This document shows positions 1 to 64,000 of a stretch of DNA of 64,000 bases, in pieces. The DNA comes from Liolophura sinensis (lineage: Eukaryota > Mollusca > Polyplacophora > Chitonida > Chitonidae), in contig NC_088303.1 of the NCBI RefSeq assembly GCF_032854445.1, positions 16,749,501 through 16,813,500 on the forward strand, given 5' to 3'. How positions within the stretch are numbered: position 1 is the stretch's first letter; every line of letters starts with the position of its first letter. The position numbers and the translations under genes were made by a program. The notes beneath the pieces are model-generated. The model had not been told where the DNA came from. It made no database searches and was given only the letters and a program-made list of their open reading frames with translations.

Positions 1-455
1 GAATCAGTGAGATGTTTTAAGTGACCTAAGTTTTTTTGCACCTGCTTTTTTTGCACCGTCAAACCCCACCTTTAGCCCTGATCTCGGTCTTTTCGGCTTA
101 ATTTGCCATTTAACTGTAGGTGTCAAAGATAAGAGTGTTTGCATTCTCAGCCATTGCTATATACCGTCTTAGAGCCTGGTTGATAACACCTGTGATTTCA
201 CCGTGCAAGTTGTGGAGGGAGTGAAATGCCATGCTCTGTATAGGCAGGCAGGTGTGGTGATGCTCAGCTGCATTTCTGGACTAGTATTAATATGTGAATT
301 TACCTGTGACTTTGGACAGGTATATAAGTATAATTTATGTAACCAGTAAACATTTGGTTTGTCTACAAGTACTTAGTTGCCACCTGAATTTGGCTACACA
401 TGAAGTGTAATTGCATGTAACTTTATTCATATACATGTAATCAAGCTGCTTTTGC
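1..455. other. AT-rich flank, no gene seen
   Basis: No splice-bounded open frame, RNA gene or recognisable repeat is visible here. The first non-coding exon and promoter of the downstream EMI-like gene may lie here or further left, but nothing in the sequence fixes them. Confidence 0.5.
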
Positions 456-698
456 AATATCCACACTGCTCAGTTGGTTAGCACGCTAGCGCAGCGTAAT
501 GACTCAGGAGCCTTTCACAAATGGGGTCACTGTGAGTTCACAGGTCTGCTAGCAGCCTGCAGATGGTCGTGGGTTTCCACCGGGCTGTGCCCGGTTTCCT
601 CCCACCATAATGCTGGCTGCCGTTGTATAAGTGAAATATTCTTGAGTACAGCGTAAAACATCAATCCAATAAATATATATAAAAAAAATATCCACACT
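456..698 (+). mobile_element. tRNA-derived SINE (family 1), intact with target-site duplication
   Basis: A SINE body at 468-686 is flanked by a perfect 12-bp direct repeat, aatatccacact, at 456-467 and 687-698. The 5' end reads like a tRNA: a box A-like stretch (ctcagttggttagcacgc, 471-488) followed by a box B-like gagttca. The tail has the conserved block aagtgaaatattcttgagta and ends in an A/T-rich aataaatatat tail. The perfect duplication implies a fairly recent insertion by retroposition. Other copies of this family in the window are older and truncated. Confidence 0.85.
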
Positions 699-1144
699 TT
701 ACAGATAGTGGAGGTTTGTAAGGTTTAGTGGCAGTAATACTGCAGCTTCAGGTGCACATGGAATTTGTGACTAAATTTACATCTATAAGGCAAGTACCTG
801 CATTGGGTCTGTTGTAAACTGTGACCATCTGTTGGCAAAATCAAGACTGGTAAATACATGTACATGCAGGCTAATTTGGTCTTATTACTTCAATACTCCC
901 TGTGAATTTAATTCCTGTTGGTTGTGAATTAAAATGTGCACATGTAAATGCAGACCTTAAGCTGTCTATTGCTGATGGTGGCAAATAGCCTTACTCTGGA
1001 TTGAACTGTGTTAATGAATGCAAAACAAAATTGATAGCAAAAATCGGCAAACAGCTTAGCACAACGCCTGTGTGTACATTTCATAAAAGTTTGCAAACCC
1101 TATACCAATTTGTGTCTTCAATATAAAACTAACAATGCAGTCCA
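699..1144. other. Non-coding spacer
   Basis: AT-rich spacer between the SINE and the 54-bp array. I see no gene or repeat in it. Confidence 0.5.
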
Positions 1145-1519
1145 TCTTACTGTGAAACTAGCTAATACATTTATATCCCTGCTATATAAGATTCTGTGTC
1201 TTACTGTGAAACTAGCTAATACATTTATATCTCTGCTATATAAGATTCTGTATCTTACTGTGAAACTAGCTAATACATTTATATCCCTGCTATATAAGAT
1301 TCTGTGTCTTACTGTGAAACTAGCTAATACATTTATATCCCTGCTATATAAGATTCTGTGTCTTACTGTGAAACTAGCTAATACATTTATATCCCTGCTA
1401 TATAAGATTCTGTATCATACTGTGAAACTAGCTAATACATTTATATCCCTGCTATATAAGATTCTGTATCTTACTGTGAAACTAGCTAATACATTTATAT
1501 CCCTGCTATATAAGATTCT
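1145..1519. repeat. 54-bp minisatellite, about 7 copies
   Basis: Seven nearly identical units of 54 bp, each beginning cttactgtgaaactagctaa and ending ataagattctgt(g/a)t. Units differ at only a few positions (cctg/tctg, tgt/tat, ctta/cata), so the array is young. Because 54 is a multiple of three, the plus strand stays open for 165 codons as an 18-residue repeat. This is a by-product of period length, not evidence for a protein. Confidence 0.95.
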
Positions 1520-2389
1520 TTTTTGTCCTGTTAGTCTGTATTTGCAATTTGTTAACATCTATTTTAGCTGTTTTTCATTTGATGTTTTAGTTAGATCAAA
1601 TGACTAACATATGGGTTTTCAACCTGGATGTATGCTAGTTGGAGATTTGATGACGTAAATTGCATCACCTAAAAGTTTCTCACATTACGTGGATTTTAGT
1701 TCATCTTGATAATGAAGGAATGGCTGTGATAATTTTAGCTGCTTTTTCCATCTTGGGTACTTTCCATGTATTGCACCGACAAGTTGGGGGTCAGTAGTGC
1801 ATGTGTGTAATGCTGGATCAAGGCCTCCATGGTGTGTCCATCATGTCAAGCGTTGATAATCATGGCGTAAATTAAGTGCTTTGACCATACACGCGCTCAG
1901 AATATACTGTGTTTATATTTATGAAATGTCAGTCCATCTAGATCAAAAGGGTGTGTAGTGGGATGAGTGTATGAAGGATGCATGTGTGGGTGTGGTATTA
2001 GATGCCCTTCAGTGAGGTACGCTGCTGTGTTTATGTTTCTTTGAACAGATTAATCACACATATCTGAAATGTCAAGCAGACAATGGTTTTTGTATAATCT
2101 TATCATTATAATAATAAAAATTATATAAAGTACGTCAAACTGCTACAAATAGTTTTACCTGGATTACTTTTTTTGACTTGTGGGATATTTATGATTTCTT
2201 TAATTCTCACTGTTCATATTCAGTAAGAGCTGGCTATGGTGTTACAGACATTATAAGTCTGAAAAAATGCCCACGACAGAAACCAAGGGATTCATCAGAA
2301 CTTCTTTTCTTTATTATTTCATGTACTTTTGTGTCTGCACTAGATGTTAATTAAACTCTTCATATTCCTCACCTTTGATGTATTTGCAG
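1520..2389. other. Upstream region or 5' intron of the EMI-like gene
   Basis: No coding signal. The pyrimidine-rich stretch and tttgcag just before 2390 look like a 3' splice site, which implies an untranslated first exon further upstream. I cannot place that exon or a promoter. Confidence 0.45.
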
Positions 2390-2577
2390 AAAAGACAGCG
2401 TGAGAGTCGCTTGTTAAGCGGGGAACGTAGCTGAGGGGGCTGTATCAGCACAATGGATCTGACAGGAGACTACAACCTCCCCTATGCTTTCTCTATATGT
2501 TTTATTGTGATGCTGCTATTCTTCGTGGCAGAGGGATCAGAATCTCAGAACCAGAAACGATGCACACAAATTGTCAA
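2390..2577 (+). CDS. EMI-like gene, exon with start codon (5' UTR 2390-2452)
   Basis: The exon is bounded by tttgcag before 2390 and a gtaagtg donor at 2578. The ATG at 2453 sits in good context (A at -3, G at +4), and an in-frame TGA at 2432-2434 rules out a longer frame. It encodes 41 residues: signal peptide, then the first EMI cysteine in RCTQIV. It ends in phase 2. Confidence 0.85.
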
Positions 2578-5500
2578 GTAAGTGATGAAACTTTATCAGT
2601 CTCTAGTAAATGTGTACTCCAGGCTATGGTCAAGTCATAATAGGTTTTAATAAAATTCATTAAATTTGGTTTGTTGAGTTCACGTTGTTATTTTGAGACG
2701 TGGCAAGGTACATAAATAAAGTTGATTTTGATAGTCTTTAACCTTAGACCTTGGTTAAGTTAAGTTTGACTTACATTTCTAGATTAGTATCTGATTTATC
2801 AGTATATTGCTCAGGGACAGAATTTTGTTTTCTTGGAAAGTGTCCGTCGCCAGGATTCTGCTTAATTGTTTAATGATGGATCGCTTATCCTGAGCATCTC
2901 TTGCTCTTGCATATGTTGTCATTACTGATATACTTATGGGAAGATGTTGATGTGGACGCTGAGTGAGTGGCAGGAATCGAGGATAATGTTAGCAGGGTCT
3001 TTTGTTCCTCAACAAGATGGTCAGTCAGGAGTATGGTATTGCCCTCAGTGTTGTCAGGCAGAGAATTGCCTACAGGCCTGGGTTTCACTTGACTCCACTT
3101 TGTGCAGTAGGTCCAAGTTTTGGCTATCATTCTTCAGTCCGAATTACTCGGTCACTTTATCAAAGATTTAGGTAGCAAGCGTCCTTAGTATGTAAGATAA
3201 TTGGAAATGTAAATAATCAATCAGGTTAACGGTCAGTGCAGTGGTCATGGTTCCAATGCTCTACCCACAATTCTGGTCCGCAGGAAGTGGGGGGGGGGAG
3301 TGAATTACAGCTGTGATTTGTCGTCCTGGTTACCCATGGCTGCACAATAATTGATTGCACTCGTTAGGATGTGTTTGCTGGCTGTACTTAACCAGGAGCG
3401 AGAGCTCATCGACAAACCTGAGAGGCCATTTAAAGTTACTGACCCTCATAAGCCCAGTGCTGCTCCTGTTCCGTCTGATATCATTCCCCAGGACTGATCC
3501 TCACCACCATCATACCCGGGGACCTTAAGCTCTGGTACATTTGCTCACTCTCACCCAGATCAGCTGATATATTTCCCCTATCAGTTGTAGAACCATCAAA
3601 TACTGCAGATTCACCGGATGAACCTGGCAACTTTCCTGAGCTTGTTCAGGTTTAACTAATCTGCGTATCTTCAGGTGTAATTTGATCACTTTTGCAAGGG
3701 AAGATTATATCTGGTGAATTATTCCATGTTCATTAGATGAGCAGAGATCTCAAAGATTTTCAGTCAAGAAAAGTTACATCTGCTGTGGGCTTCTTTTGAA
3801 TAAAATATTAGTGAATTTGTATGTAAAGAACCTAAGCAGCTACAAAATGTAGCAAATTTTTTCCAACAATTTGTACATGTGTAAAACATGTGTAAAACAC
3901 CAGGGGTTTTGTATGTAATACTTGTCTGTTACACAGTTCAGTGAAATCTTAATTTATTTGAATCGGGCAGCTCTGTCAAATTTAATTACTGGCTCTTTAA
4001 TTCATTAACACACATGTAAGTGTGTAAGAATGTATGATGAGTATGTGTGCCTAAGTTATGTCCACATTTCACTCCGTGCAGCAGTTAAGATTCTTACCAG
4101 ATACCTGAATAAAAATGGGAACCTGTATATAGACGTGGGGTAGTTTCTTGAGTATGATATCTGACAACATGAATGTACATGTCACTGAATTAGGGACCAA
4201 AGCAGCGTAGAGAAAAGTTAATTTACTGTTTTCTTTTATGTATACAGTTGTTAAGCTTCTTGCTGAAGCCATTTCGCTTGAATCGGGATGTCCACAGCAT
4301 TAAGGGATGTAATTAATCATACGCAGAGATGGAGACCAACCCATGTCTTGCCATGACAGCTGGCTTTATTCTGCCTGGGTTTTTTGACTGCAAACTATTT
4401 GACTTTACATCCTTTACCAAACTGTTCAGGAGAGAAGAAAAAGGTTGAAAGCTTCTGAAATGTTTATCCGTTATACACATGGATATAATCAATCAGTGTA
4501 ATGAAATTTGCTTGTGTCTTTAAGACTTTGTCCTAAAAACTCTTCAAGGTTAAGTTGGAGAAGAAGTGAAAAAAAAAAAAAACAGAAAAAGCAGAACGGA
4601 ATATGTATTACTTGCCACTTTCCTTGATTTAGCTGAAAGTCTTACACGGTTTTACTTAATTGAATTTGGAACCTGATAATGGTCTGCGGGTAAAGAATGG
4701 ATTTTGGCGTCGAATCATAGTAGCAGACGTGTCTGTAACAAAACGTCCAGTTAAGACTCTTGTGAAAGCCCGTATTTTCCTTGGCTACTAAATGACAGCC
4801 TGACTCTCGCAATAATCTTGCGACTGAATAATTTGATATTTGCCTCCGGTTGCTGTCCCTTGGAGCACGGGTAGGACCGTGTTACAGCCCTCCGTCTGCT
4901 GGAAGTCAGGAAGCTGGAAGTAAAGCCACCATTTAAAACATGGTCATATATAAATGTCTAAAAGCCAACCAATCAATGCACATGCCAAGGAGTAGTTATG
5001 AGAGTGTCGTTTTCAATTCTGGATACCTTTAAACCTGGCTCAGCGATCCCTCGCGGGATTTGGACGATCTAACAAATGGATTGGAGCTTTGGCAAGTCTC
5101 AGTTACAGGAGTTGTGATGCTAAATCCACAAATGGAATGATTGCTCTGGTTTTTGTATCTATTTGAGTCTTGCATAATGGACAGGAAATGTAGGCTGGGA
5201 TTGCGAGGAATACAGCCAACCTTTAGGAGATCAATAGTGGAGAAAGCATGTACATTGATGCTGCTGAGTACCCTGTTTGTGATGCCATAGCCATTGCAAC
5301 AAACATTTTTATTAGATTAGATGCGTTAAGCATAAAAAAGATTTAGAACAGAATACTGTGTGAAGTTGAAATGCTGACTTTGTCAGTGGAAGCCAGCAGT
5401 ACACCTTTCACTCATGCTGTGTGTTTTGATGGTGTTTATTTAAGCATATGTTAAGGGAGTTGTTTGGTCTAGACTCATTAAATTACATTTTTTGTGAACC

Positions 5501-8500
5501 CCTGAAATTGGCCTAACTTATTCAATATATTTTAACTGTGTAAAGTTCTTTAATTTGTGATCAAAGCTTCCCACTTTTATGTGAAAAGGTTTTGGACTTA
5601 ATGAGTGTAGGGAAATAACGATTGCACTTGTGAAAATAAATTCAGACATCAGTCGAATGTTATTTAGTCAGAAGAAATATACATAGTTATTTGAGGGCAT
5701 AAATATATATGATTTATTGTTTAAAAATTTCAGTAATTTGAGTTGTAATAAATTGTTATTGAAAGAAAAATTAAATAGTCACATTTATCCTCCATTCGGA
5801 TGTCAGCAGAAAAGAAATATTTGTCAAAAAAAACCGAGTGGAAGTCCTGTTTACTCACAGATATTAAAAGTGTGCAACAGGAGACCCTTTATTTGTGTAA
5901 AGTTACCAATATTTTGTTTGCCAAACAAGTTGCCATCTCATACCGATAACACCATTTATGGTCTCATGGGAAAGCCATTAGAAAATTCTGATGATGCTAA
6001 TAAAGTGCTAACAAGAATGTCAGTGCCAAGTTTTGTGCACTTCTGTATGTCCTTGTCTTCAGAGAATGGTGTACTTAACACTGTCGATGTGTGGGTGTGA
6101 CAGCCCGTCCTATCCCAGGGCTGCTTAATGTCACTGCACCCCAAGGAGATTGGTAAACAGTTCAGGCACAGGATTCATGTGAGGTGTTGACTTCCTGTCA
6201 GTAATGATGGTTCAAAGAGAAGTGTCCTGTTGCTAAGTACAGGGTTAGAGCTTCAGCCTTTGTACCAATGTGTTTGTCGATTCAAATCCAGTTGGGGCCT
6301 ACTTTACCTGACTGAAATTTTGTGTTTGTATTTGTTTTTCTTCCCAGGTTTTACCTTAAACCCAGTCTCATATAAAGCTATAATTTATTTCATGGCCAAG
6401 TTAATGTATTAATGTGTAATCAGGATATTTATTCTTGATTTTGACTGGTGTGTAAAGTTTTTGACTGGTGTGCACATTGTACACACAGCCTGAGGCCAAA
6501 CTATGACAACCAATATATTTAACTGTGGAGAAATGTCGATACATTTATCGCAATATATGTGAAACCTCATTTGTCACTTATGTATGTCTTGAAATCAGAA
6601 ACAGTGGATTTTTATGACAGTTCGTGGGCAAATAATTTTAAGGTAATGACTGTAGAACCGCCTTACGTAAGACTAAGACCCTGAGTGAGAGAGAAGTCTT
6701 TTGCATGTCCCATAACCACAACTATAATGCATCAGCAACACCATACTGCCAGTTGCCACGCAAAATGATTCAAAGTGTTAAGCTAGCGATTTTCAGAGAT
6801 TGCCTACACAGTTCTACTTCAGGTAAAACGAAGATCTTGAGTAACATTTTCATGCGTCCTGTTTTTCAGAGAGGAGCGTGTGCGATATGTTCTCAAGAAG
6901 ATTTCAGTAACAAGGAAGATTCCAGCCAGGTGTTCGAGCTGGGACAGAGACTGGGCGTGGTTAACAAACAAAGATTGCTCAGACAAGTACAGGTGAGTCA
7001 GATTTTAAAGTTGAAACTAAAACTGAAAAACTGCTAGTAAAAGTTGTTGGACCACGACTCTCAACTAGACAACTTAACCATTTCGTAAGTATATGTAGAT
7101 TTTTTTATTTTTTGGGGGTCAGGAGTTCATGGAAATGCAGAAAAAGTTTTGACATGGCATAGTCACTATCACAAACTATGCCCCTTTCAACAGAGACAAA
7201 GAAAAAATTTAAAAACCTATCTCTATAACATCCTTGTCTATAAGAAGCTATATATTCTTCTAGAGATAGACTGAAACAAAAATGAAATTTCAAAAAATTC
7301 ATTTTGAAAAAATATCAGTTAAATGTAGCTACTCATTTGGCAAGTATTTCTTTAACAGTCACAACTCTCTGCTCCACTATATAATCATTGGCAAACAATT
7401 TTTTTACAAACAATTCCCGGCCAATAGCTTTTGTTGTTGGTTTTTTTTTATCGTTTCATGAAACTGTTGATAGGTGAGTTTATAATGTTACCTAGAGACC
7501 AACTTTTATTGGCTGGTAGTGTGATCTTGAATACCCACACTTGCACACGTGCAAAGAGAATGATTCTGCATATTCCGAAGTCAAACTGGAAGTGTTGAGT
7601 TTCGGTAGTTTGTGGTGCTATAAATCAAGCATATTTGGGCAGCCTAGCTTACTCATGATACAGAGTTTTATTATGAAAATTCATTGATTGGTCAAACCAG
7701 TAATTTAATTTAGACAGTTACGTTTTTTGGGGTCAGGACTTTACCGTCCTCAAGACTAATCCTTTGGTGGTCATGGTGGATGTGTCTATCCATTGCTGGC
7801 TCAGTAATTTAATGGAGTGCTCGCAAGAGACCATCAACCAATTAAATTGCCTGTTTGAGCCAGCTTTCCTGGGCTTGCCAATGGCTTTACCAGGAAGGGT
7901 TGTTAGTTATCTGGCTGGGATTGGCATTCCTGTTTCTTCAGCCAAAAGTAATAACAAACAAGAAATATTTCAGGCTTAAAAAAAAGTTCAGTGAAATGAA
8001 AATGAGGTATTCAACAAGTTATGAAGAGAAAGTGCAAGTGCTGTGTATTTAAGTAAAAGTGGATGAAGAGATTCGTAGATTAGATTTGCCGGACATTACG
8101 AAGGTCAGATCAGTTTTCTCTTACCAGACTTCTGTGTATGATGTTTGTGGTAATATATGTGTACATACATGTAGATGTTCGTGTTAGCACAAAAAACTGG
8201 ACAAGTAGGAGTGTGAGAGGAAACAGATTTACCAGAGTATGTGTCTAGTTTCATTACATGGTGTGCAGCAGGAGCTAGGCCTGGTGTTTTGTCAATTAAT
8301 ATGCTGGTGTTGAATGTACGTCACTCACCTGTCTTGTTTCATTCTCGGCTACGCCAAGGTGGCATTTGTCTGCTTTCTTAAGCTGTTCTATCAGAGCACA
8401 GACAGAGATTTTATGAAAAACCATGTCAACAGTAAGAGGATCCTCTTCCCCCAGGGAGAATTATATAGTATCTGGCAAGAAGGGGTTTTTACTGACGTCC

Positions 8501-11500
8501 CTGAAATTGACTTGTCAGTTCCTGTTCCACAAAACAGCTGTAGGATAGAAAAATTGTCCTATTAATGTATTATGAGATAGACAAACAGATATTTTTCCAT
8601 GAATTATTGATATCCACTGCCTGAGCAAAGATGCTCTTTGATCTAACAGATACGACTTCTCTAAATCTGGCGCAATAAAAGGTATGCACATGGCATGACA
8701 TGATAATATCCATGTAGAACAATCGGCTAGATTTCCATTTTTAATTCTTTCCCCTAGATTGTGTCGTCTTTGCATGTCGTGTGTGGGAAGAAATAGCATG
8801 CAGTGAGACCTCAAGCTGTGTCTCCATGAAACCAGCCATAAATTCTTATAAACGAGTTGTTCCTACCAGATTTAGTCACGCACAGATTCCTTTTTACATT
8901 TAAGCCCATAAATATATTGCTAACATTATGGTGTCAGTTTTGCTTGGCAAACTGTTTCAGGCTTCGTTCAGAAAACTAATTCAGCCATATAAGTTATTTA
9001 GCCATTATCTGATGTTTGTGTATAGGGCTGGTCTATCTCTTGTTCTGCAGCCAGTACAAAGCCAGATTGTGTTATCCTTGTGGCTCTAAGCCTTAGTGAC
9101 AGGAGACTATACTTACCTCTCTTGAAAGACTAATATGATTGATTCTCGGCAAAATGTGTTTGTTTTCTGTTGTTGTTGTTTCTTATTTATTTTTTTAACC
9201 TCGTTAATGTTTTAAATCATGCCTTGAGCAATAATGGTCATGTATTCAAACGATGAAACATTCATCGTCAGTAAAAGCATTTTTTTTCCAGCTTTAAATC
9301 ACCATTACATGCTGTTGTCTAGGCAGCTGACGCTTGTCTGGAACATTCATTTTTTATGAGAGTTCTTATTTCCCTAGAGAAAGTTCTGCTCTATTTTGTT
9401 CATGAGTAAATACTTTACACCATGAAATATGTTTTTTTCTTTTCACTTGTACAAAACAACTGTGTCTAATATTGATTGTGATTGTAAAAATGTTTTCCTT
9501 ATCTTCATTGGCATTGTACAATTATGTTATGAAGATTTGGTGTTGGAATACACTTGAGTATATTTCATCATATTTCAGTTAATATTTCCTTCATAATAAA
9601 CCCTTAAATTGGTAAAAATAAAAGTTGTCAAGAATTTGTAAACCTTTAAGAATTTTAATCTAAAATGAGGAATTTTTATTTCAGAACAGTATTGTTTTTT
9701 AGCCTAAGAAATTTTTAACAATGAACATTTTTTTTTCATTGAATGGAAAGCACATATGTACTACTTGAGGAATTTTTTTGCCTTCTTAGAAAAAAAATGG
9801 CCACTGACTCAGTATCATGTCTCTGCATGTTTCTTGAGAAATATATCTAAAGACCATTTCCCCTGTGGAGTTAAGAAGCATGAAGTGAAGGCCCCTTAAC
9901 CCCCTGTGTTTACTCCCCAGTTAGGTAGGTTAACCAACACAAAGGCGCTCCTCACACTTCACACAGGTAGACCTACAGTTATATTGCAGACGCCACATGT
10001 TAACAGTAGTTTAATGAACTCGCTGGTTCATTCTCAAGTGTTTAACAGAGCCATTGTCCTTGTACTTAATAGAGTCTTGTCATATTTGGGTCTTCCAGTT
10101 CAATGCGTGTAGAAGCTTATCAGAGACATAGGAGCTATGCTGGGTTGATGAACTTTCTCTGAATGGGTGTTTAATGGTGCGAGATCTCTTTGAAACGACT
10201 CTGTTATTGAGGATTAAGTTCTTGTATGTCTCGTAAACGAATCCCTGAGATCACCAGGTAACTTTGGATCCAAACATTGAAAGCTAGTTGTAATAAAAAG
10301 CAGAGCTGGTCATGTGTGGGAATATATTAATGGACTTTAATACAAATAATTCATTGTTCACATCTATGGATAGGGTGATATCACATAGCATCTGTATGGA
10401 TATACATGTATAAAACACCATAGACAAGGATAACAATTTTCCCATGTTAAATTAATGCATAAAATGGCCTATTCCCATCTAACCCAAGTACAGGTATATT
10501 GGAAAAAGTTTCCCGAGCTTTGCCTCTGATAGTAGCTAGTTGTCTCAATTTAGATATGGGTATAATGTTATGTACACACTCACTTCATAAATGTTTGAAG
10601 ATGTACATTTGAAGAGAGTCAAAAAAAGATTTTCAAAAATGTCTTCCTGAATGTATACAAGTGACATAAACAGTTCATCAAGTACTGATAGCCTTGCGTG
10701 CATTTTGAAGCCTAAGTTGTCTGTACATGGTAGATAATGTGCTGCCCAAGTCCTTCTGCCATATGTATGCAAATGTCTTGTTTACAAAATCCCAGGAAAA
10801 AGAAAAAAAATATCATCTCTAAGCTCAGATGAACGATGATAGTTTGGCTGGTGTAAGCATACAAACAAACCTGAGCTCTGTGTATTTTGTTACCGACTGT
10901 TTAGGCAATGCACAAGAGATAGGGGAAATGAGAAAGGACAGAGTTTGCTTGTATAGACCATGTGTGTATGGTGATAAGATAGAGGGTGTACCCAGAGTAG
11001 TCTGCCCCTTGTTCCTCATATAACCACCCCTCTCAAGAACACAGTCTCTAAATGATGACACTTTCAGTAAACACCCTGTGGTTTATAGGTGGCTACTGGG
11101 AAGATTAGATACTATCTTGTTTACCTGTGCAGACTCCCTGAAGTTTACTCTCCTCCACTGATCTAATAACAACCGTGTTTATGAGAAAGATGGAATTGAC
11201 CTCTCCAATTTGGACAGCTGATACACATGTATTCGTCATGAAGCAATATTCAGAACTTAATGTGAAATATATCCAGGGAAAAAGGAAACCAGAATGGAGT
11301 AGAAAGACATGAATATGATGAAGATAGCCAACTTTCATACATCAAAGAACGAAATCTGCTGGTTTTTATATTTGCGTTTAGACGGCTTTTTTTTATGCTG
11401 TGGCATCCCAGATTTATTCAGTTGCATAAAATTGACATTTTCAAATATTTTGTCTTGTTACATATAATATTTGCGTGTCATTTTAAGTTTTACAATCCTC

Positions 11501-14500
11501 AAGGGGTGGATGGGCTTGGGTGTGTGTTAAGGTTTGTCATGATCCTGAGAAAAGATAAAGGTTACCCTCAAGTTTTGGCTGGTTCCCTCCACCCATAAGT
11601 GTTAAGGTTTGTCATGATCCTGAGAAAAGATAAAGGTTACCTTTAAGTTTTGGCTGGTTCCCTCCACCCATAAGTGTTAAGGTATGTCATGATCCTGAGA
11701 AAAGATAAAGGTTACCTTTAAGTTTTGGCTGGTTCCCTCCACCCATAAGTGTTAAGGTATGTCATGATCCTGAGAAAAGGTAAAGGTTACCTTTAAGTTT
11801 TGGCTGGTTCCCTCCACCCATAAGTGTTAAGGTATGTCATGATCCTGAGAAAAGGCAAAGGTTACCTTTAAGTTTTGGCTGGTTCCCTCCACCCATAAGT
11901 GTTAAGGTATGTCATGATCCTGAGAAAAGGTAAAGGTTACCTTTAAGTTTTGGCTGGTTCCCTCCACCCATAAGTGTTAAGGTTTGTCATGATCCTGAGA
12001 AAAGGTAAAGGTTACCTTTAAGTTTTGGCTGTTTCCCTCCACCCATAAGTGTTAAGGTTTGTCATGATCCTGAGAAAAGGCAAAGGTTACCTTTAAGTTT
12101 TGGCTGGTTCCCTCCACCCATAAGTGTTAAGGTATGTCATGATCCTGAGAAAAGGCAAAGGTTACCTTTAAGTTTTGGCTGGTTCCCTCCACCCATAAGT
12201 GTTAAGGTTTGTCATGATCCTGAGAAAAGGTAAAGGCTACCTTTAAGTTTTGGCTGGTTCCCTCCACCCATAAGTGTTAAGGTTTGTCATGATCCTGAGA
12301 AAAAGTAAAGGTTACCCTCAGGTTTTGGCTGTTTCCCTCCACCCGTAAGTGTTGAGGTTTGTCATGATCCTGAGATAAGGCAAAGGTTACCCTCAAGTTT
12401 TGGCTGGTTCCCTCCACCCATGAACCAGACACAAAGTCACATGGTGAAATATAGTGGAGAATGGCATGACTACCAAGCAAATTAATAAGTAAATAAATTC
12501 AGGTTTGAAAACTATCAAATTATTTGTATGATGTTTGTCTAATCTGTTGTTGGACACACATGTGTTTACAGAGTGGAGTATATGAATGATAAGAGACAGG
12601 TGAAGTTTACCACTTACCGAACTGAACAGGTGTGCTGCCCAAACGAGAATGGAAGCTGGTGTAATATATGTAAGTATTTTGATTGCTTCTCAGTTCAGAT
12701 TGAGCCGTTCAACTTAAATCTTGGTCTAAACTTAGTACAACTTGGTTTTCACTTCTTGGAAAACATGCTGTGTGTCTAACAATTGTTACTCAGTTTATTG
12801 TTTATGCGACCAGTCTTTATTGTCTAACTGTAATAATTGTATCTCTGTAAACTAGGGCTAAGTCAAAGCTTGGTGTGACTCAGACATTAAGGCAGATATT
12901 TCACACCTATTTCTTTTCTTCTTTTTGGTGTGGGAAGGTCTGTCAGCACCATGCGGATGGTCATGGGTTTCCAGTGGGCTTCCTCCCACCATAAAGCTGC
13001 CATTGTATAAGTGAAATATTCTTGAGTACAGCATAAAACATGATTGAAGTAAAAAATAAATAAGTCTTTGTGGTGTTTGGAAAAATTGTCAGAACAAGAA
13101 CAAAAGTTGATGCCATAGCTTTGTATAATGTAAGATCAATAAATGCAAAGCGTATAATCTTGCCAAAGAGGTCTTCCAAACATATACAGATATATATTTC
13201 TTCTTTCTCCCTGATAAAGTCACCAATTTGTCTCTTTTTAAAGAAACCAGTTGGTTTTAGAGATATTGCCTTTTGTTAACTTTATTATTTATTTGATAAA
13301 TGTTAACATTGTATTTAAGACATTGCAATAACAATGTAAGCGATGACATTTAGGCTGATAGGGCGAGGAGTCTTGCCTCTTACAAGCCTGAATGATCACA
13401 CACGGAGACTTACAGATTATTGCATATTCTAACTATTTCTGTTATATCATCAATATGTATCTTGTATGAAATTACAGCACAAAAAAGAAGTCTCTTTCGA
13501 ATGATATAAATCCCCTTATCTGACATCAGACAGAAACAGATTTTCATCCACTTAGCAGCAGCTTTCAAGTTTGGCAACCATGGTAACTTAGGAGTGTATC
13601 TTGGAAACAAATATAATTGGATAGATTTTGTGATCAAAATCATTTATGAGCACTTAATGTGGACTGCTCAGGGATAGTAATGCCTATGTGTACATTTTTT
13701 TTCTTTCCATGTATGGGCAGTTGTCATCGGTTGCTATGGTAATCAGAGCTGAGAGACTCTCAAGAAGTTATTGGATAAAAAGCCATGTATTACATTTTTA
13801 TCTGGAGCCAGATGATACAGTGGAATCTGTTTTCTAATTATTTGAAACATAACTTTGTCATAGCTCACCTTTAAGAGAACTATTTCTGGAGTCAGTTGGA
13901 TAGGGCAAGAAAGAAATGCAGATGTCATCAAGTAAAAAGTGTCTGACATTTAGGACCTTGAACAATTAAAAGTTGGAATGAAAATACCATAGAAACATTA
14001 TCAACAGGGAAACAACTTGGTATGTAAGGTACAGAGGAATTTAAATGAGAAATGTATGAACAACTGGCACCAACTGTGAATATAAAGCATCATGGCCCAT
14101 CCAATATATCACAGGTTTTTATTGATAACTAATGTTCTCAGTTCAAAATATCCACATAACTTTGCGGTATGTATAGTATGTGGCTGTTTTTCTGGGTGAG
14201 ATGTTGTTTGTTACACTGATTGTGTGTGGGGCCTAGGCTGTTCCAAGGAAGGCAGTAGGAAGTCACTCAGAAACACACAGTATTGTGTGAGCTGCAAAAG
14301 GTCTGACTGTTCCACAAAATCGGATAAAAGGAGTAATACAGTTCTGACTGTGTTGTTGAACTGCCGATCACTGTGTTTGTAGATGAGGCTTGGAAGGAAA
14401 GCCCTGTAAATCACAAAATTGCGTCCAGCATGCTGTCATAACAGATCACTGTTAATTAGACCCGCCTTTTAGCCATCTGATTGACAGCCATGAGGCGCCC

Positions 14501-17500
14501 TTAGAAACTGTCAATGGTGGACAATTTAGGGGAACAAGACATTGATTTTCCTATTCTCCTGAATCAATGAGGCTTGCTCGTGTTTAGAAGGATTGTGCCA
14601 GCATCGTTTAACTCGAGTCCACATCAGACCTTAATTAGTTTTCACGTCGGGACAGCCCATTTTCAGTGTCGAAAAAGCGTGTACTGAATACCATAATATA
14701 ACCTACACACATGATTCCAAGTAAATTTGAGGCTAAAATGACCATTAGTGAAAGAATCTGGTCATAAATACACCCTGCTAGTACCTTCCCTCAAGCCATG
14801 ACCAAAAGTTATCTAGTTGCGTGTAGACGAAAGGAAACGTGCTGTGGTGCTGTAAATTAGCACTACCAGGTTTTTTTTCTCTGAACCTTGATCTCTTATA
14901 GTGTAAGACTGATCTCCATGTTTTCATTCATAAGCATAATGTGTATACTATTTTCCTTAAACACTACACTTTGGTCAAGGTGTGTAAGCACATGACTATG
15001 CTTTGACATTTAAGATGTTTACATGCAGAGCAGTTAGGATTACAAAGTTAAACACATTTTAATATAATGAATGAGACATCAGATCATATCTAAAGCAGTA
15101 TTTTAATAAAGCTGTGTTTTGGGATGAGACATAGGATTTGTAACATCCTTGATGTGCCATGTGTTCAGTGTCTGGACCCCCCTGACAGGATGCTCAGATA
15201 AATCTCCAGAAGTTTTAGTATAAACCATTCTAGGAGATGTTTAAACGGCCACGTGTGGACCATATACAACTGTATTTATAATGCTGATATACTCACTATT
15301 TTCATAAAGGCAATGTCAGACTGTCAGCAGGTTCTTTCCCGCTGTTATGATAAGGCCATATGGCCGAGTTATACCCCTTGAATGTTTTGTAATATGTTAG
15401 GAAACCAAAGTGCTGGCTTCAGGAATTCTAGCAAGATCTGGGTGTTGTACTGAAGTCAGGAAACCTAGTAATGCCAGACTGTGGTTCTGCTATGAGGAAA
15501 CCTGGTAATGTCAGGCTGTGGTGCTGCTATGAGGAATTCTGGCTTGTTGGGCTGTTGTACAGGCACAAGGAAACCTGGCTTGTTGGGCTGTACTGGCACA
15601 AGGAAACCTGGCATGTTGGACTGTTGTACTGGCACAAGCAAACCTGGCTTGCTGGGCTGTTGTACTGGCACAAGGAAACCTGGCATGTTGGACTGTTGTA
15701 CTGGCACAAGCAAACCTGGCTTGCTGGGCTGTTGTACAGGCACAAGGAAACCTGGCATGTTGGACTGTTGTACTGGCACAAGCAAACCTGGCATGCTGGG
15801 CTGTTGTACTGGCACAAGGAAACCTGGCATGTTGGACTGTTGTACTGGCACGTTGGACTGTTGTACTGGCACAAGCAAACCTGGCATGCTGGGCTGTTGT
15901 ACTGGCACAAGGAAACCTGGCATGTTGGACTGTTGTACTGGCACAAGCAAACCTGGCTTGCTGGGCTGTTGTACTGGCACAAGGAAACCTGGCTTGCTGG
16001 GCTGTTGTACTGGCACAAGGAAACCTGGCATGTTGGACTGTTGTACTGGCACAAGGAAACCTGGCATGCTGGGCTGTTGTACTTGCACAAGCAAACCTGG
16101 CATGTGGGACTGCTGTACTGGCACAAGGAAACCTGGCATGTTGGACTGTTGTACTGGCACAAGCAAACCTGGCATGCTGGGCTGTTGTACTGGCACAAGG
16201 AAACCTGGCATGTTGGACTGTTGTACTGGCACGTTGGACTGTTGTACTGGCACAAGGAAACCTGGCTTGCTGGGCTGTTGTACTGGCACAAGGAAACCTG
16301 GCATGTTGGACTGTTGTACTGGCACAAGCAAACCTGGCATGCTGGGCTGTTGTACTGGCACAAGGAAACCTGGCTTGCTGGGCTGTTGTACTGGCACAAG
16401 GAAACCTGGCATGTTGGACTGTTGTACTGGCACAAGGAAACCTGGCATGCTGGGCTGTTGTGCTGGCACAAGGAAACCTGGCATGCTGGGCTGTTGTACT
16501 TGCACAAGCAAACCTGGCATGTGGGACTGCTGTACTGGCACAAGGAAACCTGGCATGTTGGACTGTTGTACTGGCACAAGCAAACCTGGCATGCTGGGCT
16601 GTTGTACTGGCACAAGGAAACCTGGCATGTTGGACTGTTGTACTGGCACAAGCAAACCTGGCTTGCTGGGCTGTTGTACTGGCACAAGGAAACCTGGCAT
16701 GTTGGACTGTTGTACTGGCACAAGCAAACCTGGCATGCTGGGCTGTTGTACTGGCACAAGGAAACCTGGCTTGCTGGGCTGTTGTACTGGCACAAGGAAA
16801 CCTGGCATGTTGGACTGTTGTACTGGCACAAGGAAACCTGGCATGCTGGGCTGTTGTACTTGCACAAGGAAACCTGGCATGTGGGACTGCTGTACTGGCA
16901 CAAGGAAACCTGGCATGTTGGACTGTTCTACTGGCACAAGGAAACCTGGCTTTTGTTGGGCTGTTGTACTGGCACAAGGAAACCTGGCATGTTGGGCTGT
17001 TGTACTGGCATATGGAAACCTGGCATGTTGGGCTGTTGTACTAGCACAAGAAAACCTGGCTAGTTGGGATGTTGTACCGCCACAAGGAAGCCTGGCTTGT
17101 TGGGCTGTTGTACTGGCACAAGGAAACCTCTCAATGTTAAACCGTTTGTCCTGGCATTTAGAAACCAGGTGATGTCAGTAAACTTGGTAATATTCTGGCA
17201 TCAGGAAACCAATCAAAAGTCTTAGAATCCGTCAATCTGGGTACTTTCTTGCTTTAGAGGTCAGCATAGCCAGATAGGCCAAGTACTTCTTGACATGGTG
17301 TTCATTACATCTTGAATAAAGAAACAAATTTGACAGATCAACAAATTACTGGGCAGCTTTTGAATTGATCTCTGTGATTTAGTCAAACAGTGTATGAAAA
17401 CTATAGAGAAATTTCAAATATGTTTGCAAGATGATTGATATCTAACATTAATTAGTAAAGCAAATCATATCAGTGAATATTACATCACTTTTACGACCAC

Positions 17501-20500
17501 CATTTACTGGTGTCGTAAATTTGTTAAAGTACTGTTTGATTGAAATTCGTTTCTGTAAGGTACACGTAAAGTAACTTGTATTTATCCTGTCTATACTTTA
17601 GATACATGATCTAAAACATGTACTCCGGTAAAAACTGCTCAAAATAGGCTGGAAATTTGCTGGTATGAAAGATGAAATCAACAAATTGATGAGGTCAAAC
17701 TTGAGGGAAATATTCTGTGTAAATACTGCCGCTGAAAACCTGACTTTGGCTCAGTCCCACAAGTCCCTGGCTCGAATTGATCCAGAGGTTAATCGTCTGT
17801 CGATTAACTCTCTACCCTGGAGCAAAACTTTGTCTGTGCTTTTCAGCCGTCCTTGTGATTCGTGAAATTAAGTTACATTAGTCAATCCATATATGCCTAG
17901 GGTAAACATATCCACTGAATCACTCCATAATTTGATTGCATTGCTGTTTTTCTTGCGTGCCCTTTGCCACCCGAGAAACATCGCCCTGCAGTGTTAATTT
18001 AGTGCTTATTAACTTAAGGAAGCTTCCCTTTCTTTGACAAGCCTAAGTTTAGCTGAGTTATTCCTCGTCAAATTTCTTCGTAATTTCTAATTATGAGCGA
18101 AAAGATTGACTGGCTTGTTGGACTGAAATATTATAAATACCATTTCATTTTCTGATGTGTTCACATGATAGTGGTATATCAATGGTCGGCAGCCAGGAGC
18201 TATGCAGTAACCTTGGAACAAGATTGTCAGGGCACACTCGAAATGTAATAATGCAGTGAAACTTTTAATTAGCTTTAAATCTTACAAAAAAACTCACTTA
18301 ATATGTTAGTTTCACAAAAGAATTGCTTATGAATCATGACATTTATTTGTAAAATGTCACTGATGTTGTGGCTGTTAATTAATGAAGCTAATGTTTCATT
18401 TCTGTTTTTAATTTCTTTTCATGACTTTAATTAAGACAGAAATTATGGTGGTTTTATTAGTCATTAAAAAATAATTAATGAACATTTTATGTAACAAAAT
18501 TGACACTTAAAAAAGATCAGAAATGGATATCTTGCACTTGTTTTTTTTTATATCACAGTTTGCAAAAATCATTGAACAGGTAGAGCAACAGATACAGCGA
18601 TGTTGCGAATACATTGTCAGATTCTACCCATCTACTTAGAGGTCTGTTAATAAATCAAAAACCAACCTAAAACCTTCTTACGGTTTGCCTGAAGTTTTAA
18701 AAGTACAATACTGTACAGAAACAACTGGGAATGTCGTCTAATTAATCTGATTGTCAAGATAACGGTTTCAGCAATGAAGCTTTGGCATTGTTTACTTGTC
18801 TGATAACTGTTTTCTTAAAGAAGATGAGAAAGTGTCTGGAATGAAGTATCAAACTGAGTAGGTATCAAATCAGTGGAAAGATGTTGTCTGTACAAACACC
18901 ATGCACAAACGCTATGGTAATGAGACTGGCACGTAACCTACATTAATTGGAGCTGCTTTGAAATTTGATTGGATGAAGCTTGTTCTGAAGGCTCAAGAGG
19001 GGATGTAGATGATGCTGATGTATTGATAAAATTATCGTCTTCGGCACGAAATCTTGGCAGAGCATCCCTGTGTTGCATGTTAATTGGTTAGAGTTTTTCC
19101 TGATGGGACTTTAGGAAATCCAGCTAGTTTGGAGACATTGATTGTGAGTTTTTAACTTAGCTCATAACTTAAGAGAGCAGCCACTGTACAAAGACTAGTC
19201 TAGCTGTTACCAGTAAGATTTCTCTGTTCATTGTAAATATTTACCCAAGTTCCTGCCTTCGACTTCTAAGGTACATGTACATGTAGTTGAGTGTTTTATA
19301 TATACATGAGTAATAATAGCACAGAGGATGTATTTGGTGTATGCACTATTATTTAGGTCAAAGAAAAATTAAAATTTTGACTTAAACTATAACTAATCAT
19401 TGAAAGCCTTTCAGAAAATACAGTTAATTTTTTTTTCCCTTTTTAGTTAAAAGTACACTCAGATGTTTTGAGCTGGGTTTTGTGGTCATGGTTATAGGAT
19501 TATTTGAGCCTGTGATTCAGAAGTTTTTGTTGTTTTCTATTTTTTGCATTTTGTTCATCATCAGTCAATTACCCCTTATTGTATGTTTTATATGAGACAT
19601 TTTTGGTGTCTCTCTATACTTACCTTGTGTAGAGAAACTTTGGAAGTTTGTAACATCTACAGTTAGTGTAGGCTGCAGTCCAGCTGTAACCCAGGATCTT
19701 AGCAACACTAGTCCCCAATTTCCTTTCTCCAAGTTCAGATAACTGCTGAAAGCAAGATTGGTAATTAAAGATAAACACACCTGTTGGTACCTGATAATGT
19801 TTGGGGGAAGTCAGAGGTACATTGCTCAATGATGGACAGTGACATGGTTTTGGTATCAATTGCATGTGAATAGCTAACCATGATTGACTTCCTAGATCGA
19901 TTGTAACTCAGTTTGGCCATTTGCTGGCTAAGTGACTGAGGGGTGCAGTGTTTGAGACTACTGAGTCTTGTACAGTGATAGTGTATGTGTGAATCCAGTT
20001 TTTGATGGTGATGTAAGTTGAAAAGTGTCGTGCAACAGAAATGAGATCAATAAATCTAAATGTTTGTTCTCCTGTTACCCACAGCTGTAGCTGACTCTCG
20101 CCGACCAGGGGAACCGGGATATACTACAGAGACGCACACCCTTCTGACGGTGCTGCTCCCAGTTGTCGCCACACTGGCCTTCATCTTCATTGTTTCCATC
20201 TCCATCATCGCTTACGTCATCATCCGACAGAAACGCAGAAGGTAAGAGCTAGAGCATAAACCACTGTGCCTGTCTAGACAGCTAAGTCAAATGAAGGAAA
20301 AGAAAGAACCCATAAATAGATGACTGGTTAATGGATGCTTATCCCAATGGGAAGGAGGTATTGGTAGATCCCATGTACAATTGTTGTCCTCTGTCTGTTG
20401 TTTTTCTGATGGTCTGCTTTACAAAGACGCTTTGTTTTGTTTTTGGTGCATTCTCCATGGTGATGCGAATTAAAGACACTAGCTGTACATCCCTTCAACG

Positions 20501-23500
20501 TTTTTTTTATGTGTTTTTATGTCCATAGCAACCTGAACCTTTTAATTAAGTGCATGATAAATCTACACATTATGCTTAAATGAGTCTGCAACTCAGGACC
20601 TATTATCTGTCTTTTGCCAGTGAATAAAGTTTAAACTACTAAATCTGCAAAGCTTTGAGGTCTTTGTGCAATTAAATACTTGTTTCTGCAATGAAATATT
20701 TATGCTGAAGTAATTTCAGTGGTCTTGCTATTTTTGTTTAATCATTTAATTTTTTGGGAGTGTTTTCTGATATTTTGAAGCAAGATATCTGTGTGCATCA
20801 TAAGAGACGTGTATCAAAACTCATTACCATTTGCCTTATCAATGCCTATTGTTTGTCACATCTTATTGACCATGTAAAAGGAAAGCAAAATACGCCGGAG
20901 GAAGTGCATCAGTTGACCTTATTATGGCCAGGCACGTCTGGTGGCATGGCCGCTAAGTGGCTCTAAAGTGTTCCTTTTCATTAGAGATTTCTGCTTTCTT
21001 TCTGTGAGTTCATTTGTCAGATTGATTTGTGTGGCTGTTGACTATTAGAAAATCAAGAGAGTCAGGGTCAGACGGAAGGGAAAATTCTACAGTCGTCTTT
21101 AGTCACTGGGTTAAGCCCCCATTCCAAGACCCCTCTGTAAGCGGGCGGGTGGGTAGATGGTTTATGAAACTGCCCACAGGACAGACTAGACAGCAAGAAG
21201 TGGAAAAAGTCAAGGGTAGACTGTGTGATGAAAATGTAGCGCTATTACAGGCGAGTCTGAATTGTGTCCGCTGACTGTGTAATTTTGGAATGGTCGATTT
21301 AATGGTGACAGTGACGTTGTGAACTAATGCCTCCGCCAGAGCTTCAATCAGGATATAATGGCTACTGCGGAATGAGCTGCTATCTGAGGGGATCTCTGTC
21401 TCAAATGTTTATTGAAGGCAGGATGGATGTGGACCTCCTCTTCCCAACACAAGACTCTACTTAATCTTATCTCCCTTTTCCCTGCCATCACTCCAATTCT
21501 TGTATATAGCTCCTTCTCCATGAATAAAACACAGAGACCGGTTCTCTGACTTCAGACACCATGATCAAAACTTCACTCTACAATCAGATTACACTTTTTT
21601 TTCCTGTTTTAGAACAAAACTGCTGACAGAATGGACTTCTCTAAGGGACATGAACACGTACATTTATGGCACTGTTATGTCAGTGTATATAGATACATTT
21701 GTCTATTCAGCATTGAACAAAATTTAAATTGTGTGCATCTCTTACCATAAACCTGTGGCTTGTACCATGGATAATTTCAAAAAATGTATTTTTACCTCAA
21801 AGTAGAGCAGCTTAGTTTGTCAGGGTCTTTGTTTTGTAGATCATTATGTGAGACATTTTTTCTTTTTGCTTAGTTTTTGTCTCGTTAGTCTGTTTTTAAA
21901 GCACCATGTTTCCACCTTCAGACCTACATGTACTGGAAGATGGTGTGATTTTGTGTTTTCATACATGCACCTATACGCAAACACATTTCTCAAGACCTGT
22001 GATGTGTGCACCCCAAGTTAGGTTCTTCCTGTGGTTTCCCATTTGTTTGAACAGTTTTATTTTCTACTTTTTCTATCCAATTGACCCTTCCTGACCTTAA
22101 AAACAATTGGTTTGTCTGGAGCCCAGACAATTGCAAATTCGTGCAAAAAAAGATATATGGCGCGTGTCATTCGCCACGTCCCTAGACAGAAGGCTATCCG
22201 TACAGATAGATGCAGGAGTTGGATTTCAAAATGGAATATGCGGAGTGAGGAGAACGATAAACACTGCTTTCTTTTTCTCTTTTTATTGATTATATGTCGT
22301 TTTTGCGCTCAAGCTTTCCGGAAACTGCAAAAACATTATTCTGGTGCAGGATGAGTGTAAAAAAGGTGTGACGAAAAAACCTTTTTTAGCCACAAGGCCA
22401 GACAAACACGTATAGATCAACTTGTTGAGATGGGAAGTGGGCAGCAGAGGACCAAATGAAAAGAAACATTACACATGAGAAGGTGGTGGCCTCTTGGCGT
22501 AACACATTTAACATTTTTGACCTGATTAGCAAATTACAGTTTTCTTAAAATTACTATGTTCTTATGAATATGCAAAGCACACACATTACTTATGTGGCAT
22601 TAGCTGTGGGCTGTGTGGTGGTGTTTTCCGCATGTTAATTATGTGAAGGCTTTCGGCAAACCAACTCCCATCAAGATTAGGGAGAAATTGGCTTTGTCTG
22701 TTAGATCATTAGACACAGTAAAATGAATTACAGTTTTCTGTGGTGTCTACTGTATTTTTTGTCTCCCTGAAGCTGGATAATGTAATACAGCCTCCACACT
22801 GGCTGAGTGTCTTGTCATCCTGTCTCCAGTCTGGTCAAAGAACTGTGAAAACATGGCTAAGCAATAATGCTCTTATCTCAGATCTTTCGTGAGTTTAATT
22901 TAAGCTTGTCTCAGACTTTGCATTCACGGTAGTACCGTAGTACCGCACATGTATTTGATCTCAGGAGAACCTGTAAGCACTTTGAGGTCCAGGATGACAT
23001 GCACTTATATAAATTAATTCATAAGAACAGCATGTAAGTATAGCTTGGGCAAGGCGGTTTTTATCAACATGCCATTTTGTTCATGTTAAAATGGAAGGCT
23101 TGAACATGCTTGGTGCTTTATGCAGACATGCAGACTTGTAACCGGAAGTTAGTCCAAACCTGAAGATAAAAGTAGCAAACCAGTGGAATCTTGTTCAAAA
23201 TGCAACCAGAATTAATATGTTTGATCTTGTTTATGTCACCTCATTTTTACTGGAATATTAAAGTGAAACAGAACACTACAAACATGACAGAAGGTTTTAA
23301 GTCCCCACCACTCTTCTGTTAGCCCTTTGCTGAGGGAGTGTTTCTGTAGTCTCTAGGGATATGATCACCAGCAAATTGAAATTTTCTTTTCAGTGGTTCA
23401 ATTGGTTGGCTCTGATTTCAAGGACATGTATGTTGATGAGGCTGTGGATGTGATTGGCAACTGACCATCATTTTCTTTTATTATTTCACAATCATTCAAA

Positions 23501-26500
23501 AGTCAGACCCCTAGCAGGCTAATAGCTGGCAACATTGTTGCATTAAGAGAACCCCAAGCCTGGATTTTACTGTAGCACAATGTAGACAATTTCTTGAGGT
23601 ATGTTAACTAGCCATGTATGTTACATAACCTAGAGATAAGGGTTCAGGTACAAGCAGCTACTCTGTAATTACCGCCTGGTATAGAGTTGTATGGAGAGGA
23701 GAGAAATCAGATAGAGAGGGGTGGGGATATGAGATGTGTACCTCTGACAGGAAGCAGCAGAATCTCTGTGGGATGGCAGATAAGATCAGCAGCACGCTGG
23801 GACTGCCAGCAAACAGCCATCTTGATGACATTCAATCCCCAACCGTAGTAATTTGTACTAATGCTTGTAGATTGGATATTAACATCAAAATCTTTCCTCC
23901 TTTATGTCTTTCAGAGCCGGAAACGGAACGACGGCTGGCAAGCATTCCTACGAGTCGGTAAAGGGTAAGTGCTTCTCTGCTTCTCTTCTTTGTTATCGAT
24001 GTCGCTCACGCAATCGCAGGATCCTGCTGGGACAGAAGCCCATCTCTAGAGATAGCCAGGGACTCGCAGAGACTGATGACACCCATTTTGCCATTGCTTC
24101 AATAGAAGTGATTAACAGATATTTGTTATGGCTGTTTTCTGTTGCATCCGCCAGATAAATTGAGGTAGTTAAGGGGTAGTAACATATCCTAAAGTCTCCA
24201 GTAAGCTGGACTGGGGAAGACGAGGGTCTGGCATAAGAATGGAGGTTAATTGTTGAAAGTGTTGGGTCTGAGCTTGTGGAAGACGGTAATTGAGATCGTA
24301 AGGAAGGTGTCTGGGGGTATGATGCTGGCTTGTGAGCATTGTGGCGCTAAGTAGGGGAAAATTGGGCTGATTTACAGTGCAAAGCTTTCACACGGCTAAT
24401 TCCCTGTCTGATGAAGTCTGAGAAGTCAATGGCATGAGAAAGCCGGATCAGTGGAGGTCAACCATGGATATACACAATGTCTCTTAAGTTCTGATAGTGC
24501 CTACATGTAGTTCCTGATGACTCTGATTTATGTTTGTGGAGGGTATATAGCAGACCATATACTTGTAAAACACACACAGTATAGCAGTCCATTTGTTACA
24601 GATGTAACAGCAGAGGATACATGTACATCACACGCAGTGCAGTGGTCTGTATTTGTTACAGTTGTAACAGCAGATTATATACATGCACAATGCACACAGT
24701 TCAGCATTCTGTATTTGTTACAGATGTAACAGCAGAGGATACATGTACATCACATGCATTACAGTAGTCTGTATTTGTTACAGTTGTAACAGCTGAGGAT
24801 ATACATGTACAATGCACACAGTATAGCAGTCTGTATTTGTTACAGATTTATCAGCAAAGGATACATGTACAACACACACAGTATATAGCAGTCTGTACTT
24901 GTTACAGTTGTACCAGCAGATGTTGTACATGTACGACGCTCACAGTATAGCAGGCTGTACTTGTTACAGATGTCACAGCAAAGGATACATGTACAACACG
25001 CACAATATAGTATTCTGTATTTGTAACAGCAGATGATAATTTGTACTGGTTGATTACATTAGCAACATGTTCTTCTACATACATATAAGCTCATTGTGCA
25101 TTCTGGACAATCCATTACCAGAGAGTTGTTGCTTGTTTTGAAATTAGTAACATTTTAGGACTGAGATTCAAAGTTCATGATTTTTGATGGGTTGATTTTA
25201 TTTGAAGAAATTCTATACCAGAAGGCATACGCCATAAGCTTAGACTATACCTCAGTTGTGCTCAGATTGATTTTGTAGGGTTCGCACAGTCCTGGAAACT
25301 CCTTGGAAAAAGGAAGGATTGATCCTGGATCTACCGGTCCCGAGAATTCTTTTGAAGCAAATTTTATTATACATCTCTACTATTTTGTTATACATCTCTA
25401 CTATTTTGTGTGTTAAATAGACAACCCCATTTTGAAGGTACATGCAGCCAAATGTAAAGATCCCTCTCAAAATTGGGCAAGAAATAAACACAGAACTCAG
25501 AAGGTTAAACTAATCTGACTACCTCTCAAATTGGGCAAAAAATAAATATAGGAACTCAGAAGGTAGACCTTTTCTCATGGAAAATAAAGCAGAAAAAAAA
25601 AAACATTTAAAAGAAAACTGCAGTATTAAATAAACAAAGCTAAAGCTAAAAAGGAAACCTCCAAAATGAATTTATGTATAACGCCATTAAAAAATTTTAA
25701 ACATTTGAACAGGCCATAGCTGAGATTTTTGCCAAAAAATCAAATCAGATTTTCAAATTTAATTATCAAGAATGGCTCAAATTATTGCCTTTCAGTAAAT
25801 ATCAGATTCATACATAAACAATTAAAATTATAGTATTGAAATTTTAAAAAGTTATAATGCGACTCGCTTGATAACATTTTATAAACTTTATTACTGGATT
25901 TGAACAGTAACATGTACACAGCCAAGGCTGGTATTTTGTGTAAGGCTATTACTTATGGTATGCAACAGTTTTGACTGGATTGGTGCTGATCAATGTATTG
26001 TAGAAAATCTCTCCAATAACCTCTTTAAAAACTACATAAAATCTTTCCTTGAAAATTGCAGTTTGGTCCTGGAAAACTCCCGGAATTTCATTTGTATTTC
26101 TCTGTACAAACCAGTTTTTCAGAATTAAGAGATGTCCACTTGTTGCACGTTATGATGTTACAAATGTAACCTGGGATAGAGTCACACATGTGGCCATAAT
26201 GGTCTGCTTTTTACATACAGTCATCCCTGTTTCTTCCCACCATAATGCTCTTGAGTGCAGTGTAAAGCACCAAGTAAATGAGTAAAAATAAATAAAAAAA
26301 TTTGCAGAAGAGCTTTTTGGTAGTGGTGCCATGCAAAATGTATATTGTTTACAAAAACAGTTCAGATTATTTGGTTCTTTGAAACAGAATTATTCTTATG
26401 GAATGCAAACCCTCGGAAATCAATTGTAGCTATTGGAAGAGTTGCCGTGATGCCTACAACAGTGAACTTTTGGGATTATCGCAGTACGTTCATTAAGACT

Positions 26501-29500
26501 GTCATGGAGGCCACAGAACACAACACTGATACAATAGTCTGTGAAAATAGCAAGGATTCTTAGCAAAAATTTATATGAAAAATGTTGGGTGTAAAGTTTA
26601 CCCTGTCTTAACGAGACAGACAAATAGAAACCGAGTTCTCTTGGGCACATCTGTTTTAAAAGAGTACTAATAACAAATAAGCTCCTTTTTCAGCCAGTGT
26701 ACAATCATTAACCCAAGTGAACTGGGGCAGACTTTATGTGCAGCCATGTATTCTGATACTCCACGTCTTTAAAAACCTAAATTAACTCATGTGTATCCTC
26801 AACATTTTTGAGTCTGGAAAATGAATCAAACTTTGCCAAAGTGTCAAAAGTTTTATCATGTAATGCTCTCACATTACAAATATATTCTGCTTTCTCTCTT
26901 CACAATGAAGTAGACTTTCTTGAAATGCACTACATGTATGTAATTCTTCTTGAAAAGAAGAAACAAACAGGTTTAGTGCAGATGTGTATTGTGGTACTTG
27001 TATGACCCATAGTACATGTTATAATTGTAAATTTGATGAAAGGTGAAAACTGTTTTCTTACTGAAATTGCCATGTCATCATGTATATACGTGTAAGTCTG
27101 CTTTGATTCCAAATACGTAAAGTTTAAACCATGTCCACTCCAATTCCTAGTGCCCATAGTTGTTTTTCTACCAGTGTTTTTTTTCTGCACTGTGCTTCTT
27201 ACCTACCCCCCCCCCCCCCCCACTTTTTCCCCCCTCCCTGCCCCTATTAACAGGAAAGACTAATGTGATCTTGGTTCCATCATCATGTTCTTGTTCGAGC
27301 CAGTCGGCACAGTGAATTCCGACGTGTTAGGGCCCTTCATCACGTTATATCTTGCCCAATAAATAGTCAGCACCTCTTCAGAAGATGAAGGAAATAAACT
27401 CACCAGCACACTCTCTGACCAACTTTCATCAGAAAAACGGAGGGGGAACAGGAAAGCGAAGATAATGATTTCCTTTGACAAATGGGGAAATAAATGAGAG
27501 TTTTCTGACAGGCATATAACGGAAATTATTTTCCTAATTTGTTTTGGTTACTTGCCTTTTCCGTATTGATCTTCCATTGATCTCTCCACAAATCAGGTTA
27601 GAGTTTGCAAAAGCACAAAAGATTACGATAAAACGAGTAATGAAGCGCTTGGTGTTATTGGATCTAGATAATGAAATGAACATTTCTGTCATTTGGTGGC
27701 ATTTTTTTAACTCTGCTTTGCCAGAAAAATGCGACCTTAAGATGATAGATGAATGCTGACACGTCAGACTGCCTGCCTTATCTAATGATGTAAGAGTGGG
27801 TCTGTGATGAAGTATAGCTATATGCCCAGTATGTGGGGGAGATAATCAAAATCTGCTGAAATCTATCCTCTTCTTCATGAACTTCCCTCTCTTCGCTGAT
27901 GCTATTTTATTGTCAAACCCAGGAGCAAATCACATGTTTTTGTATGATTTAGTAATAATTTTCTTTAAAATATTACGTGTATGAAAGAATATGGAACGAA
28001 GATTCCTTCTTTGATTGGCAAAAGAAATATGTGGCAGAAAGTGTTTTGTACAAGTATGTAGTCTGTAGGAATTAGTCCTTGGAGCAACAAAAGCATAATG
28101 CGCACATATTGATGGCCTCCATGTAACACCACATGGAAATGTGGCTGCTCAATATCCTACCTACCATCCACTTTATTAGCATTAATACTCTGAGGTGATT
28201 GTAAGCCACTTGCTACAATCTGTATTATAAAGCTAGGTATCTGTTTTGAGTGCACATTACAGGGATTTCTGTGCTGTTTTTAGGATTTCTGAAACTTTAC
28301 ATGGCATAGGGCAGCCATTAAAAATCATGAGGTTCTATTTAGTTTCAAGTTAAAAACATAAAAAACACTGAAAAACTAGACTTGAGCTGAATCACGGGCA
28401 GTTCTGTTTAGTGTTATGTGTTAGCAGAACCATAAGTGACAATGTGTGTTTCTATATCCACCATATAACCCGAGCCATTCTGAGCATGTGAACTGATGCA
28501 TGTACAAAACCACTATCTGGCTTATTGACCAGGCAGGGCCTGTCATGGGTTAGAGCCAGCATGTTGGGATTACTACACCACTGTCATCAGTCGCACCAGG
28601 TGAGCGCTGGCCGCTGATCAGAGAAACCTGTCGGGATAAGCTTGTTGCCTCAGCTAATTAGCTGCGGATAATGACCTAGGCTGATCAAGATTTGATCAGG
28701 AAAGTTCTAGCTACCCTACAGGGCCCTGATGGTACAGCCATCATACAGCTTCCTGCTGGAATGGTGGGGGTTTCTACGGGGTGTCTGTAAATTCACATCA
28801 GAATTCCGGGTAAAACTCCTTTCATACACATGAATTTGTACCTGAATGAAGACGTGCCAATCAGAATCTAGATTTGATTGTAATGCTGGTGGGTGTAATT
28901 CTTGGATCTTCCTTACTTGCTCAGTTCTTATTATTTTCAGAGAACAGTTTTCTTTAGACTGGATTGATTTGTAAAATTAATTTCTTCATGTCTTCAAACT
29001 GTGTCTGAGGTGGGAGTTGACATTATTGTTTTGAGTGAAATTAGAAGACTTGCGAAAAATAACGTTGTTATCTATTTATTGTTATCTATTGGTTTTGTGT
29101 TTAATGTCAAAGTAGAAGAAATGTACTGATGCAGTGAAGCGATATGTTTTCTCAGAAACTTGCAGAGGGGCGTGGATGGAAAGGGTCAAAGTTGAACCAT
29201 TATTTATTCTGGAAACAAATGCGTAGCTGATGTCTATCTGATGTGTTGTCATGGCTTACCTGTTAACCTTTTCCAAACCGCAGAGGAGAACTTGTTGATA
29301 CTATGTACATGTTGAAAAATTCCTCTCAAGCTGTGGCCGCAATCTGCAGGTGATTAGCGTAGTATATGAGCAAGTGGGATGGGGTAGGGCAGTGTCGGGT
29401 GGTATACATTCTGTAGGTTAGGCCATATTCCATTAATCGTTATCTCTTGTACGCCACTGTTATCTAAAGACATCCATGCGGCCGACATTCCGGAGGTGTT

Positions 29501-31025
29501 ATCTGCTCAGTACTAGTTTACAGGACTGGTTATTTTCTAATACTGCCGACGACAAATTGGCAGAGGATCATCGGCTTTCCCATTGTACACGATGATTTGT
29601 TTGTTTTGCTTCAGACGCCATATGCAGTTAATAGGAAAACAGATGTTGTGGGGGATACAGAAGTAACATAATTTGGAGGGTTGATCTTTTTTCCTTGGGG
29701 AACAATATCTTTGAGTGGATACTGTTTATTTTGTTTAACTTTTCCACTCTCAGCATCCATTTTTCTTGTCTCCGAACTTTTTACCAGTGAACCACCTCAA
29801 GTTTGTTCGGCAGCTATGTCGGTTACGGCAGTGATAATGCTGGGTGACCTTCTGAGATGGAAATATCAAATAAAAGCCATTTTCTAGCCAGGTTGTTTTC
29901 TTCCTCATTGCCACCAACTTGTGACATGTATGATACCCGCAAATGGCAGTTGTGGATGGCCAGGGTGATAACCCCAGATCTGGTAACCATAGATCTTGTC
30001 CATTTCGTCTTAACTAAGCATTAGCTTTTGTCTACTTTTCAAGGTTTTCTCTGGAATGATCAGATACACGTATGTGTCTTTGTCTTGAGCATGTAGTGTG
30101 TGTCTGATACATGCTTTATATAGATTTATCAAGACACTTTAATTGTGTTCTGGTTTAGTATTAGTTTCCACTGGTCTCTCTCAGCAGTAGACCACCCCTT
30201 GACCAGTCAGGTTGTGTAGTCAGGTCAGGCATAAGTAAATTATTCTAAAGGTTGGCATTAACTGCAATTCAATAACCAAATAAAGCTGTAACTGCTGTGT
30301 ATGTTCAGTTGAAATTGAAGTAAATTTAGTAAACGTTTAGGTGACTGGTGCATGATGTGGAAATTACAATATGATACCGCCTGACTAGGGTGTTATGAGT
30401 GCATGACTAAAACAGCCATTTTGATGACCAAGAATTAGTGCCCACAGATGTCTTGGAGAAATAAGCAATTAAAACGGAAAGCTCCTGCACACTTCATATT
30501 GTGCAGGGAGAGAATCTACCAAACATTAACTGTATACTTTTCATGGAACTGAATACAGAACTTCCTCCTGCATATCAGGAAGTCAAGAACTGTCTTATAA
30601 TCTTTGTTGGAATGTTAATGTGTGCTTTTTCATTTACAGGAAACGACTCCAAGAAAGGTAACGCCAAGTCTGGCCAGTCTGGGAAGGAGAAGCTGGGATA
30701 TGAGGCTGTCAGTGGACAGGAGAAAGGGGAAGGCTGTGCCCATGGGGAGATTCCGTACTCAGTGGAAGTGGTGGATGGGGGCCCTGAGCGCCTGGCCCTG
30801 ACCACAGAACTTCTGGGACTACCCCACCCACAGCCTGTGGATCTCGGTGACACTCCAGTCACTGCAGTGGAGTGTACAGACAATACTACTGCACTGGACA
30901 GGTTCAAAGATATTGACAAAGAGACGGCTATAGACAATGCCCTTCTCTACGATATACTAATCGAGGGCCAGAATAACTCTGGTTCTCAGCCCACTGCCCC
31001 AAGCTTAGACCAGTTCGCCACGTGA
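2453..31025 (+). CDS. EMI-like single-pass membrane protein, 312 aa, six coding exons
   Basis: Coding exons are 2453-2577, 6870-6992, 12572-12669, 20085-20241, 23915-23964 and 30640-31025. Intron phases are 2, 2, 1, 2 and 1, and every join keeps the frame. Layout: signal peptide (hydrophobic 11-26, likely cut near 28-31); EMI-like domain about 37-113 with cysteines 37, 63, 78, 104, 105 and 113 and the typical TYRTEQVCC ending; N-glycosylation sequons at N109 and N114; membrane span about 135-162; basic stop-transfer RQKRRR at 163-168; tail 169-312. Tail tyrosine motifs are YESV (180), LGYEAV (203-208) and LLYDIL (286-291). The last two fit an ITIM-like or YxxPhi sorting pattern. EMI domains are known N-terminal modules of extracellular and receptor proteins (EMILIN, MEGF10/CED-1). 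The ligand and role are unknown. The EMI call rests on cysteine spacing read by eye. Confidence 0.85.
2578..6869. other. Intron 1 of the EMI-like gene
   Basis: About 4.3 kb of AT-rich intron. Short open frames, such as one of 127 codons at 5717-6100, have no splice context or recognisable similarity. It holds a 10-bp G run near 3289 and a possible SINE at 6228-6412. I see nothing else. Confidence 0.7.
6228..6412 (+). mobile_element. Probable tRNA-derived SINE fragment, different family
   Basis: A box A-like stretch (gctaagtacagggttagag, 6232-6250) is followed about 30 bp later by a good box B (gattcaaatcc, 6279-6289). A non-tRNA body with a T-rich 3' part follows. This arrangement is typical of tRNA-derived SINEs. 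No target duplication was found and there is no second copy in the window, so it could also be a decayed tRNA-like sequence. Confidence 0.4.
6870..6992 (+). CDS. EMI-like gene, exon 2 (middle of EMI domain)
   Basis: The 3' splice site is gtttttcag and the donor is gtgagt. With the two bases carried from exon 1 it encodes residues 42-82 and ends in phase 2. It contains cysteines 63 and 78 and tryptophans 66, 70 and 72, and is rich in basic residues (VLKKISVTRK). Confidence 0.85.
6993..11523. other. Intron 2 of the EMI-like gene, unique part
   Basis: About 4.5 kb, AT-rich, with no further exon recognised. Open frames of 60-99 codons on both strands are at the level expected by chance. Confidence 0.65.
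11524..12423. repeat. 75-bp minisatellite, 12 copies
   Basis: Twelve head-to-tail units of exactly 75 bp, each running from gtgttaaggt through ggttccctccacccataa. The inner units are nearly identical. The last two have more changes (ctcaagtttt, tgttgaggtt), as does the first. The array ends about 150 bp before the acceptor of exon 3. Its pyrimidine-rich ttccctccaccca part recurs in every unit. Confidence 0.95.
12572..12669 (+). CDS. EMI-like gene, exon 3 (end of EMI domain)
   Basis: Acceptor tgtttacag, donor gtaagt. It completes codon 83 and encodes residues 84-115, ending in phase 1. It carries the EMI hallmark: TYRTEQVCCPNENGSWCNI, with the CC pair at 104-105 and the final cysteine at 113. 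The junction with exon 4 creates the second sequon, N-I-S. Confidence 0.85.
12921..13076 (+). mobile_element. 5'-truncated family 1 SINE
   Basis: Body about 12932-13065: it starts in the middle of the element (tgggaaggtctg), keeps the tail block aagtgaaatattcttgagta, and ends in aaaaaataaataag. The flanks ctttttggtgt (12921-12931) and ctttgtggtgt (13066-13076) match at 10 of 11 bases and are a probable target duplication. Confidence 0.75.
13077..15449. other. Intron 3, unique part before the 36-bp array
   Basis: AT-rich intron sequence. No cysteine-rich EGF-like open frame with splice borders was seen, although intron 3 is phase 1, the class in which EGF modules usually sit. Confidence 0.6.
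15450..17215. repeat. 36-bp minisatellite, about 46 copies
   Basis: Units of 36 bp of the type ggcacaaggaaacctggcat + gttggactgttgtact. Two positions alternate between variants: aagg/aagc, and catgttggac/cttgctgggc. Pairs of variants form a 72-bp higher-order pattern, and longer blocks of several units are themselves repeated. Two units, near 15845 and 16230, are shortened. Edge units are degenerate. The period of 12 codons leaves frames of 450-550 codons open on both strands at once. On the minus strand this reads as a Pro/Gln/Val repeat. I regard these frames as accidental. Confidence 0.95.
17216..20084. other. Intron 3, unique part after the 36-bp array
   Basis: No exon recognised. It contains a small perfect hairpin at 17788-17808 (gttaatcg / cgattaac, loop 5) and a TAATTA-rich stretch at about 18,330-18,490 that could bind homeodomain proteins. 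Both are only candidates. Confidence 0.5.
20085..20241 (+). CDS. EMI-like gene, exon 4 (membrane span)
   Basis: Acceptor gttacccacag, donor gtaaga. It encodes residues 116-167. A short linker with RRPGEPGY is followed by about 28 hydrophobic residues (LLTVLLPVVATLAFIFIVSI and on) and a basic cytoplasmic anchor. It is more GC-rich than the flanking intron, as expected for coding sequence. Phase 2 at the end. Confidence 0.88.
20242..23914. other. Intron 4 of the EMI-like gene
   Basis: About 3.7 kb with no recognisable exon. A 300-bp segment with short inverted ends lies at 22108-22410 and is listed separately. Confidence 0.65.
22108..22410. repeat. Segment bounded by short inverted repeats
   Basis: The left end ggtttgtctggagcc and the right end ggccagacaaac are inverted copies over about 10-12 bp (tttgtctgg / ccagacaaa). 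An internal hairpin of the aaaaaggt...cctttttt type lies near the right end. The size fits a MITE, but no clear target duplication is seen and no second copy exists in the window. Confidence 0.25.
23915..23964 (+). CDS. EMI-like gene, exon 5 (50 bp, juxtamembrane)
   Basis: Acceptor gtctttcag, donor gtaagt. This very short exon encodes residues 169-184 (AGNGTTAGKHSYESVK), with the first tail tyrosine at 180. The phase fits both neighbours (2 in, 1 out). Because 50 is not a multiple of three, skipping it would shift the frame. Confidence 0.75.
23965..24529. other. Start of intron 5
   Basis: Unique intron sequence. I see no exon or repeat. Confidence 0.5.
24530..25035. repeat. About 60-bp minisatellite, about 8 diverged copies
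   Basis: Units of about 60-62 bp with the recurring pieces gtctgtatttgttacag, ttgtaacagcag and gatacatgtacaacacacac. Copies differ by substitutions and small indels, so this array is older than the 75-bp one. Confidence 0.85.
25255..26090 (+). repeat. Copy 1 of an unnamed dispersed repeat, with small local duplications
   Basis: The part at about 25,660-25,970 matches 40,720-40,965 in the same orientation. Shared landmarks are gcctttcag(t/c)aaata, aatgcgac, actttatta and aggct(g/a)(g/a)tattttgtg. Just before it are two local duplications: a 22-bp pair (tatacatctctactattttg) at about 25,370 and a 39-bp pair (ctcaaa(a)ttgggcaa...aactcagaaggt) at 25,467 and 25,526. No coding potential was recognised. 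Confidence 0.6.
26222..26300 (+). mobile_element. Family 1 SINE remnant
   Basis: A short decayed 3' part: cttcccaccataatgctc, then cttgagtgcagtgtaaagca, then an aaataaataaaaa tail. Confidence 0.6.
26301..30639. other. Remainder of intron 5
   Basis: About 4.3 kb. It contains a 16-bp C run at 27206-27221 followed by more C/T-rich sequence. A GC-balanced stretch at 27,255-27,480 stands out from the AT-rich intron but has no supported frame. A candidate regulatory stretch at 28,560-28,720 is listed separately. No exon was seen. Confidence 0.55.
28560..28720. promoter_or_regulatory. Candidate intronic enhancer (palindromic homeodomain site, E-box, GATA-like sites)
   Basis: A dense group of known-type motifs: an E-box caggtg at 28598-28603, gggataagc near 28633, the perfect 14-bp palindrome cagctaattagctg at 28651-28664, a GATA-like cggataatg right after it, and two tgatca sites. 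It is GC-richer than the surrounding intron. This is motif reading only, with no conservation data. Confidence 0.25.
30640..31025 (+). CDS. EMI-like gene, last coding exon (cytoplasmic tail)
   Basis: The acceptor is tcatttacag. With one base carried over, it encodes residues 185-312 and stops at TGA 31023-31025. The tail starts Gly/Lys/Ser-rich, then becomes acidic with several Thr/Pro, and includes LGYEAV at 203-208, IPYSVEV at 222-228 and LLYDIL at 286-291. There is no kinase, TIR or other folded domain. An open frame runs back into the intron to 30501, but the splice phase supports 30640. Confidence 0.88.
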
Positions 31026-34000
31026 TGTTGGCATATACCTTGGGGAGGTGACAGTTCCATGCATACGTGGCTCAATGTTGTCTACAGGAGGTAGTGGTGC
31101 CAACGGGTAAATCTTGGAGAGTCATGGCAGTTGTACTCAGCCAAACTTCACCACAGTCTCAGCCCTGACTACAACAACAATAATGGTGCTGACATTCTTG
31201 ATTCAGGATGTTAACTCTGAAGATTCACTACACAATGGTAACTGGATGCTGTTTGATGGAAGCGGCTTCCACAAGAATCTTGCCATTTCCAGCAGATCAT
31301 GCCTAATTGATCCTGCATGTACATAGTTATGTCACATGATGTCCAGATTTAACTGTGATTGGTTGGAAGAGAAACTGAGCATATGATTGGTTAACAGGTA
31401 CATGTACACATACTAATCTGATTGAACAGCCAGGCTGTTTAATTTTAATTGATTGGCTGATACATCGAAAAAAATGTGAACTTTACTTAATGAGATGATG
31501 TACTTTGTGAAGTAGATAAGTGTAGATGTATCTGAGATGCTGAATTTGGTATGCAAGTGTTAAATGTCTCACAGGGTGAACTCACATGTGCTTGTGTCAC
31601 CCATCACAGTGGATGCCCTCAGTTACTGTGTGAACAATATATTTGTATGAATAAATGGGAGAAAACCAAAATGGGAGATGTGCATGCAGGTCAACATTTG
31701 GAATATTCCTCATAAGTTTCTGTGGTGCATTCAACTTTATACGAGGACCCCCATGGTGATTTAACGTTTTAGCACTGCTTTTCTGTTCACTTGAATCAGG
31801 TGACTTCAACATACTAAAAGTGACTGTGCGGGAGTGTAAAAGAGAGAAAGATAATTGACCAATCAAAGTTGAGAATGGAGAACGTGCATGCTCATTCCAT
31901 CCATAACTTCAGATGAAATTCATTAAAAATTACTCATTTTTCTGCTCTCAATGCACAAGAATACATGTTCACAAAATCGTGTCACATTGGCAAGATGTTA
32001 ACTGAATATAATTTTCCTCGTCTATACTCTGTTACTCACGTGTATGTTAATAGCTAGGAGCTGTAAATGCCTGGTCTTAGAGATTTGTTTTTCATATGTT
32101 CCCTACGTGTAAAGATTTGAACTGTTCCATCCAACTCAAAAACATCAATATATAAATATTATGTTCACTTTAGGTATTGTTTATCAACATGTGAATATTA
32201 TCCAGACACAATTGTGCTGAGAAGTGGCTATAGGTCCAGCAGAGAAGAGGTTTGAGTTGTTACTTCAGCCTGTCTGTGTCCACACGAGATGTCAGTGCTA
32301 ACCAGGACCATTGTCTCTCCACAGAAATACCACAGATCTCTATGTGTTTACTGCAATCACCTGTTCTGTTCATCTCATCTATTGGTCATTGTTGGCAGTG
32401 TTCTGTTTTGTTGAATCTCTGGGTTGTGTTCTGTTAACCATATGCATTGTTTTCATTTCCTGCTGTGATTGTTTTCAGTTTTGAAATGTATTTTATGCTT
32501 TTGGAGATATTTGATTTTTATTCACAATAGTTGTACAGGTAAATGTATTTGGAGAGCATAAAGATTTTTTTCATGGAGGAAAAATAAATTGTTTTCTATG
32601 TACATTAATACATTAATTTACTAAATGCTGTTTTTGCCAAAGTCTATAGATGAAATACTTCTAAAACCTTTTTTTAAAATCACTAAGTTTTAAGCTTAGT
32701 TATTATGACAAAAGAAAATGTTAAACTATTCTGGATTTGATTGTTTCTTGATTCTGTGATATCAAATAGATTGAATAAGAGTATGACATTTTACACAACA
32801 TAAATATCTTTTCTTAACAAAAAACTCAGTGGTTTAATAGCTGCTGTGATAGGAAATGAGACTAGAACTTGAGGCTTTAAACAGTCCTATTTTTAGCATA
32901 TCTACTACTTGCATTTAATTCTCCTCAGATTATATTGGGCATACCCACTCTTAACTTTCACCGATACAAGTTTGGGCATATCAGATATTCCCATTTACAT
33001 CCATACAATATTTGTACACCAAATAATGTTTGGATGACATCAAAATTATCAGGTAGAACAAGTTGCATTGGTAAATTTCTTTGTTACTTCAGTTTTTTTG
33101 TTTACACTGTACACATTCATTTCGTTCATGCATTTGCTGATCCATTTTGCTCCCATTATATTTTAGAAACATTCTTTTCTTCAACCACAAAGGGCTACCA
33201 GCATATTTAAAACTCGACTGTGTTGCAACTCCAGTTGCCAAACCATTGAACTGCCAATCTAAATTAAATATGGACGCACTTACTTTGTTTTATAAACTGT
33301 AGCATTTTTCTTTATTCAGCAGGATACTAGCCTGTCAGAGAAAGCAGATAACCAGATTTTATTTGCTTCTTTTTTATTTTTCATTTTGTTACTCCATTTT
33401 AGCATGCATTTTATTTCCACACCAAAACTATATTTGAACTGTGTTTTAGTGTACTAAAGGGTAATTCATGAGTGCAATTACCCAATTTGAAAGATTTAGC
33501 CATTGATCAAGTTCATGGCTTAATGTTCTCCAAAAGTAAACATAAGTTTCATGTCAAAGGAACTCCATTTTATTTGTTGTGTAGATATTCAACTTTCCGA
33601 TTTCAGATATGATATTGATCTTTTGGACAGAAGGTAAACTCAAAGCTGAATGTGATCTCAGCGTGTGAAATGTTTCATCTAAATATTTGAACAAAACTTA
33701 AATGAGCAAGTTTTCTCAAGATCAAAACATGACTTGAATCTGTGTAAAAATGAAGTTCTGTGTAAATAACGGACATAAAAAACTAACTGACAGAATACCA
33801 GAAATTGTTCTGGATAAACCTGTAAAGTCAGTCGTCTTAAATTGTGTTTTACAGCTTTCCCTCCATTCATTTCCTGTGTAAAATGGAATGATCTGGAGGA
33901 GGGAGAAAACACCAGTAAATATTTTATTGCACTATTTGTACTTGTTGAATTGAAAAAAGTGAATTATTTGGATGTTCATGTTAGAATTGGTTTGTTTTTC

Positions 34001-34700
34001 ATTTTTCAATGGCTGTGAATGAAATAATCTGTCCTGTGGACCATCTGTTTCACCAAAGTAACATCAAGAAACTGCACCATGTAAGAAAGCTATGTGGTTT
34101 CAGTTAGATCTCGAAATTCTTGTCAAGAATATTTGTCTCACAACATACATGTATGTTTTTCATTTATTTAAAAATCTCCCAATTGTTTTTTTTTTTATGT
34201 AGTATTTACTTCATTTGTATCCATGCTCCGTGCTGCTTTTGTCCATTTTATGACATTTACCCTCCCTAACAAGTCCCGTTCTTTGTGTTTTATACTTTTT
34301 GTTTATTTCACAATCAGATTACTCTGATTTTACTCATTGTAATATTTTGTGAACAGTTTTGTATTCAAGTGCCTTTGTCAGTGTTATGGCATGGTTTCTG
34401 TGCTTTTAGTTGCACCATGATTTATGGGTGATGTCATTGGTCAAAAGTGAAATGCTGAATATTCAAACCATTCTATGCTAATTGTGATTCGGGCATTTCC
34501 GGGAAAACTGTTACGTTTTCTGGTATATGAGGTGTTCTGTTTCATTTGTTTGTTTCTGCATTTCCTTTCCTTTTTGTTAATATATATAATTGTTAATATA
34601 TTGTTTAGATTGAAGATATCGAGCATTTTGTGTGTTTCATGATGCTTCCAATAAATGTACAGATTTGTTTCTATGAACTGCATAGGTGTGTTGTTTTCTT
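31026..34700 (+). other. Probable long 3' UTR of the EMI-like gene
   Basis: AT-rich, free of SINEs and arrays, with several AATAAA signals (31650, 32583, 34650, 34937). The change back to repeat-bearing spacer after about 34.7 kb fits the end of the transcript, but the end is inferred. Confidence 0.5.
34650..34655 (+). terminator. Candidate polyadenylation signal
   Basis: AATAAA followed about 30 bp later by a GT/T-rich element (ggtgtgttgttttcttt), the usual pair for cleavage and polyadenylation. Signals at 31650 and 32583 could give shorter transcripts. Confidence 0.4.
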
Positions 34701-37639
34701 TAATTACAAATTTATTGGTTTCCATTACCTGTGTGCACTGTACTGATATAACGTACCATTGTAATAGATCTATAAGTAAGATCTATAAGAATCAGTGACT
34801 CCATAGCATTGTTTTATTTCTATATTTAAGTCCTATATGCAATGTAGAAGAATATTTTCCATACACGACGGTTGTAAAATCTGAAACCCACCGCCTGTTT
34901 TAAGTTGTAGCCATGTACACTTGACAAGCGTCCTAAAATAAAGCGCAGGCAAACCCATTTCTTAATACTTTAAATATGCAAATTTTCAGTGGATTACAGA
35001 TTGTACAAATCCATATGTCGAATCGCAAGGCCAATTCCCAAAACCACATATAACACAAGCCAGAAAAGAAATAAGAAAATGTATAAAGTGCGAAAATAGG
35101 ACGGAAAAAGGCCTGTCCAAGTAGCGCAACGTAACTTTTGATACAGAACAGTTTCGAAACGGAAGGAATGGAATAGGGAAAAGCGAAACTGTAGGGATGC
35201 TTATTTGTTATTAATTCAGTGGAAGTGACGTTAGGAGATTCTGTGAGTTGGTGTGGGGGGGGGGGGGGGTGCATGGTTGTATCAAATAATGGACAAAAAT
35301 ATCCGCTTTCTTTCACTCTTTATCCACAATATCTTATCTAGGAAGAAAATCAAGCATAATTCCAGATAGGCGGAATTACTTAGAAACCGTTGTAGCGACA
35401 AACGTACGCAAATGGTATTGGATCCACCATATTTTTCCGAGTGATCTGCACATTTGTGGGTACCACCAGAAATTGGCGAGGGCATTTACATGTGCGCGCA
35501 TGTCACAAGGTGGGAAGATGCTAAAAATGTCGATTGTTATAATATGGACCAATGAGCCAATATCTTAAGAGGAAAATATAAGTTTAGAATTTTCATATCG
35601 AAATATTAACAAAGGTGTTATAGTTTTTTCTCCAGGGCAACTGGACAGTCGTCATTTGGAAGGCTCTTCCGCCACAATGTGTCGTCATTCCCTTCACTAT
35701 AAAACTGATAAATCAGCAAATTATACGATTCTATTAGGGCTTTTCTGAGTATGAACACATGGTGTAATGACGAATACTTTAATTGCTACGACATCTCTGT
35801 GTTTAGGTGGACAGTCTTTACCAGCATCCAGTGTTTTGTATGCTTTTCTGTATTCTATGTATTTAGATGGCCAGTATTTTCCAGCACCTGTTGCTCCGCA
35901 TCATAGAAAAAATGTTGAGTATGGCGTTAATCAACAGTCAAATACATTTTGATGAAATCCAAAAACTGTTGTATCATTGTGGCATGGTGAACAGATATAT
36001 CGTGACCTCAATCAGGAAGTTCCAGATCGCTTTACCATTAGTTTGCCTATGCGTGCTCTTAGATCTGTACGTGACAATGGAGGTGATAAGTGAATTTGTT
36101 GCTTCTGGGAGTTTTGCGGTGTGCCTTTCCTGGAAGTCGATACGACAGACGATCATGGCAGTGACAGTATATGGGCTGGACAAGACGTCTTAACACGGCA
36201 GGGTAAGTCGGCTTATTCTTCTTGTCCCCACGGACCGGAGCGTTGGGCAGAAAAGCTTCCTCCAGGAGACCGTCGGGCAGTCTGGCTGCCATTACCAGCC
36301 TTTATGTGAAGGGTAATGATCACGGTAAAGTCACATCACGGCTGTATGACTTCGCAGCTAACTTTAAACGCCCATTAGCGATACGCCAGATTCACCAGGA
36401 CATTAGATACCGGTAGACGCGCCATTACGGTTAGGTTCCATTCTCCGTGTACACGTTCCGGTGTTTAAATCTGAACACAAGAACCCCCGAGTGTCACGAC
36501 CTCCATCAGCCGATCGATTCCTCAATTCATTTACTGGAACACTTGGCTTTTCTGCTTCGATAGAGAGAGTGGCTAATGCGGACTCACGAGCTGTAAGCTC
36601 CAAATGTTACTCTTAAACGACGACCTGTAATGTAAAACTTACACAGTCTCAACGAGAAATCACGTATGACTGGCACATAAAATAAATGGACTTTCCCGGC
36701 AATGCTTAAACTAACAGGGTGATATCGGATTTGTTTTTTGTCTTTATCGAATGGTATATGTCAAAAAATAAGTTGTGTATCCAAGATGTATTCTGTGAAC
36801 ATAATAAATGAATCAGGCGATCGGTAAGAAACGTATGGAAGATAAATTTGAATACTGCAGGCGTTTCCTCGCATAGTAGTCAATAAAGAGTCAAGACTAA
36901 ATATGCACGTTTATAGCCAAGAAATCTTGGCTGTGATGATTTTGATATTTGAACCTGTCGTCAGTTGTCAGTAAAGAAACACCAATCCATACAAAGTGTT
37001 TGTTTTGGTTTGTCTGTGTAGATTTTGGTTTGATAATACCATATTCGGCAGTCAAGAGACTGTCAGTATTAATGATGTTTAGGTTACGAGGTTATGTATA
37101 ATGGAGGTTTGTCTGGGTTAACTGGCTATGCCAGAAGGGATACGGAAAGGTCATACGTAGTTTCATTTAAATACCAAAACAACGGAAACAGTATTTATAG
37201 CAGTTTAGTATTTCACAAGTTTCAAAATGACAAATTTGTTCAGGCTGTTGACTCTTGCTCAGTTCGAAAACTAACCGCTGTCAATGGATATTTTAACTCA
37301 GTTGTCCCGTAATGTCACCTGTTCGAATTCAGCTTAATTCGGTTGGTCGCCAGTTTGAAATCAGCTTAATTCGGTTGGTTGAGCTGTGAATTTAAAAGTC
37401 CTCGAGTACATAGGTGACATAGGTCAACGAAAAGACAAATTAGAAACAGAAGGAAAAAAGACAAGAACATTTAGTGCTGATTGAAAGAGATCATCTGAGT
37501 GTAAGGTGGTTGGCTTTAGAGAAGATTTTGATTGGTCCTACAAAAGACAAACGACTAGCGACTGAGTTTTGTTTCCTATTTTCCACAGCCCATGAACGAT
37601 GTGTTTTTAGGTTACATTTTAATTAGTCACCAGTATATT
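34701..37639. other. Intergenic, no convincing gene
   Basis: It contains a 15-bp G run (35255-35269), a GC-richer stretch at 35,860-36,420 (listed separately), and a direct repeat of tcagcttaattcggttggt at about 37,329 and 37,362. Nothing else was recognised. Confidence 0.5.
35860..36420 (+). pseudogene. Possible decayed coding sequence, unidentified
   Basis: A 108-codon frame (35867-36193) with hydrophobic stretches overlaps other open frames in the GC-richer part. A good donor-like site (ggcagggtaagt) lies at about 36,200. No acceptor, continuing exon or family similarity was recognised. It could be an exon of an unknown gene, a decayed gene, or chance. Confidence 0.15.
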
Positions 37640-37644
37640 AAATA

Positions 37645-37725
37645 ACGTTATATTTTTTATTTATTTATTTGGTGTTAAACAAATATAAAGTCCCCAGTTA
37701 TACGGCGACGGTCAGTTAGATGGAG
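37645..37725 (-). mobile_element. Old family 1-like SINE fragment, minus strand
   Basis: The order tttatttatttggtgttaaa, then tatacggcgacggtcag, mirrors the inverted tail and middle of family 1. It is strongly diverged. Confidence 0.35.
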
Positions 37726-38087
37726 TGCTCTAGTAAACCGTAGATCTTCTGCAAACTACTTGCGAATATCCTCATGTGAGATTTACAGATATGCTCACCT
37801 GCTTGGTGGAAGGCACGGGGTCGTGGTCCGCTTATATTCGCCAAGTCCCTACAAACAGAGAAAAGGGTTCCCGGTGGAATTCACGGTCACCACATTTTCA
37901 AGATTGTTTATCATTATAAAGTAACTTGAAAATAACCACATGAGCATATCCTGAGATTTTGTTGGTGGATGTGTGGCGAAGATTTCTCACCACAAAACTG
38001 ACCAGGGAAATTAAGTAAGGCTTGCATGGTAATTTAGTTACGGTTTGTCACGCGACTTTCATATTATGAAGTTTAACGTGCGGTTAC

Positions 38088-38260
38088 AACTTATTTATTT
38101 GACTGGTGTTTCACGCCGTACTCAAGAATATTTCACTTAAACGACGGCGGTCAGCATTATGATGGAATAAAAAGCTGGCACAGTCTTACGTTCCTGGAAG
38201 TTTATTTGCCAATGGTCGACGGTTTTACCCTCTATTCTGGTTTCCTCCCAACCTGTTTCG
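38088..38260 (-). mobile_element. Family 1 SINE, minus strand
   Basis: Reads as the reverse complement of the family 1 3' part: ggtgtttcacgccgtactca, agaatatttcactta, acgacggcggtcagcattat. A decayed body follows (ggtttcctcccaacctg...). Confidence 0.75.
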
Positions 38261-38364
38261 GTTGACCGGAATCAGCGTTTTTGCCACATTTGTGTGGTGT
38301 TTGTTGGTGCCTTGGGAGTAAATTCTTCGTTCAAGCAGCGGTGTAAATTTACCTTCAATCAAGA

Positions 38365-38925
38365 CAAAGATTGGTGTACATAGCTTTCCCTACCACAGCG
38401 TCACGCCGACATACGCCGATTGGAGTACATGTCTTTTCCGACAGCCACGTCACGCCGACCCACTGATTGGTGTACGTGCCTCCTCCAATTAGAGCGTCAC
38501 GCTGATTCACTGATTTATGTTCATGCCTCTGCAGACTAGCGCGTCACGTGGATCCATCCCCTAACGCGTCACGCTGATCCACCCTCTAAAGCGTCACGAG
38601 GATCCACTGATCGATGTATACCTTTCTCGCGCGTCACGCCGATCCACCGATTGATGTATACTTTCCCCGCGCGTCACGCCGATCCACTGATTGATGTATA
38701 CCTTTCTCGCTCGTCACGCCGATCCAATGATTGATGTATACCTCTCTCGCGTGTCACGCCGATCCACTGATTGATGTGTACTTCTCTCGCGTGTCACGCC
38801 GATCCACTGATTGATGTGTACTTCTCTCGCGTGTCAAGCCGATCCACTGATTGATGTGTACTTCTCTCGCGTGTCACACCCATCCACTAATTAATGTATG
38901 CCTCTTTCGACTATAGCGCCTTACG
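38365..38925. repeat. 40-bp minisatellite with a decayed 5' half
   Basis: From about 38,607 to 38,925 there are eight clear 40-bp units of the type cgcgtcacgccgatccactg + attgatgtatacctttctcg. Upstream, to about 38,365, are longer, much degraded units that still contain gcgtcacgc and tgattggtgtac. Similarity therefore falls off toward the left, as if expansion continued on the right side. The sequence is CpG-rich compared with its surroundings. Confidence 0.9.
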
Positions 38926-39212
38926 TCTCTTTGTGTGATGAGTAAAGATTTAATTATTGGTGATAAAAACTGATAAACAGGGCAAAAGTTCTGTAGCTTG
39001 CCACCAGAACTAATCTAGTCTCTATGTCTAGTCAGTGGTCGTCACTAATGGCCAGTTCTCTTATTCCTTTGTTCTACACATAGCACGAGTCGGATTGATC
39101 TTACCCTCTCACACTCTTTCTTGGGCAAACTCTTTCACTCTTTCTTCTTATAATCTGTTGTCTCGAAGACGCGGAGTTTTAGATCTTATAAAGAAGAGAA
39201 AACCGGTGTTAT

Positions 39213-39234
39213 TATATATATATATATATATATA
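39213..39234. repeat. (TA)n microsatellite
   Basis: Eleven TA dinucleotides. Confidence 0.95.
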
Positions 39235-40700
39235 GCCTGTCTGGTCTGAAGATATTGTCTGAGAGAAGATTTTTGTCACCAGAGCTTTAACAGTTCAAGG
39301 AAACGTCAAAGCCTACTAACACAGACGGGCTTCCACGGAAAAACCTGACCATATGTGTACGTGTCTATTGGTTATAAGAGACGACCTGACACGCACATGA
39401 CAAGTTATAAACTATTTCCATCTTATAGGCATATAAAACAATTAACCTGATAATCATTTCAAACGTAAATGTACATACGGTATATATGCATATATGGCAC
39501 AACTGAACATGCGTCATGCTAACCATTTCAAACCTTGATTAGTATAACCGATGCATGTGCGACGTAGCTTGTGACACCATGGTATCTACACCATACGCAT
39601 ACAGACATTTATAACGTATACATGAGATAACCTGGCAAGCATTTGGCATTTTAATCATTTTAAACTTATAACCGTGGTAATTAAATTGATAATATGACAA
39701 ATACCTGCCATAGTAAAGTTCTGATGTTAGATAGCTGCAAATTTGTTTTCTTGTTTTATACATAGATTAACCTAATCATGTTCTAAGACAATGGCAAGTA
39801 GTAATGACATTTTGATTAAAAGATGAATTAAACGTTTTATTCCAAAGTACTATATACACTGAATGGGCTTACCGTTCAATAGCCATTAATCCAAGAAAGC
39901 TTTCTCAAGATTACCTTAAATCATTTCAATTGTCAAGTGCTGTATGTTGTATGAGGAAGTGCCGTCGCCAAAACAGAGTTGTCTTTTCTTTGCCAATTCA
40001 TATTTTTTAGATATTCATATATATAAACTCAAATTGTACCGGCCTTTAGATACACGGAGAATACACACAGATGGCTATGTACACTACTTAATCCTGAACA
40101 ACGGGGCACTTTTTATTTCGTGCGGCGCCAATAACCTAGGACGCCGACAACTAGACGAGCTTTGGTCATGGACTTTTTCTGGATATTTAAAGCTATACAT
40201 CAGTTTTATTCCCGATAGCTTTCTCGTTCGCTAACAGATAGGAAAGACAAACTGATTAAATGAGATTGACCACATTCTATGGGAAGCCTACAGGCATTAT
40301 ATATCTAGTGGATAAACTGGCACGTTTAATTGGTTGCGCGAGCACAAAGGAATCGCTGGGCTAAAAACGATGGATGGAAATTTGTGAGAAAAAAAAATTA
40401 TAAAATAAAAACATTTCAGGAAATGTTTTTCAATACAGAAGCCTACTGAGTCCGTGCATGACGAAGAAACGGTCATATAGCTTTGTTTATTTAGAGCACA
40501 TGCACATCACGTTTACACACTAATCCAGCGGTTGATGTATACTCTATGTAAGGGATATCTCAGGTTCCGTTGCGGCTTCAAGGCAGTAGTTTTGTCAGGT
40601 GTATATACCTGGTGAAAGACGGTGGTATATATAGCGATCTGTGCAATCCAGGTTTCAAATCAGTATCCTGATTACTGTTGTATAAATCTAATTAAAATAT
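39235..40700. other. Spacer, nothing recognised
   Basis: AT-rich. Open frames are short and without splice or family support. Confidence 0.5.
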
Positions 40701-41060
40701 ACAACACAAATAAAAAAAACATAACTAAATATTTAAAGGGGCTAATGAACCAAATAAATAATGCAATTACAAAGAATAGCTCAAGATAGTGCCTTTCAGC
40801 AAATACATGTATGTGACTCTTACCTTTATGATTTATAGTGTTAACATCATTCTAATGTTGGAAAAAATTACAATGCGACCCACGTTAAAAATTTTAGGAA
40901 CTTTATTATCCAATTTGAACGGTAACACGTGCAGAGACGAGGCTAATATTTTGTGAAAGGCAATTATTTGGGCAATTTTAAAATTACTGCAAAAATGCGA
41001 TTTGATTTGGGCTAATCGATTTTGTTTTGTTTTGTTTTTTTGGCAAAAAATCTCCAAATC
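40700..41060 (+). repeat. Copy 2 of the unnamed dispersed repeat
   Basis: Matches 25,660-25,970 in the same orientation over a few hundred bases at moderate identity. Landmarks: gcctttcagcaaata, aatgcgaccc, aactttattatccaatttga, aggctaatattttgtg. No coding capacity. Confidence 0.6.
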
Positions 41061-43160
41061 ACGAATCCAAATCTCACTTGGTTCTCCTGCATGTGTCTTA
41101 ACTGAACATCAGGAAGACTGTCACGTATAGGTAAGGCGAGGTGCATTGGTTTCCCTCATTTTTATTTCATAAACAAATAAACTGTTTGGATATATTGTTG
41201 AGTCAGACTTAGGCCTGATGATAATCGACTTGGATGTCCTTTCCTATTTTGGCTATATAGTTATACTAGCAGCGTAATCCATGCTGACGTTACCGTACTG
41301 AGAGTCGAGAGGACGTAAAAGGTGTTCTAATGAACGGGTCAGTGCCCTACACTACTTGTTTGTAAACCGCGAGTGTCCTTACGGTTTATGTGTTTTTCTT
41401 TTATTGTCGGAAAGTGATCGTTTGTTTAAATTACACTGGCTAGTTTAATGGATGCAAGTGCCAGGCCGTAGATTTTAATATAACGAAATAGTTGTGGAAA
41501 TGATCGGATGTGATAATAGGGTCTAGAGAGACTCCAAAATCATCCACATTGTTACCTCCACTACAGGTTAGACTCGTTAACAGCACGCTTCGGAAACATG
41601 ATCTTTGGGGACGGCTGAAATGAGGAAAACCAACAAAAAACAATCAACGTTTATTACGCTTTACAAAGTTCTTGTGGTTTTGTGACTATCTGGTATTAAT
41701 ATAGCAGCAATTTATTTGCACTTTATTTGCAAACGCATGCAACATTCCGAAATAATTGGCGATGAATAACGTCACTAAAGAGTGTTTATGTACTATAATA
41801 AGGCCTATACCGGTTTATATTTTTTGTACCTGTCCTTAGAAATATTTTAAGAACCAAGTTTCAAGTAGCATTGTTTTGTGTGTGGAAATAGTTTGAAACA
41901 ATGAAAGATTGATTGGGTATATAAGATATATTATTTGTTCTTGGTTTTCAACAATCGATGGGGTTTTCTTAAAAAGGGTTTATGTAGGGTTTTCCTATAG
42001 CTACAGATGTGCATACAGCTTTCTATTATCGAATGATTCATTTATTCATTTATTTATTTATTTATTTTTTATTTATTTATTGCTTCATTTATTTATTTAT
42101 TTTCAGGCTAGCTGGCGGCTGTTTAACGCCCTGCCTGTCATGCGTGGCGATGGCGTGAAAAGGTGGAGCATATCACTAGGCTGTGAGAATGTACAATATA
42201 TGGTGTTCGATTCATCATAAGTCAGGTACTCCTGTGCTCTTTTATTGTCCCTTGTCCAATAAACCAATAAAATAATCGTATCTTTGGATTAATTAAGTGA
42301 CCGGTACATGACCGCACGGGTCAGACGTGAGGGTTGAGATAAGCCGGTGGGTCCAGTAATGTGTTTGCCGGTGGACAGGTCTCCGCTGGCCAAGTCGACA
42401 CATATGATTGATGGAGGCTGGATAGCGGTAATTACTCGCTCTCAGTCAGTATTTTCCTGGACTTGTACACAAGAACGGGTTAATCCTCATCTTCTCAGTC
42501 TTCCTTATCTAGACCTCAAAGTGGACGGATCAGTCGGATAGCTGTCTCTCGCTGTCACCTACCCTCCGCCTCTACTGGCCTGCAGACGTATTTAGGACGA
42601 TGGGACAGGAAAAGTTCTTAGCGTGTCTTCGGTCTTAGCGCTTGGCAGATAACATTCCTTTTGCGTGAGGCCTACAAATAGTTCTTTTATCATATTTTGC
42701 CTGTCTGAAGTGCGACAACCCTTAATCCAATCGCTGTCTCACAAGGTCCAATCCTATCCTTGGACAGAGAATTTTCAAGATTCATCTGTTATATTGTTCT
42801 CGAAGCCGTTGTGGCAACAATAGATCAACAGTGTTATTGTACGTGTGGTCTTACAGGAAGTAGCCCTACATATGACATGTCCCTTCAACCAATATGACAT
42901 GTCAGACGTGGAAAAGATCGCGAACAACTTGCTAAAGGTTCTTAGTTTATCCCGGGCAGTCTGGTTTCCTCCGCTCCTAAACTGGCCGCTATCGCAGCAG
43001 TGAAAAATTCTCGAGAAAGGTTTTTATGATTTTATGATCGTAAGGCCCATTCGAGAATATCATTATTGTTTTGTTTTGTTTACAACGTGCAAGATGATCC
43101 GTATACAGGCATACACTTTAGAAACATTCGCTAATGAAACAGTAGTATAATTAGTATATC
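41061..43160. other. Spacer with a (TTTA)n microsatellite
   Basis: An impure TTTA/TTCATTTA run lies at 42038-42104. The 103-codon frame across it is not supported. Nothing else was recognised. Confidence 0.5.
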
Positions 43161-43725
43161 ATAGCCCGACCACCCACCTGGGCCAACCACAACTTCCACC
43201 CCTACTGCCACCTGAACCCACCATAACCTCCACCCCTACTCCCACCTGGGCCCACCAAAATCTCCAACTCTACTCACACCTGAGCCTACCATAATCTCCA
43301 CCCCTACCTGGGCCCACCATAACCTCCACATAAACCCGATCATCCACCCTCACTCACTATAACCTCCACCCCTACCCACACCTGGGCCCACCATAACCTC
43401 CACCTCTACTCCCACCAGGGCCCTCCATAATCTCCACCCCTACCACACCTAGACCCACCACAACCTCCACCCCTATCCCATCTCCCATCTAGACCCATCA
43501 TAACGTGGACCCTTACCCGACCGCACACCTCGACCGACCATGACTCCACCCTTACCCAGTCTCCCATATCGACTCATCATAACTTCGACCCTTACACGAC
43601 CCCACATCTGGGCCCCTCATAACTCCACACTTACCCAATCTCCCACCTCGACCCGTCATAGCTTCACCCTTATATGATTCACAACTTCAACCGATCAACC
43701 TGATCCCCCAACTGGACACACCTTA
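43160..43725. repeat. C-rich degenerate minisatellite
   Basis: Loose repeats of about 45-60 bp built from cccacctgggcccacca, taacctccacccctac and related pieces. The strand is markedly poor in G. Copies differ in length and sequence, so this is an old array. Confidence 0.8.
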
Positions 43726-44471
43726 ATTAGTGCCTCAAACTTTAATTTGATTTGAAAACAAACATATGTCGCGGAGATTAATCTGTAAATGCTTGAAATT
43801 ATTAATCATAAAGAAATAATTTTTTCACAGCTGATATTGCTGGTATCGTACACATAGACCCGCATACAGAGTGCTGGTATATTGATAAGCTTTTCATGTT
43901 TGTACGACGAAATGAATCGTCTACTTAAGACTCGCTTGGCGTTAAAACTTCTGTAAATATATGTACGGTATAGAGAAGATAATGAGTCTGGTATTGATGA
44001 AAGCTGAATCGAACTGACCTAGACGCCATACTGACTGCCACTTTCACATAAGGCTCTCTTTTTGCCGTTTTTGAAATGCCAACCTCGGAGATTTAGAATC
44101 AGCACCAACAAACGGTCATACAGTAACGTATGGGAATTACAGATCTACCGGCGAGCGGCTTTTTTGACAGGTTGCCTTCCTATAGATACTGTTAAAGCTT
44201 TTATGAGGTGAACCTTTCTGCGCTGGCTGAAAAGCTCGCCATCTTTAAGGGAGAAATCTGTTAAGACTAGCCCGGCTATGGTATAGTGACCGTGGCCGAC
44301 AGATTGTTCGTTTCTGACTATGTAACTCTTATTCTCTCTCAGCAGACACTCCGCCTATGAGCGAAACCAAAATATTTAAGAAAGCACAGGCGAAGTCTTA
44401 TAAAAATTTATCAACAAAGGTTGGAAAAGTTGGAAAATTTGAATGATCACCTTGGCAACGAGGTGTTTCAC

Positions 44472-44605
44472 ACGTGACGCTGGGGCTATATCAAGGTTCT
44501 AGCGACATTATATATTGGATCTGCTGATAAATTTGATCACGGGTGTCCTACACAGCCTGGAGTAAACAGTTTATTAACGGGGGATGTTATTGACGTCTGG
44601 TGGCC
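44472..44605. other. Highly conserved island in duplication copy A
   Basis: 134 bp from acgtgacgctggggctata to gacgtctggtggcc differ from copy B (49824-49956) by one substitution and one missing G, while flanking sequence is much more diverged. It has no open frame shared by both copies. It is a candidate conserved non-coding element or RNA, or the trace of gene conversion. Confidence 0.6.
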
Positions 44606-44859
44606 GAGGGACTCCCGTCAAATGTTTCCCGGACCATTTGGCAGGCTTGTGTTAATATATACGGCTGTATCAAGGGACCACTAAACCTTGGCCTTCACTC
44701 AGCCTTCGACCCACAAATCCTACCCACGCTGATTTAACGTCACATAAAATATATAATATTGCCGATTAAAAGAGTCTGGAAAAATCTGGAATATGCTCAG
44801 GGAACAGACGAGTCCATATTGATCTGGTGTGTTCGAAACTCAAGACAAATTCTGTTTCT

Positions 44860-45075
44860 CGAAGTCGAGAGACCAGGGATCAAACCCGATTCGCGACATG
44901 CAAACGACTTTAAAACTGGTACTTGTTGCTGCATCGCTTGGCTCTCATCACTGAGAGGTTAGAGCAAGGAAACAGGAATGGTTGGCTCGGTGGTTGTATA
45001 ATGTGACTGGGTGGGGTGTCATATCTGCTGTCTTCGGCATGATACTTCACTCGCGACATCACTGTGCCACACAAG
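44860..45075 (+). mobile_element. tRNA-derived SINE, family 2
   Basis: It has a box B-like gggatcaaacc, then gactttaaaactggtact, ggttggctcggtg, and the 3' part gtgactgggtggggtgtcat...cttcggcatgatacttcac. The same order of pieces occurs at 62,185-62,365. It is absent from the corresponding place in copy B, so it was inserted after the duplication. Confidence 0.7.
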
Positions 45076-48000
45076 AACATGTGCACTCACCTAACAACTC
45101 TTCGTCGTTATATGACAGAACAGTTGTTAAGTACAAGGTTAAACCCCAAGCATACATACATCCATAAATCCTATATAGGTTGCACGTGCGCACTGATTTT
45201 CCTAACTACTTATTTAGTAAATTTATTTATCCCTAGAAATGTATATATTCCATAACTTTACCAAGCCATGTCACCAAATGTAACTTTTTTCTACGACGTA
45301 TAAAAAAATTGAAAGCTTGCTTGAGCATCCAATTTTGAGCTGTTGTTACTGGAAGTGAAGTCATAGCATTCTGTCACATTGGTAATTTACGGGGTGGGAG
45401 GGAGCTCAGTAACACTGGGCAAAAGTTTTTTTCCAAAGGAAACAAAATTCTGATATAGTTTAACAAGGTGCAAAATAACAATGCAGAATCTATAGTGTGT
45501 CAGCAACCTATATACATGCAGATAACCTACAAGTCTATACGTATAAGAATGAACATTCACTTGAGGTATGCATGACTTTATTGCGTCCATGTTTTCATAC
45601 GTGCAAGCTTATATGTAAATGTACCTGTCTTCTGCCTTGGAGCTGTCTGGAATATAGGGGTAACTCTTTGGACAACACATTTATCATGGGAAATGTACGC
45701 CTTTTACATGTATTTGTATATCTACAAGCGCTACATACTCTAACAATGATCTAACAATTTCATTGCTCATTCGAGGTCCCTGAAGCTTTTGTAACGACTG
45801 TGTGTGTTACCCTCACTGGTTCACCATTTCTGCTGTGCAGTCATAGGCAGACATATTGATCACTATTTCTGCTTAGGATCTCATCTGATTTAGTGATATT
45901 TCCTTTTTGTGTTCATGAATCCTATTTAATATGATCGAACGAAGGTTCTGTTGGCTCTGGTGGGCTGTTCTTTTATAGTTTGTTACTGTGAAAGAACACG
46001 CCACAAGAGCTGTGTGGCTGCTCCGGTCGTTTGAATCTCACATTATGATTTGCTCTGTACAAGATCAGCATGAAATGCTATATATTCCGATTGCTTGTAG
46101 TTTAAACATGTTATTCTTTCCTTATGTTCTTTCGCTTGGTTTTAAACATCATTTCAGTTATACATGTATCGCGATGGAAGGTGTCTATTGGAATCAAGTC
46201 TCTATGTCTCACACTAACGCCATGCTGTAGACACCAGGCAAATATAATGACTCGTCGAATCATACTACACTTGACAACGGGTATACTTTTGCCAATCTGT
46301 GTGCTAAGCGAGAGGCGATGAGCATATAACAGCACATAAAAAGAGCGTCAAGCAAATGTACGACCTGACCTTACCGAACTCGTGTAACCACGAAGACAAT
46401 GCGGATAACTTTTTTCCGCTTAACGGCAGCTCGGGCGCGTGTATCCTAGATTCATCATTACTCTCTTATATTCCTCTTATTCAAGCTGGAGTATTGGGAT
46501 GTTGTCATTGTGTACTAAAACTGCATTGTATCAATTCATATATTGCTACAGATGTGAAAGCTCGATTCCCATTGAATTGCTCGTTGACAGATCCGATCTT
46601 AAATAATTGTTTGAATAATATTGCTTTCTGTTTGATGAGCCGGATTGCCAGTGCTTCCGGGAGTCACCTATACTGCTTCAGGCTAAAAGGCTATACATTC
46701 CTTGATTCATTGAATCCAAATATTTCATTGACTCGATGCCCATTAGTTACTGGATGCAAACATCGTTTTAGACACGACTGGCAAAGTCTCCATTGGTTCA
46801 CTGGAACTGAATTATCACAAGCTTGTAATTAAGATTCGGTAAATCCAAATACTGCTATAGACATGGTGAAATCCCCATTGGTTCACTGGACCTAAATTTG
46901 GTTATAGGTAGGCTCCGTTATGACAGATATTATGCCGGTTTAATATAAAATATAATACAAAAGCCTCCATAGCCATTCGTTCACAAAACCCAAAAATTGA
47001 TTCAGTTTCGAAAAACTCGATGTCTATCGCCTCTCCTAAGAGTCTGTACTGGATCATCGGCGTTAATGCTCTCGTCACGGCATGAAACTTTTAGTTCTGT
47101 CCGAGCTGTTAGGAATTTTGCCAAGATGGAATGTGTCAAAGTGTCTCAAGAAAATGTCTAACTATTCACTTGCTGGAATACTTCATGAAATCATAAAGCC
47201 AGCAACACATTCAAGGGTCAGTGTCGAGTTTCATTCGAATTCATCATGCGCACGCCTTAGACGATATATCACGGAGCCATGAGGACACAGGCATTTATTC
47301 TAGAAACTAATACAAAGAGCAGACAACATTGCGATTTGAAGAGATCCAGGGACTGAAGATACCATGCACTGTACACGATGACCCAAAAGTTCACTCTCGA
47401 TGATGGCCAGCTCGGCTCCTCGGGATCCCGGTAAGAGAGATAGTATGAGAGCAGCCAATACCTTAGAGCTTTTCTTAATTTACGGTTCCTTCGCAAATTA
47501 AAGAAGCTGACACCTTTCAAGCTCTTCCATACAGTCATACATCACCTCAGCAGACAAATTTATCAATGATATTACATTGCAACAGCCAGAGTGTCAATGT
47601 AGCCTAACCACGGTCAGCTAAGATAAGGGCTGAAATCGGCAAGGATATGACGGAACGTCGACGTCCGTATAACACGTCGTCTCTTATCTTAAGTTGAGGC
47701 CCGTAGGCAATAAGAATACAATGTCGATTTCCCTGAGCAAAACAAAACAATCTTTCTTCATTTACGGTACTGCGTAATGAGAGGCCCTCTCTTGGCACTT
47801 TTGTCCTTGATTCCGACTAACGTAACTCACTAGTTGAGGTCGTTATATCTATATCCGGTTGCCGCACCATTCCTCTTTAATATCAGATTTGCTCTCTCCA
47901 TTTTCCTTTCCCGGTTTTACATTAAATTCTCCCAAAACTAGTAACTGTCACCAAGTTACCAATCAACCGAGTAAGCCATTGAATGCATGGCCGAGTACCT

Positions 48001-48192
48001 CAGTGTTATGGGCATTCGCACATAAAGTGCTGCCCGTAGAAAAGAAGTCAGTCAGTTGTCTGCTGACAAGTTCTATTGTGGTGCAAACCCAAGTTTGTCA
48101 CAATAAACTACGAGGTGCTTTCTTAGCCTAGAGATTGTTCATAGCTTATTGACTGACCGTTGTTTGATCACAACCCATGTCCCCTCACGTCT

Positions 48193-48445
48193 GTCTGGTC
48201 AGCTAAACGCAATATCCGCATTCACAACTTCAATCTCCAACATTATTAAAGCCTAAGATCTCGTTTGATTGGTCACCGTCTGGAGAGCTAATTTGGCATC
48301 GAATATTTGTGATGGTTGTGTTTGTGAAGACCTATATTATTCCGAATCAGAGAACCTTGAAGTAGGTGGGAACTGATTGTATAAAATTACATCCAATAAC
48401 TGGAACCATCGTCTGAAGAATCCCAACAGCTATATGGCAAATTCA
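48193..48445. other. Second conserved island, copy A
   Basis: About 250 bp matching 54934-55185 with only scattered changes. Shared pieces include gtctggtcagctaaacgcaa, gtttgattggtcaccgtctg and ggtgggaactgattgtata. The paired CCAAT-type attggtc is kept in both. Confidence 0.6.
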
Positions 48446-48460
48446 TCTCCGATTTTGAAA

Positions 48461-49165
48461 ATGTCGTATTTTCTTTAACAGCATTATTTGGGTTTGGAAC
48501 TGCAAACTTGATATCCTGAAGTTTGAATACAGTAACAAGATGCAAGGGTAATTGACAGTTGTAGCAAGCTTTTGGGTTCAAACAAGCAAAATCTGCTGAT
48601 AAGTAGGTCTAATTGGCTTACTTAGGACCAGTATTGCCGCTACTTTAGCGATCCTTCATGTCGAATGCTTAAATTGCCCAGTGACAACGAGGCACTAGAG
48701 TCACTTCAGGAATAATTAATAATAATAAATTATAATAGAATATAACTTTAAACGATAAACAAGAATAAAGCTCAGCTCATAAAGTCCACTAGGAGGCTAA
48801 CACTCTCGAGTTATCTGTAGTTGATTGAACTATGTTTTCTTCCATTTACAACAGCCAAGATTATCAACATATACACATAGACGTTTGTGAATCACACCAT
48901 ATAATATAGTGTAGTCTCTTAATAATATCCATTACCACTCGATCCTCCGTCTCATCCCACACTGATGCATCACGTATGTGGTTTACTTAACAGTTGTGGC
49001 ACCTTTATGTGTCATTACTGTGACACCCTGTATTTGTCAATCAGAGATAGAAGAGCATCAAGATGAGGAAGGGCTTTGAGCCAAAATAATTTCGAAATAT
49101 CGGACATAATTAATCCAAATTTTCTCTGGCTAATATATTCCTGCTATTACATACATCCAACACCA
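48461..49165. other. Linker between duplication copies
   Basis: AT-rich. It includes a short run of aataat repeats near 48,715. No gene was recognised. Confidence 0.5.
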
Positions 49166-49823
49166 CTTCAGGATTGTTGGTACCGGTATACTTTGATAAT
49201 TTGATGATATTTCTGCGACTCTGTGTAGAACAAAAATATGTACCCAAGACTCAGAGTTTGGTGTTTAAACTTTTGTAATACATGACTTTTATGTACATGT
49301 ATACAGAAGACAGTAACTGTGGTACACGGAAGCTGAATCTAACCGACCCAGACGCCATTCTGGCTGCCACCTTCACACAACACTATCTTTTTGCCGCATT
49401 CCGAAGGCCAACTTTGGAGAGTTGGAATCATCCGCGACAGGCTATAGAGTAACACATGGGAATTACTGATTTACCGGCGAATGACTTTTTGACAGATTGC
49501 CTTTCTATAGATACTGTTAAGGCTTTTATTTGGTGATCCTTTTTTTTGCGCTGGCAAAAAAGCTCGCTTATCTTTAAGTTAGAAATCTGCCTAGATTGTC
49601 TGGCTCGGGCTATAAGTCAGCCACCATGGCCGACAGAGTTCTCGTTTCTGACTACATAACTCTCATTCTCTCGCAGCAGGCACACCGTATATGGGCGAAA
49701 TCTAAAAAACACAGTCGAAGGCTTATAAAAATTTAACAACAAAGGTTGGAGAATATTTTATCCCTTTTTTCTTTCAAAGAAGGCAAAGTTGAATTGTCAC
49801 CATGGCAACTCGCAGAATTTCAG

Positions 49824-49956
49824 ACGTGACGCTGGGGCTATATCAAGATTCTAGCGACATTATATATTGGATCTGCTGATAAATTTGATCACGGGTGTCC
49901 TACACAGCCTGGAGTAAACAGTTTATTAACGGGGATGTTATTGACGTCTGGTGGCC
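49824..49956. other. Highly conserved island in duplication copy B
   Basis: 133 bp, nearly identical to 44472-44605. It includes ctagcgacattatatattgg and tgatcacgggtgtcctacac. Confidence 0.6.
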
Positions 49957-50261
49957 AAAGGACTTCCCACAAATGTTTTCCAGACCATTTGGCAGGCTTG
50001 TGTTAATATATACGGCTGTATCAAAGAACTACTAAGCCTATACCTTGGCCTTCACTCACTCTCCGATCCACAAATCCTACCCAGGCTGATTTAACCTCAC
50101 ACAAAATGTATAAAATAGCCGTTTGAATAAGTCTGGAAAAATCCGGAATGTGATCAGGAAACAGAAGACTCCAATTTGATGTAGTGCGTTTCAAACCCAA
50201 CACGTGAACTCTGTGCACCGATATGTAATATCTTATTCTACCTTATACAGGTATAAATCTT

Positions 50262-50450
50262 CACTTCGGTTTTAGACACCAATGCCATAGCTGTGAGTTC
50301 AAGTCCAGCTTCTGCTGGCTTCCTCTCCGATGGTACGCGGAAAGCACGATTTCCTTCCATCATAATGTTGGCCGCGGTCGTATATATAAGTGGGATATTC
50401 TTGGGTAAGGTGTAAAACTCCAATTAAATATATACATAAATAAATGAGTT
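50262..50450 (+). mobile_element. Family 1 SINE
   Basis: Contains the box B region gtgagttcaagtcc, ccatcataatgttggccg, ataagtgggatattcttggg and an aaataaatgag tail. The head is decayed. Confidence 0.75.
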
Positions 50451-52861
50451 TTAGAAATCATGCAGGTGTGCCTATTTGATATACGATATAACTGGGCTTT
50501 TTTGTTTGCGTGTTTGAAACAAATAATAATGTAAAAATGCGACGTGAATCAAGAGAAAAGTTACGAAAAATATACGTGCGAAAGACCTGAAAACGAGCCC
50601 TTAATGGACCTAGAGCTAGCGATATTCTTACCCATCTGACTATAACACTTGCGCACAAACATACCAACACTGGACGAAGGCTCAGAAGCCTTTATGAATG
50701 AGACAGAGAAATAAAAATAAACAACTTTCCTACTCTGATCGTAAACAAAATAATTCTCAGGGAGAAAAATGATCGCTTTAGCGAAGGTAAATTGACCAGT
50801 TTGATTAATGCGGGGACATTTCTGACGGGTTGCAAACCATGCAGCAAATGCGCATATTGTACCGATGTTTTCTTGTCATTCGGGACAAGACTCTAACCGG
50901 TCAGAAGTAAATAAGAACAGCTGCATCTATATATACTTGGTGTACATAAACACTTTCTCTCATGCTGGAACTGATTGGTGCAGGAACAAGACGATGTAAC
51001 TCCTTGAAGTTGTATGTGCGGGCGTTCAGGTTTCCGGGCTGTGAGAGCAGTGTGCCTCGCCGGCCAACACTCGAAAAAATAGTGTGTTAAATTTAACCAA
51101 AAATTGTTTTGCATTCTATTATTACAACGTAATACTGTGATCACATTCAAAAAAATATTTTGTTAGTCTGATTCAAAAGTTAGGACGAATTGATAGAATA
51201 TTAGATGTGCTCTATCTTTGACAAAATAATGTACTGCAATGACAGAATATGCATTTTACAAGTAGCATGACTGAGACAGCACAATTTCTCCTAAACAGAC
51301 TGTTTTATTTATTTAACCGGTGATTAACCGTTTGACACAACACCGTAGTGGTGCATGGCTGCTAGTTATTTCATTTTATTTATTGTTTTTTGTTGATGTT
51401 GTTTTTGGATTGATGACTATCGACGCAATCACAAGTTGTTCGCCTCTATGACTGTGTCTGCTATATGCTCAAGCCGTCTGGATTAGTTGTAAATCTTTGG
51501 ACTACCTACATTGCATGTATCATCAGCATGTATAGGCCTTTTACAAGGGTGTTGCCTATATACACATGCGTGCCATAAGCCCTATAAATGCCCGGGCCTC
51601 CAGTTCCACTGCTACAATCTTCTACCATCCAAAATAAGGCCCTAGGTTCAAATCCAAAGTTGATGAAGCCTTTGTAAACGATCTTGCGCGTTATGCCTCA
51701 CAGTCACTGGTTTAACGGTTTCCTATAGTCAGGTATTTTCATCAAATGCACCATATATTGATCACTGCTTATTTAGGTTTCGCTTGGCGTTCAGTGTAAT
51801 ATTCAAGTATATTCCAGCTATGCATGTATCGCAATGGAAGGTGACCCCTGGAATCAAGTCTTCTTTGAATGGGTACTGCCTCACTGTATCGCCATGCCAA
51901 TGACACCAGTTGTAATCATGACTCACCTCATCACAGTACATTTACACACCACGGGCTGCCTTGAGTATTGCAAATCTATTTGCTCGGCGGAAAGTGAAAT
52001 GGTACAATATTACCTGTTACAATGGCTAACCAATGTAAAAATGTGCACTTATAACAGATGAAAAGGCTATCAAGCAATTCTACGGCTTGACCATACATAT
52101 ATATGACTCGAGTCTCCTCCACACCACGTGTCAACTCTGATGATATAAATACTCTGCAATTGGGTATTTATAAACGATATTCCATTGCCGAGCCACTGAA
52201 CAGTTCATCTGTACTTCACCACAATTCGACGGATTCGAGACTAGACTTCAGTATTGTCTCCTGCGATATAACTATGGTTAACAGATGTGAAAAGTTTTCC
52301 GGTGTATTGCTAAGTCATAATGATAGCTTCAATAAATTTTTAAATGGACCTAGGTATTGCTTTCTGTTTTATAGATTCGATATCCACATGCTTCCAGGTT
52401 TGGGATATGGCTCCAGACTTTGGTTCAATGGATCCAAATATGTTTTCGGCATGAAAGGTGAAATTCCGTTGGGAACCTAAATTCACTGAACCTACATTTT
52501 GTTATATGCAGATTCAGTGTAAATATATTACTTGCACCTTTCGGAGTGGGGAGGGGGGGGGGGGGGGTGCGAGTGCTTAGCGTGCTACCGGAGCACGATG
52601 TCACTGGAGCCTCAACAATGTGCTCGATCGTTGTTAGTTTCAGTGAAGGGCCCATATTTATCAACCAACTTAAGTCATAAATTGCAAGTCCATAAAAAGT
52701 CAAACTCAGAATGGGTAAGAGCCCAGGTTGTGGTTCGTACATTGTTCTATAGTAAAGAATCAGTGAGCAAATTTTAAGCTTTCTAGAGCAAAATATTTTA
52801 TTTGTAGCTGTGTTTGAGTATTTCACTTAAGTCTTAAGACGTTTGATAAATACGGGCAGAG

Positions 52862-53017
52862 ATCTCTTCGGTCGTATGTGGGAGGTCTTACAGCAACTTG
52901 CGGATGGTCTTGGGTGTCCCCCGGGCTCTGCTCGCATAATTCTAGTCGCAGTTGTGTAGGTATAAGTGAAGTATTTTTGAGCACACGGTATAAAAAAAAC
53001 CAAATAAATAAATTAAT
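52862..53017 (+). mobile_element. Family 1 SINE, 5'-truncated
   Basis: Runs from gatctcttcggtcgtatgtg through gcggatggtcttgggtgtcc to aagtgaagtatttttgagca and an A-rich tail. Confidence 0.75.
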
Positions 53018-53434
53018 ATTACTACACGCATTCGTGAAAGGCCCTGGAACGGTTTCACAGAACTTCTTCCAACATGGATTTTTTTCCGACAAAACTTAAG
53101 TCAAGTACTTCATAAGTATATCGTATGATTTTGACTAAGCAAAATAACTAAAGAAGTTTCGCTAAAGCTGACCCTGAACCCCAAACCATTATCCGGGCAA
53201 ATATTACAAAAGCTTAAATCAATCGATACCCTTTCGGTCAGCGCATAGACCAAAAAATTGCTTTAGTTTTGAAAAGCTCGATATTCGTCGTTTCTCCCAA
53301 AAGTTTATGATGGAACAATGGTGTTATCGGATAACGAAAATCCTCTTACTGCATGAAACGATCAATCTGTTTAGCTTGGGTGATAGACATTTTGTTTGAT
53401 GGAATGTGTAAATTAAAGCATCGTGAGACCCAGA

Positions 53435-53640
53435 AGCCTTCCACCAATGCGGTAACTGTGAGTTCAGCTCATACTGGCTTCCTTTCCGGCTGAACGTGGG
53501 AAGATTTTTTTTAGAATTTACGGATGGCCGTGGGTTTTCCACAGGCTCTGCACGGTTTCCTCCAACCATAATACTGGCCACCGTCGTACAAGTGGAATAA
53601 TCGATTCGGCGTAAAAACGTTAATCAAATAAATAAATCGT
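53435..53640 (+). mobile_element. Family 1 SINE with a small internal disruption
   Basis: Head part cttccaccaatgcggtaact and gtgagttcagctcatactgg, then an A/T interruption (agattttttttagaatt), then ggatggccgtgggttttcca and the aaataaataaat tail. Confidence 0.75.
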
Positions 53641-54933
53641 ATATTCACCACACCGTTTATTTACTTTACATTATTGTTCACCACAGTCATGGGTACTCTA
53701 GTTTTAATTTAGAAACTTATGCAGTAAGTAGCGGTTAAATTTTGACAACACTGCCATTTGAAGAGGTGGGAGATGTAAGATATCATGTATATTATATGTT
53801 ACCCGAAAGTTCATACTATGCTGGTTGGCTAGGCTTCTCGGTGGCCCGGTGGCTCGGTGGCCTGGTTGCTTGCGGTGAGAGATATATATAAGGAGCCTAG
53901 TCAATATCTTGCAGTTTTTCTCAATTTACGGCTCCTTCGCAAATTAAAGAAGCTGACACCTCTCACGCTCTTCCATGCAGTCATACATCACCACACAGAC
54001 AAATTTATCAATGATATTACATTGCAACCGCGAGAGTGTCAATGTAGCCTAGTCACGGTAAGCTCAGATAAGAGATAAAATCGGCAAACGTGAACGTCCG
54101 TATCACACGTCGTCGCAAACGCATGTTGAGGTCTGCGTGCAGTCAGAAAACAACCTCGACTTGTTTAGCAAAACAGAACAATCTTTCTTTATCTGCGGTA
54201 CTGCCTAATGATAAACCCTCTTTTGCCACTTATATGCTTGATTCCGACTAACTTAACTGGCTGAGGCCTTTATTCTTGAACCCAGTTGTCCAGTCGTTCG
54301 CCTTTAATATCAGATTCGCTCTTTCCCGGTGTTGTATTAAAGGCTGCCAAAGTTAACAACAGCTGTACTTATTTCTACAAAGGGATCCTCAAACTTTCAC
54401 AAAGTTACCAATCAACCTAGCAAGTCATGGAATGCCTGACTGAATACCTAAATAACCATATTAAATAAAGCTTTTTTTGTCATGGTCATTCGCATAGCCA
54501 AAGCGTTTGTTTCCTGCTTACATGTTCAATGATACGTTGAATAAATAAGCTATTAATTACACACAAATGAATTACTGTTTGGTTTTATGACTGATGTGTT
54601 TGCACCCTTGTCTAAGGTCCATCTTGTATGAATATTAACACGGATTTAAAGAATTAACGAACATCCCTAGCAGCGAGTATCTAACACTGTGTCCATCAAC
54701 TCCATGGTGTCAGGATTAGAAAAACCACAACCAGTCCGAGAAACCAGTCTCATTTCCTTTGCAAGTTGCATTGACCTTTAAGTTTCTGATTGAGTACGTG
54801 CATGGTTCTGGGGTATTGTGGTGCAAACCCAGTTTTATCATAATAAACTATGAGGTGCTCTCTTTGCCCAGCGGTTGTTCCGATAGCTTATTGGCTGACC
54901 AGCGTTTGACCACAGCCCATGTCTTCTCACGTC

Positions 54934-55185
54934 CGTCTGGTCAGCTAAACGCAATATCCGCATCCAACAAGTTCAATCTCCAACATTATTAAAACGTAAG
55001 ATTTCGTTTGATTGGTCACCGTCTGGAGAGCTGATTTGGCATCCAATGTTTGTGATGGTTGTGTTTGTGAAGACCTATATCGTCCTGAGTCAGATAACCT
55101 TGAAGTAGGTGGGAACTGATTGTATAAAATTACATCCTATAACTGGAACCATCGTCTGAAGAATTCCAACAGCTATATGGCAAAC
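54934..55185. other. Second conserved island, copy B
   Basis: Partner of 48193-48445, about nine bases in ten identical as judged by eye. Confidence 0.6.
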
Positions 55186-55200
55186 ATGCACCAATCTTGA

Positions 55201-56770
55201 ACGTTTCATGTTAACTCAGCATGCTTTGGCCTTCAAACAGCAAACTTAGCAATGTCAATTCGGAGTTCTTCCGGAGGACATAAGCAAAAGACACAAGCAA
55301 AAGACCGTTGTCTACCCTAACATGCATGGCCCACCACTGGACAAATAACCCTTGACGGCCAACGTCATGTGTGCCAATAAAGATATGTGTCAGCTGTAGT
55401 TTTAGGTCACGAGATTTGTCAAGCACCTGGCTGCCTTGCAATATTACAGCAACTCGTGGAAGAACATTCTAAGCATATTAAAATAGGCAATACTGAGAGT
55501 CTGCTTGATGCATAAAGTTGAAGAGTTTTTCTGAAGGTTGTCAGGTGTATGGATGGAGGAAACTATTGGTGGAGAGCTCAGAGTAATTGACATTCCTTCT
55601 TTTAATATGTATCAGACAAAACCCCCTGATTTGAAGCTGAACCAGCAGGAGCTGGTTTAGGGTCTTACATTTTATTGAGGACTTTAAAAAGGATAATGCT
55701 GTAGAGAAATGGGTCGGCAAGGGGCGGTTTGGGTGATAAGTTAACAAAATGTCTGACATTTAAATCTAGTAAAAACGTCTGGTCATGTTTATTTTTGCTA
55801 AAATAAAGCCATGCCATACACATTGAACAAACACGGTGTTGAACGTATATGACATGGCTTTATTTTAGCCAAAATAAACATGACCAAACTGTCACTTTCA
55901 TCTTGGTCATAAAAAAAAAACATAAAATGATATTCAACAATCAAAAACGAAAACAAAATGTTAACATACTGAGTATATGTACCTGTACAATATGCGGACA
56001 AAACTAGATCTAATAGCCTGTTTCCAAAGTTACCAGCACTCACAAGAATGGAGACAAGATTTAAAACATTGTCTTTTTTACAGCATCCAGTAAAGACCGT
56101 GCTTAACTAACCACTCCAGTAACATTAATCAACTACGTATGTTTACGTCAATTATACCATGTATGAATCAGCACTAATTTCACAAGACACTACGAAAACA
56201 CACGTATGATTTCATCAGGCGTGATCAACTTTGTAACACAAACATTGCTTTTCGATACACTTTAATAAAAATTTCTTTCCTTTTTAAAAATTGCTCACAG
56301 CCCTCAAATGTTTATCACAGGAGCGTTTTAAAAATGTTTTTTGTTTTTCCTTCTTTGGTGCAAATTTGGTGCCGTGTTTGAAATATTCTATAAATATCCT
56401 AGGTTATTGATCCTTCACTGATCTGTGAACAACAGTGGCCATAACTCTTGGACTAACTCCTCAAATTGTCACCCAAAAGTAGATTATGTACATGTATGTA
56501 TTCAACCAAAATTTGAGGACCTTTTATGCTCAGATTCATTTGTGTTACTGAGTGAAAGAGATGGATAAATGCAAGCATGTGCATGAGGACAAAAGTATTC
56601 ATGAGATGACAGCCAAAACCGTATGATGATAAATGTTGCATTATCACTTGGATATTTAAATGTATTGATCATAAAGTCTTGATAAAATGATTTCCTAGAG
56701 TGAGTCGAGCAGGTTTCCACTCAGGCAGTGCTCTTTAACAGCTCTGTTTCAGAATTGCACCTTCAGCACA
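55201..56770 (-). other. Probable 3' UTR and downstream region of the BtpA-like gene
   Basis: No coding frame. The 3' UTR should start at 56770 and run leftward. Minus-strand AATAAA signals occur in the hairpin at 55781-55885, a plausible 3' end about 0.9 kb after the stop. Confidence 0.4.
55781..55885. repeat. Inverted repeat with 33-bp arms and poly(A) signals on both strands
   Basis: The left arm 55781-55813 and right arm 55853-55885 are inverted copies over 33 bp with one mismatch, around a 39-bp loop. Each arm contains AATAAA-type signals read from one strand or the other. It could be a small foldback element or MITE, or a hairpin at a transcript end. Confidence 0.8.
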
Positions 56771-56947
56771 TTACCTTGACAATTCCTTTACTCTTGACAT
56801 GAAGTTCAAGACACGATTTTTGTCGATGTCATTCTCCCAATGTCCGTCTCTCTTGAAGTGTGAACCAATGATCAATCCTGCTGCTTGTTGGAATTTGTGA
56901 ACATTTTCCTGTGTAACACCAGATCCCACTAACACTGGGATGGACAC
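56771..56947 (-). CDS. BtpA/SgcQ-family protein, C-terminal exon (58 aa plus stop)
   Basis: Read on the minus strand, this exon follows ...gtcacag and starts in phase 0 with VSIPVLVGSGVTQENV, continues AAGLIIGSHFKRDGHWENDI, and ends in FMSRVKELSR and TAA (stop at 56771-56773). The PVLxGSGVTxxNV, GxIxGSxFKxDG, N-xxD and RVxxFM pattern matches the C-terminus of BtpA/SgcQ proteins, which are TIM-barrel-like. In bacteria BtpA affects photosystem I stability. The animal members (C. elegans F13E9.13 type, annotated as mitochondrial) have no settled function. Earlier exons, which should carry most of the barrel, are not confidently visible and may lie beyond 64 kb. The array upstream carries copies of its splice acceptor. 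Confidence 0.8.
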   Translation of the reverse strand: MSIPVLVGSGVTQENVHKFQQAAGLIIGSHFKRDGHWENDIDKNRVLNFMSRVKELSR

Positions 56948-58690
56948 CTGTGACTGTACATCTACAACAGACAGAACACTGGGATGGACACCTGTGACTG
57001 TACATGTACAACAGACAGAACATTGAGGTGGACACCTCTGACTGCATATCTAAAACAGACAGAACACATTGATGGACACCTCTGACTGCACATCTACAAT
57101 AGACAAGACACACTGATGGACACCTCAGACAGTGCAATAAACAGAACACAGAGACAGACATTACAAAAGACAGAACGCTGGGATGGACACCTGTGACAGT
57201 ACAGCTTCAACAGACAGAACACTGGGGTGGACACCTAGAACCATACATCTACAACAGATAAAACACTGGGAGGGTCACCTGTGACAGTACAACAGGCAGA
57301 ACACTTGGATGGATGCCTCTGTACATCTCCAACAGACAGAACACAGTGATGTACACATGTGACAGTACAGCAGACAGAACACTGGGAGGAACACCTGTGA
57401 CAGTACAACAGGCAGAACACTTGGATGGACGCCTCTGTATACCTCCAACACACAGAACACAGTGATGTACACATGTGACAGTACAGCAGACAGGACACTG
57501 GGATGGACACCTGGGACCATACATCTACAACAGACAGAACACTGGGGTGGACACCTGGAACCATATATCTACAACAGACAGTGATGGACACATGTGACAG
57601 TATAGCAGACAGAACACTGGGATGGACACCTGGGACTGTACATCTACATTAGACAGAACACTGTGATGGACACCTACATGCAGGACCGTACATCTACAGC
57701 AGACAAAACACTGGGAGGGACACCTGTGACAGTACAAAAGCTAAAGCACTGGGATGGACACCTCTATACATCCGCAACAGACAGAACACAGTGATGGACA
57801 CATGTGGCAGTACAGCAGACAGAACACTGGGATGGACACCTGGGACCATACATCTACAACAGACAGAACACTGGGCTGGACACCTACATGCAGGACCGTA
57901 CATCTACAGCAGACAGAACACTGGGTGGACACCTCTATACATCTGCAACAGACAGAACACAGTGACAGACACCTGTGAGAGTACAAAAAAACAGAAACTG
58001 GGATGGACACCTCTGACTAGACATCCACAACACACAGAAAACAGGGATCGACACCTCTGACACTACATCTACACCAGTACACAAGACAGACCACTGGGAT
58101 GGAAATCTGTAACAGTACATAAGACAGAACACTGGGACAGATATGTGTGACAGTACACAAGACTGATCATTGGGATTGACACCTGTGACAGTACAAAAGA
58201 CAGAACACTGGGATGGACACCTGTAACAGTACACAAGACAGAAAACTGGGATGGACACCTGTAACAGTACACAAGACAGAAATCTGGGATGGACACTTGT
58301 AACAGTACACATGACAGAACACTGGGATGGACGTCTGTGACAGTACATAAGACAGAACACTGGGATAGACACGTGTGACACTACACAAGACAGAACACTG
58401 GGATAGACACGTGTGACAGTACACAAGACAGACCACTGGGATGGACACCTATAACAGTACACAAGACAGAACACTGGGATGGACACCTGTGACAGTACAC
58501 AAGACAGAACACTGTGATGGACGTCTGTAACAGTACACAAGACAGAACACTGGGATGGACGTCTGTGACAGTACACAAGACAGAACACTGAGATGGACAC
58601 CTGTAACAGAACACATGACAGAACACTGGGATGGATATCTGTGACAGTACACAAGACAGAACAATGGGATGAACAATGGAGATTTAGGTA
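56930..58690 (-). repeat. 38/44-bp minisatellite built from a splice acceptor, about 43 copies
   Basis: On the minus strand each unit contains ctgtcacag followed by gtgtccatcccagtgtt, which is the 3' splice site and first 17 bases of the BtpA-like exon at 56947. Near the exon the unit is 44 bp (with tgttgtagatgtac). Further away it is 38 bp (with cttgtgtac). In the middle, three variant units form higher-order repeats of about 117 bp. Since 3 x 38 is divisible by three, minus-strand frames up to 252 codons stay open. They are not genes. The array occupies the 3' end of the intron. Confidence 0.92.
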
Positions 58691-59370
58691 CACTGAACAG
58701 AACAGCTGAAAAGATTAGGAACAAAGACAACGGAATCAAAATTTTCTGAATTTCTTTTTGTGTTAAGTTCATGTTTGAAACTCACACAGCTTCAGGATTT
58801 AAAATATGGTAAACATGTTTTTATCATTTTCATACCCATGAACAAAGTTCTTTGCTTGATAGCGTAACTTGTCCGGATCGGGCATTTGTGCCATCACACA
58901 CTGGTTAACAGAACCAATCAGAGTTGATCCTTGGAAGGATACTTCACTTGGGAAAGAACAGGAATGATCTCAAGTAGAAGGTATATACTTATCTGGAAAC
59001 TTCAATTTGATTGACACGGTCTTAATTGCTTACCCACTATCTGGATGATTTTAATATTTGTTGATGCCTCTACATTCAGCAGGGAAATTAAGATGAATCC
59101 ATCAGATATTAGGAAAAATTGATCCTAGTACACGAGAATAAATCTGAAAGGTTAGCCACTGGATGCTAGTGAGGGGAGAAGTATGTCTGAATCATTAGAC
59201 TCTACTGAACACGGACATTGGCAGCAATCAATTCCACAACAAACACCCTGATATCAACACGGTCAACTCAAAAATCTCTATGAACAAATTGCAAAAGTGT
59301 AAAATGGCATGCAATAATTCTTTGGTATCATCAAGCTAGTGGAAAGGAATCAGAAGAACATCATGGCTCA
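58691..59370. other. Intron or spacer between two arrays
   Basis: Apart from the candidate exon at 58836-58929, no feature was seen. Confidence 0.45.
58836..58929 (-). CDS. Candidate internal exon (30 codons), possibly of the BtpA-like gene
   Basis: On the minus strand a pyrimidine-rich stretch and ttccaag precede 58929, and gtatga follows 58836. One frame is open and includes QMPDPDKLRYQAKNFVH. A run like PDPDxLRxAK would fit just before the IPVLVGSGVT segment in BtpA proteins. Against it, the exon would end in phase 2 while the exon at 56947 starts in phase 0, and the usual TG-xATG motif is not seen. It could be chance or an exon of another transcript. Confidence 0.2.
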
Positions 59371-59379
59371 TAATATGTA

Positions 59380-61992
59380 TGAAATAAATAATAAAAGGGT
59401 AAGAGATCAGCATCAGGAAACGAGTACAAAGGAAACAGAAAAACATCATGGTTCATAATATGTATGAAATAAATAACACAGGGATGAGAGACCAGCATCA
59501 GGAAACGGGTACAAAGGAAACAGAAAAACATCATGGTTCATAATATGTATGAAATAAATAACACAGGGATGAGAGACCAGCATCAGGAAACGAGTACAAA
59601 GGAAACAGAAAAGCATCATGGTTCATAATATGTATGAAATAAATAACACAGGGATGAGAGACCAGCATCAGGAAACAGGTACAAAGGAAACAGAAAAACA
59701 TCATGGTTCATAATATGTATGAAATAAATAACACAGGGATGAGAGACCAGCATCAGGAAACGGGTACAAAGGAAACAGAAAAACATCATGGCTCATATGA
59801 TGTATGAAATAAATAACACAGGGGTGAGACATCAGCATCAGGAAACGAGTACAAAGGAAACAGAAAAACATCATGGTTCATAATATGTATGAAATAAATA
59901 ACACAGGGATGAGAGACCAGCATCAGCAAATGACTACAAAGGAAACAGAAAAACATCATGGTTCATAATATGTATGAAATAAATAACACAGGGATGAGAG
60001 ACCAGCATCAGGAAACAGGTACAAAGGAAACAGAAAAACATCATGGTTCATAATATGTATGAAATAAATAACACAGGGATGAGAGACCAGCATCAGGAAA
60101 CGGGTACAAAGGAAACAGAAAAACATCATGGTTCATTATATGTATGAAATAAATAACACAGGGATGAGAGACCAGCATCAGCAAATGACTACAAAGGAAA
60201 CAGAAAAACATCATGGTTCATAATATGTATGAAATAAATAACACAGGGATGAGAGACCAGCATCAGGAAACGGGTACAAAGGAAACAGAAAAACATCATG
60301 GTTCATAATATGTATGAAATAAATAACACAGGGATGAGAGACCAGCATCAGGAAACGGGTACAAAGGAAACAGAAAAACATCATGGTTCATAATATGTAT
60401 GAAATAAATAACACAGGGGTGAGACATCAGCATCAGGAAATGAGAACAAAGGAAACAGAAAAGCATCACGGTTCATAATATGTATGAAATAAATAACACA
60501 GGGATGAGAGACCAGCATCAGGAAACGGGTACAAAGGAAACAGAAAAGCATCATGGTTCATAATATGTATGAAATAAATAACACAGGGATGAGAGACCAG
60601 CATCAGGAAACGGGTACAAAGGAAACAGAAAAGCATCATGGTTCATAATATGTATGAAATAAATAACACAGGGATGAGAGACCAGCATCAGGAAACGGGT
60701 ACAAAGGAAACAGAAAAACATCATGGTTCATAATATGTATGAAATAAATAACACAGGGATGAGAGACCAGCATCAGGAAACGGGTACAAAGGAAACAGAA
60801 AAACATCATGGCTCATAATGTATGAAATAAATAACACAGGGGTGAGACATCAGCATCAGGAAACGAGTACAAAGGAAACAGAAAAACATCATGGTTCATA
60901 ATATGTATGAAATAAATAACACAGGGGTGAGACATCAGCATCAGGAAACGAGTACAAAGGAAACAGAAAAGCATCACGGTTCATAATATGTGTGAAATAA
61001 ATAACACAGGGATGAGAGACCAGCATCAGGAAATGGGTACAAAGGAAACAGAAAAGCATCATGGTTCATAATATGTATGAAATAAATAACACAGGGATGA
61101 GAGACCAGCATCAGGAAACGGGTACAAAGAAAACAGAAAAACATCATGGTTCATAATATGTATGAAATAAATAACACAGGGATGAGAGACCAGCATCAGG
61201 AAATGAGTACAAAGCAAACAGAAAAACATCATGGCTCATAATATGTATGAAATAAATAACACAGGGGTGAGAGATCAGCATCAGGAAACGGGTACAAAGG
61301 AAACAGAAAAACATCATGGTTCATAATATGTATGAAATAAATAACACAGGGATGAGAGACCAGCATCAGGAAACAGGTACAAAGGAAACAGAAAAACATC
61401 ATGGTTCATAATATGTATGAAATAAATAACACAGGGATGAGAGACCAGCATCAGGAAACGGGTACAAAGGAAACAGAAAAACATCATGGTTCATAATATG
61501 TATGAAATAAATAACACAGGGGTGAGAGATCAGCATCAGGAAACGAGTACAAAGGAAACAGAAAAACATCATGGTTCATAATATGTATGAAATAAATAAC
61601 ACAGGGATGAGAGACCAGCATCAGGAAACGGGTACAAAGGAAACAGAAAAACATCATGGTTCATAATATGTATGAAATAAATAACACAGGGATGAGAGAT
61701 CAGCATCAGGAAACGGGTACAAAGGAAACAGAAAAACATCATGGTTCATAATATGTATGAAATAAATAACACAGGGATGAGAGACCAGCATCAGGAAACG
61801 AGTACAAAGGAAACAGAAAAGCATCATGGTTCATAATATGTATGAAATAAATAACACAGGGATGAGAGACCAGCATCAGGAAACGGGTACAAAGGAAACA
61901 GAAAAACATCATGGTTCATAATATGTATGAAATAAATAACACAGGGATGAGAGACCAGCATCAGGAAACGGGTACAAAGCAAACAGAAAAGC
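59380..61992. repeat. 85-bp minisatellite, about 31 copies
   Basis: Units of 85 bp: gaaataaataacacagggat, gagagaccagcatcaggaaa, cgggtacaaaggaaacag and aaaaacatcatggttcataa, then tatgtat. Most units are nearly identical. Recurring variants (gggtgagacatcag, aaatgactac, aagcatca) are spread in patterns that suggest block duplications. Stops in all frames rule out coding. The array probably lies in an intron of the minus-strand gene. Confidence 0.95.
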
Positions 61993-62184
61993 ATAATAGC
62001 AAGTCATCTGAAATATGAAAAACTAATACGTGAAAAGTAGATCTCAACACAAAACCTTTCCCCAATATAGTGTTCAGTATGTCATACACTGGGCAGTTTG
62101 AAAGCAAATGTAAAATCTGCATCATTGGGCAACTATACGTGGAACAGAACAACATAACAGCAAGTCGTCTTGATATGAGACCAC

Positions 62185-62365
62185 TGCAGCTGCGTGATGA
62201 TTAGAGCATCTGCCTCCAAGTCAGGAGACCTGAGATCAAACTCAGGCTGGGTCGTACCAAAGACTTTAAAAATGGTACTAGAACAAAGAAATTGGGCTGG
62301 TTGGCCCTGTGTCATATGACTGAAAACCCCCAAGTCTACATACATATCCATGTAACAGCTTTGAA
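62185..62365 (+). mobile_element. tRNA-derived SINE, family 2
   Basis: It has a tRNA-like head: gcgtgatgattagagcatct (box A region) and gacctgagatcaaactcagg (box B region). Then come gactttaaaaatggtact and ggctggttggccctgtgtca. It shares this order with 44,860-45,075. Confidence 0.75.
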
Positions 62366-63969
62366 GTAAATAATAAGCAGGTAGAAGATCTTAAGTGCAA
62401 CTCCTTTAACAAGGAATTAGAAAACCTGCGTTAATGTTGCAGACAAAACATTATTTACATATAGTATATGCTATATACACATACCCGTATCAGGTAAATG
62501 ACAAGCACTTAGTGTAGTATACAAACCACCAAGTTATATAACAACAATCAGAAAACCTAACAACAAAATGTTTAATATGAAGTAACTAATAAGGTAAGAA
62601 GAGAACTAGCAAACCGTCAGTATGGCCAATGACATGGGAATAAGAGAACCAAATGACAAACTACATATCATCAAGTTCAGGTAACAGATAAAGGAATGAG
62701 GTCACTTAACCATCAAGAATATCATCATGTAACTGATAACAGTAAAGAGAACTTAATGGTTAAGCCTCCAGCAATCCACCTGCATTATCGACTGACTGAC
62801 GAGGAAAATAACAGAACCTGTGACAACTAACATCTTTGTGTAGTCTTACAAAAGGAACACATACGCAGACAATAGTAAAACCTTCAGCTTCAGCATTACC
62901 AATTTGCTGAAAAGAAAATGAGGAAAACGTATAATACTGTAACTGATAAGTGAGCAGCAGAATGGAGAGTCAAACCACATGGCGGCTTCAATAAGTAACT
63001 GATTTAAGAATAGGCTTGACCTGACAACATCTGCCAACAAATACGCCTCCTTCAAGGAGACGCATTAAAACAGAACTGAAATAATTTGTTTCTAAAATCT
63101 AACCATGCATGTTGACACAGTTTCACAATGTTCATAAGCAAAGGAGGAATAACGTGTTCTCAGCTAAGTGGCGAATTCTTTAGGTAGAGTCCTATATTAA
63201 TTTCTCTGTCTCTCTCCATCCCTGCTTCTTTTCCTAGCCCGAGAGTCTAATAAATCAAAAATATTTTTCAATACCATTTCCTAGGGTTATTAAAGATTAG
63301 CCCAGTGAACCAGGCATAAGACACCAGGATCAATAATGAGCTGCCATATGCTGAGGCCGAATGAGCTGCTGACACATATCACGAGTGGAAGGCCCCAGTG
63401 GACAGACATAGAAACTGTTATATTAAAAGCTGTTCATAAAACAAAGGGGACCGAAAAAAAAAATTAAATAAAAAATCAGTAACAAGAACTGATCCCAGAA
63501 GACAGAAAGCAACATGTGACTGTATATGAAACACACAAAACCTGCCCATAAAAGTACATGTAGGTATCAATGGTAGCGGTATATCCTAACGCTACCAGGT
63601 ACACATACCAGATAAATGTATATATACAAACACAACATGTATGTCATTTCTCCCACCATTTTAACACATCATTTACCTTGAGTATTAAAAAAAACACATT
63701 GACAATTTTTAAATTTCAGTGTAGATGGTTACTTAAAATGATTTAAGCACTGGTATTTCCAATGATGTAATAACAAATCTTAATAAAACTTGCTAGTATG
63801 TGAAATACTGTACTCTGTCCCCAAAACTGTGAGGACTCCACATGACAACAAACAATTGTTCATTACAGTGGTTTATTTATTTAGAACCAGCAATGGCTGA
63901 CAGCCATGGTAAAGAACAACAACAACTAATTTTAAAGTAACACATACAGCTATTAAGGTTATTTTGACT
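62366..63969. other. AT-rich spacer or intron, no exon recognised
   Basis: I looked on the minus strand for the N-terminal and middle parts of a BtpA-type barrel and found none. A pyrimidine-rich run (tctctgtctctctccatccc) lies at about 63,204. Confidence 0.45.
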
Positions 63970-64000
63970 ATTGTTTAACGCCTTACTCAAGATTGTTTTC
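63970..64000 (-). mobile_element. Family 1 SINE cut by the window edge, minus strand
   Basis: ttgtttaacgccttactcaa followed by gattgttttc resembles the inverted 3' end of family 1 (tgtttcacgccgtactcaag). The rest lies outside the window. Confidence 0.45.

Follow-up and report, generated by a model that had tools for sequence, protein, structure and literature searches.

The last coding exon of a BtpA-family gene in the chiton Liolophura sinensis is contiguous with a minisatellite of some 43 tandem units, the terminal one of which straddles the exon's own 3' splice site. We interpret this array as a splice-junction minisatellite of the kind termed 'mirages' in amphioxus, which probably arose by local duplication of the start of the exon and within which the true site is probably picked by exon definition. 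The kind of structure is known; what is added here is a mollusc case that, as a small sample suggests, is not isolated in its genome.

To place the array in its gene, we searched the genome (609,464,459 bases, 632 contigs) with the PF03437 (BtpA) profile. This search located three exons, all on the minus strand of C9, the contig that holds the 64,000-nt stretch analysed here (the window, C9:16749501-16813500), and no match outside them. A bacterial relative used as query recovered the same three exons and a fourth on C9; the first 40 residues of this query found no match in the genome, so that the N-terminal part of the gene is absent from our model. The four exons, separated by introns of 2,560, 862 and 8,903 bp, join in frame to yield 218 residues and a stop codon. 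Membership of the family is evidenced by the last exon alone, which scored 60.4 bits on PF03437 (cut-off 30), and by the last two exons joined, which scored 80.1. The best segment of the chiton protein is 53-65% identical to bacterial proteins, many of them from Bacteroidetes, Ignavibacteria-like and Chloroflexi records, and a search of PDB sequences gave two weak, unrelated matches. The gene and the arrays of its last intron are laid out as follows (positions without contig are those of the window).

C9:16819252-16819066, 16816505-16816355, 16815492-16815365 and 16806461-16806271, minus strand: the four BtpA-family exons
56771..56961, minus strand: last coding exon, 191 nt including the stop codon, placed by PF03437 match, splice model and homology
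56962..64000, continuing outside the window to C9:16815364, minus strand: last intron, 8,903 bp in all
56931..58675, minus strand: the minisatellite, 1,745 bp in 44 aligned rows, the last being the exon's own, delimited by wrap-around alignment and TRF
59343..61994, minus strand: second array in the same last intron, 85-bp unit, 31.2 copies, 95% matches (TRF)

We saw no relation between the 85-bp array and the BtpA exon, and viewing of the 75-bp and 122-bp arrays of the window by eye identified no adjoining exon. Likewise, a BtpA-like peptide near 62200 on the minus strand (LEADALIIT) was rejected by eye, since it resembled a tRNA-derived repeat.

We then assessed the position of the last-exon acceptor against the best 80 of 177 confirmed bacterial loci (L005-L084). 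The comparison places the putative acceptor at TTGTAG/ATGTAC (CTGTCTGTTGTAG/ATGTAC), with 56962 as the last intron base, 14 nt upstream of the site proposed in the initial annotation. With the consensus-like donor ACAG/GTAACA, the acceptor TTGTAG/AT is in phase and restores seven residues, the preferred junction joining GTGACAG to ATGTACAGTC (likewise written ATGTACAGTCACAG). The resulting protein join (...NPQQVT + DVQSQVSIPV) left one gap position in 77 of the 80 alignments, none in two and seven in one. When all four exons were joined, the TTGTAG start was the best of five splice models in 81 of 81 matched frames; two upstream in-frame acceptors, adding 10 and 12 residues, averaged 249.2 and 248.7 bits versus 256.2 and were rejected. 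The initial annotation had instead begun the last exon at CACAG/GTGTCC (GTGTCCATC), quoting as acceptor ctgtcacag where the exon itself reads CAGTCACAG. This start is out of frame with ACAG/GTAACA, and its rescue requires the penultimate exon to end at CAA/GTGACA, the less consensus-like of the two adjacent donors. The combination is in frame, and CACAG is indeed kept in 33 of 42 upstream units of the array. However, it lacks seven residues that the bacterial relatives have, leaving eight gap positions in 78 of 80 alignments and seven in the other two. The TTGTAG start outscored it for every one of the 80 relatives, with margins of 2 to 17 bits; the mean over four exons was 247.8 bits versus 256.2 (a margin of ~8), and the Pfam score over the last two exons was 65.4 versus 80.1. 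These margins are individually modest and uniformly in the same direction, and they make the CACAG start very improbable. With the TTGTAG acceptor preferred, the CACAG/G of the earlier proposal (56947..56952, minus strand) reads as coding sequence. A last exon starting elsewhere had been named in advance as grounds against the whole reading; homology does move the start, yet the shift of 14 nt keeps the boundary within the unit. The original observation was therefore sound, with its splice site misplaced by 14 nt.

The anatomy of the array is directly visible. Wrap-around alignment to the 44-bp exon-spanning unit breaks it down into one partial row followed by 42 upstream units and, last, the copy in the exon itself. 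This bears out the ~43 tandem copies counted originally, in addition to that of the exon, and TRF also reports the array. The array ends the 8.9-kb intron and its terminal copy enters the last coding exon, contributing 13 intron and 31 coding bases according to the boundary set by homology, rather than the 17 coding bases first attributed to the unit.

56962..56974, minus strand: intron bases of the terminal unit, ctgtctgttgtag, with the putative acceptor at their end
56931..56961, minus strand: the 31 coding bases of the terminal unit, read as DVQSQVSIPVL
56975..57018, minus strand: nearest upstream unit, one base from the terminal unit, the acceptor G (TAG to TAC)
58128..58659, minus strand: distal block, fourteen consecutive 38-bp units (rows 2-15), with the acceptor region mostly deleted

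The most frequent unit lengths are 38 bp, in 19 rows, and 44 bp, in 8 including the exon copy, the other full rows measuring 26 to 50 bp; lengths are mixed over this same range (26-50 bp) from row 16 onward. Mean identity of the 42 upstream units to the exon-spanning unit was 73% over the 13 intronic positions and 83% over the 31 exonic ones. The exonic CACAG is retained in 33 of these 42 units; an AG occupies the acceptor position in 14, a count for which the 38-bp units cannot be aligned with certainty. Copies farther from the exon were no less identical to the exon unit than nearer ones (rho 0.14, P 0.38), and the copies thus give no sign of where growth began. At unit position 20, the A of the exon was matched in 24% of the copies; the exon is therefore not the consensus there, which speaks against the simple picture.

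The protein sense of the exonic part nonetheless points to the exon as the source and the array as the derivative, as had been proposed. On a profile built from the bacterial relatives, the 11 residues DVQSQVSIPVL scored 14.2 of a possible 31.7. Among the 70,422 stop-free 11-mers in the six frames of the window, one other reached this score, CVVSHVSIPVF, which is read from the array itself. The 31 coding bases of the terminal unit further strengthen the view of the exon as seed. Genome searches with a 20-mer of the unit (one mismatch at most) and with an 88-base unit dimer yielded at least 8 and at least 26 matches, respectively, counts to be read as lower bounds, with common words possibly skipped in the search. 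All 8 and all 26 fell inside the array. The same repeat at unrelated loci, which would have made its overlap with the exon a coincidence of insertion, was thus not found, and a dispersed or mobile repeat was rejected on the same searches, which returned the array locus only (with the same reserve on common words). On these grounds, we infer that the 44 bp straddling the last BtpA acceptor (13 intron and 31 exon bases) would have been duplicated in tandem, and that ordinary minisatellite turnover would have multiplied the copies into the intron, where they may be tolerated. At the edge of the array, the copy within the exon would be preserved by coding selection, and the upstream copies would be spliced out with the intron.

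Two other histories can be weighed against this origin by local duplication. The order could be reversed, with the array present first and the 5' end of the exon recruited from it by capture of a splice site from the repeat. The near-identity of array and exon copy at their border, where the nearest unit differs at one base, would fit such a capture. However, the exonic part carries a family-like protein sense equalled by a single one of 70,421 other 11-mers, itself an array copy, and it aligns to the bacterial relatives without a large gap, so that recruitment from the array appears quite improbable. Alternatively, the intron itself could have been born by tandem duplication of an AG/GT proto-splice site, leaving the array as a remnant. 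The units do carry AG/GT, within CACAG/GTGTCC, and this route has been proposed for amphioxus globin introns (PMC3087553) and, in the account of PMC2891723, for some fruit-fly introns. An intron of this origin would have both ends in copies of the duplicated unit; here the unit was found at the acceptor end only, with the donor 8.9 kb from the array and no copy at the donor end in the unit search. The copies also include 13 intronic bases, which makes the acceptor older than the duplication. We therefore regard birth of the intron from the repeat as scarcely credible, and retain local duplication of the exon start as the probable origin.

The spliceosome would meet many near-identical decoys ahead of the true acceptor, in line with the dozens announced in the initial annotation. 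We counted 98 AGs upstream of the true site (58690 to 56963). With the corrected, phase-1 donor, 90 of them lead to a stop inside the array and six to a frameshift, the remaining two being in frame (+10 or +12 residues). The expectation that most upstream choices would shift the frame or meet a stop is thus upheld for 96 of 98 AGs; read in the frame first proposed, the nearest unit does run through nine codons into TAG, as described. From −20 to +3, the following two decoys match the inferred acceptor base for base:

57525..57544, minus strand: decoy acceptor, last base of the AG at 57525
57854..57873, minus strand: decoy acceptor, last base of the AG at 57854

With two decoys equal to the true site over this span, the choice must depend on more than local site strength. 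On the other hand, the true site alone is followed by the remainder of the exon and by the end of the transcript, which makes exon definition the best account. We thus infer that the true acceptor would be chosen through the attached exon body and the transcript end and not through a better local sequence. The same decoys could serve a different end, namely that some are used and tune the gene, upstream splicing giving a truncated protein and copy number setting the output. The two identical decoys and the 90 upstream AGs that lead to a stop inside the array are what such a device would need, and minisatellite units are reportedly used as donors in human IFI6 (PMC4526556). Nothing in this analysis indicates decoy use, and regular splicing is reported for amphioxus mirages (PMC3087553). 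Tuning by decoys is accordingly unlikely in our judgement, and choice of the true site by exon definition remains the probable reading.

We further looked for comparable arrays at exons of other genes. The sample comprised 30 of 50 CCT, 28 of 49 DEAD and all 20 AAA matches, that is, 78 exon loci, with splice sites assigned by eye from the sequence and the profile edges, and an array was counted when its unit included a splice site together with 8 or more exon bases. Five of the 78 loci carried one (CCT, 3/30; DEAD, 2/28), and the AAA sample had none (0/20).

L091, on C8: donor array, 66 bp
L099, on C8: donor array, about 60 bp
L102, C1:72038329-72038478 with flanks, minus strand: CCT exon whose last ~100 bases and donor lie in a 109-bp array
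L121, C23:59442-59720 with flanks, minus strand: DEAD-box exon with a 47-bp acceptor array, 12.8 copies
L135, C5:2930361-2930540 with flanks, minus strand: DEAD-box exon whose 3' end and donor lie in a 65-bp array, at least 24 copies

The closest parallel to the BtpA array is L121, where the acceptor and the first ~23 exon bases are repeated. L102 holds seven donor copies, the exon's own counted, with self-copies 95-100% identical, and L135 holds 17 donor matches, likewise with the exon's own, in an array that reaches the end of the examined segment. When the L099 exon was cut at its first donor and joined to the following one, one frame continued across the junction without a stop. As L091 and L099 lie ~1.2 kb apart, seemingly in one gene, the five arrays are not fully independent. 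Such similarly built arrays elsewhere in the genome, together with the mirages described in amphioxus (PMC3087553), argue against a singular oddity.

The count of five was made after excluding L100, L156 and the BtpA loci L001-L003, the finding itself included. At L100 (C8:53412069-53412482 with flanks, minus strand), a CCT exon, a 41-bp array ends at the acceptor and takes in practically no exon base; ~10 bases after the donor of the same exon begins a 27-bp array of 42.8 copies. The L156 array begins 24 nt beyond the match edge. In the BtpA locus L002, the donor region (gene strand ~1687-1720) resembles the unit of a 33-bp array of 23 copies deeper in the intron (2317-3078), with about 3 exon bases involved. 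Some CCT and DEAD matches were found in long open frames of 604 (C6:7824721-7826547), 779 (C1:56789306) and 751 aa (C8:41676018-41677181), which greatly exceed the matches in length and could in part be stop-free repeats in introns; no array was found at the last of these loci (L117).

Of the 234,000 bases that flank the 78 sampled matches, 10.7% lie in arrays. If placement were blind to junctions, 16.6 boundaries would be expected in arrays out of at most 156 (an upper bound, as profile edges are not always exon edges), and this expectation exceeds the five observed. If one unit were seeded at random, the expectation would be 1.8 (five or more, P 0.04); before the AAA sample it had been 1.6 (P 0.025). 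The two nulls bracket the observed five, and an affinity of arrays for junctions is thus possible but not required by these numbers.

Splice-junction minisatellites may be a frequent feature of the chiton genome. A bolder version would make them a standing genome-wide feature, with exons as permanent seeds whose last copy is protected by coding selection and with selection editing the decoys. We hold this as a tentative possibility, more doubted than favoured. Hints of decoy editing are the nearest copy, which departs from the terminal unit at the acceptor G alone (a single case, and no more than a hint of selection), and the retention of AG in 14 of 42 units versus CACAG in 33 of 42. However, array copies are not independent, and a single founder deletion could explain this difference in retention. 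Arrays such as that of the BtpA gene offer a natural means to test exon definition, for acceptors as for donors, and the genome-wide version, if true, would make available numerous naturally matched sets of true and false splice sites in which choice could be tested. If the arrays are as frequent as the small sample suggests (5/78), they would matter for the annotation of chiton genes and may feed new introns or exons, as proposed for amphioxus in PMC3087553. A mollusc case would also suggest that such arrays arise wherever minisatellites are often born.

We found no report of splice-junction arrays in a mollusc in the open-licence literature, partly among the top matches listed, and the main text of the chiton genome paper (PMC11068029) has no word beginning 'satellite'. 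The nearest known systems are the amphioxus mirages, described as tandem repeats of intron/exon boundaries that vary in length, seemingly do not interfere with regular splicing and might create introns (PMC3087553). Like them, the chiton units straddle an intron-exon border and contain bases from both sides, the genome has acceptor as well as donor forms, and many copies, not all, keep the splice signals (AG in 14 of 42 chiton units). Unit lengths overlap as well, at 10-72 bp in amphioxus Adh3 and mostly 38-50 bp in the chiton. The chiton array differs in belonging to a mollusc instead of a cephalochordate and in its ~43 copies, as compared with 6 and 3 in two BflGb6 haplotypes. In amphioxus, tests addressed variation in array length and the integrity of splicing, whereas the chiton array is known from the sequence of one assembly. 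Similar tandem repeats overlapping splice sites are reported in lancelet PGBD5 (PMC3902484), where they are described as imperfect duplications, in another phylum than the chiton. Intron gain from AG/GT proto-splice sites, as presented in PMC2891723, shares with the chiton array the multiplication of splice signals by tandem duplication, but the chiton intron seems older than its array and the donor lies outside the repeat. Finally, the minisatellite of human IFI6 (6-16) is described as carrying multiple splice donors, two downstream units of which are said to be used, giving three mRNAs. The chiton minisatellite units also carry a splice site. Unlike those of IFI6, for which use is reported, they are known from their sequence, and the site in the BtpA array is an acceptor and not a donor; donor arrays of the IFI6 type are found in this genome at L091, L099, L102 and L135.
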